From Ancylobacter defluvii (GTDB lineage: Bacteria > Pseudomonadota > Alphaproteobacteria > Rhizobiales > Xanthobacteraceae), in assembly GCF_018390605.1 (NCBI RefSeq), contig NZ_JAHBGD010000002.1, positions 124,001 through 188,000 on the forward strand: a stretch of 64,000 bases of DNA, given 5' to 3'. Each line of letters opens with the position of its first letter. Within the stretch, counting starts at the first letter, position 1. The translations under genes and the position numbers were made by a program. This document shows, piece by piece, positions 1-64,000 of this stretch. The notes under the pieces were generated by a model. The model ran no database searches. It had not been told where the DNA came from and saw only the letters and a list, made by a program, of their open reading frames with translations.

Positions 1-618
<618 letters not shown>

Positions 619-620
<2 letters not shown>

Positions 621-645
621 CGGGCAGGGAACTCCCCTGCCCGTC
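619..645. terminator. Hairpin at the ABC gene stop codon
   Basis: An 11-bp perfect stem (GACGGGCAGGG, 619-629, with CCCTGCCCGTC, 635-645) with a 5-nt loop begins inside the stop codon of the ABC gene. No U-tract follows on either strand. It is the only obvious transcription-stop candidate between this gene and the convergent SDR gene. Confidence 0.5.
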
Positions 646-715
646 CGGTCTTCAGGAGCAGGGAGACGCCGGGCGGGAAACATCCCGCCGCCGGCCTCCT
701 CGCTACAGCCGGTTG

Positions 716-1492
716 TCACACGATGAAGTCGACCAGGCCGCCATCGACGCGCAGCGCGGCGCCGGTGGTGGCGGAGGCCAGCGGCGAGGCGATATAGACC
801 GCCATGTTCGCCACCTCCTCCACAGTGGCCGGGCGGCCGATGAGCGAACCCGGCCGATGCGCCTTGACGAAATCGGCGCCGGCCTGCTCCAGCGTCTTGC
901 CGGCGGCCACCTCTTCCTTGAGCATCGCCGCCACGCCTTCCGACAGCGTGGGGCCGGGGAGGATCGAATTGACCGTCACGCCGGTGCCGGCCATGCGCTT
1001 GGCCAGTCCGCGCGCCACGGCGATATCGGCGGTCTTGCTGACGCCGTAATGGATCATCTCCACCGGAATGTTGAAGCCGGATTCCGAACTGAGGAACAGC
1101 AGGCGCCCCCACCCCTTCTCCGCCATGCCCGGCAGATAGGCCCGCGCCACCCGCACGGACGCCATCACGTTCACCTGCCAGTGGCGTTCCCACACCTCGT
1201 CGTCAGCCTCGAAGAAATCAACCGGCTGGAAGATGCCGAGATTGTTGACCACGATATCGAAGGCCGGTTCGGCGGCGACGAGGGCCGTCACGCCTTCCGC
1301 CGTCGCAAGGTCGACCGCCCTGCCGCGCGCCGACCCGCCCAGTCGCGCCACGGCGGCGTCGACCTTGGCCTGGGTACGCCCGTTGATGACGACAGCGGCG
1401 CCCGCATCGTGCAACCCCTTGGCGATGGCGAAACCGATGCCCTCGGTCGAGCCGGTGACAAGAGCGCTCTTGCCTGAAAGATCAATCTTCAC
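716..1492 (-). CDS. Short-chain dehydrogenase/reductase (SDR)
   Basis: A classical SDR of 258 residues that should reduce or oxidise a carbonyl/hydroxyl substrate with NAD(P). The cofactor motif TGSTEGIG is close to the N-terminus, followed by the structural NNLG, the catalytic Ser in the SSESG segment, the Tyr-x3-Lys pair in YGVSK, and the C-terminal VDGG typical of the family. I chose the GTG at 1492 because AAGGA lies 8 nt upstream and the protein then begins KIDLSGKSALVTG; an ATG a few bases earlier is out of frame and stops at once. It stands alone, 204 bp from the next gene upstream. Substrate unknown. Confidence 0.88.
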   Translation of the reverse strand: MKIDLSGKSALVTGSTEGIGFAIAKGLHDAGAAVVINGRTQAKVDAAVARLGGSARGRAVDLATAEGVTALVAAEPAFDIVVNNLGIFQPVDFFEADDEVWERHWQVNVMASVRVARAYLPGMAEKGWGRLLFLSSESGFNIPVEMIHYGVSKTADIAVARGLAKRMAGTGVTVNSILPGPTLSEGVAAMLKEEVAAGKTLEQAGADFVKAHRPGSLIGRPATVEEVANMAVYIASPLASATTGAALRVDGGLVDFIV

Positions 1493-1696
1493 GATCCATG
1501 TCCTTGTTTGCGCGAGCCGAGGAGACCGCTCGGGCCTGCCCGCTCGCCGGAGATGGACCGGAGAATACCGCTCCGGGCGACGGCGAAAAGGCACGCCCGC
1601 CGCAATGTGATGCGCCCGCTCTCGTTCGCGACAGCAAAGGTCTCCCGCGACGCAAGAATCCTGTCGAAGAAAGCCGGCCGAGTGCACCCGCCTTGT

Positions 1697-3178
1697 CTAG
1701 GCGGGTTGCGGCGCCGCCAGTTGCCTGCCGAGCCGCAAGACCTCGGCAACGAGCAGATCGAGGTCGTCCCGGCGCGTGCGGTGATTGCAGATCGCGGCGC
1801 GCAGGCAATGCCGGCCGTGGATCGTCGTGTCGGAGAGTGCAGCCACGCCGGTCTCCTGAAGCCGCAGCATGATCTCGACATTCACCGCCTTGAGCCGTTC
1901 CTCGTCCAACCCGCCGGGATCGAAGCGGAAGCACACGATGTTGAGCTCGACCGGCATCTGCAACGACAACTGCTCCTCGTCCTCGATAAGGGAGGCGAGA
2001 TATCGGGCCTGACCGATGTTCTGGTCGATGAGCCCCCCGAACTTCGCCCGCCCATGCTCCATCAGCGCCATCCAGACCTTCAGTGCCGCGAAGCCGCGGC
2101 TCGTCTGCAGGCCGAACTCGTGCAGCCATGTACCCGAAGCGATGCCGCGCGGCGTCGCCTGCAGATATTCCGGCGAGACCGCGAAGGTCTGCCGGTGGAT
2201 CGCCCGGTTGCGGATCACGACGCATCCCACCTCGAAAGGGGCATGCAGCCATTTGTGCGGATCGAGCGCGACGGAATGTGCGCGGCCGATGCCTTTCACC
2301 CGCCAGCCATTCTCCGGCGCGATGGCGACCAGCGCCCCGATGCAGCCGTCGACATGGAACCAGAGCCCTTGCTCGGCCGCGAGATCGGCCAGCGCGTCGA
2401 GATCGTCCACCGCGCCGGAATTGACCGTGCCGGCGGTACCGATGATGCAGGCCGGTGCGAGGCCGTGCGCGCGGTCTTCGGCGATCGCCTCGCGCAATGC
2501 GGCGATGTCGATCCGGCCTTCGTCATCGGTCGGAATGCGGCGCAGGGCCTTGTTGCCGAGACCGAGGGTCTCGACGGCCTTGCGGTGGCAGGAGTGCACC
2601 TGATCGGAGGCATAGAACCGCAACGGCCGCTCCAGCGCCGCGAGCCCCTCCTCGCGCAGGTCGACGCCCGCCATGGCGTTGCGTGCGACCGTCAGTGCCA
2701 GCAGGTTGGCGACCGAGCCGCCGCTGACCAGCGCGCCGCTCGCACCCTCCGGGAAGCCGACCATGTCGCGAAGCCAGTCGACCACCTGTTGATCGAGCAG
2801 AGCGGCGGCATGGCTGCCGCCGCCGAGATTGGATCCCTGGACTGCCGCCAGAAAATCTCCGAGCGCGCCGGTAAAATTGCCCGCTCCCATGAACCAGGAC
2901 CAGAAGCGCGGATGGATGTTGCCCATCGGGTAGGCCATCACGCGATCCCGCACCAGCCCATAGACGGCTTCGACGGGCGTCGGCTCCTGCGGAAGCCCCG
3001 TCTGGAAGGCGGCGCGGACATCGTCCGGCATCGGCTGCCACACCGGCCGTTCGCGCAGGCGGGCGACATGATCGACGGCGTCGTCGACGATCCGGTGAGC
3101 CAGCGTGGCGACGGACGACCAGTCCGGCGGGTCGAGGGTTTCCTCGGGGAGGTTTTGCGGCGGGGTACGCGTATCCAC
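1697..3178 (-). CDS. PLP-dependent group II amino-acid decarboxylase
   Basis: A cytoplasmic pyridoxal-phosphate enzyme of 493 residues in the aromatic-amino-acid/glutamate decarboxylase (group II) family. Visible are the substrate-side NIHPRFW segment, a glycine-rich SGGSVANLLAL, the HVDG aspartate that pairs with the pyridine nitrogen, and the PLP lysine in DPHKW. The start is taken as GTG 3178, preceded by GAGGA; the frame stays open further upstream, but only across the neighbouring gene. It follows the cysteine-synthase-like gene by 20 bp and is probably co-transcribed with it. The amino acid decarboxylated cannot be deduced; the partner suggests it may act on a beta-substituted alanine (inference). 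Confidence 0.88.
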   Translation of the reverse strand: MDTRTPPQNLPEETLDPPDWSSVATLAHRIVDDAVDHVARLRERPVWQPMPDDVRAAFQTGLPQEPTPVEAVYGLVRDRVMAYPMGNIHPRFWSWFMGAGNFTGALGDFLAAVQGSNLGGGSHAAALLDQQVVDWLRDMVGFPEGASGALVSGGSVANLLALTVARNAMAGVDLREEGLAALERPLRFYASDQVHSCHRKAVETLGLGNKALRRIPTDDEGRIDIAALREAIAEDRAHGLAPACIIGTAGTVNSGAVDDLDALADLAAEQGLWFHVDGCIGALVAIAPENGWRVKGIGRAHSVALDPHKWLHAPFEVGCVVIRNRAIHRQTFAVSPEYLQATPRGIASGTWLHEFGLQTSRGFAALKVWMALMEHGRAKFGGLIDQNIGQARYLASLIEDEEQLSLQMPVELNIVCFRFDPGGLDEERLKAVNVEIMLRLQETGVAALSDTTIHGRHCLRAAICNHRTRRDDLDLLVAEVLRLGRQLAAPQPA

Positions 3179-3198
3179 GGCGGTCGTCCTCGCAAGGT

Positions 3199-4284
3199 TC
3201 AGGCAGGAAGCTGAAATCCGGGCGTCGAAAGCGACAGCTCGAGCTCTGCGGCGTCCATCTCCGCCGGGATCGACTCGTAGAGCGGGGTCGACAGATAGCG
3301 CTCGCCGGTATCGGGCAGCATGCACAGCAGCACCGAGCCGGCCGGAGCGGCCTCGGCGATCTGCCGCGCCACGCCGAAGGTGGCGCCACCGGAAATGCCG
3401 GTGAAGATGCCTTCCTTCTGCGCCAGCGCCTTGGTCCATTCCATCGCCTTGGGTCCGGCGATGGGGACGATCTGATCATAATAGTGCTCGTCGATGGCCT
3501 CCTGCAGCACTTTGGGAATGAAGTCCGGCGTCCATCCCTGGATCGGGTGCGGCTCGAAGGCGGGGTGGCTTGCCGCCGGGGCACCGTCGCCCTCGCGCGG
3601 CTGCGCATGGCCCGAGCCCAGCAGTTGCGCATTGGCCGGCTCGCTGAGGATGATCTTCGTCTCGGGCCGCTCGCGCCGCAGCACGCGCGAGACGCCGACC
3701 ACGGTGCCGCCGGTGCCGTAGCCGGTGACGAAGTAATCCAGCCGCGAGCCGGCGAAATCGTTGACGATCTCGCGCGCGGTCGTCGTCTCGTGGATCGCGG
3801 CATTGGCCGCCGTCTCGAACTGGTGGGCGAGGAACCAGCCATTCTTCTCGGCGAGTTCGACCGCCTTGCGGTACATGCCGAGACCCTTCTGGGCGCGCGG
3901 GGTGAGCACCACCTTGGCGCCGAGCATGCGCATCAGCCGGCGCCGCTCGACCGAAAAGCTGTCCGCCATGGTCACCACCAGCGGATAGCCCTTCTGGGCG
4001 CAAACCATCGCCAGCCCAATGCCGGTATTGCCGCTGGTCGCCTCGACGACCGTCTGGCCCGGCTTCAGCGCCCCGCTGCGTTCGGCATCCTCGATGATGG
4101 CGATGGCGAGCCGGTCCTTGACCGAGGAAGCCGGATTGAAGAACTCCGCCTTGACGTAGATCGTCGCATGATCGACGCCGAGATTGTTGATGCGGATGAC
4201 CGGTGTGTCGCCGATCGTTTCGAGCACGCTGTCGAACAGCCTGCCCCGCCCAGTGGTTGTCCGCGCTTCGGTCCGCTCGAGCAT
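3199..4284 (-). CDS. Cysteine-synthase-family PLP enzyme (CysK-like)
   Basis: A fold-type II PLP enzyme of 361 residues. The family adds sulfide or another nucleophile to O-acetylserine or a similar activated serine. The PLP lysine is in NPASSVKDR, the substrate loop is TSGNTG, and the phosphate loop is GYGTGGT. It is roughly 40-50 residues longer than typical CysK. Part of the excess is an insert after SEPANAQLL (around GSGHAQPREGDGAPAASH) and a C-terminal tail. A very good ribosome site (GGAGGGAAGG) precedes ATG 4284. It is the first gene of a two-gene unit with the decarboxylase and is divergent from a SARP-type regulator. Plain cysteine synthesis or a specialised beta-substituted alanine are both possible. 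Confidence 0.85.
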   Translation of the reverse strand: MLERTEARTTTGRGRLFDSVLETIGDTPVIRINNLGVDHATIYVKAEFFNPASSVKDRLAIAIIEDAERSGALKPGQTVVEATSGNTGIGLAMVCAQKGYPLVVTMADSFSVERRRLMRMLGAKVVLTPRAQKGLGMYRKAVELAEKNGWFLAHQFETAANAAIHETTTAREIVNDFAGSRLDYFVTGYGTGGTVVGVSRVLRRERPETKIILSEPANAQLLGSGHAQPREGDGAPAASHPAFEPHPIQGWTPDFIPKVLQEAIDEHYYDQIVPIAGPKAMEWTKALAQKEGIFTGISGGATFGVARQIAEAAPAGSVLLCMLPDTGERYLSTPLYESIPAEMDAAELELSLSTPGFQLPA

Positions 4285-4419
4285 TGCCTTCCCTCCGATG
4301 TCGGCTCGCTTCCCGGGCGTGATGCGCTTCTGCGGAACGAGCTGTCAGATGCCAATTTGAGGCGCAAGTGGTAGTCTCGCCACGGGTCATCGGGCGTGGG
4401 AGGCCACGTGGGAGTGCCC
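4285..4419. promoter_or_regulatory. Divergent promoter region, cysK-like unit and SARP regulator
   Basis: These 135 bp must hold the promoters for the leftward PLP-enzyme pair and the rightward regulator. I could not pick convincing -35/-10 hexamers or the direct heptamer repeats that SARP proteins usually bind. The only clear signals are the ribosome sites at both ends. Confidence 0.45.
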
Positions 4420-6435
4420 ATGGAATCGACACGGAACGCCATGTCGTCCTCGCTCCCGCAACGGAGCTTGCGCTTTGTCGGGCCGCTTGTCTTGTTTCGC
4501 GACGGCGTGGCCCTGCAATTGCCACCGTCGCGAAAGCTTCGCGCCTTGTTGGCCTATCTTTCCCTCGCCCCGCATCCGGTCTCGCGGGAAAGGCTTTGCA
4601 CGCTGCTCTGGGACGTCCCGAACGACCCGCGGGGCGAGCTTCGGTGGTGCCTGAGCAAGCTCCGTGCCCTGCTGGACGATCCTTCACGGCCCCGCGTGCG
4701 GACGGCGGCGGATCGCGTCTGGCTGGATCTCGACGGCTGTGAAATCGACACCACGCATCTCCTCGATTCTGCCCGTGCCGGCCTCGACCAGCTGGATCTC
4801 GCCGCCTTGCTGACTCTGGTCGCCTCCTGCGACGGCGACTTCCTCGAAGGCGTCGCGTTCGACCATCATGTCGAGTTCGAACACTGGCTGGCCGGCCGGC
4901 GCAGCGAGTTTCGCTCGCTCCATATCGACTTGCTCGCGGAAGTGGCCCGGCGAACACTGGTCGGTACCGCAGAAGGGCTGTCCGCCGCGCGCCACTGGAT
5001 CGACCTGGCCCCGTGCGATGCCCGCGGGCATGAGCGCTTCCTCCTCGAACTGCTGCACCGGGGCATGATCGAGGATTGCGCCCGGCATCTGGAGAGGACC
5101 GAAAAAGCCTTCATCCGGGAGGGGGTGGATTTCGCGCCGGTGCGGGAGGCGTGGGACCGCATCAGGCGAACGCTCGCCATGCCCGCCCTGCCGCGAACCG
5201 ACGGCCCTGCTGCATCGCCACCGCCTCAGTCGCAACCGACCGGACCAAGGCGGGCTTCCATCGCCGTCATGCCTTTTCGCGAACTGCGCGAGGGAAGCAG
5301 CGGACCGAGCGAACTCGGCAATGCCGTCACCCACGACGTCATCAGCCGTCTCGCCCGGCTGCGCAGCCTCTTCATCATCTCCCGCGGCTCCGTCTTCGCC
5401 CTGGCGGAAGAGCAATTGAGCGTGCAGGAGATCGGTCGCCGCCTCAATGTCGATTATGTCGCGACAGGCTTCATCGAGCGGCGGCAGGACGTTGTGCTGG
5501 TGGCGGTGGAGATCGCCGAGGCCGCCACCTCCTGGATCATATGGACCGAACGGCTGGAGGCCAGCGTCGGCCAGCATCTGGATTTTCTCGACGCGATCGG
5601 CAACGGCATCGTCTCCTCCATCGCCGCCGAGATCGAGAATGCCGAACGCAACCGTGCACTGCTGAAGCCACCGGATTCGCTGGACGCATGGGAGGCCTAT
5701 CATCGCGGCCTCTGGCACATGTACCGCTTCACCGCGGAGGAGAATGCCCGCGCCGCGGCCTTCTTCCGGCGTTCGATGGCGCAGGATCCCACATTCTCAC
5801 GCGCCTATGCCGGGCTGTCCTTCACCCATTGGCAGAGCGCCTTTCAGCGCTGGGGCGACCGGGGCATCGAAGCCCGGCAGGCGCTGGAAACGGCGGGCCA
5901 CAGCCTGCTGGTCGACGACCAGAACCCGGCCGCCCATTGGTCGATGGGACGCGCCTTGTGGCTGATGGGCGAGCATGAGGAGGCGGTGCGCGAGCTGGAA
6001 CGGTCCGTCGATCTCAGCCCGAACTTCGCCCTCGGCCACTATGCCCTGGCTTTCGTGCACTGCCAGACTGGCGATCCGGCGCTCGCGATCGCCTCATCCG
6101 ATCATTCGCGCCTGCTCAGTCCCTATGATCCGCTGCTGTTCGGCATGCTGGGGACTCGCGCCATGGCACTCGTCCGGCTCGGGGCCTTCCAGGAAGCCGC
6201 CGGATGGGCCGTCAAGGCCGCGGCCCGCCCCAATGCCCATGTGCATATACTGGCGATCGCCGCGCATTGCCTCGCCCTTGCCGGCCGCATCGAAGAAGCC
6301 CGCGCCCTTGTCGCGCGGATCCGTCGCCAGAACCCGTATTACCGGGGCGATGACCTTCTCGACACCTTCCACTTCGCCGCCGACGAGAAGGCCCGCTACC
6401 GGGGCGCCGCGTCCCTGATCGGGCTGGCCGGCTAG
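4420..6435 (+). CDS. SARP/BTAD-type regulator with TolB-like and TPR regions
   Basis: A predicted transcription regulator of 671 residues. The N-terminal part (about 15-105) reads as an OmpR-like winged helix (SRKLRALLAYLSL, SRERLCTLLW). A bacterial transcriptional activation domain follows to about residue 245. A segment beginning SIAVMPFREL resembles the TolB-N/adenylate-cyclase-associated module, and TPR-like helices run to the C-terminus (AYAGLSF, HYALAFVH). There is no transmembrane segment. ATG 4420 is preferred because GGAG precedes it; GTG 4396 and ATG 4441 are alternatives. It is divergent from the cysK-like/decarboxylase pair, so regulation of that pair is a reasonable inference. 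The gene ends at a strong hairpin shared with the convergent RND operon. Confidence 0.82.
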   Translation: MESTRNAMSSSLPQRSLRFVGPLVLFRDGVALQLPPSRKLRALLAYLSLAPHPVSRERLCTLLWDVPNDPRGELRWCLSKLRALLDDPSRPRVRTAADRVWLDLDGCEIDTTHLLDSARAGLDQLDLAALLTLVASCDGDFLEGVAFDHHVEFEHWLAGRRSEFRSLHIDLLAEVARRTLVGTAEGLSAARHWIDLAPCDARGHERFLLELLHRGMIEDCARHLERTEKAFIREGVDFAPVREAWDRIRRTLAMPALPRTDGPAASPPPQSQPTGPRRASIAVMPFRELREGSSGPSELGNAVTHDVISRLARLRSLFIISRGSVFALAEEQLSVQEIGRRLNVDYVATGFIERRQDVVLVAVEIAEAATSWIIWTERLEASVGQHLDFLDAIGNGIVSSIAAEIENAERNRALLKPPDSLDAWEAYHRGLWHMYRFTAEENARAAAFFRRSMAQDPTFSRAYAGLSFTHWQSAFQRWGDRGIEARQALETAGHSLLVDDQNPAAHWSMGRALWLMGEHEEAVRELERSVDLSPNFALGHYALAFVHCQTGDPALAIASSDHSRLLSPYDPLLFGMLGTRAMALVRLGAFQEAAGWAVKAAARPNAHVHILAIAAHCLALAGRIEEARALVARIRRQNPYYRGDDLLDTFHFAADEKARYRGAASLIGLAG

Positions 6436-6491
6436 ACCCGATCGATGCCCGGCGAGCGCCGTCGCCGTCCTCATCATCGAGCTCCGACAGC

Positions 6492-6529
6492 ATGAAGCCC
6501 GCCAGGTCCTGGGACCGGGCGGGCTTCAT
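6492..6529. terminator. Bidirectional terminator-like hairpin
   Basis: A 12-bp perfect stem (ATGAAGCCCGCC, 6492-6503, with GGCGGGCTTCAT, 6518-6529) continues after one mismatch into a further 5-bp stem (GGTCC/GGACC) with a 2-nt loop. It sits between two convergent genes (ends 6435 and 6550). There is no U-run, so termination is inferred from stem strength and position. Confidence 0.6.
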
Positions 6530-6549
6530 CCGTCGTCAGCTCGGCTGCC

Positions 6550-9500
6550 TCACTCCGCTGCGTGCGGCAGCGCGGCGATGCCTTGTCCATGCTGGCGCAG
6601 CGGCCGGTTGCCGGTCAGTGCGCGCAGCAGCACGTAGAACACCGGCGTCAGGAACAGGCCGAAGAAGGTGACGCCGATCATGCCGGCGAACACCGCCACG
6701 CCCATGGCATGGCGCATCTCGGCGCCGGCACCGGTCGACAGGACCAGCGGCAGCACGCCCATGATGAAGGCGAAGGAGGTCATCAGGATCGGCCGCAACC
6801 GAAGCCGCGCCGCCTCCACCGCCGCATCCACCGGATTGCTGCCGGTGAACTCCAGCTCGCGGGCGAACTCGACGATCAGGATCGCGTTCTTCGCCGACAG
6901 GCCGACCAGCACCACCAACCCGATCTGGGTGAAGATGTTGTTGTCCCCTCCCCCCAGCCACACGCCGAACAGCGCCGCGAGAATACCCATCGGCACGATC
7001 ATGATGATGGCGATCGGCAAGGTCAGGCTCTCATACTGCGCCGCCAGCACCAGGAAGACGAGCAGCAGCGCGATCGGGAACACCAGCACCGCGGAGTTGC
7101 CGGCGAGGATTTCCTGATACGTCAGGTCGGTCCATTCGAAGTCGAAGCCGGGCGGCAGCACCTCGGCAGCGATACGCGCCGCGGCATCCTGCGCCTGGCC
7201 GGAGGAAAAGCCCGGCGCCGGTCCGGCATTGAAGTCGGCGGACAGGAAGCCGTTGTAACGCATGGCGCGTTCCGGCCCGGCGGTGGTCTCCACTCTCAGC
7301 AGCGCCGAGAGCGGGATCATCTCACCCGAATTCGAGCGCACCTTCAGCTTGCCGATGTCCTCCGGCTTGGCGCGATAGGGCGCATCGGCCTGAACGCGCA
7401 CCGAGTAGGTGCGGCCGAACTTGTTGAAGTCGTTGACATAGAGCGAGCCGAGATAGACTTGCAGCGTCTCGAACACTGACTGGATCGGCACGCCGAGCTG
7501 GCGGGCCTTGGTCCGGTCCACATTCGCAAACAGCTGCGGCACGTTCACCTGGAAGGTGGTGAACTGGCCAACGAGCTCCGGCGCCTGCATCGCTTTGGCC
7601 ATGAAGGCGTTGGTCACCCGCGCCAGTTCCTCGAAGCCGCGGCCGGCGCGATCCTCGATCTGCATCTTGAAGCCGCCCACCACGCCGAGGCCCTGCACCG
7701 GCGGCGGCGGGAACATGGCGATGAACGCCTCCTGGATCACCCCGTATTTCTGGTTCAGCGACATGGCGATGGCGCCGGCGCTGAGGTTGGGCGTCGTGCG
7801 CTCCTCGAACGGCTTGAGCGTCGAGAACACGATGCCGGCATTGGACGAGTTGGAGAAGCCGGCGATCGACAGGCCGGGGAACGCCACCGCGCTCTCCACG
7901 CCCGGCTCGGCCAGCGTGATCTCGGTCATCTTGCGGATGACCTCCTCGGTGCGGTCGAGCGTGGCGCCGTCGGGCAGCTGGGCGAAGCCGACCAGATACT
8001 GCTTGTCCTGCGCCGGCACGAAGCCCGAAGGCACGGTCTGGAACAGCCACCAGGTGGCACCGAGCATCACGGCATAGAAGAGCATCACCACGCTCTTCAC
8101 GGTGAGCACGCCACGCACGCCGCGGCCATAGCCATTGGAGCTGCGCGAGAACACCCAGTTGAAGCCGCGGAAGAACCAGCCAAGCAGCGCGTTGATTATG
8201 CGTTGCAGGAAGTCCGGCTCGGCGTGGTGGCCCTTGAGCAGCAGCGCGGCGAGCGCCGGCGACAGCGTCAGCGAGTTGATCGCCGAGATCACCGTCGAGA
8301 TGGCGACGGTCAGCGCGAACTGCCGGTAGAACTGGCCGGACAGGCCGGAGATAAAGGCGAGCGGCACGAACACCGCCACCAGCACCAGCGCGATGGCGAT
8401 GATCGGACCGGACACCTCACTCATCGCCCGATAGGCGGCGTCGCGCGGGGACAGCCCCTCCTCAATGTTGCGCTCGACATTCTCGACCACGACGATGGCG
8501 TCGTCGACGACGATGCCGATGGCGAGCACCAGGCCGAACAGGCTGAGGGCGTTGATCGAGAAGCCGAAGACATACATCACCGCGAAGGTGCCGACAATCG
8601 ACACCGGCACGGCGAGCAGCGGGATGATCGAGGCGCGCCAGGTCTGCAGGAACACCACCACGACGATGACGACCAGCAGCACCGCTTCGAACAGCGTGTG
8701 GATCACCGCCTCGATCGAGGCATCGACGAAGCGGGTGGTGTCATAGACGATGGCATAGTCGACGCCTTCCGGCATCGTCTTCTTCACCTCTTCCATCGTC
8801 TTGCGGACGTTGTCGGCGATCTCCAGCGCATTGGAGCCCGGCGCCTGGAAGATGCCGATGCCAACCGCCTGCTTGTTGTCGAGCAGCGAGCGCAGCGCAT
8901 AGTCGGCGGCACCGAGTTCGAGACGGGCGACGTCGCGCAGGCGCACCACCTGCCCGTCATCGCCGGTCTTCACCACGATGTCGCCGAATTCCTCCTCGGT
9001 CTCGAGGCGACCGGCGGCGTTCACCGACAACTGGAGATCGACGCCCGGAACGGTGGGCGAGGCGCCGACGATGCCGGCCGCCGCCTGGATATTCTGCGCA
9101 CGGATCTCGTTGACGACGTCCCCGGCCGACAGACCGTGCTCGGCGATCCTTTGCGGGTCCAACCAGACCCGCATCGAGTAGTCGCCAGCACCGAACATGT
9201 CGACCTGACCGACGCCGGCGATGCGCGCCAGCCGATCCTTGACGTTCAAGACGCCGTAATTGCGCAGATAGGTGATGTCATAGCGGTCGTTCGGCGAGAC
9301 CAGATGCACCACCATGATGAAGTTGGGCGAGCTTTTTGTGGTCGTCACGCCGAGGCTGCGCACCTCCTCGGGCAGGCGCGGTTCGGCCTGGCTGACGCGG
9401 TTCTGCACCAGCTGCGTCGCCTTGTCGGGATCGGTACCCAGCTTGAAGGTAACGGTGAGCGTCATCACGCCATCGGTCGTCGCCTGCGAGGACATGTACA

Positions 9501-9732
9501 GCATGTCCTCGACGCCGTTGATCTGCTCCTCGATCGGCGTCGCCACTGTGGCCGCGATGACCTTGGGGCTGGCGCCGGGATATTGCGCACGCACGATGAC
9601 CTGCGGCGGCACAACCTCGGGATATTCCGAGATCGGCATCACCCGCAGCGCCAGCAGGCCGGCGACGAAGATCAGAACCGAGATGACGCCGGCGAAAATC
9701 GGCCGGTCGATGAAGAATTTGGATAGATTCAT
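6550..9732 (-). CDS. RND multidrug efflux permease (HAE1/AcrB-MexF family)
   Basis: The inner-membrane proton-driven pump subunit of a tripartite efflux system, 1060 residues, the normal length. It begins MNLSKFFIDRPIFAGV, the standard first membrane helix. The proton-relay aspartate pair is in GIVVDDAIVVVENVERN of TM4. Periplasmic porter domains lie between TM1-2 and TM7-8, and the C-terminal helix bundle ends the protein. The overall sequence resembles the MexF/OqxB/BepE branch. A strong GGGGGGAGGA site precedes ATG 9732. It is the last gene of a hydrolase-like, adaptor, permease operon. No outer-membrane channel gene is present, so a TolC-type partner must be encoded elsewhere. Confidence 0.96.
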   Translation of the reverse strand: MNLSKFFIDRPIFAGVISVLIFVAGLLALRVMPISEYPEVVPPQVIVRAQYPGASPKVIAATVATPIEEQINGVEDMLYMSSQATTDGVMTLTVTFKLGTDPDKATQLVQNRVSQAEPRLPEEVRSLGVTTTKSSPNFIMVVHLVSPNDRYDITYLRNYGVLNVKDRLARIAGVGQVDMFGAGDYSMRVWLDPQRIAEHGLSAGDVVNEIRAQNIQAAAGIVGASPTVPGVDLQLSVNAAGRLETEEEFGDIVVKTGDDGQVVRLRDVARLELGAADYALRSLLDNKQAVGIGIFQAPGSNALEIADNVRKTMEEVKKTMPEGVDYAIVYDTTRFVDASIEAVIHTLFEAVLLVVIVVVVFLQTWRASIIPLLAVPVSIVGTFAVMYVFGFSINALSLFGLVLAIGIVVDDAIVVVENVERNIEEGLSPRDAAYRAMSEVSGPIIAIALVLVAVFVPLAFISGLSGQFYRQFALTVAISTVISAINSLTLSPALAALLLKGHHAEPDFLQRIINALLGWFFRGFNWVFSRSSNGYGRGVRGVLTVKSVVMLFYAVMLGATWWLFQTVPSGFVPAQDKQYLVGFAQLPDGATLDRTEEVIRKMTEITLAEPGVESAVAFPGLSIAGFSNSSNAGIVFSTLKPFEERTTPNLSAGAIAMSLNQKYGVIQEAFIAMFPPPPVQGLGVVGGFKMQIEDRAGRGFEELARVTNAFMAKAMQAPELVGQFTTFQVNVPQLFANVDRTKARQLGVPIQSVFETLQVYLGSLYVNDFNKFGRTYSVRVQADAPYRAKPEDIGKLKVRSNSGEMIPLSALLRVETTAGPERAMRYNGFLSADFNAGPAPGFSSGQAQDAAARIAAEVLPPGFDFEWTDLTYQEILAGNSAVLVFPIALLLVFLVLAAQYESLTLPIAIIMIVPMGILAALFGVWLGGGDNNIFTQIGLVVLVGLSAKNAILIVEFARELEFTGSNPVDAAVEAARLRLRPILMTSFAFIMGVLPLVLSTGAGAEMRHAMGVAVFAGMIGVTFFGLFLTPVFYVLLRALTGNRPLRQHGQGIAALPHAAE

Positions 9733-9777
9733 AGCGTCCTCCCCCCAAAGGAGGTCAGCAGACCAAGGCTGTGAGCC

Positions 9778-11079
9778 TTACTGGGCGGCGACGGTGGCGG
9801 AGTCCGTCGCCTTGGCGGCGGAGGCGGTTTCCATGGGCACGATTTCCGGCGCCAGCAGCGCGCCAGGGCGCACCCGCTGCAGGCCGTTGACGACGACGCG
9901 TTCGCCATCCTTCAGGCCGCTGGTGACCACGCGCAGCCCCTCGGTCGGCGGCCCGAGCTTCACCTCGCGATAGGAGGCCTTGCTGTCGGCATCGACGACA
10001 AAGACGAACTTCTTGTCCTGATCGGTGCCGATGGCACGCTCATTGATGACCAGCGCCGGCTCGGTCTTTGCGCGGCCCATCTTCACCCGCGCGAACTGGC
10101 CCGGCACCAGGCGGCCCTGCGGATTGTCGAACACCGCGCGCAACCGGAAGGTGCCGGTCGATGCATCGACCTGGTTGTCGACCAGCTGAAGATGGCCGCG
10201 CATCGGGTCGGCACCGGTGGTCGCCGTGGCGATCTCCACCGGAATGCGATCGATCTGGCTGAGAACGTCGCCGTCGCCGATCGTGGCGAGCACTTCGCTG
10301 ACCACATTCTCGTCGGCGTCGAAGCCGACATAGATGGGATCGACGGAGACCAGCGTCGTCAGTACCGGCGAGGTGGGGCCGGCCGCGACCAGATTGCCGA
10401 CGGTGACGTTCAGCCGGCCGACGCGGCCATCCACCGGCGCGCGCACCTCGGTGTAGCCGAGATCGAGCTTGGCCGTCTGCACCGCGGCCTCCGCCGCCTT
10501 CAGATTGGCCTGCGCCTCGCGGAAGACATTGGTGCGCTGGTCGAGATCGCGGACCGAGACGACACGGTTGTCGACCAGCTGCTTGCCGCGATCGACCTCG
10601 CTGCGGGAGAATTCGACCTGCGCGACGAGTGCCTCGCGCAACGCATCGGCGCGGTCCAGGGCCGCCTGGAAGGGCTCGGGATCGATGGTGACGAGAAGAT
10701 CGCCCTGCTTCACCAGCGCGCCCTCGCGGAAATGAACCGTCTGCACCGCGCCGGCGACGCGCGGGCGCACCTCGACGCGCTCTACCGCCTGAAGGCGGCC
10801 GGAGAATTCGTCCCACTCCATGGTGTCGCGGGTCTTCAGCACCGCGACCGAGACCGGCGTCGCCTGCGGCGCCTGGGCCTGTGCTGGCGGATCGGTGGCG
10901 AGGGCGGTGCTGATCGGCCAGGCGAACCAGACCGCGGCAGCCGTCGCCACACCGGCGAGGCCGAAGGCGAGGCTGGCATCGCGCCAGCGGCGGCGTGGCG
11001 TCTGCGTTTCGATGCGCGCGAGTTCGGCCTGGACGATTTCCGGAACGGCGGCGTGACTGCGAGCGTTTTCGGTGCTCAT
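9778..11079 (-). CDS. RND efflux periplasmic adaptor (membrane fusion protein)
   Basis: A 433-residue adaptor that would link the RND permease to an outer-membrane channel. It has an N-terminal membrane anchor (about residues 33-55) and a barrel-sandwich/lipoyl segment (VEVRPRVAGAV, REGALVKQGDLL). A long coiled-coil hairpin follows (about 150-215), then the second lipoyl half (GYTEVRAPVDGRVG) and a beta-barrel with a membrane-proximal domain (GQFARVKMG, GERVVVNGLQRVRPG). The family is MexE/AcrA. The start has GGGAG upstream. It lies 18 bp after the hydrolase-like gene and 45 bp before the permease, so the three genes form one operon. Confidence 0.95.
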   Translation of the reverse strand: MSTENARSHAAVPEIVQAELARIETQTPRRRWRDASLAFGLAGVATAAAVWFAWPISTALATDPPAQAQAPQATPVSVAVLKTRDTMEWDEFSGRLQAVERVEVRPRVAGAVQTVHFREGALVKQGDLLVTIDPEPFQAALDRADALREALVAQVEFSRSEVDRGKQLVDNRVVSVRDLDQRTNVFREAQANLKAAEAAVQTAKLDLGYTEVRAPVDGRVGRLNVTVGNLVAAGPTSPVLTTLVSVDPIYVGFDADENVVSEVLATIGDGDVLSQIDRIPVEIATATTGADPMRGHLQLVDNQVDASTGTFRLRAVFDNPQGRLVPGQFARVKMGRAKTEPALVINERAIGTDQDKKFVFVVDADSKASYREVKLGPPTEGLRVVTSGLKDGERVVVNGLQRVRPGALLAPEIVPMETASAAKATDSATVAAQ

Positions 11080-11097
11080 GCGAGGATCTCCCGGCCC

Positions 11098-11919
11098 TCA
11101 GGCCTGAACGGTATCGGCGATGGCGACAGAGCGCCCCGCCAGAAAGGAAGCGAACAAGGGCCGCAGTTCCTGCGCCCAGGGCGGCAGGCCGGCGGCATTT
11201 GGGTTGTCCTCGGGCCAGTCGGAGGCATCGGCGACGACATGGCTCTCGACCGGCACGCCACAACCCTGGAGGCGATGGACATAGTCGAGACTCTCGTCGC
11301 GCATCGGGCAGTCGTCCGAGGTGATGATGAGGGCCGGCGCGACTCCACCGAGGCGGCGCGAGCCGAGCGGTGCGGCATAGGGATGCGCGCCCTTATCGGC
11401 CGAGCCGAGATAGGAGTGCCAGCCATCCGCCCATTTGCAGCCGGCAGCGCCCGCCTCGGCGGCGTGGATGGAGCCGGAAGCCAGGCTCGGGTCGAGCATG
11501 GGCGAAATCAGGATCTGGCCGGCGACCGGCGGATGATGCTGGTCGCGGGCCATCAGGGTGAGCGCGGCGGCGATGTTGGCACCTGCCTCCTCACCGGCAA
11601 CGAACAATTTGGCGCCCCGCCCCGCCCATTGGGCGCGCTGGCGATAGAGCAGGCCGAGTGCGGCGAAGCTGATATTGAGCGCGGCGGGAAACGGATGCTG
11701 TGGCGCCAGCGGATAATCGAGGGAAACCACGACGGCCCCGGCCTCGGCCATCGCCCGGCAGATCATGGCACTGCAATCGAAATCGCCGCAGGTGAAGGTG
11801 CCGCCATGAAGATGCAGGACAAGCGGCACCGGCCGCAACGACGTGCCGGCGCGATAGACGCGAACCGGCAACGCCGTTCCATCCAGTTCCAGCCTGTCCT
11901 CGGTCCATTGAGCCGACAT
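11098..11919 (-). CDS. Alpha/beta-hydrolase-fold protein lacking catalytic Ser and His
   Basis: A 273-residue protein of the HSL/esterase alpha/beta-hydrolase family and first gene of the RND efflux operon. The oxyanion motif HGG (38-40) and the acid-residue region (DDCPMRDE near 202-209) are present. The nucleophile elbow, normally GDSAG, reads GEEAG (109-113), so the serine is replaced by glutamate. The C-terminal position where HSL enzymes carry His-Gly-Phe reads DASDWP. This suggests a non-hydrolytic, perhaps ligand-binding or partner role. ATG 11919 is chosen because AAGGTGA precedes it by 5 nt. It is divergent from a LysR gene that probably controls the operon. Confidence 0.85.
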   Translation of the reverse strand: MSAQWTEDRLELDGTALPVRVYRAGTSLRPVPLVLHLHGGTFTCGDFDCSAMICRAMAEAGAVVVSLDYPLAPQHPFPAALNISFAALGLLYRQRAQWAGRGAKLFVAGEEAGANIAAALTLMARDQHHPPVAGQILISPMLDPSLASGSIHAAEAGAAGCKWADGWHSYLGSADKGAHPYAAPLGSRRLGGVAPALIITSDDCPMRDESLDYVHRLQGCGVPVESHVVADASDWPEDNPNAAGLPPWAQELRPLFASFLAGRSVAIADTVQA

Positions 11920-12096
11920 GAAATCACCTTGGGAAATGGGGGCCACGACAACCACCCGATTTCACCCCTGCTGCAGTGCAGCGAGATTTAGTCCTTCAGC
12001 AAGGATGAAAAAATATCGGATTCGGGATTTCATTATTCATACAGGGAAACAATATCGGGTTTCATTCGTCACGCCGGGGTGGGGAGAAGCCAGGGC
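11920..12096. promoter_or_regulatory. Divergent LysR-type control region
   Basis: This region separates the RND operon from its LysR gene. It holds an inverted repeat GCTGCA-G-TGCAGC (11970-11982). It also holds a duplicated element made of AATATCGG followed by TTTCATT, at 12012-12034 and 12051-12066, the second copy more compact. The area around the repeats is AT-rich, as expected for promoters. Which element the LysR protein binds cannot be told from sequence. Confidence 0.5.
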
Positions 12097-13020
12097 ATGG
12101 ACCAGATCGCGGCAATGCGGGCCTTCGTCCGAGTGGTCGAGGCCGGGAACTTCACCCGCGCCGCCGACCTCCTCGACATGCCGAAACCGACGGTCACCAA
12201 GCTGATCCAGCAGCTTGAAGCGCATCTTCGCACCAAGCTGCTCAACCGCACCACCCGCCGGGTCGGGGTGACGCCCGACGGTGCCGCCTATTACGAGCGC
12301 GCGGTGACGCTGCTGTCCGACCTCGAGGAGCTCGACGGCTCGATGATGCGTTCGCAGGCAAGCCCGGCCGGGCGGCTGCGCGTGGACACCAGCACCTCGC
12401 TGGCGCTGCACGTGCTGATCCCCGCCCTGCCGGACTTCCATGCGCGCTATCCCGACATCCAGCTCGATCTCGGCGTGTCCGACCGCCCGGCCGACCTGGT
12501 GGCGGAGAACATCGACTGTGCCATCCGCGGCGGCGACGTGCTGGATCCCGGCCTGATCGCCCGACGGGTCGGCGAGATCGAGCTCGTGCTGTGCGCGACG
12601 CCGGGCTACATCCAGCGCCACGGCATGCCGGAGCATCCGCGCGATCTGGAAAGCGGCCACCAGACCATCGCCTATTTCAGCCCGCGCACCGGCCGGCGTA
12701 TGTCCTTCGACGTCGTGCGCGGCAAGGAAGTCTATGAACTCGATCCGCCGTATGTGCTGGCGGTAAACGATTCTACCGCCTATCTCGCCGCCTGCCTGAC
12801 CGGGCTCGGCATCGCACAGTCCATCTACTCGCTGATCGAACCGCATCTGGAGGGCGGCCGGCTGGTGCGGGTGCTGCCGGAGTGGCACTCCGAGCCCATC
12901 GTGCTGCATGTGGTCTACTCGCCCAACCGGCATCTGAGCAGCCGATTGCGGGTGTTCGTCGACTGGGTGGCGGAGTTGTTCGCCACCTCGAACATGCTGC
13001 GCCGTCGGCCGGCGCGCTGA
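12097..13020 (+). CDS. LysR-family transcriptional regulator (probable efflux regulator)
   Basis: A 307-residue LysR regulator. The N-terminal winged helix-turn-helix is clear (MRAFVRVVEAGNFTRAADLL, then TVTKLIQQLEAHL and LLNRTTR). The effector domain follows (LRVDTSTSLALHVLIPALPDF; SDRPADLVAENIDCAIRGG), belonging to the large CrgA/PtxR-like group. ATG 12097 is used because GGGGAGAAG lies upstream. It is divergent from the hydrolase-like/adaptor/RND operon, the usual arrangement for a LysR protein controlling an efflux system. Its inducer is unknown. Confidence 0.93.
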   Translation: MDQIAAMRAFVRVVEAGNFTRAADLLDMPKPTVTKLIQQLEAHLRTKLLNRTTRRVGVTPDGAAYYERAVTLLSDLEELDGSMMRSQASPAGRLRVDTSTSLALHVLIPALPDFHARYPDIQLDLGVSDRPADLVAENIDCAIRGGDVLDPGLIARRVGEIELVLCATPGYIQRHGMPEHPRDLESGHQTIAYFSPRTGRRMSFDVVRGKEVYELDPPYVLAVNDSTAYLAACLTGLGIAQSIYSLIEPHLEGGRLVRVLPEWHSEPIVLHVVYSPNRHLSSRLRVFVDWVAELFATSNMLRRRPAR

Positions 13021-13155
13021 CGCCGTCGGGGCCTCACGCGGAGCATGCATCAAGCTGGCTTGAGCTCGAGCTTGGACTTGTGCTTGGACTTGCCCCAACC
13101 GGTCGGCCGGGATTTGATGAACCTGCTTCAAGGAAACTCGGATCTCAGTTCACGC

Positions 13156-14076
13156 ATGGCCGCCTTTTCGCGTTCCGACCTCGCTGATCTCAGCACCTTC
13201 GCCACCATCGTCCGGCATCGCAGCTTCACCGGCGCGGCCATCGAGATCGGCGTCACCACCTCCGCGCTCAGCCATGCGATCCGCCGGCTGGAGACCCGCC
13301 TGGGTGCGCGGCTGCTCAACCGCACCAGCCGGTCGGTGGCGCCGACGACGCTCGGCCTCACCCTTGCCGAGCGGCTGGGGGAAGGCTTCGATACCATCGC
13401 CGCCGCGCTGGACGAGGCGGCCGGCGAACGCGCCGCCTCGCTCGGCGAGATCCGCCTCAATGTGCCGGCCGATGCCGCGATGCTGTTGCTGCGTCCGGCG
13501 CTGCCCGATTTCGTCGAGCGCTTTCCGCAGACCCGGCTTTCTGTCGCCGTCGAGGATCGACCGGTCGACATCGTCGCGGAAGGCTTCGACGCCGGCATAC
13601 GCTATGGCGACACCATACCGGAAGACATGGTGGCGATGACGCTAACCCCGCCGCTGCGCTGGGTGACGGTGGCGTCGCCGAGCTATCTGGCCCGCTTCGG
13701 CCGGCCGCGTCTCCCCGAAGAACTCGGCGATCATCGCTGCCTCCGGCTGATGCTTGGCAACAACGCGGTCTTTCGCTGGGAGCTCGGCGACGGCGAACGA
13801 CTGATCCGCCTCGACCTGCCCGGCACCCTGACCTTCAACGACACCGCGACCACCATCGATGCTGCCGTCCGGGGGCTCGGCATCGGCTATGTGCTGGAGG
13901 AGCGGGTGCGGGCGCACCTCGCTGATGGGCGGCTCGAGATCGTGCTGCCGGACTGGGCCTCCACCGGCGCCGGCTTCGCCATGTACTATCCGAGCCGACG
14001 GCAGAACCACGCCGCGCTGCGCCAGCTGGTGGAGATCATCCGCTCGACATGGGAGCATCGGCCGTCTCCCGCCTGA
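13156..14076 (+). CDS. LysR-family transcriptional regulator
   Basis: A second LysR regulator, 306 residues from ATG 13156. The winged helix (LADLSTFATIVRHRSFTGAA, then TTSALSHAIRRLETRLGARL) starts about six residues in, typical for the family. ATG 13117 is an alternative start; neither has a strong ribosome site. The effector domain includes RPALPDFVERFPQ and DIVAEGFDAGIRYGD. Its own target is unclear: the adjacent leftward genes are a small membrane protein and a DapA-like pseudoenzyme, convergent with it. A 12-bp tandem repeat (GCTTGGACTTG twice, 13070-13093) lies upstream. Confidence 0.92.
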   Translation: MAAFSRSDLADLSTFATIVRHRSFTGAAIEIGVTTSALSHAIRRLETRLGARLLNRTSRSVAPTTLGLTLAERLGEGFDTIAAALDEAAGERAASLGEIRLNVPADAAMLLLRPALPDFVERFPQTRLSVAVEDRPVDIVAEGFDAGIRYGDTIPEDMVAMTLTPPLRWVTVASPSYLARFGRPRLPEELGDHRCLRLMLGNNAVFRWELGDGERLIRLDLPGTLTFNDTATTIDAAVRGLGIGYVLEERVRAHLADGRLEIVLPDWASTGAGFAMYYPSRRQNHAALRQLVEIIRSTWEHRPSPA

Positions 14077-14083
14077 AGGCGGG

Positions 14084-14227
14084 TCAGAAAGGCGAGAGCC
14101 GGCTCAGCAACATGGCGAGGGCGAGCACCGCGCTCATGATGAGCGCGATGCGTGCCACGGCGGCGTGGCGCCTGCGCTGGCGGCTGATCCGGCCGCCGCT
14201 AGGGCGATGCATGTTCCGCTCAGGCAT
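14084..14227 (-). CDS. Small Arg-rich single-pass membrane protein (47 aa)
   Basis: A 47-codon ORF overlaps the 3' end of the DapA-like gene by 8 bp and is preceded by AAGGG 8 nt from its ATG, so translational coupling is plausible. The first half is rich in arginine and histidine (GGRISRQRRRHAAVAR). The second half is one hydrophobic helix (IALIMSAVLALAMLLS), predicting an inner-membrane protein with a cytoplasmic basic N-terminus. I do not recognise a family, and the ORF could be chance. Confidence 0.42.
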   Translation of the reverse strand: MPERNMHRPSGGRISRQRRRHAAVARIALIMSAVLALAMLLSRLSPF

Positions 14228-15137
14228 GAAGCAGCCCTTGGCAGGCGCCGCGGACACGCTCATCCGCGATCGTCAGCCCGGCCAGGGCGACGCGGATGGC
14301 CGCAGCCGATGCCGGCGCCGGCTCCACGAGCGGCAGGCGGGGGATGGGCGAGAAGGCCGGGTTGAGCAGCGAGACGGCATATTTGATGCCGGTCGGCTCC
14401 GGTTCGAGATCGACGGCCTGCTGCAACCGGATCAGCGGCGCCGCCAGTCGCGCCTCCTCCTCCACCTGTCCGCTCATCCGCTTCTGCCAAAGCCGTGCGC
14501 ACAGATGCGGCACGACGTTGGCCAGCGTAGCGATGCAGGCGCGCGGCGCCCGGATGCCGGGAGCGAACGCTGCCTGGCAGCCCGGCGCGATCCTCCAGAG
14601 CCGCTCGGCGCAACTCTGTGCCAAGGCCGCGCTGCGAGCGGAATTCTCGTCCTCGTCGAACAGCGCGAACAGTCCCGGCTGCTCCAGGAGCCGGCGCATC
14701 GTCTCGGGCGCCAACGAGACATTGGTTCGCTGCGGAGCGTTGTGAAGGATCAGCGGCAGTTCGCAGTTCCGTGCCACCGCCTCGAAATGCCGGCGGAGGC
14801 CTTCCTGCGACGGCTTGTTGTAATAGGGCGTGACCAGCATCGCCGCCGCGGCCCCGGCCTCGGCGGCATCCCGTGTCGCGCGGATCGTCGTCGCCGTGCA
14901 ATGGGTGCCGGTTGCCGCGATCACCGGCACGCGCCTTCCGGCGATGCGGGTGGCGATACGCACCAGCCGGAGCGCTTCCGCAGACGCCAGCGTCGGCCCC
15001 TCGCCGGCGATGGCCCCAGCGATCAGCCCGCCGACGCCGGCGGCCAACAGCCCCTCGATGTGATGGGCGTAGGCATCCTCATCGACCGCCGCGCCGAGAA
15101 ACGGCGTGACCAACGGCACCAATGTTCCATTGAGCAT
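14220..15137 (-). CDS. DapA/NAL-superfamily protein lacking the catalytic lysine
   Basis: A 305-residue TIM-barrel protein clearly related to dihydrodipicolinate synthase (LVTPYYNKPSQEG, then PLILHNAPQRTNV and APETMRRLL). Aligned by eye with E. coli DapA, the Schiff-base Lys161 is Phe160 (GLFALFDEDEN against NIIGIKEATGN). Tyr133 is His132 (LHNAPQRT against LYNVPSRT), and the Thr44-Thr45 pair is Ile-Ala. The pyruvate-carboxylate-contacting Arg (R137) is kept. It should not perform aldol chemistry through a Schiff base. GGGGAAA precedes ATG 15137. It lies 15 bp after a 76-aa gene and overlaps a 47-aa gene. Confidence 0.85.
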   Translation of the reverse strand: MLNGTLVPLVTPFLGAAVDEDAYAHHIEGLLAAGVGGLIAGAIAGEGPTLASAEALRLVRIATRIAGRRVPVIAATGTHCTATTIRATRDAAEAGAAAAMLVTPYYNKPSQEGLRRHFEAVARNCELPLILHNAPQRTNVSLAPETMRRLLEQPGLFALFDEDENSARSAALAQSCAERLWRIAPGCQAAFAPGIRAPRACIATLANVVPHLCARLWQKRMSGQVEEEARLAAPLIRLQQAVDLEPEPTGIKYAVSLLNPAFSPIPRLPLVEPAPASAAAIRVALAGLTIADERVRGACQGLLHA

Positions 15138-15152
15138 TGAGATTTCCCCGCC

Positions 15153-15383
15153 TTACAGGGACAAGAGCAGCGGACGCCGCACGAGGCGCACGGCGCTTCG
15201 CCGGCCGCCGCACTCGGTGACGGCATAGTGGAGGGCCGCTTCCCTGCTGCGGAAGAAACCGCCGCCACGCCCTTGAAGTTCAAGGGCTATCCAATGGCCG
15301 AGCCGGTCCCTCCCGACGGCGAAGCGCAACGTATTGGCGATCGGAACGATCCGTGCCGCCAGCGCATGCTTGAGACGTTTCAT
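15153..15383 (-). CDS. Small conserved-looking hypothetical protein (76 aa)
   Basis: A 76-residue basic protein with no membrane segment or signal peptide. The middle (GHWIALELQGRGGGFFRSRE, then AALHYAVTECGG) looks like a small beta-beta-alpha fold in which a strand reads out a substrate-independent surface. I recall similar tiny proteins in rhizobial genomes but cannot name a family. AAGGTGA lies 9-10 nt before the ATG. It is 15 bp upstream of the DapA-like gene on the same strand, so it is probably the first gene of a small operon. Confidence 0.55.
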   Translation of the reverse strand: MKRLKHALAARIVPIANTLRFAVGRDRLGHWIALELQGRGGGFFRSREAALHYAVTECGGRRSAVRLVRRPLLLSL

Positions 15384-15690
15384 GGCGTATCATCACCTTG
15401 CCGGCGCGTCGTGTGCGCCGCAACGTCAAGCTAGGTAGGTCAACCTCAGGAAGCGATTGCGATCTGAACCGCGCTCCATAAGGCCGGCATAAAGACCGGT
15501 CCGACGTATGATGGGAACGAGGCGCGCCCCTGGTGACGCGGCGGGGAAAAGGCGTGCGCATGCATCGTCCATGCGCGATGCAACCCGCCAGCATCGCTAC
15601 GCGGACCGGAGCCGCTTCCCCGCCGAAGTCGGCTGTTCGCACCGCCGCGGAGGCTTGCTAGTCTCTCCGCCTCGAAATGGGGAGGCTGCT
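15384..15690. other. Intergenic region between the 76-aa gene and arginase
   Basis: No gene is seen in these 307 bp. They must contain the leftward promoter of the 76-aa/DapA-like unit and the rightward arginase promoter. The only structure noted is a 7-bp inverted repeat (GCGCATG, 15556-15562, with CATGCGC, 15570-15576). Confidence 0.5.
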
Positions 15691-16614
15691 GTGACGACAT
15701 GCATCTTGCTGGGGGCTCCGGTGCAGGAGGGAACCGGCCGGCTTGGCTGCGACATGGGGCCGAGCGCCTTCCGCGCGGCAGGCCTCGCCGGCGCGCTGCG
15801 CGAACTCGGTCATGTCGTCGTCGATCGCGGCAATCTGGCGCCGACCAGCCAGCCCGAGGTCCGGCACGGCAATGCCGCCATCAAATCCCTGCCGGAGATC
15901 GTCGCCTGGACCGAGCTGCTGGCCGCGACGATCTATGACGCCAGCGCCGAGGGCATGCCCATCACCCTGGGCGGTGATCACAGCCTCGCCGCCGGCACCC
16001 TGTCCGGCCTCAGCCGTCGCGCCGCCGATCTCGAACGGCCGCTCTTCGTGCTCTGGCTCGACGCCCATCCCGACCTGCACACGCTCGACAGCACCGAGAG
16101 TGGAAATCTCCATGGCGTGCCGATGGCCTATGCCACGGGTCAGCCGGGTTTCGAGGGCATCTTCCCGCCCCTCGCCGCCCCGCTGGACATGGCCCGCATC
16201 TGCATGATGGGCATACGCAGCGTCGACCCCGCCGAGCGGGCGCGGCTCGCTGCCGGCGACGTCACCGTGCATGACATGCGCGCCATCGACGAGCACGGCG
16301 TCGCCGTCCTGCTGCGTGGATTCCTCGAAAAGGTCGCCGCCGCCGACGGCCTGCTGCATGTCAGTCTCGATGTCGACTTTCTCGATCCCGACATCGCGCC
16401 CGGCGTCGGCACCACCGTGCCGGGCGGAGCCACCTTCCGCGAGGCGCATCTGGTGATGGAGATGCTGCACGACAGCGACCTCGTCACCAGCCTCGATCTC
16501 GTCGAACTCAACCCGTTTCTGGATGAGCGCGGCCGCACCGCGCGGCTGATCGTCGATCTGGTGGCCAGCCTGATGGGCCGGCGCGTGCTCGACCGCCCGA
16601 CTCGGAGCCACTGA
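15691..16614 (+). CDS. rocF: Arginase
   Basis: A ureohydrolase of 307 residues that splits L-arginine to ornithine and urea. The manganese-binding motifs are all visible: GGDHS, DAHPDLHT, and the SLDVDFLDPDIAPGVGT segment. The SGNLHGVPMA loop is typical of arginase rather than agmatinase. GTG 15691 is the start, with GGGGAGG just upstream. The gene is convergent with ribokinase, with only 7 bp between the stops. No ornithine cyclodeaminase or ornithine aminotransferase gene is adjacent. Confidence 0.93.
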   Translation: MTTCILLGAPVQEGTGRLGCDMGPSAFRAAGLAGALRELGHVVVDRGNLAPTSQPEVRHGNAAIKSLPEIVAWTELLAATIYDASAEGMPITLGGDHSLAAGTLSGLSRRAADLERPLFVLWLDAHPDLHTLDSTESGNLHGVPMAYATGQPGFEGIFPPLAAPLDMARICMMGIRSVDPAERARLAAGDVTVHDMRAIDEHGVAVLLRGFLEKVAAADGLLHVSLDVDFLDPDIAPGVGTTVPGGATFREAHLVMEMLHDSDLVTSLDLVELNPFLDERGRTARLIVDLVASLMGRRVLDRPTRSH

Positions 16615-16621
16615 CTCTTAA

Positions 16622-17545
16622 TCAGCGGGTCGTATCGGCCGCGGCAAGAGCGGCGCGGGTGGGCATGGCGGTCTGCGCACCTTCGGCAAGGCAGGCCAGC
16701 GATGCGCCGAGGCATGCCCGATGCAACGCATCGGCCAGCTGGCCATGGGCCACCATCTCCGCCGCCAATATGCCGACGAAGGTGTCGCCGGCGCCGGTGG
16801 TGTCGACCGGCGTCACCTTCAGCGCCGGCGCATGGAGGCGTGTGCCGTCGGGCGCATAAGCCACGGCGCCCAACGCCCCGGCGGTGACGACACAGGTGGT
16901 ATGGCCGAGCCGGGCGACGGTGCGCGCCGCCGCGTCCCAATCATCGGCCGGCTCCTCCATGAGCGCAGCCGCGGCACAGGCCTCCAGTTCATTGACGACA
17001 AAGATATCGGTGTGCGCCAGCAGCGCCGCGAGGTCCGCCGCCGCGACGGCGGAGGGAGCCGGCGCGAAGTTCCAGATCACGCTCCCACCCGCGGCCTTCA
17101 CCCGCCGCGCGGCGGCAAGGCTTGCGGCCAGCGGCACCTCCATCTGCATCACCGCCATGGTGTCCGGTCCCAGCAGCGCCTCCGGCAGATCGGCCGCCGA
17201 GACATTGCCATTGGCGCCGCTGGCGACGGTTATGGCGTTCTCGCCGCGCGCATCGACGGTGATGAAGGCGCAGCCGGTGGGCGCGTCGTCGACCGTGAGG
17301 TGATCGATCGTCACCCCGTTCGCGGCGAGATTGCCGCGGCACGCCTCGCCGAAACCGTCGCGGCCGATCCGCCCGACCATGGCGACCCTGCCGTCATGGA
17401 CCCGGGCGGCAGCCACGGCCTGGTTGGCCCCCTTGCCGCCGAACAGCGTGCGGTAGCCCGGCGACAGCACCGTCTCCCCCGGCCGCGGAATGGCGACGAC
17501 CGTCGCGACGAGGTCCATGTTGATGGATCCGAATACGACGATCAC
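16622..17545 (-). CDS. rbsK: Ribokinase
   Basis: A PfkB-family kinase of 307 residues, best matching ribokinase, which phosphorylates D-ribose at O5 with ATP. Visible are the N-terminal GSINMDLV, the glycine motif [13 protein letters not shown], and the anion-hole/catalytic-base motif [14 protein letters not shown] 17545 has GGAGAGG upstream; reading further upstream gives unrelated sequence. No ribose transporter lies beside it. Confidence 0.9.
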
Positions 17546-17686
17546 GGCTGCCCTCTCCCACGCTGTGCCGAGGCATCCTCGGCCAGCCTGTGATGCCGCT
17601 TGTTGGTGCGGAAAGGGAAGCCCCTTTGAGGGGAAAGTCGCCGGAGGATCTCCTGCGGCCAATCCGTCAGGAATACTGGGCACCTG

Positions 17687-18310
17687 TCAGGGGCAGGCCG
17701 CACCGGACAAGGCCCATGCCTCGACCAGCGCGCCGGCCTCGGCCTGGGTGCCCGGCACCGGAGTGCGTCCGGGTCCCGGATGCCACGCCCAGCCGACCAG
17801 CGTGTCCTTGCCGATATGCTCGATGAGATCGGCCAGCGTCCGGTTGCCGTTGCGCTTCGGGTCCTTGATCTGCTCGCAGATCTGCGAAACCGTCTTGCCT
17901 TCCCAGGCCATTTCCGGCGGCGCGAGATGCCAGGCTTCGTGCCCCGGCATGCGAGCGGGATCGAAATTGGCGGCGCGATGGCAGCTGCTGCAGCGCATCG
18001 AATCGAGGCCGAAGCCGTCGAGGCCGCGAAACACCGGCGGCTGGTGCAGCCGGGCCTCGTCGCCTTGGCGCGGCCGGTCGGTCGCCGGGTGGCAGTTGGT
18101 GCAGCGCGGATTGGTCAACACCTTGCCAAGCTCGGTGAAATAGGCGGCCGAGCGGGCCTTGGGGTCGGCGATATGGGCGAAGTCGGCCGGCGCCGCCAGC
18201 GTCCCCGCCCCGGTCGCCGAGACGCCGGTACCGCTGAAACCGGTCGCCAGCGCGCTCGCCAGCACGGCGGCCACCATCAGGGCGGGAAAGCGCCATTCGC
18301 GGATCATCAT
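17687..18310 (-). CDS. Dihaem c-type cytochrome-like subunit of the molybdoenzyme operon
   Basis: A 207-residue exported protein with a signal-like hydrophobic N-terminus ([15 protein letters not shown]) and two haem c motifs, CTNCH (70-74) and CSSCH (107-111). It is the last gene of an operon with a 2Fe-2S subunit and a Tat-exported molybdopterin subunit. The obvious role is accepting electrons from the iron-sulfur subunit in the periplasm. Proteins of this type are often labelled isoquinoline 1-oxidoreductase subunit. It starts 9 bp after the 2Fe-2S gene. Confidence 0.82.
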
Positions 18311-18319
18311 GGCACCTTC

Positions 18320-18832
18320 TCAGGTCAGATAGCGGCCGGCATCGGCCAGGACGACCGCGCGCACCGCCTCATGGTACTTCACATAGCCGGAGCAGCGGCA
18401 CAGATGCCCGTCCAGCGCCTCGGTAATGGTGCGCTCCAGCTCCGCGCGCGGGATCGGATCGCGCGCCAGCCGCTCCAGAAACACCTGCCCCTCATTGAGG
18501 AAGCCCGGCGTGCAATAGCCGCACTGGAAGGCGAAATGCTCGATGAAACTCACCTGCAGCGGAGTGAGCGCGCCGCCGGCGGCATGCCCCTCGACGGTGC
18601 GGATGGTCAGGCCATTGAAATCGACTGCCGGGGCGATGCAGGTCGGCCGGGTGGAGCTGGCGCCGTCCTCGTCGACGATCACCGCGCAGCTGAGGCACTG
18701 GGCGGCGCCGCAGCCGAACTTGGTGCCGGTCATACCCAGCACCTCGCGCAGGAAATCGTTCATCGAAAGGTCGTCGCGCACCTCGATGGGGCCGATGGCG
18801 CGACCGTTGATGGTGAGGCTGAGCGCGGTCAC
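18320..18832 (-). CDS. (2Fe-2S) subunit of xanthine-oxidase-family dehydrogenase (IorA-like)
   Basis: A 170-residue small subunit that passes electrons from the molybdenum centre. The plant-ferredoxin-type cluster is in KFGCGAAQCLSCAV, with its fourth cysteine at PTCIAP. The second cluster uses FQCGYCTPGF and GHLCRCSGY. The GTG start at 18832 overlaps the large-subunit stop (GTGA), indicating translational coupling. No FAD subunit is encoded, which fits the isoquinoline oxidoreductase/nicotinate dehydrogenase type that delivers electrons to a cytochrome. Confidence 0.94.
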   Translation of the reverse strand: MTALSLTINGRAIGPIEVRDDLSMNDFLREVLGMTGTKFGCGAAQCLSCAVIVDEDGASSTRPTCIAPAVDFNGLTIRTVEGHAAGGALTPLQVSFIEHFAFQCGYCTPGFLNEGQVFLERLARDPIPRAELERTITEALDGHLCRCSGYVKYHEAVRAVVLADAGRYLT

Positions 18833-21594
18833 CCGATAACTCCCTTGATCATCTGCGGCGTCACCGGCAGCGACTGGAAGCGATGGCCGGTGGCATCGAA
18901 GATGGCATTCAGCAACGCCGGTATGACCGGAATCATCACCACCTCAGCCATGCCCTTGGGCGGTTCGCGCGGCGACAGCGGCGGCAGGATCTCGATCTCG
19001 AGGTCGTGCAGCGGCAGGTCGGAGGCGCGCGCCACCACGTAGCGGCCGAGATTCCACTGGCCGTTGCCGGGTCCCTCCTCGAAGGGCGGCAGGTCCTCCA
19101 GCAGGGCCTGGCCGACGCCCATGGCGAAGCCGCCTTGTGCCTGCCCCAGAACGATCTCCGGCACCAGCGCCTGGCCGCATTCGACGACACTATAGGCCTT
19201 GGCGATGGTGAGCTTGCCGGTGGCTCTCTCGATCTCCACCCGCACCGTCGTGCCGCACATGGAGGCAAAGGAGGTGCCGATGCGGTTGTAGTCGGTGGGC
19301 GGGAAGGCGACCGCCTTGCGGTCCAGCACCTGGAACTCGCCGCTGCCGCGACGCACCGCCAGCGCGTCGATATCGGCGGACCAGTCGCCGCCGGGCAGCG
19401 CAAAGGTCGCCTCGGACCACGCCCAGCGCGAGAAGGCATGCGTCATGGCGCCGGTGACGCCGCCCTGCTGGTGCGCCTTGGCGGCAATCGCCTTGAGCGC
19501 CAGCGGCGGCAGGCCGGAAAAGATCAGCGTCTCGCCCTGCCAGAACGCCTGGTCCCACTGGTTGACGCGCGGATCGGCGGCCGGGATGCCCCAGATGGCC
19601 AGCGCGGCCGGCCACAGGCCGAAGCGAAACACTACGCGCGCCGCCTCGGAGGCTGCCTGCGTGCCGACATGGGCGCCGATCGACGCGCTGGTCGCCGAGG
19701 AAATTTCCGGCACCCAGCGCGGATTGGCCGCCGCCTTGTCCTGCTCCGCCTGGGTGATCGAATAGGGATCGCCGGATTTGACGAGACCGAGCGCGTCGAA
19801 CACGTCGACCTGCGCCACCGTGACCTGATCGGCGATGCCGCCAATATGGCCGGCCACCCGGTTTGCCAGCGCGGTGCCGATGCCGTTGCCCATCTCGACC
19901 GCGTCGCTATGGATCGAGATACGGCCTTCGGCATCGACCTCCACCGTGCCGAGCGAGCAATCGGCGCCGGTGCCGTAATCCTTGGCCGCGCAGGCGACGC
20001 CTGTGCCCACCAGCACGCCGGCCCGCGCCTTCGCCTTCTCCGCCATACGATTACGCCAGATCGGGTGTCCGTCGAGCTTGTCGAGGATTTCCGGCGCCCG
20101 GACGGAAACCGAATAGGGATTGCCGGTCAGGGTGCGCCCGCCGACCTTGAGCGCATTGCGACGACGAAATTCGATCGGGTCGAGCGGCAGCGTCGTGCAC
20201 ACCTCGTCGACCAGCGTTTCCAGCGCCGTGAGGCACTGCACGGTTCCATAGCCGCGCATCGACCCGGCGGTAACGCCGCGGGTGTGTTCGGCGACCGTGG
20301 TCACGTCGACCTTCGGCACGCTGTACATGCCGATGGCGCCGGTCCCCGCGACCACCGCGACGCTGACCGAATAGTTCATCAGCCCGCCGCCATCGAGCAC
20401 ATGGTCGGCGGCGAAGGCGGCGATCGTACCGCTGGCGCGGTCAACCGCGATCTGGCTGCGCATCTTGAAGGCGTGGCGCTTGATGCCGCCCTGGAACTGC
20501 TGGTAGCGGTCATGCGCCAGTCGCACCGGACGGCCGGGGAAGAACAGCGCCGCCAGCGCCAGATAGAGCGGGAACGGCGTGTGGTCGCGCCCGCCGAAGC
20601 CGCCACCGACATAGCAGAACTTGCCGTCAATGCTCGCCGGCTTGAAGTCCGGCATCGCCTCGCCGAGCATGTAGGCGATGGCCTCAGCCGCCTCGAAGGG
20701 AGACTGCACGCCGAGCACGAGATCGAGCTTCTTGACGCCCGGCTCGTAGAAGCCGAGCCCGGCTTCCGGTTCGAGGAACATCGGGTCGATGGACTGGGTC
20801 GCGAAGGAGCGGTCGAGCACCAGTGTGCCGGCTGCGGGCTTGGCCAGTTCGTCGCGGATCGCGGTGCCATAGGTGGCGCCCTTGACGTAGTCGGCGCCCT
20901 TGGCATCCGGCAGCACCTGCCAGACCGGTCGGCCGCTGCTCTCGACGAAACCGGGGCTGATCCAGCCCTCCTGGATCGGCGAATACAGGTCCGGCGCATC
21001 CGGGGTCGCACCGGCGACACGGGTGAAGCGGAAGGCGCCGTAATTCGGCCGGGCAAGAGGCCCGGTCTCGGCGCCGAACTTCAGATGTGGATTGTCACGG
21101 AGGAAGGTGCGAGCCCGATCATAGGCGTCGAAGCGGTCGAAGATGAGCAGCGCCACAGGCTGGCCGAGATAGAGCGGCGTCGTGCCGACCGGGCAGAACA
21201 GGTCGCCCGTATAGAAGGAAGGCACCCGCAAGCCGATCTTGGCGACGTCCTCGGCGGTGACGATGACCACCGGCTTCGCATCGGCCCCGAGACCATCGAG
21301 TGCAAGCCCTTCATAGACGTGGCTGGCGTCGGGCGTGCGCAGCAGCAGCGCGTGATGGGTTTGCGCCGGCCAGCCCGGCAGGTCGACGGCGCGAAAATCC
21401 GAGGCATAGAGCTTGGCGCCGGTGACTTTCGCCACCCCATCGACGCGGCCGACCGCCGGATGGGGAACGCCCCTGCCCGGCAGCGTCTCGCGCTCCAGGA
21501 AGTCGGGCGTTTGCGCACCGGCGAAACGAGACAGGCTGAGCACGATGCCGCCGGCCGCGCTCCACTTCATGAATTCTCGTCGAGACGGCAACAT
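18829..21594 (-). CDS. Tat-exported molybdopterin subunit, xanthine-oxidase family (IorB-like)
   Basis: The 921-residue catalytic subunit hydroxylates a heterocycle or oxidises an aldehyde with water as oxygen source. From ATG 21594 it opens with a twin-arginine signal (SRREFMKWS plus a hydrophobic stretch), so the enzyme acts in the periplasm. Motifs include GGGFGGRDHT and MRGYGTVQ for molybdopterin binding. The C-terminal KGMAEVVMIPVIPALLNAI places the catalytic Glu where KGVGEPP lies in xanthine dehydrogenase. The fused large-subunit layout, Tat signal and cytochrome partner match the IorAB/NicAB-like group. Substrate unknown. Confidence 0.92.
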   Translation of the reverse strand: MLPSRREFMKWSAAGGIVLSLSRFAGAQTPDFLERETLPGRGVPHPAVGRVDGVAKVTGAKLYASDFRAVDLPGWPAQTHHALLLRTPDASHVYEGLALDGLGADAKPVVIVTAEDVAKIGLRVPSFYTGDLFCPVGTTPLYLGQPVALLIFDRFDAYDRARTFLRDNPHLKFGAETGPLARPNYGAFRFTRVAGATPDAPDLYSPIQEGWISPGFVESSGRPVWQVLPDAKGADYVKGATYGTAIRDELAKPAAGTLVLDRSFATQSIDPMFLEPEAGLGFYEPGVKKLDLVLGVQSPFEAAEAIAYMLGEAMPDFKPASIDGKFCYVGGGFGGRDHTPFPLYLALAALFFPGRPVRLAHDRYQQFQGGIKRHAFKMRSQIAVDRASGTIAAFAADHVLDGGGLMNYSVSVAVVAGTGAIGMYSVPKVDVTTVAEHTRGVTAGSMRGYGTVQCLTALETLVDEVCTTLPLDPIEFRRRNALKVGGRTLTGNPYSVSVRAPEILDKLDGHPIWRNRMAEKAKARAGVLVGTGVACAAKDYGTGADCSLGTVEVDAEGRISIHSDAVEMGNGIGTALANRVAGHIGGIADQVTVAQVDVFDALGLVKSGDPYSITQAEQDKAAANPRWVPEISSATSASIGAHVGTQAASEAARVVFRFGLWPAALAIWGIPAADPRVNQWDQAFWQGETLIFSGLPPLALKAIAAKAHQQGGVTGAMTHAFSRWAWSEATFALPGGDWSADIDALAVRRGSGEFQVLDRKAVAFPPTDYNRIGTSFASMCGTTVRVEIERATGKLTIAKAYSVVECGQALVPEIVLGQAQGGFAMGVGQALLEDLPPFEEGPGNGQWNLGRYVVARASDLPLHDLEIEILPPLSPREPPKGMAEVVMIPVIPALLNAIFDATGHRFQSLPVTPQMIKGVIG

Positions 21595-21911
21595 TATACC
21601 ATTTCCATAACGGAGTTCCGGCGTTCGGACCATCGCACCGCTACGCACAGAAACCACAGGCACACACGAGACAGTATTCGGGCGCTCAGCTTTCGCTGTC
21701 GCGCTCCTTTACGCTTGCTGCACGCACAAAGAAGGAAATGTAGCGAGCCCCCGCCACCGCTTGTTTTCAAGCGAACTGCCCGCCAGGCAGCTATTGACTG
21801 GAATTTAGATGAGTTCTCGAAAGCGCACCAGACCTGGCGGCGGTAATATTCCGAAATTATTTTGGCTTCGCGCCTATAATATCGGGCACTGGCGCGACAT
21901 CGGCCGGCTGT
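21595..21911. other. Intergenic region upstream of the molybdoenzyme operon
   Basis: No gene is seen in these 317 bp between the divK stop and the start of the molybdoenzyme operon. The stretch is locally richer in A+T than its surroundings. A perfect hairpin CGCTTG-TTTT-CAAGCG (21758-21773) could be an operator or terminator element. Both neighbours are on the minus strand, so it should hold the operon promoter and the divK terminator; neither could be assigned with confidence. Confidence 0.45.
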
Positions 21912-22283
21912 TCAGTCCAGCGGCACGAAATGGCGAACCGTTTCCAGGAACTTCGCCACCGAGATCGGCTTCGAAAGATAGGCTTCGCACCCCCCCTGCC
22001 GGATGCGCTCCTCGTCGCCCTTCATGGCGAAGGCCGTCACAGCCACCACCGGAATCGCCTTAAGCTCTGGATCCGCCTTCAGCCAGGCGGTGACCTGAAG
22101 ACCGGAAACTTCCGGCAGCTGGATATCCATCAGGATAAGGTCCGGCCGGTGCCTGCGGGCAAGCTCCATCGCCTCCACGCCGTGGCGGGTGGCGAGCGTC
22201 GCGTAGCCGTGAGCTTCCAGCAGATCGCGAAAGAGCTTCATGTTGAGCTCATTATCTTCCACGATCAAAACGGTCTTGGGCAT
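21912..22283 (-). CDS. divK: Single-domain response regulator DivK
   Basis: A 123-residue receiver domain with no output domain. The sequence is very close to Caulobacter DivK ([13 protein letters not shown] at the start, then [20 protein letters not shown]). The phospho-acceptor is Asp53 ([10 protein letters not shown]), the switch Thr is in VVAVTAFA, and the conserved Lys is in LSKPIS. In the family it is phosphorylated by DivJ and dephosphorylated by PleC, and it controls CtrA and cell-cycle asymmetry. pleD, often adjacent, is not present here. Two GANTC (CcrM) sites lie in the upstream region (22300 and 22371), about what chance allows. Confidence 0.95.
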
Positions 22284-22407
22284 GTGGCGCTCGATATGCG
22301 ATTCTGGGCGGGTGCGACGGCGCTCGAGCGAATTGTCGAGAAGCTCTTGGCCGAAGCGAACTTTCAGCCAGACTCAACCTAGCCTGCCATTCCTTACGGA
22401 ACCACAA

Positions 22408-22707
22408 ATGCGAAGCCTCAAATCCAAGCCACTCTCCACCCGACAGGCCGCGCAGGAAGTCGCCATCGGCGTCCTCGGCTTCATGGCCGGAGACCCGGAG
22501 CGAATCGGCGCGTTCCTCGCCGAAACCGGCCTCTCGCCCGCCGATCTGCGCGGGGTGGCCGGCTCGCCCGCCTTCCATGTGGCGCTGCTCGATCACCTGA
22601 TCAACCGGCAGGATCTGCTCATCGACTATGCCGCGCAGGCGAAGATCGATCCCGGCCACGTGGTGGTCGCGCGCGACATCCTTGCTCATGCCGGCAGTGA
22701 GGACTGA
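22408..22707 (+). CDS. DUF3572 family protein
   Basis: A 99-residue, probably helical cytoplasmic protein. The pattern TRQAAQEVAIGVLGFMAGDP, then a hydrophobic AFHVALLDHLINRQDLLIDYA, matches the DUF3572 family of alphaproteobacteria, frequently encoded beside divK and dinB. ATG 22408 follows ACGGA. Function is not known. It is divergent from divK and 40 bp upstream of dinB on the same strand. Confidence 0.82.
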   Translation: MRSLKSKPLSTRQAAQEVAIGVLGFMAGDPERIGAFLAETGLSPADLRGVAGSPAFHVALLDHLINRQDLLIDYAAQAKIDPGHVVVARDILAHAGSED

Positions 22708-22747
22708 CGCGGAGGACTGACGCCGCGAACCGAGAGGGTTGAGGACC

Positions 22748-24085
22748 ATGGCCGCCTTCTGCCGCGATTGCCTGGCCGACGCGCGCCCCGGCGGGTCGAT
22801 CGGGCTGCGCTGCGGGCATTGCGGCAGCCCGCGCGTCATCCGCCATGCCGAGCTCGACCTGCTGACCATCGGCCATATCGACTGCGACGCCTTCTACGCG
22901 GCGGTCGAGAAGCGGGACGACCCCAGCCTGCGCGACGTGCCGGTGATCATCGGCGGCGGCAAGCGCGGCGTGGTCTCCACCGCCTGCTATCTGGCCCGCG
23001 TGCAGGGCGTGCGCTCGGCCATGCCGATGTTCAAGGCGCTGGCCCTGTGCCCCGAGGCGGTGGTGGTGAAGCCGAACATGGCGAAATATGTGACGGTGGG
23101 TCGCGAGGTTCGCGAGCGCATGCGCCGGCTGACCCCGCTGGTCGAGCCGCTGTCGATCGACGAGGCCTTTCTCGACCTGTCCGGCACCGAGCGCCTGCAT
23201 GGCGAGAGCCCGGCGCGCAGCCTCGCCCGGCTGGCGCGCGACGTCGAGGCGGAGATCGGCATCAGCCTCTCCATCGGCCTCGCGCCCAACAAGTTTCTCG
23301 CCAAGATCGCGTCCGAACTCGACAAGCCGCGCGGCTTCGCGGTGATCGGCAAGGAGGAGGCGGCCGGCTTTCTCGCCTCGCGGCCGGTGGGCACGATCTG
23401 GGGCGTCGGCAAGGTGACGCAGGAGCGCCTCGCCAAGGAGGGCTTCCGCACCATTGCCGATCTGCAAGCGGCCGGCGAGACGTCACTGGCCCGCCGCTTC
23501 GGCAATGAGGGGCTACGGCTCGCCCGCCTCGCCTTCGGCCGCGACGAGCGCAAGGTCAATCCGGAGCGCGAGACCAAGAGCGTCTCCACCGAGACCACCT
23601 TCGATACCGACATTTCCGACTTCCGCGAGCTCGAACAGGCGCTTTACGCGCTGTGCCGCAAGCTGTCGGACCGGCTCAAGGCCGGCAGTCATGCCGGCCG
23701 CACCGTCACGCTGAAGCTGAAGACCGCCGATTTCCGGCTGATTACCCGCGCCCGCTCGCTCGACAACCCGACCCGCCTCGCCAACCGGCTGTTCGACCAC
23801 GGCCGCGATCTGCTGCGCCACGAGACGGATGGGCGGCGCTTTCGGCTGATCGGCATCGGCGTCTCCGATCTCGCCGATCCCGCGACCGCCGATCCCGACG
23901 ACCTGATCGACACGACGGGCACCAAGGCCGCCCACGCCGAAATCGCCGCCGATCGCCTGCGCGAGCGATTCGGCCGCGGCATCATCGAGCGCGGCATCCT
24001 CATCGATGCCGGCCGGCCGGGCCGGCGCGAGGAGAAGCCTGCTACTTCGAGCAGTTCTCCTGCGGCAGCGCCTCATAGGAAGTGA
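22748..24085 (+). CDS. dinB: DNA polymerase IV (Y family), with N-terminal zinc-ribbon-like segment
   Basis: A 445-residue translesion polymerase. An N-terminal C-x2-C ... C-x2-C pair (CRDC, CGHC) precedes the catalytic core, an extension also seen in rhizobial DinB proteins. The core has the first metal-binding aspartate in [12 protein letters not shown], the catalytic [11 protein letters not shown], and helix-hairpin-helix repeats in [12 protein letters not shown]. The little-finger domain occupies the C-terminal third; no clear beta-clamp motif was identified. The ATG follows GAGG. Its last 44 bp overlap the convergent eipB gene. Confidence 0.95.
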
Positions 24086-24866
24086 GCGTGCCGCGCAGGG
24101 CGAAGTCGCCATAGTCCAGCTTCAGCGCCCGGCTGACGCCATTGTCATAGAGGTCGAAGCTGATCGTGTAGTCCGGCGCCTGCTCCGCCGAACCGCGCTC
24201 GTAATAGCTGATCACCACCGGATAGCGGGCACGCCCGGCAAGAACGCCGTCGCTGGCCGTCTTCTCCAGCCCGGCACCGCCGGTGACGGCGCGACCGATG
24301 ACCGACAGCGTGTCGTAGATCTTCCGGGCGTCCGGCGAGCCATCATAAACCGGCGCCTCCAACACCGAATCCCCCTGCTCGGCGGCGGCGAGCACGCGGA
24401 TCATGTGCTGGGTCGGCAGCAGCACGCCCTTGGCGAGCTCGATGGTGGACGCCTCCGGCTTGGTGGCCTTCACGATCAGCCGGCCGTCCTTGCGCTCGGC
24501 GACACCGTCCGCCTCCTCCGGGCGATCGTCATTCACCGTGTTCTCCACGCGGAAGCGATAGGCGTTGCCCTCGCCATCCTCCCAGGTGGCCGTGGTGATG
24601 GCGCTGCTCAAGCGGCCGCCCTCGGTCTCCAAGCTGGTGCTCTGGCGCAGTTGTACCGAATAGCCGTCGCAGGCATTGCCGCGCAGCTCGTAGACGATCG
24701 TCCCCTCGGCGGCGTTGACGTTCTTCGCCGGCTTGGCGGCGTCGAGCGACAATTCGTAGGTCGCGCGGTGCGGCTCCAGCCGGATCGTCGCCGAAGCCGG
24801 CAGGACGAAAGCCAGGAAAGAAACTCCGGCGAACGCGTAGATCCTGAGAGTGGCAGGCACAGTCAT
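24042..24866 (-). CDS. eipB: Cell-envelope integrity protein EipB (DUF1849)
   Basis: A 274-residue periplasmic protein of the EipB/DUF1849 family, which adopts a beta-spiral fold and supports envelope integrity in Brucella. It has a signal peptide ([16 protein letters not shown]), the family opening [13 protein letters not shown], and two conserved cysteines, one in NACDGYSVQ and one in ENCSK at the C-terminus, that form a disulfide in the family. AAGGAG lies 9 nt before ATG 24866. It is convergent with dinB, and the coding ends overlap. Confidence 0.92.
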
Positions 24867-25010
24867 CAGTTCCAGCTCCTTCCGGAAGGGCGCGGCTTGC
24901 GCGCGTCGGATCGATAGGCCAAACATCGCTACCCCAACGAAGGCGACAAGATGGGCAAAATTTTGAGTGCCCGCCTCGTCGCCCCGCATGCGTCGCCAAT
25001 GGAGACACAG

Positions 25011-25472
25011 ATGTCCGGCACCGTCGAATCCAAGCTCGCCTCCCTCGGTATCTCGGTGCCGGCCGCCACCGCGCCGGTCGCCAATTATGTACCGACGGTG
25101 ATCAGCGGCAACCAGCTCTGGATTTCCGGCCAGGTTTCCATCGCCGACGGCAAGCCGATCACCGGCAAGCTCGGTGTCGATGCCGATGTCGAAGCCGGCA
25201 AGGCCGCGGCGCGCCAGTGCGCGATCAACATCTTCGCCCAGATCAAGGCGGCGCTCGGCGATCTCGACCGGGTGAAGCGGGTGGTGAAGCTGAACGCCTT
25301 CGTGAACTCGGCGCCGGATTTTATCGATCAGCCCAAGGTGGTGAACGGCGCCTCCGATCTGTTCGTCGAGGTGTTCGGCGATGCCGGCCGGCATGCGCGC
25401 TCGGCGGTCGGAGTGGCGGCGCTGCCGCTGGGCGTTGCCGTGGAAATCGATGCGGTGATCGAATTCGCCTGA
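25011..25472 (+). CDS. RidA/YjgF-family protein lacking the deaminase arginine
   Basis: A 153-residue member of the RidA/YER057c/UK114 superfamily, in the longer YjgF-like-1 subgroup. The core pattern is clear ([46 protein letters not shown]). The position that carries the catalytic Arg in RidA (VARLP) reads VAALP, so 2-aminoacrylate deamination is not expected. GGAG precedes ATG 25011. It is followed after 7 bp by a glycerophosphodiester phosphodiesterase and likely shares its transcript. Confidence 0.88.
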
Positions 25473-25479
25473 GCGCGTC

Positions 25480-26241
25480 ATGAGCGCCCCCATCTGGCTG
25501 ACCGCGCGTCCCGTCGCTCACCGCGCGCTGCATGATGCGGCGCGCGGCATCATCGAGAACACGGCCTCGGCGGTCGATGCCGCGCTGGCGTGCGGCTACG
25601 CCATCGAGGTCGACATCCAGCTCTCGGCCGATGGCGAGGCGGTGGTGTTCCATGACGACGATCTCGACCGGCTGACGGAAGCGACCGGACCGACCGAGGC
25701 GCTCACCCTTCGACAGCTCAAGGGCATCGCCATGCGCGGCACCGCCGATCGCATCATGACGCTCGCCGAGCTTCTGGAGCGCGTCGGCGGCCGCGTGCCG
25801 CTGGTGGTCGAGCTCAAGAGCCGCTACGACGGCAATACGGCCATCGCCATCCGCGCCGCCGACGTGCTGGCCACCTATGCCGGCCCGATAGCACTGATGT
25901 CGTTCGATCCCGATCTGGTGGCGGCGGTGCGGACGCTCGCCCCCGCCATTCCGCGCGGCTTCACCATGGAACGCCGCTACGACGACCCGGAATGGGACCT
26001 CCTCAGTCCGGCGACCCGGTTCGCCTGGGGCAATCTGCTGCATTTCCCGCGCATGCGACCGGATTTCCTGGCCCACTATGTGAAGGACCTGCCGTCGCCG
26101 GCGGTATCGCTCGCTCGGCGCACCACCGGACTGCCGGTGCTGAGCTGGACGGTGCGCACGCCGGCTGATCGGGCGATCGCGGCACGGCACGCCGATCAGA
26201 TCATCTTCGAGGGTTTCCTGCCCGATATCGAATCGGCGTGA
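25480..26241 (+). CDS. Glycerophosphodiester phosphodiesterase (UgpQ-like)
   Basis: A 253-residue cytoplasmic GDPD-family enzyme that releases an alcohol and sn-glycerol 3-phosphate from glycerophosphodiesters. Family residues are present: the AHRAL His-Arg pair, IIENT, AIEVDIQLSADG with the metal-binding Glu and Asp, VVFHDDDLDRLT with the catalytic His, and a C-terminal LPVLSWTVRT strand. There is no signal peptide. The ATG is only 7 bp from the RidA-like stop, suggesting one transcript. Confidence 0.93.
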   Translation: MSAPIWLTARPVAHRALHDAARGIIENTASAVDAALACGYAIEVDIQLSADGEAVVFHDDDLDRLTEATGPTEALTLRQLKGIAMRGTADRIMTLAELLERVGGRVPLVVELKSRYDGNTAIAIRAADVLATYAGPIALMSFDPDLVAAVRTLAPAIPRGFTMERRYDDPEWDLLSPATRFAWGNLLHFPRMRPDFLAHYVKDLPSPAVSLARRTTGLPVLSWTVRTPADRAIAARHADQIIFEGFLPDIESA

Positions 26242-26325
26242 GGGCTCTTTAAGGACGCGGGATGAAGGCGCACATTGTGCGGTGCGGCGCCTCCGCCGCG
26301 CCCGGCCCGAGGTTCCGCGACGCTC

Positions 26326-27537
26326 ATGAGTTCCGACACCATCCGCCTGCGCGTCGAGAGCGACATCACCGCCCTCCCCGCCGCACAGTGGAACGCCTGC
26401 GCCAACCCCTCCAATGTGTTGGACGGCATTTCTGATGCAAAAGTTGAGAATTCTTCCTACAACCCCTTCGTTTCGCACGAGTTTCTATCGGCGCTGGAAG
26501 AATCGGGCGCCGTCAGCGCCCGCACCGGCTGGCACCCGCAGCATCTGGTTCTGGAGAGCGAGGGCGGTCAGCCGCTGGCCATCTGTCCGGCCTATCTGAA
26601 GTCGCATTCGCAGGGCGAATACGTCTTCGATCATGGCTGGGCCGATGCCTATGAGCGAGCCGGCGGCCAGTATTATCCGAAGCTCCAGGTCAGCGTGCCC
26701 TTCACCCCGGCGACCGGCCCGCGGCTGCTGGTGCGCCCCGGGACCCATGCCGCCGCGGCGCGGCGGGCGCTGGCGCAGGGCCTCGCCACGCTGTGCGACA
26801 TGCGCGGCGCCTCCTCGGTGCACGCCACCTTCCTCACCGAAACCGATGCCGCCGTCTTCGATGCCGAGGGCTGGCTGCCGCGCATCGATCAACAGTTCCA
26901 CTGGACCAATCGGGGCTATGGCGGTTTCGACGACTTCCTCGGCGAGCTTGCCTCCCGCAAGCGCAAGATGATCCGCCGCGAGCGCCGCGACGCGCTGGCG
27001 GACGGCATCGAAATCAAGTGGCTCACCGGCCGGGACATCACCGAGGCGGATTGGGACGCCTTCTTCGCCTTCTACATGGAGACCGGCTCGCGCAAATGGG
27101 GCCGGCCCTATCTCAACCGCCGCTTTTATTCGCTGATCGGCGAACGCATGGCCGACCGCATCCTGCTGGTCATGGCACGGCGTGGCGGCCGCTCGATCGC
27201 CGGCGCGATCAACTTCATCGGTTCGGACACGCTGTACGGCCGGCACTGGGGCTGCATCGAGGAGCATCCCTTCCTGCATTTCGAGGTCTGCTACCATCAG
27301 GCTATCGATTTCGCCATCGCCAGAGGCCTCTCCACGGTCGAGGCCGGCGCCCAGGGCGAACACAAGTTGGCGCGCGGTTATCTGCCGGTGACCACCCGCT
27401 CGGCGCATTTCATCGCCGATCCCGGCTTCCGCGAGGCGGTTGCCGCCTATCTGGCGCGCGAGCGCAGCTATTCGCAGGAGGCGCAGACGGAACTCGCCGC
27501 GCAGGCGCCCTTTCGTCGGGAGCACGACGAGCCTTGA
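26326..27537 (+). CDS. FemAB/GNAT-like acyltransferase of the PF04339 type
   Basis: A 403-residue protein of the peptidoglycan-biosynthesis-like N-acyltransferase group (PF04339, GNAT/FemAB fold). Diagnostic stretches are NPFVSHEFLSALEESGAVS near the start, YVFDHGWADAYERAG, LASRKRKMIRRERRDA, and the closing EAGAQGEHKLARGY. The substrate is unknown; the FemAB resemblance suggests amino-acyl or acyl transfer. The start is uncertain: ATG 26326 is preferred, and a GTG at 26275 is in frame. Confidence 0.88.
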   Translation: MSSDTIRLRVESDITALPAAQWNACANPSNVLDGISDAKVENSSYNPFVSHEFLSALEESGAVSARTGWHPQHLVLESEGGQPLAICPAYLKSHSQGEYVFDHGWADAYERAGGQYYPKLQVSVPFTPATGPRLLVRPGTHAAAARRALAQGLATLCDMRGASSVHATFLTETDAAVFDAEGWLPRIDQQFHWTNRGYGGFDDFLGELASRKRKMIRRERRDALADGIEIKWLTGRDITEADWDAFFAFYMETGSRKWGRPYLNRRFYSLIGERMADRILLVMARRGGRSIAGAINFIGSDTLYGRHWGCIEEHPFLHFEVCYHQAIDFAIARGLSTVEAGAQGEHKLARGYLPVTTRSAHFIADPGFREAVAAYLARERSYSQEAQTELAAQAPFRREHDEP

Positions 27538-27584
27538 CCCGCGCCTCCCGGCTTGCCATCCAAGCCGGGCATATGGAGGGTGAG

Positions 27585-28007
27585 ATGGCCTACGATCCGA
27601 ACAACATCTTCGCGAAGATCCTGCGCGGCGAGATCCCGTCGCACCGGGTTTATGAAGACGACAAGGTGCTCGCCTTCCTCGACATCATGCCGCGGGCGAC
27701 CGGTCATACGCTGGTGGTCCCGAAGGCGCCGAGCCGCAACTTGCTGGACGTCGAGGCCGACGATCTCGCCGCGGTGATGGCGGCCGCCCAGCGCATCGCC
27801 CGGGCCCAGCTCGGCGTCTTCGAGGCGGAAGGCATCACCTTGACCCAGCACAATGAGCATGCCGGCGGGCAGGAAGTGTTCCACCTGCACGTTCATGTGA
27901 TTCCGCGCCGGCTCGGCGTCGAGCTTCGGCCGCCGCTGTCCTACAAGGAAGCGCCCGAGATCCTCGCCGAACAGGCGGCAAAGCTGAAGGCGGCGCTGCA
28001 GGGCTGA
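27585..28007 (+). CDS. HIT-family hydrolase (HinT-like)
   Basis: A 140-residue histidine-triad protein. The active-site motif is HLHVHVIP, and the N-terminus NIFAKILRGEIPSHRVYEDD is typical of HinT-like nucleoside phosphoramidases that act on AMP conjugates. A GGAGGGTGAG ribosome site precedes ATG 27585; the ATG at 27573 overlaps that site and is unlikely. It may share a transcript with the upstream acyltransferase, and it is convergent with azlD. Confidence 0.93.
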   Translation: MAYDPNNIFAKILRGEIPSHRVYEDDKVLAFLDIMPRATGHTLVVPKAPSRNLLDVEADDLAAVMAAAQRIARAQLGVFEAEGITLTQHNEHAGGQEVFHLHVHVIPRRLGVELRPPLSYKEAPEILAEQAAKLKAALQG

Positions 28008-28025
28008 GCCGTGCCCGCCTCGGCG

Positions 28026-28379
28026 TCAGTTCGCGACGCCGAGCCACCAGGCGCCGGCGATCAGCACCGCTTCGGCGGTCAGCACGCCGGCGAGCACCGA
28101 GCGCCGCACCAGCAGGAAGCCGGCGACGCCGGCGCCGACCGCACCGGCGCGCAGCAGGAACGGCAACGCAACCAGCGCGCCGCTCGGGGTGATGAGGAGA
28201 CGCGCGACGACGGCGGCGAGCAGCGCAGTCGCCACCGCTCGCACCCATTGCATCCAGGCGCTGTTCTCGTCGAGCCCGCGCCCCAGCAGCACACCGAGCA
28301 GCCGCCATATCTCGTTCGGCAGAAAGCCGACGACGATCACCACGAGAATTGCGGTCATCTCATTGGAGAACGGCGTCAT
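28026..28379 (-). CDS. azlD: AzlD-family branched-chain amino-acid exporter subunit
   Basis: A 117-residue protein with four hydrophobic helices (AILVVIVVGFLPNEIWRLLG is the first). It is the small subunit of an AzlCD/YgaZH-type exporter, which in the family exports branched-chain amino acids or analogues. Its ATG at 28379 overlaps the azlC stop (ATGA), so the two are translationally coupled. Confidence 0.88.
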   Translation of the reverse strand: MTPFSNEMTAILVVIVVGFLPNEIWRLLGVLLGRGLDENSAWMQWVRAVATALLAAVVARLLITPSGALVALPFLLRAGAVGAGVAGFLLVRRSVLAGVLTAEAVLIAGAWWLGVAN

Positions 28380-29134
28380 GCCCGGTCGGCCTTCCAAATC
28401 CGGGCGATGAAGAAAGCCAGCGTTCCGCCGCCGACCCCGCTCCAGAACAGGTCGAGGCCACCCGGCGTATTGGCGACCAGCGGCGAGAGCGCCGCGCCGA
28501 ACCCGATGGCGAGCCAGTCCACCCGCTCGCGCGCATTGCGCACCAGAAGAATGGTGAAGGAGATCGGGGTGAGCAGCAGCAGAGCGACAGCCAGCGGACC
28601 CGGCAGCAAGCTGGTGAGATAGAAGCCGGCGCCTGTGGCGATCATGCTAACCGACGCCAGCCCCGCACCCAGCCCAATGGCATAGGATGGACGTCCCTCC
28701 ACCGCCACCTTGGGCAGTAGCCGGAAACCTTCCACCCACATGGTGACGGCGACGAAATGCGCCGCGATCAGTTCCAGCCACAAATTCGGACGCCTGCCGC
28801 GCATCAGCGGCATCAGCGCCACCACCATTGGCATCAACCGTACGCCGGAGAGGCAGACCGCGACCGCCAGCGCCGGTAGCGCCGCGCCCGAAGCGATGCC
28901 GCCAACCAGGATCACCTGAGCCGGCAGCGCCCATATCAGCAACGTCGACAGCAACCCGGCGCCGATCGGGAAACCGACATCGTGCAGCAGGCCGCCGAAG
29001 CCGACAAAGGTCGCCATCAGCACGACGCCGGGCACCGAGAAGGCCCCGGCGACACCTCGCAGGAAGTAGCTGGCACGAAAGGTGGGGCCGGCCTCGGTGG
29101 CGGCTGGATCTGATGGCTGCATCGGCGCACTCAT
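28376..29134 (-). CDS. azlC: AzlC-family branched-chain amino-acid exporter subunit
   Basis: The 252-residue large subunit of the exporter, with several membrane helices. The recognisable AzlC core is FVGFGGLLHDVGFPIGAGLL, LIWALPAQVILVGGIASG and CLSGVRLMPMVVALMPLMRG. The substrate is inferred from family only. No Lrp-type regulator is adjacent. The ribosome site is weak. Confidence 0.92.
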   Translation of the reverse strand: MSAPMQPSDPAATEAGPTFRASYFLRGVAGAFSVPGVVLMATFVGFGGLLHDVGFPIGAGLLSTLLIWALPAQVILVGGIASGAALPALAVAVCLSGVRLMPMVVALMPLMRGRRPNLWLELIAAHFVAVTMWVEGFRLLPKVAVEGRPSYAIGLGAGLASVSMIATGAGFYLTSLLPGPLAVALLLLTPISFTILLVRNARERVDWLAIGFGAALSPLVANTPGGLDLFWSGVGGGTLAFFIARIWKADRA

Positions 29135-29232
29135 GTCGGCCGTTGATTGACCGGTGCGCCGTCGCGGTCAAGCTCGACCTTCGGAAGATTCGCATCGATG
29201 CGGTGAAACCGGAGCCCCTAAAGCGCGACGGC

Positions 29233-29271
29233 AAAAGAAAACCCGCCCGCCGGGCATGTCCGGCGGGCGGG
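29233..29271 (-). terminator. Rho-independent terminator of clpA
   Basis: A 12-bp perfect GC stem (29242-29253 with 29260-29271, loop GCATGT) is followed on the minus strand by TTTTCTTTT (29233-29241). It lies about 20 bp past the clpA stop and is the clearest intrinsic terminator in the window. Confidence 0.88.
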
Positions 29272-29292
29272 CTGTGATTGCGACGAGAAGGC

Positions 29293-31740
29293 TTAGGCCT
29301 TGACCAGCGGCACCTTCGGCACGCGCGAGCCACCGGATGGACGGCCGCGGCTGCCGCCTTCACCCGGCCCCGCCTTCTTGGCCTTGGGGGCGGCGGGCTT
29401 GCGGCGTGGAGCCCGCTTGGCCTTGGGCGGTTCGATCTTCTCCGGCTTCGGGGTGACCGGGCCTTCCGGGAACTCAAAGCCGAGCGTGCTCTCGCCGGCC
29501 TCGTCCGTGACAACGATGACGCGGACATGGCCGCCATTCTTCAGCTTGCCGAACAGCACCTCGTCGGCCAGCGGCTTCTTGATGTGCTCCTGGATCACCC
29601 GGCCCATCGGGCGGGCTCCCATCTGCTGGTCATAGCCGCGTTCCACCAGCCAGGCCGTTGCATCGTCCGACAGCTCGATGGTGACGTTGCGGTCGGCGAG
29701 CTGCGCTTCCAGCTGCAGCACGAACTTCTCCACCACCAGGCCGATAACGTCGCTGGCGAGGTGAGCGAAGCCGATGATGGCGTCAAGCCGGTTGCGGAAT
29801 TCCGGCGCGAACAGCCGGTTGATCGCCTCGACGTCGTCGCCTTCCCGCTTGGAGCGGGTGAAGCCGAAGGCCGACTTCGACAGATCCGCAGCGCCCGCAT
29901 TGGTCGTCATGATCAATATGACGTTGCGGAAGCTCACCTGCTTGCCATTGTGGTCGGTCAGCTGGCCGTGATCCATCACCTGCAACAGGATGTTGAACAG
30001 GTCGGGATGCGCCTTCTCGATCTCGTCGAGCAGCAGCACGCAATGCGGATGCTGGTCGACGCCATCGGTAAGCAGCCCGCCCTGGTCGAAGCCGACATAG
30101 CCGGGAGGCGCGCCGATCAGCCGCGAGACGGTGTGACGTTCCATATATTCCGACATGTCGAAGCGCAGCAGCTCGACACCGAGCGAGGAGGCAAGCTGCT
30201 TGGCCACTTCGGTCTTGCCGACGCCGGTTGGGCCGGAGAACAGGTAGGAGCCGATCGGCTTCTCCGGTTCACGCAGACCGGCACGGGCCAGCTTGATCGC
30301 CGAGGACAGCGCCTCGATAGCCTTGTCCTGACCGTAGACGACCCGCTTGAGCGTCGTCTCCAGCGTGGCGAGCACCTCGGCATCGTCCTTGGAGACCGTC
30401 TTGGGCGGGATGCGGGCGATGGTGGCGACGGTCGCCTCGATCTCCTTCACGCCGATGGTCTTCTTGCGCTTGGCCTCCGGCAGCAGCATCTGCGCGGCGC
30501 CCGACTCGTCGATAATGTCGATCGCCTTGTCGGGCAGCTTGCGGTCGTGGATGTAACGGGCGGAGAGTTCCACCGCCGCCTTGATGGCGTCGTTGGTGTA
30601 GCGCAGCCGGTGATAATCCTCGAAATAGGGCTTCAGGCCCTTGAGGATCTCGATCGCGTCCGGGACGGTCGGCTCGGCGACATCGATCTTCTGGAAGCGA
30701 CGCACCAAGGCGCGGTCCTTTTCGAAGTACTGGCGATACTCCTTATAGGTGGTAGAGCCGATGCAGCGCAGCGAGCCGGAGGCAAGGGCCGGCTTGAGCA
30801 GATTCGAGGCATCCATCGCGCCGCCCGACGTGGCCCCGGCACCGATTACGGTGTGGATCTCGTCGATGAACATGATGGCGTTGGGATAGGCCTCGATCTC
30901 CTTGACGACCTGCTTGAGGCGCTCCTCGAAATCGCCGCGGTAGCGGGTGCCGGCGAGCAAAGAGCCCATGTCGAGCGAGAAGACCGTGGCGGTGGCCAGT
31001 ACCTCGGGCACATCGCCGTCGACGATGCGACGGGCCAGCCCCTCGGCGATGGCGGTCTTGCCAACGCCGGGGTCACCAACGAAAAGCGGGTTGTTCTTGG
31101 ACCGGCGGCAGAGCACCTGGATGGTCCGCTGAATCTCGCTGTCGCGGCCGATGAGCGGGTCGATCTTGCCATCACGTGCCTTCTTGTTGAGGTTCACGCA
31201 GTAGGCGTCGAGCGCATCGGCCTTCTTCTTGGTCTCTTCCCCGGTCTTCGTCTCGGTCTCCTCTTCGGCACCGCGCACCGGCCGGCTTTCCGACATGCCC
31301 GCGCGCTTGGCAATGCCGTGGCTGATGTAGTTCACCGCGTCGTAACGGGTCATGTCCTGTTCTTGCAGGAAATAGGCCGCATGGCTCTCGCGCTCGGCAA
31401 AAACCGCGACGAGAACATTGGCGCCGGTCACTTCCTCGCGCCCGGACGACTGGACATGGATCACCGCGCGCTGGATCACGCGCTGGAAGCCGGCCGTCGG
31501 CTTGGAATCCTCGCCACCGTCCTGCACCAGGTTGTCGAGCTCGGTATCGATATACTCGACAAGGTTGCGGCGAAGCTTTTCAAGATCGACGTTACAGGCC
31601 CGCATCACCGCCGCGGCATCCTGGTCGTCCACGAGGGACAGCAGCAGGTGCTCGAGGGTCGCGTACTCGTGGTGACGTTCGTTGGCGAGCGCCAGGGCTC
31701 GGTGAAGCGATTGCTCGAGGCTGCGGGAGAAGGTCGGCAT
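29293..31740 (-). CDS. clpA: ATP-dependent Clp protease ATP-binding subunit ClpA
   Basis: An 815-residue AAA+ unfoldase that feeds substrates to ClpP. It has the double Clp-N repeat ([20 protein letters not shown]), a first ATPase module with [15 protein letters not shown], and a second with [15 protein letters not shown]. It lies 31 bp after clpS, its adaptor, on the same strand. The C-terminal tail of about 55 residues is rich in Lys, Pro and Ala and makes the protein longer than E. coli ClpA (758 aa). An intrinsic terminator closes the unit. Confidence 0.97.
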
Positions 31741-31771
31741 GGGTACCTCTTCGTTTAGCCGCTGCAGAGCG

Positions 31772-32143
31772 TCACTTCTTCTCCATGACGCACTGCAAAG
31801 GATGCTGGTGCTTTCGTGCGAAGTCCATCACCTGCGTGACCTTTGTTTCGGCCACCTCATAGGTGAAGACGCCGCACTCCCCCACGCCGTGCTGATGCAC
31901 ATGCAGCATGACGTGGGTGGCCTCCTCCCGGTTCTTGTTGAAGAACTGCTCCAGCACGTGCACGACGAACTCCATTGGCGTGTAGTCGTCGTTCAGGAGC
32001 AGCACCCGATACAGACTTGGCCGCTTCACCTGCGGCTTGGTGCGCGTGATCACCGCTGTCCCGGGCATGCCATCGCCGCGGCGGCGACGCTCATCGTCGC
32101 CCATCATGGTATCGACAAATCGGGAAGGCGTGGTCACTGACAT
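31772..32143 (-). CDS. clpS: ClpA adaptor ClpS
   Basis: A 123-residue adaptor that delivers N-degron proteins to ClpAP. The core is typical: [20 protein letters not shown], then a histidine-rich helix with [14 protein letters not shown] and the C-terminal [13 protein letters not shown] 32143 follows GAGGTGA by 8 nt. The N-terminal tail before KRPSLY is about 40 residues, longer than in E. coli. It forms a two-gene unit with clpA. Confidence 0.95.
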
Positions 32144-32186
32144 GAAAGGCTCACCTCGCGCGGCTAAGCTGGCCGGGCTGCACGAT

Positions 32187-32192
32187 ATAATA
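32187..32192 (-). promoter_or_regulatory. Candidate -10 element for clpSA
   Basis: On the minus strand the sequence reads CTATTATAT, close to the CTATAT-type -10 seen in rhizobial promoters, about 45 bp upstream of the clpS ATG. The -35 region is poor (TGGCGG-like), so this is tentative. Confidence 0.35.
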
Positions 32193-32227
32193 GGTATGCC
32201 CGGCTCACTCCGCCAGAGTAGCGAGAG

Positions 32228-32261
32228 CGCGCGCCGGTCGCAATGAGTTGACCGGCGCGCG
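32228..32261. repeat. 12-bp perfect inverted repeat between phasin terminator and clpS
   Basis: CGCGCGCCGGTC (32228-32239) pairs with GACCGGCGCGCG (32250-32261) across a 10-nt loop, giving a very stable hairpin on either strand. There is no U-tract. It may be a back-up terminator for phasin or an operator for clpSA. Confidence 0.5.
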
Positions 32262-32314
32262 GCACCGCTCGGCACCGTGCGAAGCGGGAAAAACCCTGAA
32301 AAGCAAAGACACCA

Positions 32315-32345
32315 AATAAAAAAGGCCCGGCTTTCACCGGGCCTT
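32315..32345 (-). terminator. Rho-independent terminator of the phasin gene
   Basis: AAGGCCCGG (32322-32330) pairs with CCGGGCCTT (32337-32345) over a 6-nt loop. On the minus strand the stem is followed by a T6 run. It lies about 70 bp downstream of the phasin stop. Confidence 0.85.
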
Positions 32346-32416
32346 TCGGGCGCATGAGACAAATCTACGCGGCCCACCATCGAGCGGACCGAACAGCGAC
32401 GGTTATCGGCCAGGCG

Positions 32417-32755
32417 TCACTTGCCGATCGGCAGCTTGCCGAGAATGCCTTCGTAGGGCTTGTAGGATTCCTTGGCGAGATCGGCATAGAGCTCGCCGAT
32501 CTTGGTCGCCTGGGCAACGAAGCTCTCATAGGAATTCTTGAAATAGTCGGACTGGATCTCGACCGCCTTGTCGAGGGTCTTGGCGCCGAACAGCTTCTCG
32601 GCCGCTGCGGTGCCTTCCTCAAAGGACTTCTTCGAGTAGTCGGCCACTTCCACGGCGATGGCCTGCACACCCTTCGACACGGTGCCGAAGCTCTTCATGG
32701 CCAGGTCGAGATTATCTTTGCCCAGCTTCTGAATTTCGTCGATGTTCTGAATCAT
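32417..32755 (-). CDS. Phasin family protein
   Basis: A 112-residue amphipathic helical protein of the phasin family (PF09361), which coats polyhydroxyalkanoate granules. The typical features are QNIDEIQKLGKDNLDLAMKS and the repeated aromatic-acidic helices (ADYSKKSFEEGTAAAEKLFG, IQSDYFKNSYESFVAQATK). ATG 32755 follows GAGGAA by 8 nt. The gene is monocistronic between a promoter carrying two palindromes and a strong terminator, fitting a highly expressed, separately regulated granule protein. No PHA synthase gene is in the window. Confidence 0.9.
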   Translation of the reverse strand: MIQNIDEIQKLGKDNLDLAMKSFGTVSKGVQAIAVEVADYSKKSFEEGTAAAEKLFGAKTLDKAVEIQSDYFKNSYESFVAQATKIGELYADLAKESYKPYEGILGKLPIGK

Positions 32756-33092
32756 CGGGTCGTTCCTCACTTTTCTCATGCGCCAACGTTGACCGCGCGC
32801 CGCCAGCATGAACGTCGCTGACATCAGAAATAATGCGCCGCAGCATCAACGTCAATAATTTTTGTGCGACGCAACAAGACAGCATGACTGACCCAGTTTT
32901 GCCAAGCGCCTGCAATTGCCTCGCTTACGCCGGGATTTACGAGTTCGTAACCGCGCTCTCTTTATCATTGCGGGAGTGATCGTCCGGCAACGGTCAGCTC
33001 GGTACGGGTCGCCTCAGGGCGCCGCATCAGCGCCTGCCGGCCTCATGCGAGTGACCGGCGCGGGCCGGCAAATTGAGTGACGGGACGGGTTC
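32756..33092. promoter_or_regulatory. Divergent promoter region with two TGCG-N-CGCA palindromes
   Basis: No gene lies in these 337 bp between phasin and the carboxypeptidase. On the phasin strand TTGACG (32850-32855) and TATTTC (32827-32832) form a -35/-10 pair with a 17-bp spacer. The palindrome TGCG-C-CGCA (32834-32842) sits inside that spacer. A second one, TGCG-A-CGCA (32865-32873), sits just upstream of the -35, and the centres are 31 bp apart. PhaR, the usual repressor of phasin genes, is the natural candidate binder (inference). An 8-bp palindrome GCAATTGC is at 32912-32919. Confidence 0.55.
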
Positions 33093-34838
33093 ATGCGGCT
33101 TCCGGGAACTGTGGGCACGCAACTTCTGCGCGCTGGGGTGGCCATTCTGGTGCTATCGATCGCGGGCACCGGCATTGCCGACGCCGCAGCCAGAAAAAAG
33201 AAGGTCAGCCGGAAGAAACCGGTTGCCGCCCAGGTGGTGGATACCCGATGGCATCGCGGTCATGCCGACATCGTGATCGACGCCAATACCGGTCGCGTCC
33301 TGCACGAGGACAATGCCGACGCGCTGCGTCATCCTGCATCGCTGACCAAGGTGATGACGCTCTATCTGCTTTTCGAGCAGCTTGACGCCAAGCGGCTCCG
33401 ACTCGATTCCCGCCTCCCCGTCTCCGCCTATGCCTCGCGGCAGTCGCCCACCAAGCTGGGGTTGAGAGCCGGCTCGACCATTTCGGTCGAGGATGCGCTC
33501 CAAGGCCTGATCACCCGTTCGGCCAACGACGCGGCCGTGGTGATCGCCGAGGCGATCGCCGGCGATTCCGATACGTTCGCGGCGCTCATGACCCGTCGGG
33601 CCCGCCAGCTCGGCATGTCCCGCACAACCTTCAAGAACCCGAACGGTCTGCCCAACCCGCAGCAGGTCACCACCGCACGCGACCTGGCCATCCTCGGGCG
33701 CGCGATCCAGGAGCGGTTCCCACGCTATTACGCGTATTTCTCGATCCGTTCGTTCAATTACCAGGGCGTCGCGATCCGCAACCACAACCGCATGTTCGGG
33801 CGCCTCGAAGGCGTGGACGGCATCAAGACCGGCTACACCAACGCCTCCGGCTTCAACCTGCTGACCAGCGTCAAGAACGATGGCCGCTACGTAATCGGCG
33901 TAGTGCTCGGCGGAACCAGCGGCGCCTCGCGCGACAATCGCATGGCGCAGCTGATCTCCGGGACCTTCGATCGCGCCTATGCCGGCCGTCAGATGGTGGC
34001 GCGCATGTCCTCGCCTCCCGCGGGCGGCGGCGCTATCGAGGAAGTGGCGGTCGCGCAGGCGGCGCCGATCCCCACCCCGATGGCAGCGCCGGCGCCCGCG
34101 GTTATCCCGATCCCCTCGGGGCGGCCGAATCTCGCCATGGCCTCGGTGGTCGATGCCCCCGCGCCGGACGAGGTCGACGAGGACACCGCCGAGCGGGCCA
34201 GCGAAGCCGATCCCGTCACCACCGGCGCCCTGCCGCCCCAGCGCATCGCCATGGTCTCCCAGGCCATGCCGGAGCCGGCCCCGGCCCGCACGGCGCCCCT
34301 GCCGCCACCGGCCCCCTCGGTCGGTTCGGTCGAGCCCATCGTCCCCACCGCTGTGAAGACTGTGGCGGTCGCCAAGCCGTCCGCCCCCGTGGCTGGGTTC
34401 TCGAACCAGCCCGGCATCCTCGGCACGCTGGCCTTCACCCAGTCCGCCCCTTCCGGCCGCGCCCTGCCGCCGCAGATCGCCCAGGCGCCCAAGCCGACGC
34501 CGACCGCCAAGCCGGTGCGTCTCGCCAGCGCCGATCCGGCGGAAATCCCGCGTCAGATCGCCGAGACCACCTCGCGCGCCACGGCGGCCCCGCGTTCGGG
34601 CTGGGCCATCCAGATCGGCGCTTTCGGCAGCGAGGCCGATGCCCGTGCCCAGCTCGCCAAGGCCAAGGCCAAGGCCGGCTCCGCCCTTGCCAAGGTCGAC
34701 CCCTATACCGAGCAGGCGACCAAGGGTTCGAGCACCATCGTACGGGCCCGCTTCGCCGGCTTCGACGAGCAGTCCGCGGCCCAGAAGGCGTGCAAGGCGC
34801 TGAAGGGCCAGTTCGGCTGCATGATCTTCCGCAACTGA
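33093..34838 (+). CDS. D-alanyl-D-alanine carboxypeptidase with C-terminal SPOR domain
   Basis: A 581-residue exported penicillin-binding protein of the PBP5/DacF (peptidase S11) family that trims D-Ala from peptidoglycan stem peptides. A signal peptide (LLRAGVAILVLSIAGTGIADA) is followed by the S-x-x-K motif SLTK (Ser83-Lys86), SAN, and KTG in DGIKTGYTN. After about residue 290 comes a long Pro/Ala-rich linker. A SPOR domain follows (SGWAIQIGAFGSEADARAQL to the end), which binds denuded glycan and targets the septum. The ATG follows GGGACGGG. Confidence 0.94.
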   Translation: MRLPGTVGTQLLRAGVAILVLSIAGTGIADAAARKKKVSRKKPVAAQVVDTRWHRGHADIVIDANTGRVLHEDNADALRHPASLTKVMTLYLLFEQLDAKRLRLDSRLPVSAYASRQSPTKLGLRAGSTISVEDALQGLITRSANDAAVVIAEAIAGDSDTFAALMTRRARQLGMSRTTFKNPNGLPNPQQVTTARDLAILGRAIQERFPRYYAYFSIRSFNYQGVAIRNHNRMFGRLEGVDGIKTGYTNASGFNLLTSVKNDGRYVIGVVLGGTSGASRDNRMAQLISGTFDRAYAGRQMVARMSSPPAGGGAIEEVAVAQAAPIPTPMAAPAPAVIPIPSGRPNLAMASVVDAPAPDEVDEDTAERASEADPVTTGALPPQRIAMVSQAMPEPAPARTAPLPPPAPSVGSVEPIVPTAVKTVAVAKPSAPVAGFSNQPGILGTLAFTQSAPSGRALPPQIAQAPKPTPTAKPVRLASADPAEIPRQIAETTSRATAAPRSGWAIQIGAFGSEADARAQLAKAKAKAGSALAKVDPYTEQATKGSSTIVRARFAGFDEQSAAQKACKALKGQFGCMIFRN

Positions 34839-34853
34839 TTGGAAACGGGGCGT

Positions 34854-35558
34854 TCAATGGCTGCGGAGCAGGATGTCCTTAGCCTCGTTCACCCGGGCGG
34901 CGAGATAGTTCGACCCGCCCTGGTCGGGATGGAGTTTCTTCATAAGAGTGCGGTGAGCTTTTCGGATCTCGTCCGTCCCCGCCCCCGGCTGAAGCCCCAG
35001 CACTTCGTAGGCCTGCTGTTCCGTCATCGCACCGCTCTGCGGCGGCGCAGCGCTCCGCCGGCCCGCTTCGCCCTCAGCGTGTTCACGCCAACCGGGCGCC
35101 CGGCGGTCCAGATAAGCTTCGAGTAGCTGCCGGCTTTCCGCATCGAGCGTCAGTGCCAGCCGCGCCACCTCGCCCGTTGCCAGGGTGTCGAGTTCCCGTC
35201 CGGCCAGAGGGCCGGCGAGAACCCGGCCGGCGAGCTGCCCGCTGTCATGGTTCAACACCATTTCGAGACTGGCGGTCCGCACCGTCGAGGAGCGGCCGGC
35301 GCTGCGGCGCAGCCGCGACCAGGGCGACTTGCCGCTGGTACCAATGTTCCAGCCAAGCAGCGACAGGCCGAAGATGCCAAGTGGCAGCGCGGTCTCGATA
35401 TGCCCACGCGCGCCCAGAAAGCCGGCCAGCAATATTGCGATCCATCCGCCGACGCTGCGGGCGAGGCGGGCGAGACGCTGGGGATCGGTGCGCGCGAAGA
35501 ACTTAAGTCCGTAATAGAGCAGCGCGACGATGGCCGCACCGGCCAGAAGATTGATCAT
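34854..35558 (-). CDS. Membrane-anchored DnaJ-domain protein
   Basis: A 234-residue protein with two or three N-terminal hydrophobic helices (MINLLAGAAIVALLYYGLKF; GGWIAILLAGFLGARG) and a C-terminal J domain (YEVLGLQPGAGTDEIRKAH, with the HPD motif in KKLHPDQGG). The layout is like TIM14/Pam18-type membrane J proteins of alphaproteobacteria. It should stimulate DnaK at the inner membrane. Its ATG overlaps the stop of the VWA gene (ATGA). Confidence 0.9.
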   Translation of the reverse strand: MINLLAGAAIVALLYYGLKFFARTDPQRLARLARSVGGWIAILLAGFLGARGHIETALPLGIFGLSLLGWNIGTSGKSPWSRLRRSAGRSSTVRTASLEMVLNHDSGQLAGRVLAGPLAGRELDTLATGEVARLALTLDAESRQLLEAYLDRRAPGWREHAEGEAGRRSAAPPQSGAMTEQQAYEVLGLQPGAGTDEIRKAHRTLMKKLHPDQGGSNYLAARVNEAKDILLRSH

Positions 35559-36319
35559 CCCGCCCCCGATTTCGGCCCGGACATGGCCGCCAGCAACTGC
35601 TTGGCTCCCGGCGACGAGTTCGCCAGCGCGGTCAGCGCCTGCCGCCCGCCCGCCGCGTAGCGCGCCGCCGCGCGCAGCAGCGCGCTGAGCTGCTCCGCCG
35701 CGCCGGCGTCGAAACGGCACCAGGCACCGCCGGTCAATCGCGCGATTTCCCGGAAGCCGCGCTCGGCGACCGGATCGCGACCTTCCTGAAACAGGAACAC
35801 CGGCACGCCACGCAGGGCAAGCGGACCCGCCTTGGCGCAGAGGTCGTCCAGCGCCTCCTCCATCGCGTCGCCGACGAACACCACCGCACCGACCCTCGCC
35901 CGCTCGGCCTCCGAGCCGGCATGCGCCAGCACCCGGCCGATCTGCGTGCGGCCACCGCGGCAATCGATCTGCGCCATCAACGCGCCCAGCCGGCGGCCGT
36001 CGCCGACCCAGCCCGAGGCCCGGCACTCATGGATGCCGCGATAATAGACCAGTTGCATGTCGAGCCCGCCAATCGCCGCGACCTCCTCGAACATGCCGGC
36101 CTGCAGCGCGCAGGCGAGATCCCAGGTCGGCTGGCGGCTCATGGTGGCGTCGAGCGCGAAAATCAGCCGGCCGCGCACCTCTCCAGCCACCGACGTCGGC
36201 GCGCGCGCCGACACCTCGGCAAGGAAGGCCGCCACCTCCGAATCCGCCGAAACGGCGGGCGAGGATAGTTTCGGCCCGGTGACCGGCGGTTTCAGAGATG
36301 TGGGTCGGTCGGCAGCCAT
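35555..36319 (-). CDS. VWA-domain protein
   Basis: A 254-residue soluble protein with a von Willebrand A fold. The MIDAS-like motif is RLIFALDATMSRQPTW (D-x-T-x-S), a later strand is VVFVGDAMEEALDDL, and VPVFLFQEGRDPVAERGF follows. Its role is not known. It is translationally coupled to a membrane DnaJ-like gene, so the pair may work together in protein assembly (inference). It is divergent from panC. Confidence 0.86.
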   Translation of the reverse strand: MAADRPTSLKPPVTGPKLSSPAVSADSEVAAFLAEVSARAPTSVAGEVRGRLIFALDATMSRQPTWDLACALQAGMFEEVAAIGGLDMQLVYYRGIHECRASGWVGDGRRLGALMAQIDCRGGRTQIGRVLAHAGSEAERARVGAVVFVGDAMEEALDDLCAKAGPLALRGVPVFLFQEGRDPVAERGFREIARLTGGAWCRFDAGAAEQLSALLRAAARYAAGGRQALTALANSSPGAKQLLAAMSGPKSGAG

Positions 36320-36489
36320 GACATTCGATCGCGATTCGGCACCGATACTAGACCGGCCCCTGGGTTAAGTGGGAGACCGGCCTCCGGCGGGCAAGACACG
36401 GATGACAGGCAGTTGACCGCCCGGGAACCGCTGCTAGGTTCCCGCCCGCTTTTCGCATCGCCTTTCGCATCGCAGGGACGGGTTCCGCC

Positions 36490-37341
36490 GTGGCCGACAT
36501 AGAAACCATCCACACCGTTGCCGAACTGCGCGCCCGCGTGCGCATCTGGCGGGCCGCCGGCCAGCGTGTCGCGCTGGTGCCCACCATGGGGGCTCTCCAT
36601 GCCGGGCATGTCGCGCTGATGCAAGCCGCGCACCAGCACGCCGAGCGGATCGTGGTGTCGATCTTCGTCAACCCGACCCAGTTCGCTCCCACCGAGGATC
36701 TCGCGCGCTATCCCCGCACCCTCGATGCGGACCGCGAGAAGGCGGGGCTGGCCGGCGTGGATGTGGCCTTCGCGCCGGATGTCGCCGAGATGTATCCGCA
36801 GGGCTTTGCGACCACCGTCTCGCTGGACGGGCCGGCCCTCGGGCTGGAGACGGATTTCCGCCCGACCCATTTCGCCGGCGTGGCCACCGTGGTCGCCAAG
36901 CTGTTCAGCCAGGTCGCGCCGGATGTCGCTCTGTTCGGCGAGAAGGACTATCAGCAGCTCGCGGTGGTCACCCGCATGGCGCGCGATCTCGATCTGCCGG
37001 TGAAGGTGATCGGCGTGCCCACGGTGCGCGAGCCGGACGGCCTCGCCCTCTCCTCCCGCAACGTCTATCTGAGCGCCGAGGAGCGCCGCATCGCCCCGGT
37101 ACTGTACCGGGCGCTTGGCGTTGCGGCACAGGCGATCCGGTCGGGCGCGCCCGTCGCCGAGGCGGTCGAATCGGCCCGCGACGATGTCCGCAGCGCCGGC
37201 TTTGCGCTGGATTATCTCGACGCCCGCCACGCCGAGACGCTGGCGCCGGTGGCCGGGCGCGGTGACGGACCGCTGCGCCTCCTCGTCGCCGCGCGATTGG
37301 GGGCGACGCGGCTCATCGATAATATTGCCGTCCCCGACTAG
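36490..37341 (+). CDS. panC: Pantothenate synthetase
   Basis: A 283-residue enzyme that joins pantoate and beta-alanine with ATP in coenzyme A synthesis. It carries PTMGALHAGHVALM with the H-x-G-H nucleotidyl-transferase motif, FVNPTQF, FGEKDYQQL and SSRN (LALSSRNVYLS). It starts at GTG 36490. panB is not adjacent. The stop codon overlaps the stop of the small convergent gene in a shared CTAG. Confidence 0.96.
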   Translation: MADIETIHTVAELRARVRIWRAAGQRVALVPTMGALHAGHVALMQAAHQHAERIVVSIFVNPTQFAPTEDLARYPRTLDADREKAGLAGVDVAFAPDVAEMYPQGFATTVSLDGPALGLETDFRPTHFAGVATVVAKLFSQVAPDVALFGEKDYQQLAVVTRMARDLDLPVKVIGVPTVREPDGLALSSRNVYLSAEERRIAPVLYRALGVAAQAIRSGAPVAEAVESARDDVRSAGFALDYLDARHAETLAPVAGRGDGPLRLLVAARLGATRLIDNIAVPD

Positions 37342-37541
37342 ACGCTCATATACGTCACCATCATGCCGATGATGACGAGAAGCAGGCCGATTCCCAGCAC
37401 ATAGCGCATGGGACGGACCTCTGTTGCCTGTCGTTCCACCGGCTTTGCCTGGACGACGACATTTCCGCTTTCGACCACCTGACGCTCTTCGGTGACCGCC
37501 TGTCCTTCCTTTAGTCCGGCATCGTCGATATTCTTGGTCAT
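37338..37541 (-). CDS. Small C-terminally anchored membrane protein (67 aa)
   Basis: A 67-residue protein with a charged N-terminal two-thirds (EERQVVESGNVVVQAKPVER) and a single C-terminal helix (YVLGIGLLLVIIGMMVTYMS). The AGGAGG ribosome site just before ATG 37541 is among the best in the window, so the gene is very probably real. No family is recognised. It follows the DUF1489 gene by about 70 bp on the same strand, and its stop overlaps the panC stop. Confidence 0.7.
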   Translation of the reverse strand: MTKNIDDAGLKEGQAVTEERQVVESGNVVVQAKPVERQATEVRPMRYVLGIGLLLVIIGMMVTYMSV

Positions 37542-37609
37542 CTCTGCCTCCTGTCGAAGGATTTCCGCAGGGACAACGCCGGGGATGGCCGATTCGGTTC
37601 CATCCGGCC

Positions 37610-38041
37610 TCAGAGCAGGCCGAGCGACCTCAGCTCCCGCCGCAGCTGATCCGGCATGGCGGCGGCCGGCTCTCCGGCGAGATCGGGCGGCGCATCCTTG
37701 GCGGCAAGATAACGCCAGCCCTGGAAGGGGCGGTTCGGCCGCGGCTCCACCCGGTGCACCATCGGCTCCAGCACTAGATGGCAACGTCGAATCCCGTCGG
37801 AATCGACGAAGGGCCGAATGGCGGTCAGCCGCTGGCGACAGGCCACCTCGCCCTTGATCACCCAGTAGAGCGAGCCGCCGTCGAGAATCTCGTCGGTCCG
37901 GGTCGGCACCATGCGGGTAGTGTGGGTCTGCTCGACGGGAAGACCGCGCGCATCGCGCGCGGCCAGCGTCTCGCCGATCCAGTCCTCGAGGTCCTTGATC
38001 GATTCGGCTCCGACGCAGAGCTTGAGAAGGTGCAGCGGCAT
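37610..38041 (-). CDS. DUF1489 family protein
   Basis: A 143-residue cytoplasmic protein whose opening MPLHLLKLCVGAESIKDLED and middle (MVPTRTDEILDGGSLYWVIK, PFQGWRYL) match the DUF1489 family widespread in alphaproteobacteria. Function is not known. It is about 55 bp downstream of a GST-like gene on the same strand and may share its transcript. Confidence 0.88.
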   Translation of the reverse strand: MPLHLLKLCVGAESIKDLEDWIGETLAARDARGLPVEQTHTTRMVPTRTDEILDGGSLYWVIKGEVACRQRLTAIRPFVDSDGIRRCHLVLEPMVHRVEPRPNRPFQGWRYLAAKDAPPDLAGEPAAAMPDQLRRELRSLGLL

Positions 38042-38095
38042 GAAGGCAGGCCCGAAAAGCGGACGCCGCGCGGCAACAGGCCGGCGGAGCGCCTC

Positions 38096-38770
38096 CTATA
38101 CGCGCTTCACCACCGGCCAGTCGACCTCGTCCTCCGGCAGAACCTGCTCCTCCTTCAACGCCGCCGCCTTCCATTCGACGAAGGCCGGATGCGCGTGAAC
38201 CGCCTCCACATAAGCGGCGGTGAGGTCGTCGACCGGCAGGTCATAGGTGCGGATCCGCGTGGCTACCGGCGCATACATGGCGTCGGCGGCGCTGAAGGCG
38301 CCGAACAGGAAGTCCCCGCCGGCGCCGAAACGTTCGCGTGCCGCACGCCAGCGACCGGCGATGCCGGCCAGATCGGCGGTGGCCTTGTCGGAGAGCGGGC
38401 GCGACTCGATCGGGCGCCACAGATTCATCGGCACGGCCGAACGCAAGGCGCCGAAGCCGCCATGCATTTCCGTGGCGATCGCCCGCGCATGGGCCCGCGC
38501 CACCGGCGCGGACGGCCAGATCGCCTTGTCGGGAAAGCGTTCGGCGATGTGTTCGATGATGGCCAGCGATTCCCAGACGACGGCCTCCCCATCGACCAGC
38601 ACCGGCACCCGCAGCGCCGGGGAATGCGCGCCGATCCGTGCCTTGAAGTCGCCATCCCCGAGCAGCACCGTCTGTTCCTCGAAGGCGATGTCGAACGCCT
38701 TGAGAAGCAGCCACGGCCGCAGCGACCAGGACGAATAATTCTTGTTCGCGATCAACAGCTTCAGTGCCAT
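38096..38770 (-). CDS. Glutathione S-transferase family protein
   Basis: A 224-residue GST-fold protein. The N-terminal thioredoxin-like domain has NKNYSSWSLRPWLLL (with a serine where GSH is activated in this group), RVPVLVDGEAVVWESLAI and EHIAERFP. The C-terminal domain is helical. It resembles the bacterial group often annotated simply as GST-like. Substrate is unknown. Confidence 0.9.
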   Translation of the reverse strand: MALKLLIANKNYSSWSLRPWLLLKAFDIAFEEQTVLLGDGDFKARIGAHSPALRVPVLVDGEAVVWESLAIIEHIAERFPDKAIWPSAPVARAHARAIATEMHGGFGALRSAVPMNLWRPIESRPLSDKATADLAGIAGRWRAARERFGAGGDFLFGAFSAADAMYAPVATRIRTYDLPVDDLTAAYVEAVHAHPAFVEWKAAALKEEQVLPEDEVDWPVVKRV

Positions 38771-38944
38771 GGCCCCCTCCTCGCGCTCACATCGCGCCCG
38801 GCGCCAGAGTGAATCGGCGCGCAGCGATGGACAAGCGAAGAGCTATCATGGGGACCATCAGCGTCGATGATGCATCACGTGAGCATCACGCGCCAAGCCT
38901 CGACCCTTCGGCCGGAATGGCTTTTATGTTCGGCTCCGGCTCGA

Positions 38945-39070
38945 TCAGCCGACAACCGCCGGCGCACTGCCGAAGCCGCCGAACAGATAGACAAGAGCGA
39001 CGCCAGCAAGAATGGCGACGACAGCCCAGCGTGCGACTCCCCAGCAGGAGCGCTCGGTAAGCGAATTCAT
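38945..39070 (-). CDS. Small single-pass membrane protein (41 aa)
   Basis: A 41-codon ORF with ATG at 39070, GGAG 6-7 nt upstream, and a stop at 38945. A polar N-terminus (MNSLTERSCWGVARW) is followed by one membrane helix (AVVAILAGVALVYLFGGFG) and a short tail. Composition and signals look like a genuine short membrane protein, but it has no recognised family and no operon partner. Confidence 0.48.
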   Translation of the reverse strand: MNSLTERSCWGVARWAVVAILAGVALVYLFGGFGSAPAVVG

Positions 39071-39193
39071 GGTGAACTCCGGACAATCCCGTTTCACCGC
39101 CAAGACCGGAATAACACATCGGCCACTTGCGGATTGTTACGATATTTAATGAATCGTTACTCCGCGCGCAATCGCGTTAGGGAAACGCTGCAC

Positions 39194-39228
39194 TGCGTTA
39201 TGCACAGATCTGATGCGCGAATAACGCA
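39194..39228. repeat. Nested inverted repeats upstream of the DUF599 gene
   Basis: TGCGTTAT (39194-39201) and ATAACGCA (39221-39228) form an 8-bp inverted repeat enclosing the perfect palindrome CAGATCTG (39205-39212). A further GCGTTA occurs shortly upstream. This lies in a 277-bp gene-free stretch (39071-39347) that should hold the DUF599 promoter. Confidence 0.4.
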
Positions 39229-39347
39229 TGCCCGCTTTTTACACAGCCGCCTCTCCGGCAAGCTTGAAAGCCCCTCCGACGCCGGCCTACATCAGAATCG
39301 CGGCGCGGCACGATCGCCGAATCAGCGCGAGGGAAATGGAGCCAAGA

Positions 39348-40061
39348 ATGGAAGCCAACTCCATGATCGGCTTTTCCTATCTGGACTATGCGGCGCTGAC
39401 GGTCTTCGCATTGGCCTGGTTCGCCTATCACCAGATGATGGAAGGGCACTGGGCCGAGGGGCGCACGCTCAACCAGCGCATGGACGCCTTCCGCCACGAG
39501 TGGATGCAGCGGATGCTGGCGCGCGAGAATCGCATCGTCGACACGCAGATCGTCGCCGCGCTGCAAAACGGCACCGCCTTCTTTGCCTCGACCTCGCTGC
39601 TCGCGGTCGGCGCCTCGCTGGCCATCCTGCGCTCGACCGAGGAGGTGCTCGCCATCTTCTCCCACCTGCCCTATGTGCAGATCGACCGTGCCGGCTGGGA
39701 GATCAAGACGCTGGGCATCACCATCATCTTCGCCCATGTCTTCTTCAAATTCGCCTGGGCCTACCGGCTGTTCAACTACACCGCGATCATGCTGGGTTCG
39801 ACGCCGCCCCCGTCCGAGGCGGCGACGCGGCAGGCACAGGCGCACGTCGCCAAGCTCGCCCGCATGGCGACCCTCGCCGGCCGGCATTTCAACCGCGGCC
39901 AGCGCGGCTTCTTCTTCGCCATCGCCTATCTGGGCTGGTACATCAACGGCTGGGCGCTCATCATCGGAACCGTCGCGATCTTCGTGGTGATGCTGAACCG
40001 CCAGTTCGGGCGCGATTCGCATTGGGTGCTCGACGAGACCGCGACCCTGGAGAACTCATGA
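39348..40061 (+). CDS. DUF599 family integral membrane protein
   Basis: A 237-residue inner-membrane protein with about four helices (first: DYAALTVFALAWFAYHQMM; last: LIIGTVAIFVVML). The NQRMDAFRHEWMQRMLAREN segment and TQIVAALQNGTAFFASTSLL are characteristic of DUF599. Function unknown. ATG 39348 follows GGAG; in-frame ATGs at 39336 and 39363 are alternatives. Its stop overlaps the start of the DUF3253 gene. Confidence 0.87.
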   Translation: MEANSMIGFSYLDYAALTVFALAWFAYHQMMEGHWAEGRTLNQRMDAFRHEWMQRMLARENRIVDTQIVAALQNGTAFFASTSLLAVGASLAILRSTEEVLAIFSHLPYVQIDRAGWEIKTLGITIIFAHVFFKFAWAYRLFNYTAIMLGSTPPPSEAATRQAQAHVAKLARMATLAGRHFNRGQRGFFFAIAYLGWYINGWALIIGTVAIFVVMLNRQFGRDSHWVLDETATLENS

Positions 40062-40351
40062 CCGCCTCCGTCCATTCCACCCCCCTGCCCTCCGAAACCG
40101 ATGTCGAGGCGGCGATCCGCGCCGCGCTCAGCGATACCGCACGCACCATAGATCCGGCAAAGCCGGCCCGCGCCCTGATGCCGGAGGGCAAGTGGCAGGC
40201 CGTGCTGCCGCTGGTGCGGCGCGTCGCGATACGTCTGGCGCAGGAGGGCACGCTCGGCATCTACCGCAAGGGCAAGCCCGTCGATCCGGCCGATTTCCGT
40301 GGCGTCTACCGTCTCGGCCCGCCCCCCTCCGCCTCCCCGTTGTCGGAGTAA
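40058..40351 (+). CDS. DUF3253 family protein
   Basis: A 97-residue protein recognisable by VEAAIRAALSDTARTIDPAK, KWQAVLPLVRRVAIRLAQEG and IYRKGKPVDPADFRGVYRL, which match the DUF3253 winged-helix-like family. Function unknown. It is translationally coupled to DUF599 (ATGA) and convergent with the YdcF-family gene, with 18 bp between the stops. Confidence 0.86.
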   Translation: MTASVHSTPLPSETDVEAAIRAALSDTARTIDPAKPARALMPEGKWQAVLPLVRRVAIRLAQEGTLGIYRKGKPVDPADFRGVYRLGPPPSASPLSE

Positions 40352-40369
40352 GCCTTACTTCCACAGGCG

Positions 40370-41188
40370 CTAGCTGGCCGGGCCGGGAAACAGGGCATCG
40401 ATGCGTCCGGTAAGGCGATAGGCGGCAAGGCCGATCCACTCGCGCAGCGCCGCATCGGTCATTTCCAGCCCCTCGCTGACCCGTGCGAAGGGCCGGGTCC
40501 ATTGCACCGTCCCGGCCGTGCGGTAGTCCACCGGATAGGCGATCACCGGGAAGCCCGCCGCCACGAAGCTGCCCATGGCGCGCGGCATGTGCAGGGCGGA
40601 GGTGACGAGCAGCCAGCGCTCGCCGGGCCCCGGCCGTGCCAGCGCGCGTGACAGGGCGGCGTTTTCAGCGGTGTTGCGCGAGGCGGCCTCGAACGCGACC
40701 CGTGCCGGGTCGACGCCGATCTGCGGCAGCACCATGCGCACGACATCGGCTTCCGACAGCGACGGCCGCTCGAAATCGCCGCTACCGCCGGAGAACACGA
40801 TGCGGGCCTGCGGATAGCGTCGCGACAGGTCGGCGAGTGCCATCAGCCGCTCCCCCGCCTGGGTGAGGGCCGGTTGCCCGCGCGCCGCGGTGACATCCGG
40901 CCGTTCACTGCCCCCCAGCACCACCACGCCGGTGATGGGTTGGCCATCGTCGACGAAGACCGGAAAACGGTTCTCCAGCGGCACCGCCAGCGCCCGCCCC
41001 ACCGGACCCAGCCCGCAGATCAGCAGGCCGAGGACACCGATCAGCGTCATCCAGCATCCGGCCTGCGGATAGCGCAGCCCCATCAGCATGCCGAGGCCGG
41101 CCAGAAGGGTCAGCGCGCTCGAAGGCACCGCCAGCATCCACACCAGCTTGGCGGCATAGAAGAAGGCCGTGCCCGATACGCCGTCCAT
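40370..41188 (-). CDS. YdcF/ElyC-family membrane protein (DUF218)
   Basis: A 272-residue protein with two N-terminal membrane helices and a DUF218 domain. The domain shows ITGVVVLGGSERPD, YPQARIVFSGGSGD, FEAASRNTAENAALSRAL and LLVTSALHMPRAM. Members such as ElyC act in envelope polysaccharide biology, but the role here is unknown. Its ATG shares a base with the stop of the GGDEF-EAL gene (TGATG), so the two are coupled. Confidence 0.9.
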   Translation of the reverse strand: MDGVSGTAFFYAAKLVWMLAVPSSALTLLAGLGMLMGLRYPQAGCWMTLIGVLGLLICGLGPVGRALAVPLENRFPVFVDDGQPITGVVVLGGSERPDVTAARGQPALTQAGERLMALADLSRRYPQARIVFSGGSGDFERPSLSEADVVRMVLPQIGVDPARVAFEAASRNTAENAALSRALARPGPGERWLLVTSALHMPRAMGSFVAAGFPVIAYPVDYRTAGTVQWTRPFARVSEGLEMTDAALREWIGLAAYRLTGRIDALFPGPAS

Positions 41189-43440
41189 CAGGCCTCCGCG
41201 TGACGCGCGGCACTGTGTTCGTGGGTGTGCTTCACCTGCTCGATATAGCGGCTGAGGCTGCTCGGCGGCATCGGGCTGGCCAGCAGATAACCCTGCACAT
41301 GATGGCAGCCGACCGACTGGAGATAGCGTAGCTGCTCGCGCGTCTCCACGCCCTCGGCGGTGACGGTGATGGCGAGAGCCCGCGCCAGCCGTACCACGCA
41401 GTCGATGATGGCCGCGGCGTCGTCGGTCTGGCCGATGTTCTGGATGAAGCTGCGGTCGATCTTGATGGTGTCGACGCGGAAGCGCCGCAGATAGCCGAGC
41501 GAGGAATAGCCGGAGCCGAAATCGTCGAGGGCGACCCGCACGCCCATGGCGCGCAGCGCCGTAAGCGAGGCGAAGGCTTCCGGCTGGTTGCCGAGCAGCA
41601 GGTTCTCGGTGATCTCGATCTCCAGCCGCTCGGCGGGAAAGCCGGTCTCGTCCAGGATCCGCCGGATCGCCCCGACGAGGTCGCGCATGCGGAAATCCAC
41701 CGGCGACAGATTGACCGCCATCCGCGCCGCGCCCCAGTCGACGGACTGCTCGCAGGCCCGGCGCACCGCCCACAGGTCGAGCTCGGTGATCAGCCCGGAC
41801 TGTTCGGCTATCGGCACGAACTCGGCAGGCGAGACCAGGCCGCGCGAGGGGTGGATCCAGCGCAGCAGCGCCTCGAAGCCGATCACCGTGCGACCGTCGG
41901 CGGCAAATTGCGGCTGGTAGAACAGCGTCAGTTCGTTGTCCTTCAGCGCCCGCTGCAGGTCGGTCTCGGTGTCGCGCCGCTGGCGAACCTCGTGCTCCAT
42001 GCGCGGCTCGAACTGCCGCAACAAGCCGCGCCCGTCGGCCTTCGCCCGATAGACCGCGATGTCGGCGAGCCGGATGAGTTCGCTGGCCTCGGTGCTGTGG
42101 GTCGGAGCGATCGTCGCGCCGATCGAGCCGCCAACGGCTAGAAACTGGCCGCCGACGGCGGTCGGCTTGCGCACCGCCTCCAATATGGCGTTGCCGATGG
42201 TCTCGACCTCGCCCGGCGCATCCCCGATGGGCACCAGGATGACGAATTCGTCGCCGCCGAACCGTGATGCCAGCAGGCCGGGAATCGACAGTTCCTTCAA
42301 TCGCGTCCCGATCTCCGCCAGCAGCACGTCACCGACGTGATGGCCGAGCGTGTCGTTGATGTCCTTGAAGCCATCGAGATCGAGGAAGAAAACCGCCAGC
42401 CGGTGTCCGGTGCCGTCGAGCTGGAGAAGCCGGTCGCCGAGCACCCGCATCAGCATGGCGCGATTGGCCAGGCCGCAGAGCGGATCGACATAGGCGAGCC
42501 GCGAGGCATAGGCCTCGCTGGCGGCGAGGTTTTGCGTGGCCCGGCGCGCATACCACAGCACGCAGGCCGCCGCGGCCAGCAGCAGCACCGTCGTCGCGAT
42601 CAGTGCCGGCAGCAGGGCGTGCAGCAACGCCGTACCGGGCATGTCGGGCTTCCACACCAGCCAGGCCGGCTCGGCCTCGCCGGCGGCGAACGGGATCGCC
42701 ACCCCGTGCTGTCCGGTTTCGGGCGGATTGAGGCTGACGGCCGGCTCGGCGATCCGCAATTCACGAGCCAGCTCGTTCAGGAAATGATCGTCGATGAACA
42801 GCACCGTGACCGCCACCGGTGGCATCTGCTCCGGGGCGATCACCCGGCCATAGTCGGGCGTGATGCTGATGGCGCCGACCAACGCCGGCCGCCCTTCGAC
42901 GCGGACATAGCCGGCACGGAAAGCCGAAGGGGTTCCGGTCCCGGCGCCGGCATCCACATCCTTATGGTTGCTCCGCTCGACGACGGCCTTCTGGACATCG
43001 AGCACGAAGGGAAACAGCGCTGGTTCGTCGAAGGGCGCCTGCTCGCCAGGAACCTGCTCGCCATCGATCGCGGCATAGGCGACCGCGGTATTCAGCACGA
43101 TATAGGAACGGTCGTGATGATCCTGGTCGCGCAGCCACTTGCCGAAATTGCGGTGGACCCAGTCGACATCGAGAAAATAGGCGGTCCGCAGCACGGATTC
43201 GTCCCAATGCGCGAAGCTGGCGAGATCGCGTTGCAGCAATCCGGCCTTGCTCTCCAGAGCGCGGGAGACGAGTTCGGTCCATCGCTGGCGCGCCGCGGCA
43301 TCGACGCGCTCCGCCGCCAGCAGCGCGAAGGCACCCATGGCGACGATCGCCGCGAACACCACCAGCGCCACCGCCAAGATGGTCCGGTCGCTCGCCCTTG
43401 CCGAAGCCATGCCGGCTCCGCTGTGGATCGGAATGCGCAT
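41188..43440 (-). CDS. CHASE4-like sensor with GGDEF and EAL domains
   Basis: A 750-residue cyclic-di-GMP enzyme in the inner membrane. Order: membrane helix (about 20-45), periplasmic CHASE4-like sensor (to about 265), second helix (about 275-300), GGDEF domain with intact RFGGDEF, and EAL domain with EALLRW, NLSP, DDFGSGYSSL, KIDRSF and EGVET. Both active sites look intact, so it could make or break c-di-GMP. No RxxD inhibitory site precedes GGDEF. It is co-translated with the YdcF-family gene. Confidence 0.94.
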   Translation of the reverse strand: MRIPIHSGAGMASARASDRTILAVALVVFAAIVAMGAFALLAAERVDAAARQRWTELVSRALESKAGLLQRDLASFAHWDESVLRTAYFLDVDWVHRNFGKWLRDQDHHDRSYIVLNTAVAYAAIDGEQVPGEQAPFDEPALFPFVLDVQKAVVERSNHKDVDAGAGTGTPSAFRAGYVRVEGRPALVGAISITPDYGRVIAPEQMPPVAVTVLFIDDHFLNELARELRIAEPAVSLNPPETGQHGVAIPFAAGEAEPAWLVWKPDMPGTALLHALLPALIATTVLLLAAAACVLWYARRATQNLAASEAYASRLAYVDPLCGLANRAMLMRVLGDRLLQLDGTGHRLAVFFLDLDGFKDINDTLGHHVGDVLLAEIGTRLKELSIPGLLASRFGGDEFVILVPIGDAPGEVETIGNAILEAVRKPTAVGGQFLAVGGSIGATIAPTHSTEASELIRLADIAVYRAKADGRGLLRQFEPRMEHEVRQRRDTETDLQRALKDNELTLFYQPQFAADGRTVIGFEALLRWIHPSRGLVSPAEFVPIAEQSGLITELDLWAVRRACEQSVDWGAARMAVNLSPVDFRMRDLVGAIRRILDETGFPAERLEIEITENLLLGNQPEAFASLTALRAMGVRVALDDFGSGYSSLGYLRRFRVDTIKIDRSFIQNIGQTDDAAAIIDCVVRLARALAITVTAEGVETREQLRYLQSVGCHHVQGYLLASPMPPSSLSRYIEQVKHTHEHSAARHAEA

Positions 43441-43633
43441 TGCCGCCTTATCCGCCGCGATATCCGATCAGAGAGCACAAGCGCCGGTGTCGAAGCGCCC
43501 CCTTAACGTCGATCTTCGATGTTGCGCGACCTTAACGGGCGAAACTTAATGTGGTTTGAAAGCATTGGACGGATCGCTCGCGCGGCCGATCCCACCCATG
43601 TGACATCATCGCGGCGCTTGACGCAATTGCGGA

Positions 43634-45034
43634 TCAGAACCAGAGCGACGCGATACCCAAAAAGGCGAAGAACCCGATCACATCGGTGATGGTGGTCACG
43701 AAGGGTCCGGACGACACCGCCGGATCCACCCCCATCTTGTTGAGCGTCAGCGGCACCAGGATGCCACCGAGCGCGGCAGCGACGAGATTGATGATCATTG
43801 CCAGCGCGATGATGAAGCCGAGATCGGCGACGCCGAAGCGGGCAAACACCACCGCCGCCATGATCACCGCGAAGACAACGCCGTTGAACAGGCCGACCAG
43901 CAGCTCGCGGGCGATCACCCGGCGGGCGTTGCTGGCGCGCAATTCGCGGGTGGCGATGGCACGCACCGCCACCGTCATGGTCTGGGTGGCGGCGTTGCCG
44001 CCCTGGCTGGCGACGATCGGCATCAGCACCGCCAATGCGACCAGCCGCTGCAATTCGTCCTCGAAGAGCGCAATGACGAAAGAGGCGAGATTGGCGGCGA
44101 TGAGATTGACCAGCAGCCAGGAGAAGCGGCTCTTGGCGATGTACCAGAAGCTGTCGGAAAGCTCTTCGTCGGCGGCGACGCCGCCGAGCGCCTTCACGTC
44201 CTCGTCGGCCTCTTCCTGGATGACGTCGACGATGTCGTCGACGGTCAGCACGCCGACGAGGCGGCCGGCGCCGTCGACCACCGGGGCGGAGATCAAATTG
44301 TAGCGCTCGAAGACGCGGGCGACGTCTTCCTGGTCGTCGGTCGCCTGCACCACGTGCCGGTCGGGCGTCACCACGTCGCCGAGCTTCACCCCCCGCTTGG
44401 TGCGCAGCAGACGGTCGAGCGGCACCGATCCGGTGAGCCGATAGGTGGGATCGACGACGAACAGCTCGAAGAAGGTTTCCGGCAATCCTTCGGTCTCGCC
44501 GATATAGTCCAGCGTCTGGCCGACGGTCCAGAAGGGCGGCAGCGCGATGAACTCGGTCTGCATGCGCCGGCCGGCGCTTTCTTCAGGGTAGTCGAGGCTG
44601 CGCTGCAACGCCGCCCGCTCGGTGAGCGGCAGCTGGCCGAGGATCTCCTGCTTGTCGGCGTCGTCGAGATCTTCGAGAATATAGACCGCATCGTCGGAAT
44701 CGAGGTCGCGCATGCCCTCGACCACGGTCTTGGTCTCCAGTTCCTCAAGGATCTGGACACGGACGGTCTCGTCGAGTTCGGTAAGCGCGGTGAAGTCGAA
44801 ATCGGAGCCGAGCAGTTCGATCAGCTTCGGCCGCGCCGGCGCCGGCAGCGCCTCGAGCAGCCGGGCCATGTCGGTCTCGTGGAAATCGGCGATTAGCACC
44901 CGCAATTCGTCGTCGCGCCCGGCTTCGATGGCGTCGGCGACGCGCTCGATGAAGGCGGGATCGTCGATCAAGGCAAGCCCGTCCTCGGGATCGCGCTCAT
45001 GCGGGCGAACGGCGAGCTCGGTATCGTCGTTCAT
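43634..45034 (-). CDS. mgtE: Magnesium transporter MgtE
   Basis: A 466-residue Mg2+ channel. The N-terminal superhelical domain ([20 protein letters not shown]) and CBS pair ([36 protein letters not shown]) form the magnesium sensor. The C-terminal pore has [21 protein letters not shown] and the last helix near [16 protein letters not shown]. Length and domain order are normal. GGGAGAG precedes the ATG. No M-box RNA was searched for beyond the 133-bp upstream region, where none is obvious. Confidence 0.96.
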
Positions 45035-45167
45035 GCCGCTCTCCCAGGTCGCGGATTCGAGATGGAGCTGTTCTTATGAAGCATCGCCATGGAAGGCAAA
45101 TAGGCCGCCTCGTGCCGCCAACCAGCCTCGCCTGCGGCACATCGCGAATGCGTGTGTGGAGAGAATC

Positions 45168-45452
45168 ATGAGCGGAGCGGCAAGCGTGCGGCTGGTCGTC
45201 CATGGCCGGGTGCAGGGCGTCGGCTATCGCGCCTGGGTGGTCGAGCAGGCCCGGCGCCTGGGCGTCCGCGGCTGGGTCCGCAACCGCCGCGCCGGCACGG
45301 TGGAAGCGCTGATCCATGCCGACGCGGCAACGCGCGAGGCGCTGATCGCCGCCTGCCGGCGCGGTCCACCCGCCGCCAGCGTGCGCGACATCGAGCTGTT
45401 CGAGACCGATGAGCCGGTGCCGGATGACTTCGAGGTGTGCCCGACGCTGTAA
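45168..45452 (+). CDS. acyP: Acylphosphatase
   Basis: A 94-residue enzyme that hydrolyses carboxyl-phosphate bonds. The phosphate loop [14 protein letters not shown] carries the catalytic Arg, and [14 protein letters not shown] carries the catalytic Asn. GGAGAGAATC precedes the ATG. It is convergent with lipB, with 6 bp between the stops. Confidence 0.95.
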
Positions 45453-45458
45453 GGCGCC

Positions 45459-46187
45459 TCAGCGTGGCGGCACGTCGTCGACGGTCGGGCCGAACAAGGC
45501 CTCGAACTCGCGCCGCAGCGCCAGGTCGACATCCCCCATCGTCACCGGCAAGCCGAGATCGACGAGGCTGGTGACGCCGTGCTCGCGTACGCCGCAAGGC
45601 ACGATGCCGCCGAAATGCGCCAGGTCGGGATCGACGTTGAGCGCCACGCCGTGCATCGTCACCCAGCGTCGCACCCGGATGCCGAGCGCGGCGATCTTGT
45701 CCTCGCCCGAGCCGGCACGGTCCCGCCGCCGCACCCAGACGCCGACGCGGTCCTCCCGCCGTTCGCCGCGGACATGGAAGTTCCACAAGGTGCGAATCAG
45801 CCACTCCTCGAGCGTCGCCACGTAGCGCCGCACATCGGGGGCGCGCCGCTTGAGGTCGAGCATCACATAGGCCACCCGCTGGCCGGGGCCGTGATAGGTG
45901 AACTGGCCGCCGCGTCCGGTCTGGAAGATCGGGAAGCGGTCGGGCTCGACGATATCCTCCGGCCGGGCGCTGGTACCGGCGGTGTAGAGCGGCGGATGCT
46001 CCAGCAGCCACACTGTCTCCGGCGCGTCCCCGGCGGCGATCGCCTGGGCGAGCGCATCCATTTCGGCCAGTGCGTCGGGATAGGCGACGGGCGCGGCGGC
46101 GATGCGCCAGCGCACCGGCGACATGCCGGCGCCCGGCAGCATGGAGGCGGTAAGGTCGTCGCGGGCGGGTGGTGCGGCGTGTTGCAT
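45459..46187 (-). CDS. lipB: Octanoyltransferase LipB
   Basis: A 242-residue enzyme that moves octanoyl from acyl carrier protein to lipoyl domains, the first step of lipoate synthesis. Motifs: [50 protein letters not shown] with the catalytic Lys, and GIVPCGV with the acyl-enzyme Cys. The N-terminus is about 20 residues longer than needed; ATGs at codons 16 and 22 are possible starts. lipA is not adjacent. Confidence 0.95.
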
Positions 46188-46273
46188 GACCGGACAGATA
46201 GTGATCGGGAGCGCATCTGTCTCTAGGAGCGGGGCGTCGGACGAACCAGCCTGTCCACAGCTGCGCGCGGCTC

Positions 46274-46302
46274 TTGTGAAGCCCGAACCGATCTGTTAGA
46301 CG
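46274..46302 (+). promoter_or_regulatory. Candidate promoter of tRNA-Leu
   Basis: TTGTGA (46274-46279) and TAGACG (46297-46302) are spaced by 17 bp, about 50 bp upstream of the tRNA. The -10 match is weak, so the assignment is tentative. Confidence 0.3.
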
Positions 46303-46353
46303 ATGCCGCGCCGCGGGGCCAGCCGATGGTTCGGCCCTCTGGTGATTTTGGTT

Positions 46354-46438
46354 GCGGTCGTGGCGGAATTGGTAGACGCGCTGCCTTGAGGTGGCAGTGG
46401 GTAACACCGTGGAGGTTCGAGTCCTCTCGACCGCACCA
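46354..46438 (+). tRNA. tRNA-Leu (anticodon GAG)
   Basis: An 85-nt class II tRNA. The acceptor stem GCGGTCG pairs with CGACCGC, the anticodon loop is TTGAGGT in the stem CTGCC/GGCAG (anticodon 46388-46390), there is a variable arm, the T-loop is GTTCGAGTC, and the 3' CCA is encoded. It reads CUC/CUU codons. The 235 bp after it (to 46673) contain no gene I can support. Confidence 0.95.
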
Positions 46439-46673
46439 TTCATCAGCTTCAGGTCGGCTTCGCGCCCAGGGCGCTCCTTCGCCGACCGAAACTCCTCAGA
46501 AAATCGATAGCTCTTCCCCTTTGCGGGGCACCGAATATAGCCTGGGCCGATCCGCGCTTTCGCCGACCTACGGCATCGGCAACGCGGACATCGTGGAGAG
46601 GTCTCGAACGCCGCGTTGGCGTGACGGCATGACGAAGGGCCGCTTTCGTCCGGCCAATCCACCGAGGCCGCAA

Positions 46674-47975
46674 TCAGGCGGCAGCCAGATCCCGCACCGC
46701 CGCATCCAGCGTCTCGACGACGAAGGCGATGTCCTCATCGGTCGCGGTGAGCGGCGGGTTGATGCGGATCATGTTGTTGGCGCGCAGCACCAGCAGGCCC
46801 GCGGCGAGGCAACGGCACTCGACATCGCCCGCGCTCTCGGTGCCCCGGCCGGCATAGGATCCGTCGAACTCCAGACCCCACATGTGGCCGAGGCCGCGGA
46901 CGTCCCGTACGCTCGGCAGTTCGATGAGCCGGCGCAGCCGCGACAGATGCCGCTCCTCATTGCGTCGGACGCGCTCGACGAGACCATCGCGCTGCATGAT
47001 CTCGATGACCTTCAGCGCCACGTCGCAGCCGACCGGATGGCCCGCCATGGTGATCACCTTGCTCATCGCGTTGCCCGGCTGAAGAAAGGTCGTGTAGATC
47101 GGCTCCGAGACCGCGGCGGCGGCAAGCGGGAAATAGGCCGAGGTGATCCCCTTGCCCATGGTGACGATGTCCGGGCGCACATTGTCGGCATGCTGGAAGC
47201 CGAACCACCGGCCGCTGCGCCCGAAGCCGGTGATCACCTCGTCGACGATCAGCAGGATGCCGTGGCGGCGGGCGAAGGCGGCGACCATCTCCAGAAAGCC
47301 GGGCGGCGGCACCACCACACCGCCGGCAAACGCCACCGGCTCGACGATGATCGCGGCGACGGTCTCGGGCCCCGCGGCGGCGATCCGGGCCTCCAGCCCC
47401 TGCTGCAGGGTGGAGAGGTCCCTGGAGGTCCCATGGATGACGTCGCGCGCACTGGCGGCGTGGAGGAATTCCGGGCTGCGGTCGATATGCGGCGACTGGA
47501 GGATGCCCGGCCCGCTGGCGAAGCTCGCGGTGCCGGTCGAGCCGTGATAGCTGCGGTCCAGCGCGAGGATGTTGCGCCGGGACGGCTGGCCGAGATGCAG
47601 CCAGTAGCGGCGGGCGATCTCGATCGCCAGTTCGTTGGCGCCGCCGCCGGTCGCTGCGTATCGCAGGCGATAGCCGCCGCCGAGCAGTTGGTTCAGCTTG
47701 CCGGAAAGCTCGGTGACCGGCCGGCAGCGATGCTCCGGCGAGCAATAGGCGAGACGCCGATAGCTCTGGGCCGCCGCTTCGATCAGTTCCGCGTTGGCGT
47801 AGCCGAGATTGACGCAGCTATGCCCCGATGCGGCATCCAGGAGCCGCTGTCCTGCCTCGGTGGTGATCCAAGCGCCGGCGCCGGAAAGCACCGAAAGCTC
47901 GGCATGGTCGGGGAGCAGGGCTTCGTCGTTCCAGTACCCGTCCTGGTCAATGTTCTGCACTGGCCGATCCATCAT
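46674..47975 (-). CDS. Class III PLP-dependent aminotransferase
   Basis: A 433-residue fold-type I aminotransferase of the omega/class III group. Visible are the ATGGGANELAIEIAR cofactor motif (GGANE where many have GSEAN), SYHGSTGTASFASG, the VDEVITGFGRSG aspartate that binds the pyridine ring, and the PLP lysine in MGKGITSAYFPLAA. It starts at ATG 47975. The gene stands divergent from the remnants of an alkanesulfonate transporter, so a role with an amino-sulfonate is possible, but other omega-amino acids are equally likely. Confidence 0.88.
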   Translation of the reverse strand: MMDRPVQNIDQDGYWNDEALLPDHAELSVLSGAGAWITTEAGQRLLDAASGHSCVNLGYANAELIEAAAQSYRRLAYCSPEHRCRPVTELSGKLNQLLGGGYRLRYAATGGGANELAIEIARRYWLHLGQPSRRNILALDRSYHGSTGTASFASGPGILQSPHIDRSPEFLHAASARDVIHGTSRDLSTLQQGLEARIAAAGPETVAAIIVEPVAFAGGVVVPPPGFLEMVAAFARRHGILLIVDEVITGFGRSGRWFGFQHADNVRPDIVTMGKGITSAYFPLAAAAVSEPIYTTFLQPGNAMSKVITMAGHPVGCDVALKVIEIMQRDGLVERVRRNEERHLSRLRRLIELPSVRDVRGLGHMWGLEFDGSYAGRGTESAGDVECRCLAAGLLVLRANNMIRINPPLTATDEDIAFVVETLDAAVRDLAAA

Positions 47976-48139
47976 CCCGACAGCCGCTCCCAATCAAGGC
48001 GCACGCCGGCGCCCGCAGGAACATACCCGGTCAGGGATCGCCGCCAAGCGACGATTTGGCACCCTCGGAGCGCAGCCCGAGATCAGCCCGCCAACAGGCA
48101 TCGGCCGGAGATGCACGGCACGCGCCGCCTGCGCCCGGC

Positions 48140-48395
48140 GCCCTGCCGTCGATCTTCGTCGGGCTGCGCTTCGCGCTCGGCATCATGTGGCTGACGCTGA
48201 TCGTCGCCGAGACCATCGCCGCCGCCTCCGGCCTTGGCTACATGGCGATGCAGGCGCGAGTTCCTGCTGGTCGATGTGGTGGTGCAGGCCATCCTCATCT
48301 ATGCTCTGCTCGGCAAGCTCGCCGATGTGCTGACGCGCTGGCTCGAGCGGCTGTGCCTGCAATGGCATCCCGCTTTCCAGATCATGCGGGACTGA
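48140..48395 (+). pseudogene. ssuC: Remnant of sulfonate ABC permease SsuC (frameshifted, N-terminus missing)
   Basis: The sequence encodes the C-terminal third of SsuC in two frames. Frame one gives ALPSIFVGLRFALGIMWLTL to GLGYMAMQAR, ending near 48259. It then shifts at a GCGCGAG run into frame two, which gives EFLLVDVVVQAILIYALLGK and on to the stop at 48395. Intact relatives read MAxxAREFLxTDVVV without a break, consistent with loss of 2 nt from a GC-dinucleotide run. Nothing recognisable as the N-terminal two thirds lies upstream. The gene cannot make a working permease. Confidence 0.88.
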
Positions 48396-48748
48396 TGCCA
48401 TGAGCCCTGATGCCATGAGCGCACTTGCCCCTCTTCCGGCCCATCATCCTGTTCCAGGAGCCGCGTCTGCTGCCCTGGGAGCGGGTGCTCGCCAATGTCG
48501 AGGTCGGCCTGCCGCCGAGCGTGAAAGGCGAGGAGCGTCGCGAGCGCGCCCGCGCCATCCCCGCCGAGCGCGCCGACGAATGGCCTGCGGTGCTCTCGGG
48601 TGGCCAGCGCCTGCTCGCCTTCGACGCGCCGCTGGGCGCGCTCGACGTGTCGGAGGCGCTGGCGCCCGACCTTGCTGTCGAGCTGCCGCATCCTCGACAC
48701 GCTGTTCTCATCCTGACACTGCGCGACGCCAACCCTGAAGGGGCAGAC
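48396..48748 (+). pseudogene. ssuB: Remnant of sulfonate ABC ATPase SsuB (several internal deletions)
   Basis: A frame open from 48425 shows SsuB fragments joined together: [20 protein letters not shown] (Q-loop region), [15 protein letters not shown] (signature), [12 protein letters not shown] (Walker B, with Ala for the usual Glu) and a short DVSEAL piece. Walker A is gone. The helix between the signature and Walker B is deleted, as is the H-loop region. The deletions keep one frame open straight into ssuA. It is a non-functional ATPase. Confidence 0.87.
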
Positions 48749-49705
48749 ATGACAACCCTTACCCGCCGTACCCTGCTGGCCGGCGCCGCCGGCCTCGCCT
48801 CCCCCCTCGCCGCGCCAGGGCTGCGCCCCGCCTTCGCCGCCGGCGAAGTGCGCGTCGGCTTCCAGAAATACGGCACGCTGGTACTGCTGAAGGGCCGCGG
48901 CATTCTCGAGAGGAAGCTGGAGCCGCTCGGCGTCTCGGTAAAATGGGCGGAGTTCGCCGCCGGACCGCAGATTCTGGAGGCGCTCAACGCCGGCGCCATC
49001 GACATCGGCCAGACCGGCGAGGCGCCGCCGATCTTCGCCCAGGCTGCCAGCGACAACCTCGCCTATATCGCCAACGAGCCGCCGGCGCCGAAGGGCGAGG
49101 CAATCCTGGTGCCGCAGGACAGCCCGATCCAGTCGGTGAAGGAGCTGAAGGGCAAGATCGTCGGCCTCAACAAGGGATCCAACGTGCATTTCCTGGTGGT
49201 GAAGGCGCTGGAAAAGAGCGGTCTCGCCTATTCCGACATCACGGTGAAGTTCCTGCCGCCGGCCGATGCCCGAGCCGCCTTCGAGAAGGGCGCCATCGAC
49301 GCCTGGGCGATCTGGGATCCCTTCCAGGCGGCGGCCGAAGTCGCCGTCAAGGCGCGCACCCTCACCACCGCCGAGGGCATCGTGCCGAACTACCAGTTCT
49401 ATCTCGGCTCGCGGAAATTCGCCGACGCCAGTCCGAAGGTGCTCGAGGCCCTCGTCGCCGCCATCGGCGAAACCAATGACTGGATCCAGAAAGACCCGGC
49501 GGCGGCAGTGGCCGAGCTTGCCCCCTCGACCGGCATTCCGGCGCCGGTGTTGGCCATCGCCATCGGCCGGCAGAGCTTCGGCATCGCTCCGCTCACCGAC
49601 AAGGTGATCGCCGATCAGCAGGCGGTGGCGGATACGTTTTTCCAGCTCGGCCTGCTGCCGAAGAAGATCGTCGTCGCCGACGCGGTGCTGCGCCGCGGGC
49701 TCTGA
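48749..49705 (+). CDS. ssuA: Aliphatic-sulfonate ABC transporter substrate-binding protein SsuA
   Basis: A 318-residue periplasmic binding protein for alkanesulfonates. A Tat-like signal ([12 protein letters not shown]) is followed by the family core: [58 protein letters not shown] and [21 protein letters not shown] lies before ATG 48749. The protein looks complete although its permease and ATPase genes upstream are broken, so it is an orphan unless another SsuBC-type pair serves it. The same frame is also open back through the ssuB remnant to 48425. Confidence 0.92.
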
Positions 49706-50020
49706 TCCGGCGAGAACCACGACAAAGAAACCCGCGCCCGATTCGTTGGACGCTGGCACGTTCCATCGGTCGGGCAGTATCACGGCGCAGCAAGACACTG
49801 GCCGCCGCCGGCGCGGCGCGTGGTCGCCGATGCTGCATGCGGAAAGCAACATCAGGGACCTGCCGCCATATTGGTCGCCAAGGGCTGCGCTCTGGATGCC
49901 ACTTAGCACGATGATCGCAGCCGCTTTCTCGGTTCGATAATTGCCCTGGCCCGCCAGCGCCTTTACGGTCCCCGCGAAAGCCGGCTCTGGGATGCCGGCA
50001 CCGTGCGAGAGGGACAATTG
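49706..50020. other. Intergenic region between ssuA and the Kef-type antiporter
   Basis: No gene can be supported in these 315 bp. ORFs here lack ribosome sites and family motifs. It should hold the antiporter promoter, which I could not define. A TGGCACG at the left resembles half of a sigma-54 site, but the matching TTGC is missing. Confidence 0.45.
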
Positions 50021-51850
50021 ATGGCCGCCGAAGCCGCATCCGACGCTGCCGCCCATGGCTTCAACTTGTTGCCGGTCGTCATCCTTCTGGGAGCTGCCGT
50101 TGTGGCGGTGCCCCTGTTCAAACGCCTCGGCCTTGGTTCGGTACTCGGTTATCTCGCGGCCGGCCTCGCCATCGGCCCGTTCGGCCTCGGCCTGTTTTCC
50201 GACCCGCAGTCGATCCTCCACGTCGCCGAGCTCGGCGTCGTCATGTTCCTGTTCATCATCGGGCTGGAAATGCAGCCCTCACGGTTGTGGGCGATGCGCG
50301 GCGAGATCTTCGGCCTCGGCCTCGCCCAGGTCGGCAGTTGCATCGTCCTGCTCGCCTGTGTCGGCCTCGCGCTCGGCTATCCGCTGGTGCCGAGCTTCGT
50401 CGCCGGCACCGGCTTCGTGCTGACCTCCACCGCCATTGTCATGCAGATGCTGGAGGAGCGACGTTCCCTCGCCTTGCCGAAGGGCCGGCGCATCGTCGCC
50501 ATCCTGCTGCTGGAAGATCTCGCCATCGTGCCGCTGCTGGCGCTGGTCGCCTTTCTGGCGCCCGGTGCCGGCGAAGTCACGCTCGGCGAGCGGCTTACCG
50601 GCATCGCCATTGGCCTCGGCTCGGTTCTGGCCTTGGTGCTGGCCGGTCGTTATCTGCTCGACCCGATGTTCCGCATCCTCGGCAAGGCGAAGGCCCGCGA
50701 GGTGATGACGGCGGCGGCGCTGTTCGTGGTGCTCGGCGCGGCGCTCGCCATGCAACTCGGCGGGCTGTCCATGGCGATGGGCGCCTTCCTCGCCGGGGTG
50801 CTGCTGTCCGAATCCTCTTTCCGCCATCAGCTGGAAGCCGACATCGAGCCGTTCCGCGGCGTATTGCTCGGCCTGTTCTTCCTCGGCGTAGGCATGGCCC
50901 TCGATCTCGCGGTGATTGCCGCCAACTGGCAGCTCATCGCGATCTGCGTCGTCGGCTACATGATCCTCAAGATGGTGGCCATCTACGCGGTGGCCCGGCT
51001 GTTCCGCGCCGATCACCACGAGGCGGTCGAGCGGGCGGTGCTGATGGCGCAGGGGGGCGAGTTCGCCTTCGTGCTCTATGCCTCGGCGACCACCGTCGGC
51101 ATCCTCACCATCGAGGAAAACGCCATCCTCACCGCCACCATCATCGTCTCGATGGCGCTGACCCCGCTGATGATCATCGCCCATGACCGGCTGATGCCGA
51201 AGCAGCAAGCCTCGATGGAGGGCATCGAGGCGGCGGCGGATCTGTCGGCGAATGTGCTGATGATCGGCTTCGGCCGCTTCGGCCAGATCGTCAGCCAGCC
51301 GCTGCTGGCAGGCGGCCTCTCGGTCACGCTGATCGAGACGGATCCGGAACTGATCCGTATTTCGCAGGATTTTGGCTTCAAGGTCTATTACGGCGACGGG
51401 ACGCGCCTCGACATCCTGCACGCGGCCGGCGCCCACGAGGCGCGGCTGATCGTGGTGGCGGTGAACGATGGCGACACGGCGGTGAAGATCACCGAGTTGA
51501 TCAAGGCCGAGTTCCCGCTGGTGCCGGTGCTGGCCCGCGCCATCGACCGCGAGAACGCCGCCGAGTTGATCCATGTCGGCGCGGATTTCCAGATCCGCGA
51601 GACCTTCGAATCCGCTCTCGCGCTCGGCGAGCACGCGCTCGCCATGATGGACGTGGAAGAAGCCCGTCGCACGGACATCATCGCCAGTGTCCGCCGCCGT
51701 GACGCCGAGCGCCTCGACATCGAACTTACCGGCGGCCTCTACGACACCTCCGCCAGAAGCCTCATCCTGAGCAATCTGCCGCTGAAGCCGCCCGCCCCCG
51801 AAGCGAAGATGCCGCTGCAGGCGGCCACTGCCGGCGAGGTGGCGGGATGA
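50021..51850 (+). CDS. CPA2-family cation/proton antiporter with RCK domain (KefB/KefC-like)
   Basis: A 609-residue inner-membrane potassium efflux or K+/H+ antiport protein. About a dozen membrane helices span residues 15-385 (including VVMFLFIIGLEMQPSRLWAM and LGLFFLGVGMALDL). A TrkA-N/RCK domain follows with Rossmann motif VLMIGFGRFGQIVSQ and VYYGDGTRLDIL. ATG 50021 has GAGAGGGA upstream. A KefF/KefG-type quinone oxidoreductase is not adjacent. The stop overlaps the DUF924 start. Confidence 0.93.
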   Translation: MAAEAASDAAAHGFNLLPVVILLGAAVVAVPLFKRLGLGSVLGYLAAGLAIGPFGLGLFSDPQSILHVAELGVVMFLFIIGLEMQPSRLWAMRGEIFGLGLAQVGSCIVLLACVGLALGYPLVPSFVAGTGFVLTSTAIVMQMLEERRSLALPKGRRIVAILLLEDLAIVPLLALVAFLAPGAGEVTLGERLTGIAIGLGSVLALVLAGRYLLDPMFRILGKAKAREVMTAAALFVVLGAALAMQLGGLSMAMGAFLAGVLLSESSFRHQLEADIEPFRGVLLGLFFLGVGMALDLAVIAANWQLIAICVVGYMILKMVAIYAVARLFRADHHEAVERAVLMAQGGEFAFVLYASATTVGILTIEENAILTATIIVSMALTPLMIIAHDRLMPKQQASMEGIEAAADLSANVLMIGFGRFGQIVSQPLLAGGLSVTLIETDPELIRISQDFGFKVYYGDGTRLDILHAAGAHEARLIVVAVNDGDTAVKITELIKAEFPLVPVLARAIDRENAAELIHVGADFQIRETFESALALGEHALAMMDVEEARRTDIIASVRRRDAERLDIELTGGLYDTSARSLILSNLPLKPPAPEAKMPLQAATAGEVAG

Positions 51851-52398
51851 CGCCTGCCGACGAAGCGGAGATCGCTTCGGTCCTGCATTTCTGGCGACGA
51901 GCCGGCGAGGCGCGGTGGTTTGAGAAGGACGCCGCCTTCGACGCGGATTTTCGCGCACGTTTCCTCGACCTGCACATGCAGGCCGCCGCCCGCCGCCACG
52001 ATGACTGGCTGGCGAGCCCCGATGGCGCTCTGGCGCTGCTGATCCTCACCGACCAGTTTCCGCGCAACGCCTTCCGCGGCACCGGCCACATGTACGCCAC
52101 CGATCCGCTGGCGCGGCATTATGCGCGGCAGGCACGGACCGCCGGCCACATGTGGCGGGTGGAGCCGGCGTTGCAGCTGTTCTTCATCCTGCCCTTCGCG
52201 CATTCGGAAGATGAGCTGGATCAGGATATTTCCATCGCGCTCAACACGCCGTTCGGCGAGCCGTGGCTGACCCATGCGCAGGGCCATCGCGACATCATCC
52301 GCCGCTTCGGTCGCTTCCCGCATCGCAACCGCCTTCTCGCCCGCGAAACGACGCCCGAAGAGGCCGCCTTCCTCGCCGCGGGCGGTTTCGCGGGCTGA
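51847..52398 (+). CDS. DUF924 family protein
   Basis: A 183-residue TPR-like helical protein. Diagnostic stretches of DUF924 are VLHFWRRAGEARWFEKDAAF, LALLILTDQFPRNAFRGT and a FFILPFAHSEDELDQD segment, plus GRFPHRNRLLARETTPEE near the end. Function is not known. The ATG overlaps the antiporter stop (ATGA), so they are co-translated. Confidence 0.92.
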   Translation: MTPADEAEIASVLHFWRRAGEARWFEKDAAFDADFRARFLDLHMQAAARRHDDWLASPDGALALLILTDQFPRNAFRGTGHMYATDPLARHYARQARTAGHMWRVEPALQLFFILPFAHSEDELDQDISIALNTPFGEPWLTHAQGHRDIIRRFGRFPHRNRLLARETTPEEAAFLAAGGFAG

Positions 52399-52403
52399 AA
52401 GCC

Positions 52404-52433
52404 GCCCTATCGGTACTGCCTCACCGATAGGGC
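52404..52433. terminator. Hairpin after DUF924
   Basis: GCCCTATCGGT (52404-52414) pairs perfectly with ACCGATAGGGC (52423-52433) across an 8-nt loop, 6 bp past the DUF924 stop. There is no U-run. It separates the antiporter unit from the SOS-regulated imu operon. Confidence 0.55.
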
Positions 52434-52506
52434 CACTATGAACTTCCCCCTTCGCTCGTGACCTCTGTTCTCTCTTGACTCATGGACCGGAACGGCGGCT
52501 CATAGA

Positions 52507-52521
52507 GAACAAAAGAGGAAC
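52507..52521 (+). promoter_or_regulatory. LexA box of the imu operon
   Basis: GAAC-AAAAGAG-GAAC is an exact match to the alphaproteobacterial LexA operator (GTTC-N7-GTTC read on the other strand). Its right half overlaps the AGAGG ribosome site of imuA, 3 bp before the ATG. A TTGACT -35-like hexamer lies at 52475-52480, so bound LexA would cover the start region. Confidence 0.85.
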
Positions 52522-52524
52522 GAA

Positions 52525-53337
52525 ATGAGTATGACACCGGCTGTCTCCGCGCTGCGGGGAGTGCTCGCCGGCCTTGAGGCGGAGCGGCTCCCCGGCAACA
52601 CCCAGTTCTTCCATCTCGGCGCGCCGGGAGCAGACGGCGCGCTCGGCGGTCCGCTCGCCTGCGGCGCCCTGCATGAGGTGTTCGCCGCCGCGGCCGGCGA
52701 CATGGCCGCCGCCGCCGGTTTCACGCTGGCGCTGGCGCAGCGCGCCAGCTCGGCCCGTTCAGCGGGAGGAGCGCGCCCGCTGCTGTGGGTGCGGCAGGAG
52801 ACCGTCGATACCGAAGCCGGCCGTCTCGCCGCGACGGGCTTGCACACGCTGGGCATCGATCCGGCCCGACTGCTGCTGGTGCGTGCGCCCGGCGCCGAAG
52901 CGGCACTGCGGGCGGCGGACGATGCGGTGCGCTGTTCCGCGCTCGGCGCGGTGATCCTGGAGCCCTGGGGCGAGCCGAAAGCGCTCGATCTCACCGCCAC
53001 GCGCCGCCTGTCGCTGCGGGCCGGCGATTCCGGCGTCACCGTGCTGTTGCTGCGCCCGACCGGCCGACCGGGGCCCAGTGCCGGCGTGACCCGCTGGCAG
53101 GTCCGGGGGGCACCGTCCCGCCCATTGGCCGGCGATGCGCCGGGCGCGCCCTCCTTCCTCGTCGAGCTTTTGCGTCACCGGGCCGGCCATGCCGGCGTCT
53201 CCTGGCATCTGGAGTGGGATCGTGAGACCTGTTCCTTCCGCGACATCGTCGCGCTACCTCGCTTTGTGGTTTCCGTTCCTGGCCGCCGAACGGCTGGAGA
53301 GGCAGCAACGCCGCTCCCCTTCCGCCGCACCGGCTGA
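52525..53337 (+). CDS. imuA: ImuA (SOS mutasome protein)
   Basis: A 270-residue protein of the ImuA family, the first gene of the DNA-damage-induced imuA-imuB-dnaE2 cassette. It is RecA-like in part, with GGPLACGALHEVFAAAAGDM and PLLWVRQETVDTEAGRLAA, and WGEPKALDLTATRRLSLRAG further on. In the family it supports error-prone bypass together with ImuB. Expression should be under LexA, given the operator overlapping its ribosome site. Its last 116 bp overlap the start of imuB. Confidence 0.92.
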   Translation: MSMTPAVSALRGVLAGLEAERLPGNTQFFHLGAPGADGALGGPLACGALHEVFAAAAGDMAAAAGFTLALAQRASSARSAGGARPLLWVRQETVDTEAGRLAATGLHTLGIDPARLLLVRAPGAEAALRAADDAVRCSALGAVILEPWGEPKALDLTATRRLSLRAGDSGVTVLLLRPTGRPGPSAGVTRWQVRGAPSRPLAGDAPGAPSFLVELLRHRAGHAGVSWHLEWDRETCSFRDIVALPRFVVSVPGRRTAGEAATPLPFRRTG

Positions 53338-54823
53338 AGCCGGCCCGTCATCGGGCGCTTCCAGCCTGCTCGTCTTCGTCGAGCGCACGACCGGCGGATT
53401 GCGGCTCGCCGCCCTGTCGCGGGCGGCGCGCGCGGCGGGACTGGAGGCAGGCCTCACGCTCGCCGATGCACGGGCGCGCCGGCCCGATCTCGACGTCGTC
53501 GCCTTCGATCCGGCTGCCGACGCCGCCTTCCTTAACCGCGTGGCGGATGATTGTGACCGCTGGACGCCGCTGGTGGCCCTCGATGCGCCGGACGGGCTCG
53601 TGCTGGACATCACCGGCTGCGCGCATCTGTTCGGTGGCGAGGTGGCGATGCGCGCGCGGCTGCTCGCGCATCTGAAGGCGCACGGCCTCACGGCCTTCTC
53701 CGTGGTGGCGAACACGCCGGAGGCCGCCCGCGCCCCGGCGCGCTGCGGGCTCGGCGGCCTCATCCCGCCCGGCGAGGAAGCGGCCCGGCTCGCCGGCCTG
53801 CCCGTCGCGGCGCTCGGCCTGTCGCCGGCGATCGCGAGCGGCCTCTCCCGCGCCGGACTGAAGACGCTGGGCGATCTGGCGCAACGTCCCGCCACCCCGC
53901 TGGCGGCACGTTTCGGCGAAGAATTGCTGGTACGGCTGCGCCGCACTCTCGGCTATGAGGATGCGCGCATCGTGCCGCGCCGGCCGCTGCCCGATTGCAT
54001 CGTCGAGCGGCGCTTCGCCGAACCGATCGCGCATGCCGCCGACATCGAAGGCGCGCTCGCCCTGCTCGTCGAGGATGTCGGACGGATGCTGGAGGGGCGC
54101 GGCGAGGGCGGCCGCGCCTTCGAGGCTTCGTTTTTCCGCACCGACGGTGCGGTGCGCCGGCTCTCGGTGGAAACCGCCCGCCCCTTGCGCGACGGCCCTG
54201 CTCTCGCCCGGCTGTTTCATGAGCGGTTGGACAGCCTCGCCGATCCGCTCGATCCCGGTTTTGGCTTCGATCTCGTCCGCCTCGCCGTGCTGCGCGCCGA
54301 ACCGCTCGCCGCGGCACAAATCGGCCTTGACGGCCGCATCAACGAGGAGGAGGAGGTCGCCGCTCTCATCGACCGGCTGACCACCCGGCTGGGGCGCGAG
54401 CGCGTGCTGCGCTTCGTTCTGCGGGATACCCACGCCCCCACCCGCGCCGGTGCGCTGGTGCCGGCGATCGATGGCCCTGCCTCGCCCCCTCTTGCCGTAC
54501 CGGAGGAGGAGTTGCCCCGCCCGATCACCCTGTTCGAGCCGCCGCAGCCGGTCGAGGCCCTGGCGGAAGTGCCGGACGGCCCGCCCCTGCGCTTTCGCTG
54601 GCGACGCGTCACGCATGAGGTGGTGCGCTCCGAGGGACCGGAACGCATCGCGCCGGAATGGTGGCGCACCCTCACGGCACAAACGGTGCAGGAAAGCCCG
54701 CGCACGCGGGATTACTACCGGGTGGAGAATCACGAGGGCCGGCGCTTCTGGCTCTTCCGCGCCGGTCTCTATGAGCGCGGCGGCGGTACGCCACGCTGGT
54801 TCCTGCATGGGTTGTTTCCGTGA
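53222..54823 (+). CDS. imuB: ImuB (catalytically inactive Y-family polymerase homologue)
   Basis: A 533-residue Y-family-like protein that acts as a hub linking DnaE2 and the beta clamp. The core opens YLALWFPFLAAERL, where true Y polymerases have the first metal-binding Asp, and reads VLDITGCAHLFGGE at the DE motif, so polymerase activity is not expected. The little-finger region and a C-terminal domain with DYYRVENHEGRRFWLFRAGL, typical of ImuB, follow. GTG 53222 with GGAG upstream is the chosen start, inside imuA. Confidence 0.9.
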   Translation: MRPVPSATSSRYLALWFPFLAAERLERQQRRSPSAAPAEAGPSSGASSLLVFVERTTGGLRLAALSRAARAAGLEAGLTLADARARRPDLDVVAFDPAADAAFLNRVADDCDRWTPLVALDAPDGLVLDITGCAHLFGGEVAMRARLLAHLKAHGLTAFSVVANTPEAARAPARCGLGGLIPPGEEAARLAGLPVAALGLSPAIASGLSRAGLKTLGDLAQRPATPLAARFGEELLVRLRRTLGYEDARIVPRRPLPDCIVERRFAEPIAHAADIEGALALLVEDVGRMLEGRGEGGRAFEASFFRTDGAVRRLSVETARPLRDGPALARLFHERLDSLADPLDPGFGFDLVRLAVLRAEPLAAAQIGLDGRINEEEEVAALIDRLTTRLGRERVLRFVLRDTHAPTRAGALVPAIDGPASPPLAVPEEELPRPITLFEPPQPVEALAEVPDGPPLRFRWRRVTHEVVRSEGPERIAPEWWRTLTAQTVQESPRTRDYYRVENHEGRRFWLFRAGLYERGGGTPRWFLHGLFP

Positions 54824-54833
54824 GGAGGCGCGC

Positions 54834-58550
<3,717 letters not shown>

Positions 58551-58575
58551 GCCGCCCTCCCCGGCTCGGCGCCCC

Positions 58576-59511
58576 TCAGGCCGGCTCGGCCTGCGTGACC
58601 TGCCGCAGCGCCGTCATGTCGATCAGCGCGCCACGGCTGCAAATCACGCGGGCCGCCACCTTATGCGCCAGCCGCACCGCTTCCGCCGGGTTCTGTCCGG
58701 CAAGGCGCGCGGCAAGATAGCCGGCATTGAAACTGTCGCCGGCGCCGGTGGTATCGAGAGGTTCGGCCACCCGCACCGCCGGTATGGCCTCGATGCGGCC
58801 CTCCGCTTGCAGCGTGCAGGGTTCCGCACCGTCCTTCACCACGATTTCCGGCACTCCATAGCCAGCTATTCGAACGACCATCTCCTCGGCAGAGGCATCA
58901 CCGAACAGCTCGCTCTCATCAGGGAAGGTCGGCAGCGCAATGGTCGCCGCGCGATAGCCCTCCTCCAACCCGACCCGCAACGCGTCCAAGCTCGGCCACA
59001 GCCGCAATCTGACATTGGCGTCGAAGGCGATCATGGCGCCACGTTCCCTCACCTCGGCGAGCGCGGCGAACAGATTGCCGCGATGTTCCGGCGGCAGGAT
59101 CGCCAGCGTGATGCCGGAAAGATAGACGCAATCCGCATCGGCGAGCGCCGCCCGCAAGGCGCCGAGGTCGGCCGCGAGCAGCCTTGCCGCCGAGCTGTCG
59201 CGCCAATAGGTGAAGCTGCGTTCGAAACCCTGCAGCGCGATCATGTAGAGCCCGACCGGCCGGCCCGGCACGCGGCCGACATGGCTGGTGTCGATCCCTG
59301 CTCTGGAAAAGAAACCCAGCATCTCCTCCGACGCGGCGTCATCGCCCACCCGCGTGACATAACGCACCGACACTTGCGCGGGATCGGTCAGCCCGCGCAC
59401 GCCCCACGCCGTGTTCAGCGTGTCGCCGGCGAAGCCGCGACGGTAGAGCCCGCCGCCGGCATCGGCCAATTCGATCATGCACTCGCCGATGCTGGCAAAA
59501 ACCTTGGTCAC
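58576..59511 (-). CDS. kdgK: 2-keto-3-deoxygluconate kinase (PfkB family)
   Basis: A 311-residue sugar-acid kinase best matching KdgK, which phosphorylates 2-keto-3-deoxygluconate for cleavage to pyruvate and glyceraldehyde 3-phosphate. The start FASIGECMIELAD, substrate region GFAGDTLNTAWGVRGL, YLSGITLAILPPEHR and the catalytic DTTGAGDSFNAGYL are typical. The GTG start overlaps the stop of the GntR gene (GTGA), so kinase and regulator are co-translated. A KDPG aldolase gene is not in the window. Confidence 0.9.
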   Translation of the reverse strand: MTKVFASIGECMIELADAGGGLYRRGFAGDTLNTAWGVRGLTDPAQVSVRYVTRVGDDAASEEMLGFFSRAGIDTSHVGRVPGRPVGLYMIALQGFERSFTYWRDSSAARLLAADLGALRAALADADCVYLSGITLAILPPEHRGNLFAALAEVRERGAMIAFDANVRLRLWPSLDALRVGLEEGYRAATIALPTFPDESELFGDASAEEMVVRIAGYGVPEIVVKDGAEPCTLQAEGRIEAIPAVRVAEPLDTTGAGDSFNAGYLAARLAGQNPAEAVRLAHKVAARVICSRGALIDMTALRQVTQAEPA

Positions 59512-60437
59512 GAAGAAACTCCGACAGGGCTGGACGGGACGCGAAAGGGACCGAACGCGATCGAGCGCGCCAGCGTGGCGCGGGCGGTGCGCAGATGTTT
59601 ACGGCAGCGCGCGTCAATGGCGCGCTGGTCCCGGCTGCGCAGCGCCTCGATATAGTCGAGATGCTCAAGAAGTGCGATGGTATTACGTTGTTTCTCGTCC
59701 GACCTGTTCCAACGATAGGTATAGTGAAAGAATGTCGAGACGATATCGTAGAAATCGATAATGAATCGATTACCTGAGGTTTCATGAATGAGGCGATGCA
59801 GCCGTTCGTCGAGCTGGGGAAACGACTGATATTCCGTGTCGATATTCGCCAGCAGCGCACGGTGCTCCGCCTCGATGACGTCGAGTTCCCGCCAGGGCGG
59901 CGAATCATTCGCCAATTCGATGAAGTTCCGGGTCGCGCGCAGCTCGAACATCTCGCGCACATCATAGATTTCGGCCGCGAAGTCCGGTGTCACGCCCTTA
60001 TAGAGCCACGCACTGTTCGGCCGGCGCTCGAGCAGGCCAAAATGCTGGAACTGCGCCAGATGCTCGCGAATGGTGGTGGTCGAGGTGCCGAACTGGCGGG
60101 CAAGTTCGGCGGCGTTCAGCAATTGGCCGGCGCGGAAATCGCCCTGGAGAATCCACTCCATGAAGCGCCGCTCGACCGCGGCACCCGCGGAAAGCGTCTG
60201 CATGTCGGGGAAATAGTCGGTCGCCAGCGGATGGCGCTGCAGGACGCGCCCGCCCACGCCGCCACTGGCAATTCCGGCCTTGGCCAATGACGCCAGCACC
60301 GCGCGCACCGTCGTGCGGCTGACATCGAGCAATTGTGAGAACTCGCTCTCCGAGGGCAGCGCAGCGCCGATCGGGTGCCCCGCCAGCTGGCGCAAGCACT
60401 GGTTATAGCTACGTTTGAAGACGGTATTGCCCTTCAT
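59508..60437 (-). CDS. GntR/FCD regulator with two winged-helix domains
   Basis: A 309-residue regulator that probably responds to a sugar acid. It contains two GntR-type winged helices in tandem. The first is about 5-70 (LPSESEFSQLLDVSRTTVRA) and the second about 87-150 (NAAELARQFGTSTTTIREHL). A C-terminal all-helical FCD effector domain follows (YDVREMFELRATRNFIEL, LDERLHRLIHETSGN). Normal GntR/FCD proteins have one winged helix and about 220-250 residues. It is coupled to kdgK and divergent from the reductase/ABC operon, which it likely controls. Confidence 0.9.
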   Translation of the reverse strand: MKGNTVFKRSYNQCLRQLAGHPIGAALPSESEFSQLLDVSRTTVRAVLASLAKAGIASGGVGGRVLQRHPLATDYFPDMQTLSAGAAVERRFMEWILQGDFRAGQLLNAAELARQFGTSTTTIREHLAQFQHFGLLERRPNSAWLYKGVTPDFAAEIYDVREMFELRATRNFIELANDSPPWRELDVIEAEHRALLANIDTEYQSFPQLDERLHRLIHETSGNRFIIDFYDIVSTFFHYTYRWNRSDEKQRNTIALLEHLDYIEALRSRDQRAIDARCRKHLRTARATLARSIAFGPFRVPSSPVGVSS

Positions 60438-60589
60438 GCGGCCTCTAGCTTGTCGTTTTCTCCCAAGCGCCGCTCTTTCCGCAGCGTCGTTTTTTTTACA
60501 TTAAAAACAGATTGACACGCCGCGTCTACCGTGGATTTTTATATATAAGAGACAAAAAACAATAATGACGTCAGGTGAGGGAGCACGAC
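60438..60589. promoter_or_regulatory. AT-rich divergent promoter of the sugar-acid locus
   Basis: This region has the lowest GC in the window. On the plus strand a perfect TTGACA (60512-60517) is followed by a T/A-rich tract (TTTTTATATATAAG, around 60536-60549) that must hold the -10, though the spacing is ambiguous (18-22 bp). A ribosome site GGTGAGGGAG precedes the small ORF at 60590. GntR operators are expected here but could not be fixed. Confidence 0.5.
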
Positions 60590-60706
60590 ATGTGGCGCGC
60601 GAGCGGCTGCAAGAATCATATTTCCTTTCAATGGATTGCACCGCATGAGGCTCACGCCTCCATTGCGGCGCCTGTCGTTTGCCTCTTGGGAGCGCGCCGT
60701 TCGTGA
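60590..60706 (+). CDS. 38-codon leader ORF coupled to the reductase
   Basis: An ORF beginning MWRASGCKNHISFQW and ending GARRS has a better ribosome site (GGTGAGGGAG, 7 nt from ATG) than the reductase behind it. Its TGA overlaps the reductase GTG start exactly (GTGA, 60703-60706). It could be a translational-coupling leader or a small protein. It has no membrane segment, no run of one codon type and no family match, and it may still be fortuitous. Confidence 0.4.
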   Translation: MWRASGCKNHISFQWIAPHEAHASIAAPVVCLLGARRS

Positions 60707-61839
60707 GCACGCGTATCGTCCAGTTCGGCACCAGCCGCTTCCTCCAGGCGCATGTGGATCTCTTCGTCCATGAAGCGCGCGAGGCTGGTCAGGATATCGG
60801 CCCCATCGCCGTGGTGCAGGCCTCCGGTTCCGCTGCCCGCGCCGGGCGCGTCTCTGCCTTCGGCCGACCGGAAGGCTATCCGGTGATCATACGCGGCATG
60901 GTGGAGGGTCTCCCCGTCGAGCGCCAGGTTACGGTGCGCGCGGTTGATCGCGGCCTGTCGGCGGCGACCGATTGGGAAGCGCTGAAGGCGCTGTTCGCCG
61001 ACGAGGCCGGCATTGTCGTTTCCAATATGGGTGACGCCGGCTATGAGATCGCCGCTGAGGATCGCAGCCCGACGCTGCTCGCCGGCGGCGCGCCGCTCTC
61101 GTTTCCCGGCAAGCTGGCCGCCCTGCTCCATCACCGCTGGAGCGAAGGCGGCGCACCGGTGACCGTGCTGCCCTGCGAGCTGATAAACCGCAACGGCGAA
61201 GTGCTTAAGGCGGCGGTGAAGGAACTCGCCATCGCCAGCGGCGCCCCGGCCGCCTTCGCGGAGTGGCTCGACCGTGAGGTGATCTTCGCCAACACCCTGG
61301 TCGACCGCATCGTCTCCGAGCCCATCGAGCCGGTCGGCGCCGTCGCCGAGCCCTATGCGCTGTGGGCGATCGAGGCGCAGCCCGGCCTCGCCTTGCCCTT
61401 CTCGCACCCGAACGTCGTGCTCACCGGCGATCTCGACCCCTTCGAGCGGCTGAAGCTGCATATCCTCAATCTCGGCCACACCTTCCTCGCCGACATCTGG
61501 GCGAGCGAAGGCCGCCCGGCCGGCGAGACGGTGCGTGCCATCCTGGCGGACGAGGCCGTCCGCGCCCGGCTCGATGCGCTTTACGCGCAGGAGGTCGTTC
61601 CCGGCTTCAAGGCCAGGGGAATGGGCGGGGAGGCAGACAGCTATGTCGCGGTGACGCTCGACCGCTTCCGCAATCCCTTCCTCGACCACCGCATCGCCGA
61701 CATTGCGCAGAACCATGCAGTGAAGGTCGAGCGGCGGATCAAGGCCTTCCTCGACTGGCTCGCCGGCCAACCCGGCGCGCCCGCCACGCCGGTGCTCGAC
61801 GCCCTGGTGGCGCGGCACGCGCAGCAGGTTCCGGCATGA
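60703..61839 (+). CDS. Mannitol-dehydrogenase-family uronate reductase (UxaB/UxuB-like)
   Basis: A 378-residue NAD-dependent polyol/sugar-acid dehydrogenase, shorter than E. coli UxaB and UxuB (near 485). The nucleotide-binding start IVQFGTSRFLQAHVDLFV, the active-site region VTVLPCELINRNGEVLKAAV and the HPNVVLTGDLDPFERLKLHI segment support a tagaturonate/fructuronate reductase type. With KDG kinase across the divergent promoter it fits hexuronate or related sugar-acid breakdown. GTG 60703 is chosen, with GGGAG about 10 nt before it. Its stop overlaps the first permease start. Confidence 0.86.
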   Translation: MSTRIVQFGTSRFLQAHVDLFVHEAREAGQDIGPIAVVQASGSAARAGRVSAFGRPEGYPVIIRGMVEGLPVERQVTVRAVDRGLSAATDWEALKALFADEAGIVVSNMGDAGYEIAAEDRSPTLLAGGAPLSFPGKLAALLHHRWSEGGAPVTVLPCELINRNGEVLKAAVKELAIASGAPAAFAEWLDREVIFANTLVDRIVSEPIEPVGAVAEPYALWAIEAQPGLALPFSHPNVVLTGDLDPFERLKLHILNLGHTFLADIWASEGRPAGETVRAILADEAVRARLDALYAQEVVPGFKARGMGGEADSYVAVTLDRFRNPFLDHRIADIAQNHAVKVERRIKAFLDWLAGQPGAPATPVLDALVARHAQQVPA

Positions 61840-62519
61840 CCTATCAGTTCGACTTCTCCTCGCTGCTGGCCTACTGGCCGGAATTCCTGCAGGGCGCCTG
61901 GCTCACGCTGCAACTCTCGGCGGTATCGACCGTCGCGGGCTTCATCGTCGGCACGCTGTGCGCCATCGGCCGCTCCGACGGCCCGCCCTGGGTGAAGTTC
62001 CTGGTGGGGAGCTATGTCGAGATCATCCGCAACACCCCGCTGCTTGTGCAGGTGTTCATCGTCTATTTCGGCATCGCCACCCTCGGCGTGCGCGTCTCGG
62101 CGAACACCGCGGCGGTGGTCGCGCTGGTGGTCAATGTCGGCGCCTATACCTGCGAGATCGTGCGCGCCGGCCTCGAATCCGTGCACAAGTCGCAGCTGGA
62201 GGCCGCCGATTGTCTCGGGCTCTCCAAGCCGCAGATCTACTGGCACGTCGTCATCCGCCCGGCCATCGAACGGGTCTATCCGGCGCTCACCAGCCAGTAT
62301 GTGCTGCTGATGCTGGCCTCATCGATCACCTCACAAATCTCCGCGGAAGAGCTGACGGCGGTCGCCAACCGTATCCAGTCCGACACCTTCCGCTCCTTCG
62401 AGACCTACATCGTCGTCGGCATCATCTATCTCGCTTTGTCTTTCGTTGTGCGCATCGCGCTCTGGCTGTTCGGCCTCGCGGTCTTCGTGCGCAAACGCAA
62501 GCTCGGCACGGCGCTGTGA
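61836..62519 (+). CDS. Polar amino-acid-type ABC transporter permease
   Basis: A 227-residue inner-membrane permease of the HisMQ/GlnP family. The N-terminal TM pattern (FLQGAWLTLQLSAVSTVAG), the conserved EIIRNTPLLVQVFIVYFG and the cytoplasmic EAA loop (EAADCLGLSKPQIYWHVV) are clear. The ATG overlaps the reductase stop (ATGA), so transporter and reductase are made from one message. Confidence 0.93.
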   Translation: MTYQFDFSSLLAYWPEFLQGAWLTLQLSAVSTVAGFIVGTLCAIGRSDGPPWVKFLVGSYVEIIRNTPLLVQVFIVYFGIATLGVRVSANTAAVVALVVNVGAYTCEIVRAGLESVHKSQLEAADCLGLSKPQIYWHVVIRPAIERVYPALTSQYVLLMLASSITSQISAEELTAVANRIQSDTFRSFETYIVVGIIYLALSFVVRIALWLFGLAVFVRKRKLGTAL

Positions 62520-62529
62520 GGGTCTGATC

Positions 62530-63166
62530 ATGCCGAGTTTCAGCCTCGTACATCTCGAATTCCTCGGTTGGGCGGCCATGTGGACGCTCGGCCTGTCCGC
62601 CATCGCCTTCGTTGGCGGCGGCCTCGTCGGCTTCGCCGTGGCGCTGATGCGAATCTCGCCGTTCCGTGGGGTGCGCTATGCCGCCATCGTCTACATCCAG
62701 GTCGTGCAGGGCACGCCGCTGCTGATCCTGCTGTTCCTGATCTATTTCGGCATCGCCATCGTCGGCTTCCAGGAAGTACCGGCGCTGATCGCTGCCGGCA
62801 TCGGCCTGACGATCTATTCCTCCGGATTCCTCGCCGAAATCTGGCGCGGTTGCCTGGAGTCGGTGCCGAAGACCCAGTGGGAAGCCGCCGAATGCCTGGC
62901 GCTGACGCCATGGCAGCGCATGACGCGGGTGATCCTGCCGCAGGCGATACGCATCGCCACCCCTCCGACGGTGGGGTTCCTGGTCCAGATCGTCAAGAAC
63001 ACCTCGCTCGCCTCGGTGGTCGGCTTCGTCGAGCTCGCCCAGGCCGGCAAGCTCATCAACAACTCGATCTTCGAGCCCTTCACCGTCTTCATGGTCGTGG
63101 CGGCGATCTATTTCGCGATCTGCTTCCCGCTCTCGACCTGGAGCCGGCGGCTGGAAAGGAAGCTCA

Positions 63167-63183
<17 letters not shown>
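62530..63183 (+). CDS. Polar amino-acid-type ABC transporter permease
   Basis: A 217-residue partner permease of the same family, with MWTLGLSAIAFVGGGLVGF, VVQGTPLLILLFLIYFGIA and an EAA loop (EAAECLALTPWQRMTRVI). It starts 10 bp after the first permease. The two would form the heterodimeric channel. Its last 17 bp overlap the ATPase gene. Confidence 0.93.
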
Positions 63184-63895
<712 letters not shown>

Positions 63896-63947
63896 CATTC
63901 ACCGCTGCCGACGCCACGGCCGCATCAGCAATTCCAGGGAGGAAACC

Positions 63948-64000
63948 ATGAACCGCCGCACATTCCTGACCGCCACCGCACTTGCCGGCCTCGCCGGCTC
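63948..64000 (+). CDS. Start of the ABC transporter substrate-binding protein (cut by window end)
   Basis: An excellent ribosome site (AGGGAGGAAACC) leads into MNRRTFLTATALAGLAG, an export signal with a twin-arginine look. Position after the two permeases and ATPase makes this almost surely the periplasmic binding protein. Only 17 codons are visible, so the substrate class cannot be read. Confidence 0.75.
   Translation, partial: MNRRTFLTATALAGLAG

Follow-up and report, generated by a model that had tools for sequence, protein, structure and literature searches.

In the lineage of Ancylobacter defluvii, a sulfonate importer once encoded by a complete ssuCBA operon has very probably been lost; what is left at the locus is the 3' end of ssuC, a heavily fragmented ssuB and an ssuA gene that is intact. 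This is ordinary gene decay, the pseudogenisation of one of several organosulfur importers, with one gene still whole. The window analyzed is a stretch of 64,000 nucleotides (G000:C12:124001-188000) of the A. defluvii genome (G000), a 5.28-Mb draft in 29 contigs.

Lesions in ssuC and ssuB

Congeneric loci were retrieved with a 426-residue frame from the locus as the query and a threshold of E 1e-60 or better. A match was obtained in 15 of the 30 genomes of the genus, G000 itself being counted. Open frames were then compared at 12 congeneric loci and at one outgroup locus from another family of the same order; the remaining matching congeners, G044 and G045, fall outside this count. The ssuC and ssuB frames are open at all 12 congeneric loci and at the outgroup locus, G020 having them sited about 3 kb from its ssuA. 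The copies in G000 therefore carry inactivating lesions relative to orthologs that are intact in close relatives, and the decay of ssuC and ssuB, proposed in an earlier note from the letters alone, is borne out by direct comparison with intact operons. In addition, the ssuE gene that precedes ssuC in relatives is absent at the corresponding place in G000.

Lesions were mapped by alignment against the intact operons of the congeners G008 and G004. The ssuC remnant (48133..48395, forward strand) holds the C-terminal ~84 of ~285 codons. Homology to the intact gene begins at 48133 and ends at the stop codon (48393-48395), the first ~200 codons, or two thirds of the gene, being missing in comparison with both relatives. 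A 2-nt deletion at 48253/48254, within a GCGCGC run, splits the remaining frame. Both the lost N-terminus and the 2-nt frameshift had been read from the sequence beforehand and are confirmed against the intact operons. A near-perfect tandem duplication of 15 nt (48392..48421, forward strand) spans the ssuC stop and the ssuB start.

The ssuB remnant (48400..48716, forward strand) retains the start region, followed by six deletions, and ends at the old stop codon (48714-48716). Its first ~10 codons are recognizable by eye at 48415-48444, within a frame extending over 48400-48738. The N-terminal deletion, of ~230 nt against G008 and 246 nt against G004, removes the Walker A motif and leaves the remainder out of frame with its start. 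The five further deletions measure 15, 42, 84, 54 (G008) or 42 (G004), and 47 nt, four of the five being multiples of three; the loss of Walker A had been recognized in the earlier note, which had nevertheless counted two further lost segments instead of five. The LSGGQ signature is retained. The Walker B glutamate is replaced by alanine (AFDAP, versus AFDEP or ALDEP in 13 relatives). The frameshifted frame of 112 residues starting at the old ssuB start (48400-48738) stops ~10 nt before the ssuA ATG, so that translation could still reach ssuA.

A functional SsuABC importer requires a complete SsuC permease, an ATPase with both Walker motifs, and the availability of SsuD and an FMN reductase. 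The locus offers a frameshifted permease of ~84 codons and an ATPase without Walker A and with an altered Walker B. Its pieces of ssuC and ssuB nevertheless share 77-95% DNA identity with the intact genes of G008, and its SsuA has the family features of an aliphatic sulfonate-binding protein; the locus differs from the known system in its broken ssuC and ssuB, in the missing ssuE and in an SsuA that remains under the cut-off of the narrower SsuA model.

Pseudogenes that arise when short direct repeats give rise to deletions are a familiar kind in bacteria. The lesions of 2-84 nt seen against G008, bounded by end repeats of 4-10 nt, resemble them, except that ssuA has stayed whole here. Such end repeats are present, in the G008 comparison, at the ssuC 2-nt deletion and at all five internal ssuB deletions. 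When G004 is the reference, they are lacking at the deletions of 15 and 47 nt and present at those of 2, 42 and 84 nt and at the second one of 42 nt. The ssuB N-terminal deletion shows an end repeat of at most 1 nt against either relative. By chance, an end repeat of at least 4 nt would be expected, for the same deletion lengths, at 2-9% of the positions in G008 and 0-9% in G004. The deletions may accordingly be pictured as products of slippage between short repeats, although with G004 as the reference no more than four of the seven (2-nt, N-terminal and five internal deletions) have end repeats.

Sequencing or assembly errors could in principle imitate such damage, as the 2-nt deletion lies within a GCGCGC run and the assembly is a draft. 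This explanation is highly improbable because several of the deletions are clean; it would moreover have to account for eight distinct lesions, of which six show end repeats in the G008 comparison, and for the ssuE missing from the locus, a combination not expected from single errors.

The intact ssuA and the open frame upstream

The ssuA gene (48749..49705, forward strand) is intact, as had been stated earlier, and encodes a sulfonate-binding protein of 318 residues. The protein reaches 227.7 bits against the SsuA_fam model (TIGR01728, cut-off 163.5) over residues 34-315, which places it in the family, and matches the structure 2x26, an aliphatic sulfonate-binding protein, with an E-value of 1e-66. 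With the narrower model NF008588, the score of 277.4 is below the cut-off of 299. A signal sequence and an upstream ribosome-binding-like GAAGGGG were both judged by eye. A scan covering promoters of the sigma-70 type found no such site in 47950-49960, where 0.2 were expected.

The reading frame of ssuA is open back through the ssuB remnant, which results in a mechanical open frame of 426 residues (48425..49705, forward strand) that is not judged to be a gene. The existence of this frame, pointed out in the earlier note, stands; its significance does not. An antisense ORF of 640 residues (48299-50221) spans the same stretch, so the open frame is no evidence of a gene, and 40 of the 1937 stop-to-stop runs in the window extend over at least 428 codons. 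The frame is no more than chance in GC-rich DNA. Expression of the ssuB remnant and ssuA as one 426-residue protein would be suggested by the open frame itself and by the four internal ssuB deletions whose lengths are multiples of three. However, 51-81% of the repeat pairs (at least 4 to 7 nt) in the intact ssuB of G008 and G004 are already spaced by multiples of three, and in-frame deletions are therefore expected; the in-frame bias was rejected as a sign of selection. The first start of the long frame is a TTG at 48425, the SsuA signal sequence would be buried inside the product, ssuA has its own ATG preceded by a ribosome-binding-like sequence, and the antisense ORF is longer. The fusion was consequently rejected as a gene, and its expression is so improbable as to be nearly negligible.

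Substitution pattern and spread of the lesions

Private changes on the G000 side, counted by comparing three genomes, include those of the branch to G008 and G004. The pairwise dN/dS of ssuA amounts to 0.109 for G000 with G008 and to 0.182 for G008 with G004. The G000 side of ssuA displays 36 synonymous and 12 non-synonymous private changes (12/48; P 2e-12 versus neutral), to be compared with combined figures of about 38 synonymous and 21 non-synonymous changes for G008 and G004 (Fisher P 0.29). What remains of ssuC and ssuB displays ~17 synonymous and 11 non-synonymous changes (11/28; P 1.5e-4 versus neutral), a count made noisier by the badly aligned piece 48644-48688. Since the broken pieces retain a selected substitution pattern, the lesions look recent, that is, young relative to the branch. 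The pattern of ssuA and that of the broken pieces are similar (P 0.21 for the difference), and the intactness of ssuA is therefore no proof of its use. The substitution test cannot separate recent decay from retention of ssuA.

These counts also bear on the alternative that SsuA is still under selection and delivers sulfonates to another permease of the cell. An intact gene with no relaxation relative to its relatives agrees with this alternative, but the similarly selected pattern of the broken ssuB and ssuC pieces weakens it, as does the negative promoter scan within the promoter type that it covered. The spread of the lesions, eight in ssuC and ssuB versus none in ssuA, is a counterpoint to plain decay. 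If lesions fell uniformly, the chance of sparing ssuA would be ~0.025, or 0.008 with ssuB and ssuA alone, both values being post hoc and based on assumed lengths. Constraint on ssuA is thereby hinted at, but weakly.

Other SsuD-linked and organosulfur-like gene sets

A single SsuD passes the cut-off in G000 (C25:765368-766405, 619 bits versus 518.2). It is followed by a run of genes encoding an MsuE-type reductase, an NMT1-type protein, an ATPase and a permease. The reductase scores 190 bits, below its cut-off of 212.5, and the NMT1-type protein only just exceeds the cut-off of its Pfam model (26.4 versus 24.7) and has no NCBIfam match at 1e-20. SsuD and an FMN reductase are thus available in the genome, the latter below its own cut-off. 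G004 and G044 share this set at 85-95%; G008 shares it too apart from the reductase, which was not found there within the 12 kb examined. SsuE passed its cut-off in none of the eight genomes searched. A further organosulfur-like cluster is located at C11:159-168 kb (L117:6406-15174) and encodes a luciferase-type monooxygenase and a permease along with three NMT1-type proteins, two of which start with a motif that may resemble the DszB desulfinase.

The presence of another SsuD-linked transporter set in the genome would have relaxed selection on the ssuCBA operon, and ssuA would have been spared either because the decay is recent or because a minor use was kept. The second transporter set that the earlier note had proposed to look for is thus present on C25, with an NMT1-type binding protein of its own. 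None of the 11 permeases found in G000 at E 1e-20 or better is a close SsuC partner for the orphan SsuA, their identities being 24-34%. Delivery of sulfonates by a selected SsuA to another permease, for instance that of the C25 or C11 set, is thereby made unlikely, both by this distance and by the NMT1-type proteins that the two sets carry themselves. SsuA may have been repurposed; the more specific proposal of partner switching, in which SsuA persisted after the loss of its own permease and ATPase by supplying an unrelated importer of the cell with sulfonates, its former partners being still recognizable, is regarded as quite improbable.

ssuA without ssuBC in other genomes

Two samples of loci, which may overlap in species, were inspected for neighbors of ssuA. 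In the named-loci sample (the best 80 of 191), SsuB and SsuC are present at 45% or more at 72 loci. Among the other eight, L209, L210 and L222 are shortened by contig ends, L221 has divergent neighbors, and L211 has ssuC with ssuB perhaps beyond the stretch; L171, L197 and L236 are without close SsuB or SsuC partners. The order-wide sample was built with a Rhodomicrobium SsuA query (E 1e-110, at most five candidates scored per genome) that matched 43 of 397 genomes. The window's own locus, that of the query and G198 being left out, 40 of the 43 loci were examined and close SsuB and SsuC are absent at three of them (L292, L293 and L294). A 30% permease and a 40% ATPase are encoded near ssuA at L293. 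Judging from these gene neighborhoods, ssuA devoid of close partners is uncommon but recurrent, and this recurrence speaks in favor of retention of SsuA for use with another permease.

One of the solitary loci, L171:4932-7799, comes from Rhodomicrobium sp. R_RK_3; its ssuA, unaccompanied by ssuBC, is located 0.85 kb from a tRNA-Leu(GAG), with lipB beyond. This is the neighborhood of the window, on the opposite strand relative to the tRNA. LipB is found near ssuA at one of the 80 named loci (L171) and at none of the 40 further loci.

Genomic setting and descent of the remnant

The window is collinear with G008 from 40383 to 46441, just beyond a tRNA-Leu (GAG) gene (46354..46438, forward strand), and again from 49961, upstream of a KefB/KefC-type antiporter gene (50003..51850, forward strand). 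The interval amounts to 3.5 kb in the window versus 0.9 kb of other DNA in G008. The match to G004 begins at 49935, and the 8.5 kb beyond are without a match to the window; the place is therefore variable. The interval also holds a class-III aminotransferase gene (46674..47993, reverse strand) for which no ortholog was found in G008, G004 or G022, the best matches by E-value being at 33-36% and the highest listed at 37%. The protein reaches no cut-off among the 25 of 70 NCBIfam models listed. A tRNA-Ile called by ARAGORN at 47793-47882 was taken as spurious, as it lies antisense within this gene. Two more KefB/C-type genes are located at G000:C24:3336-10889, the better match (75%) having one TAA within the part that matches.

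In G008, ~140 kb of one contig separate the ssu operon from kefB. The 18-kb neighborhood of this operon was searched in G000 (40 of 1379 first-look candidates scored), and every stretch longer than 100 nt that reached at least 84% belonged either to the remnants of ssuC and ssuA or to dispersed copies of a ~115-nt repeat. The remnant has therefore either been relocated or lost its flanks. The ~115-nt repeat itself, at the G008 ssu locus (L039:6611-6724), occurs at 27 places in G000 among the matches listed, with 84-95% identity.

Trees of ssuA and of rpoB were each built for 14 genomes. G000, G008 and G004 group together in the ssuA tree (support 83), and the same three group with G044 in the rpoB tree (support 100). 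The ssuA of G044 pairs with that of G022 (support 85) and its rpoB with that of G004 (support 100). The position of G000 in the ssuA tree fits a vertical descent of its gene, and the discordant position of G044 indicates that ssuA was transferred between lineages at least once elsewhere in the genus.

The fragment could also have arrived beside the tRNA-Leu by transfer or transposition instead of descending in place. The variable stretch next to the tRNA gene, the non-orthologous aminotransferase, the distance between ssu and kefB in G008 and the apparent mobility of ssuA in G044 are all compatible with an arrival of this kind. Furthermore, ssuA has a smaller dS to G008 (0.295) than the neighboring genes kefB (0.45), mgtE (0.40) and lipB (0.43), which leaves room for transfer or movement. 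On the other hand, G000 stays with G008 and G004 in the ssuA tree, and the rpoB dS to G008 is lower still (0.147), rpoB being however a slowly evolving and poor yardstick. The repeats of at least 14 nt in 46300-50050 include none that copies the tRNA end, and an integrative island at the tRNA-Leu was rejected on this basis. Taken together, arrival by transfer or transposition is a tentative and somewhat doubtful explanation.

Significance

Loss of the importer by decay provides a clean example of the stepwise loss of a transporter with an intact counterpart in the same genome, whose scars can be read against close relatives. Should ssuA be in use, the locus would also allow a change of partner by a binding protein to be tested.
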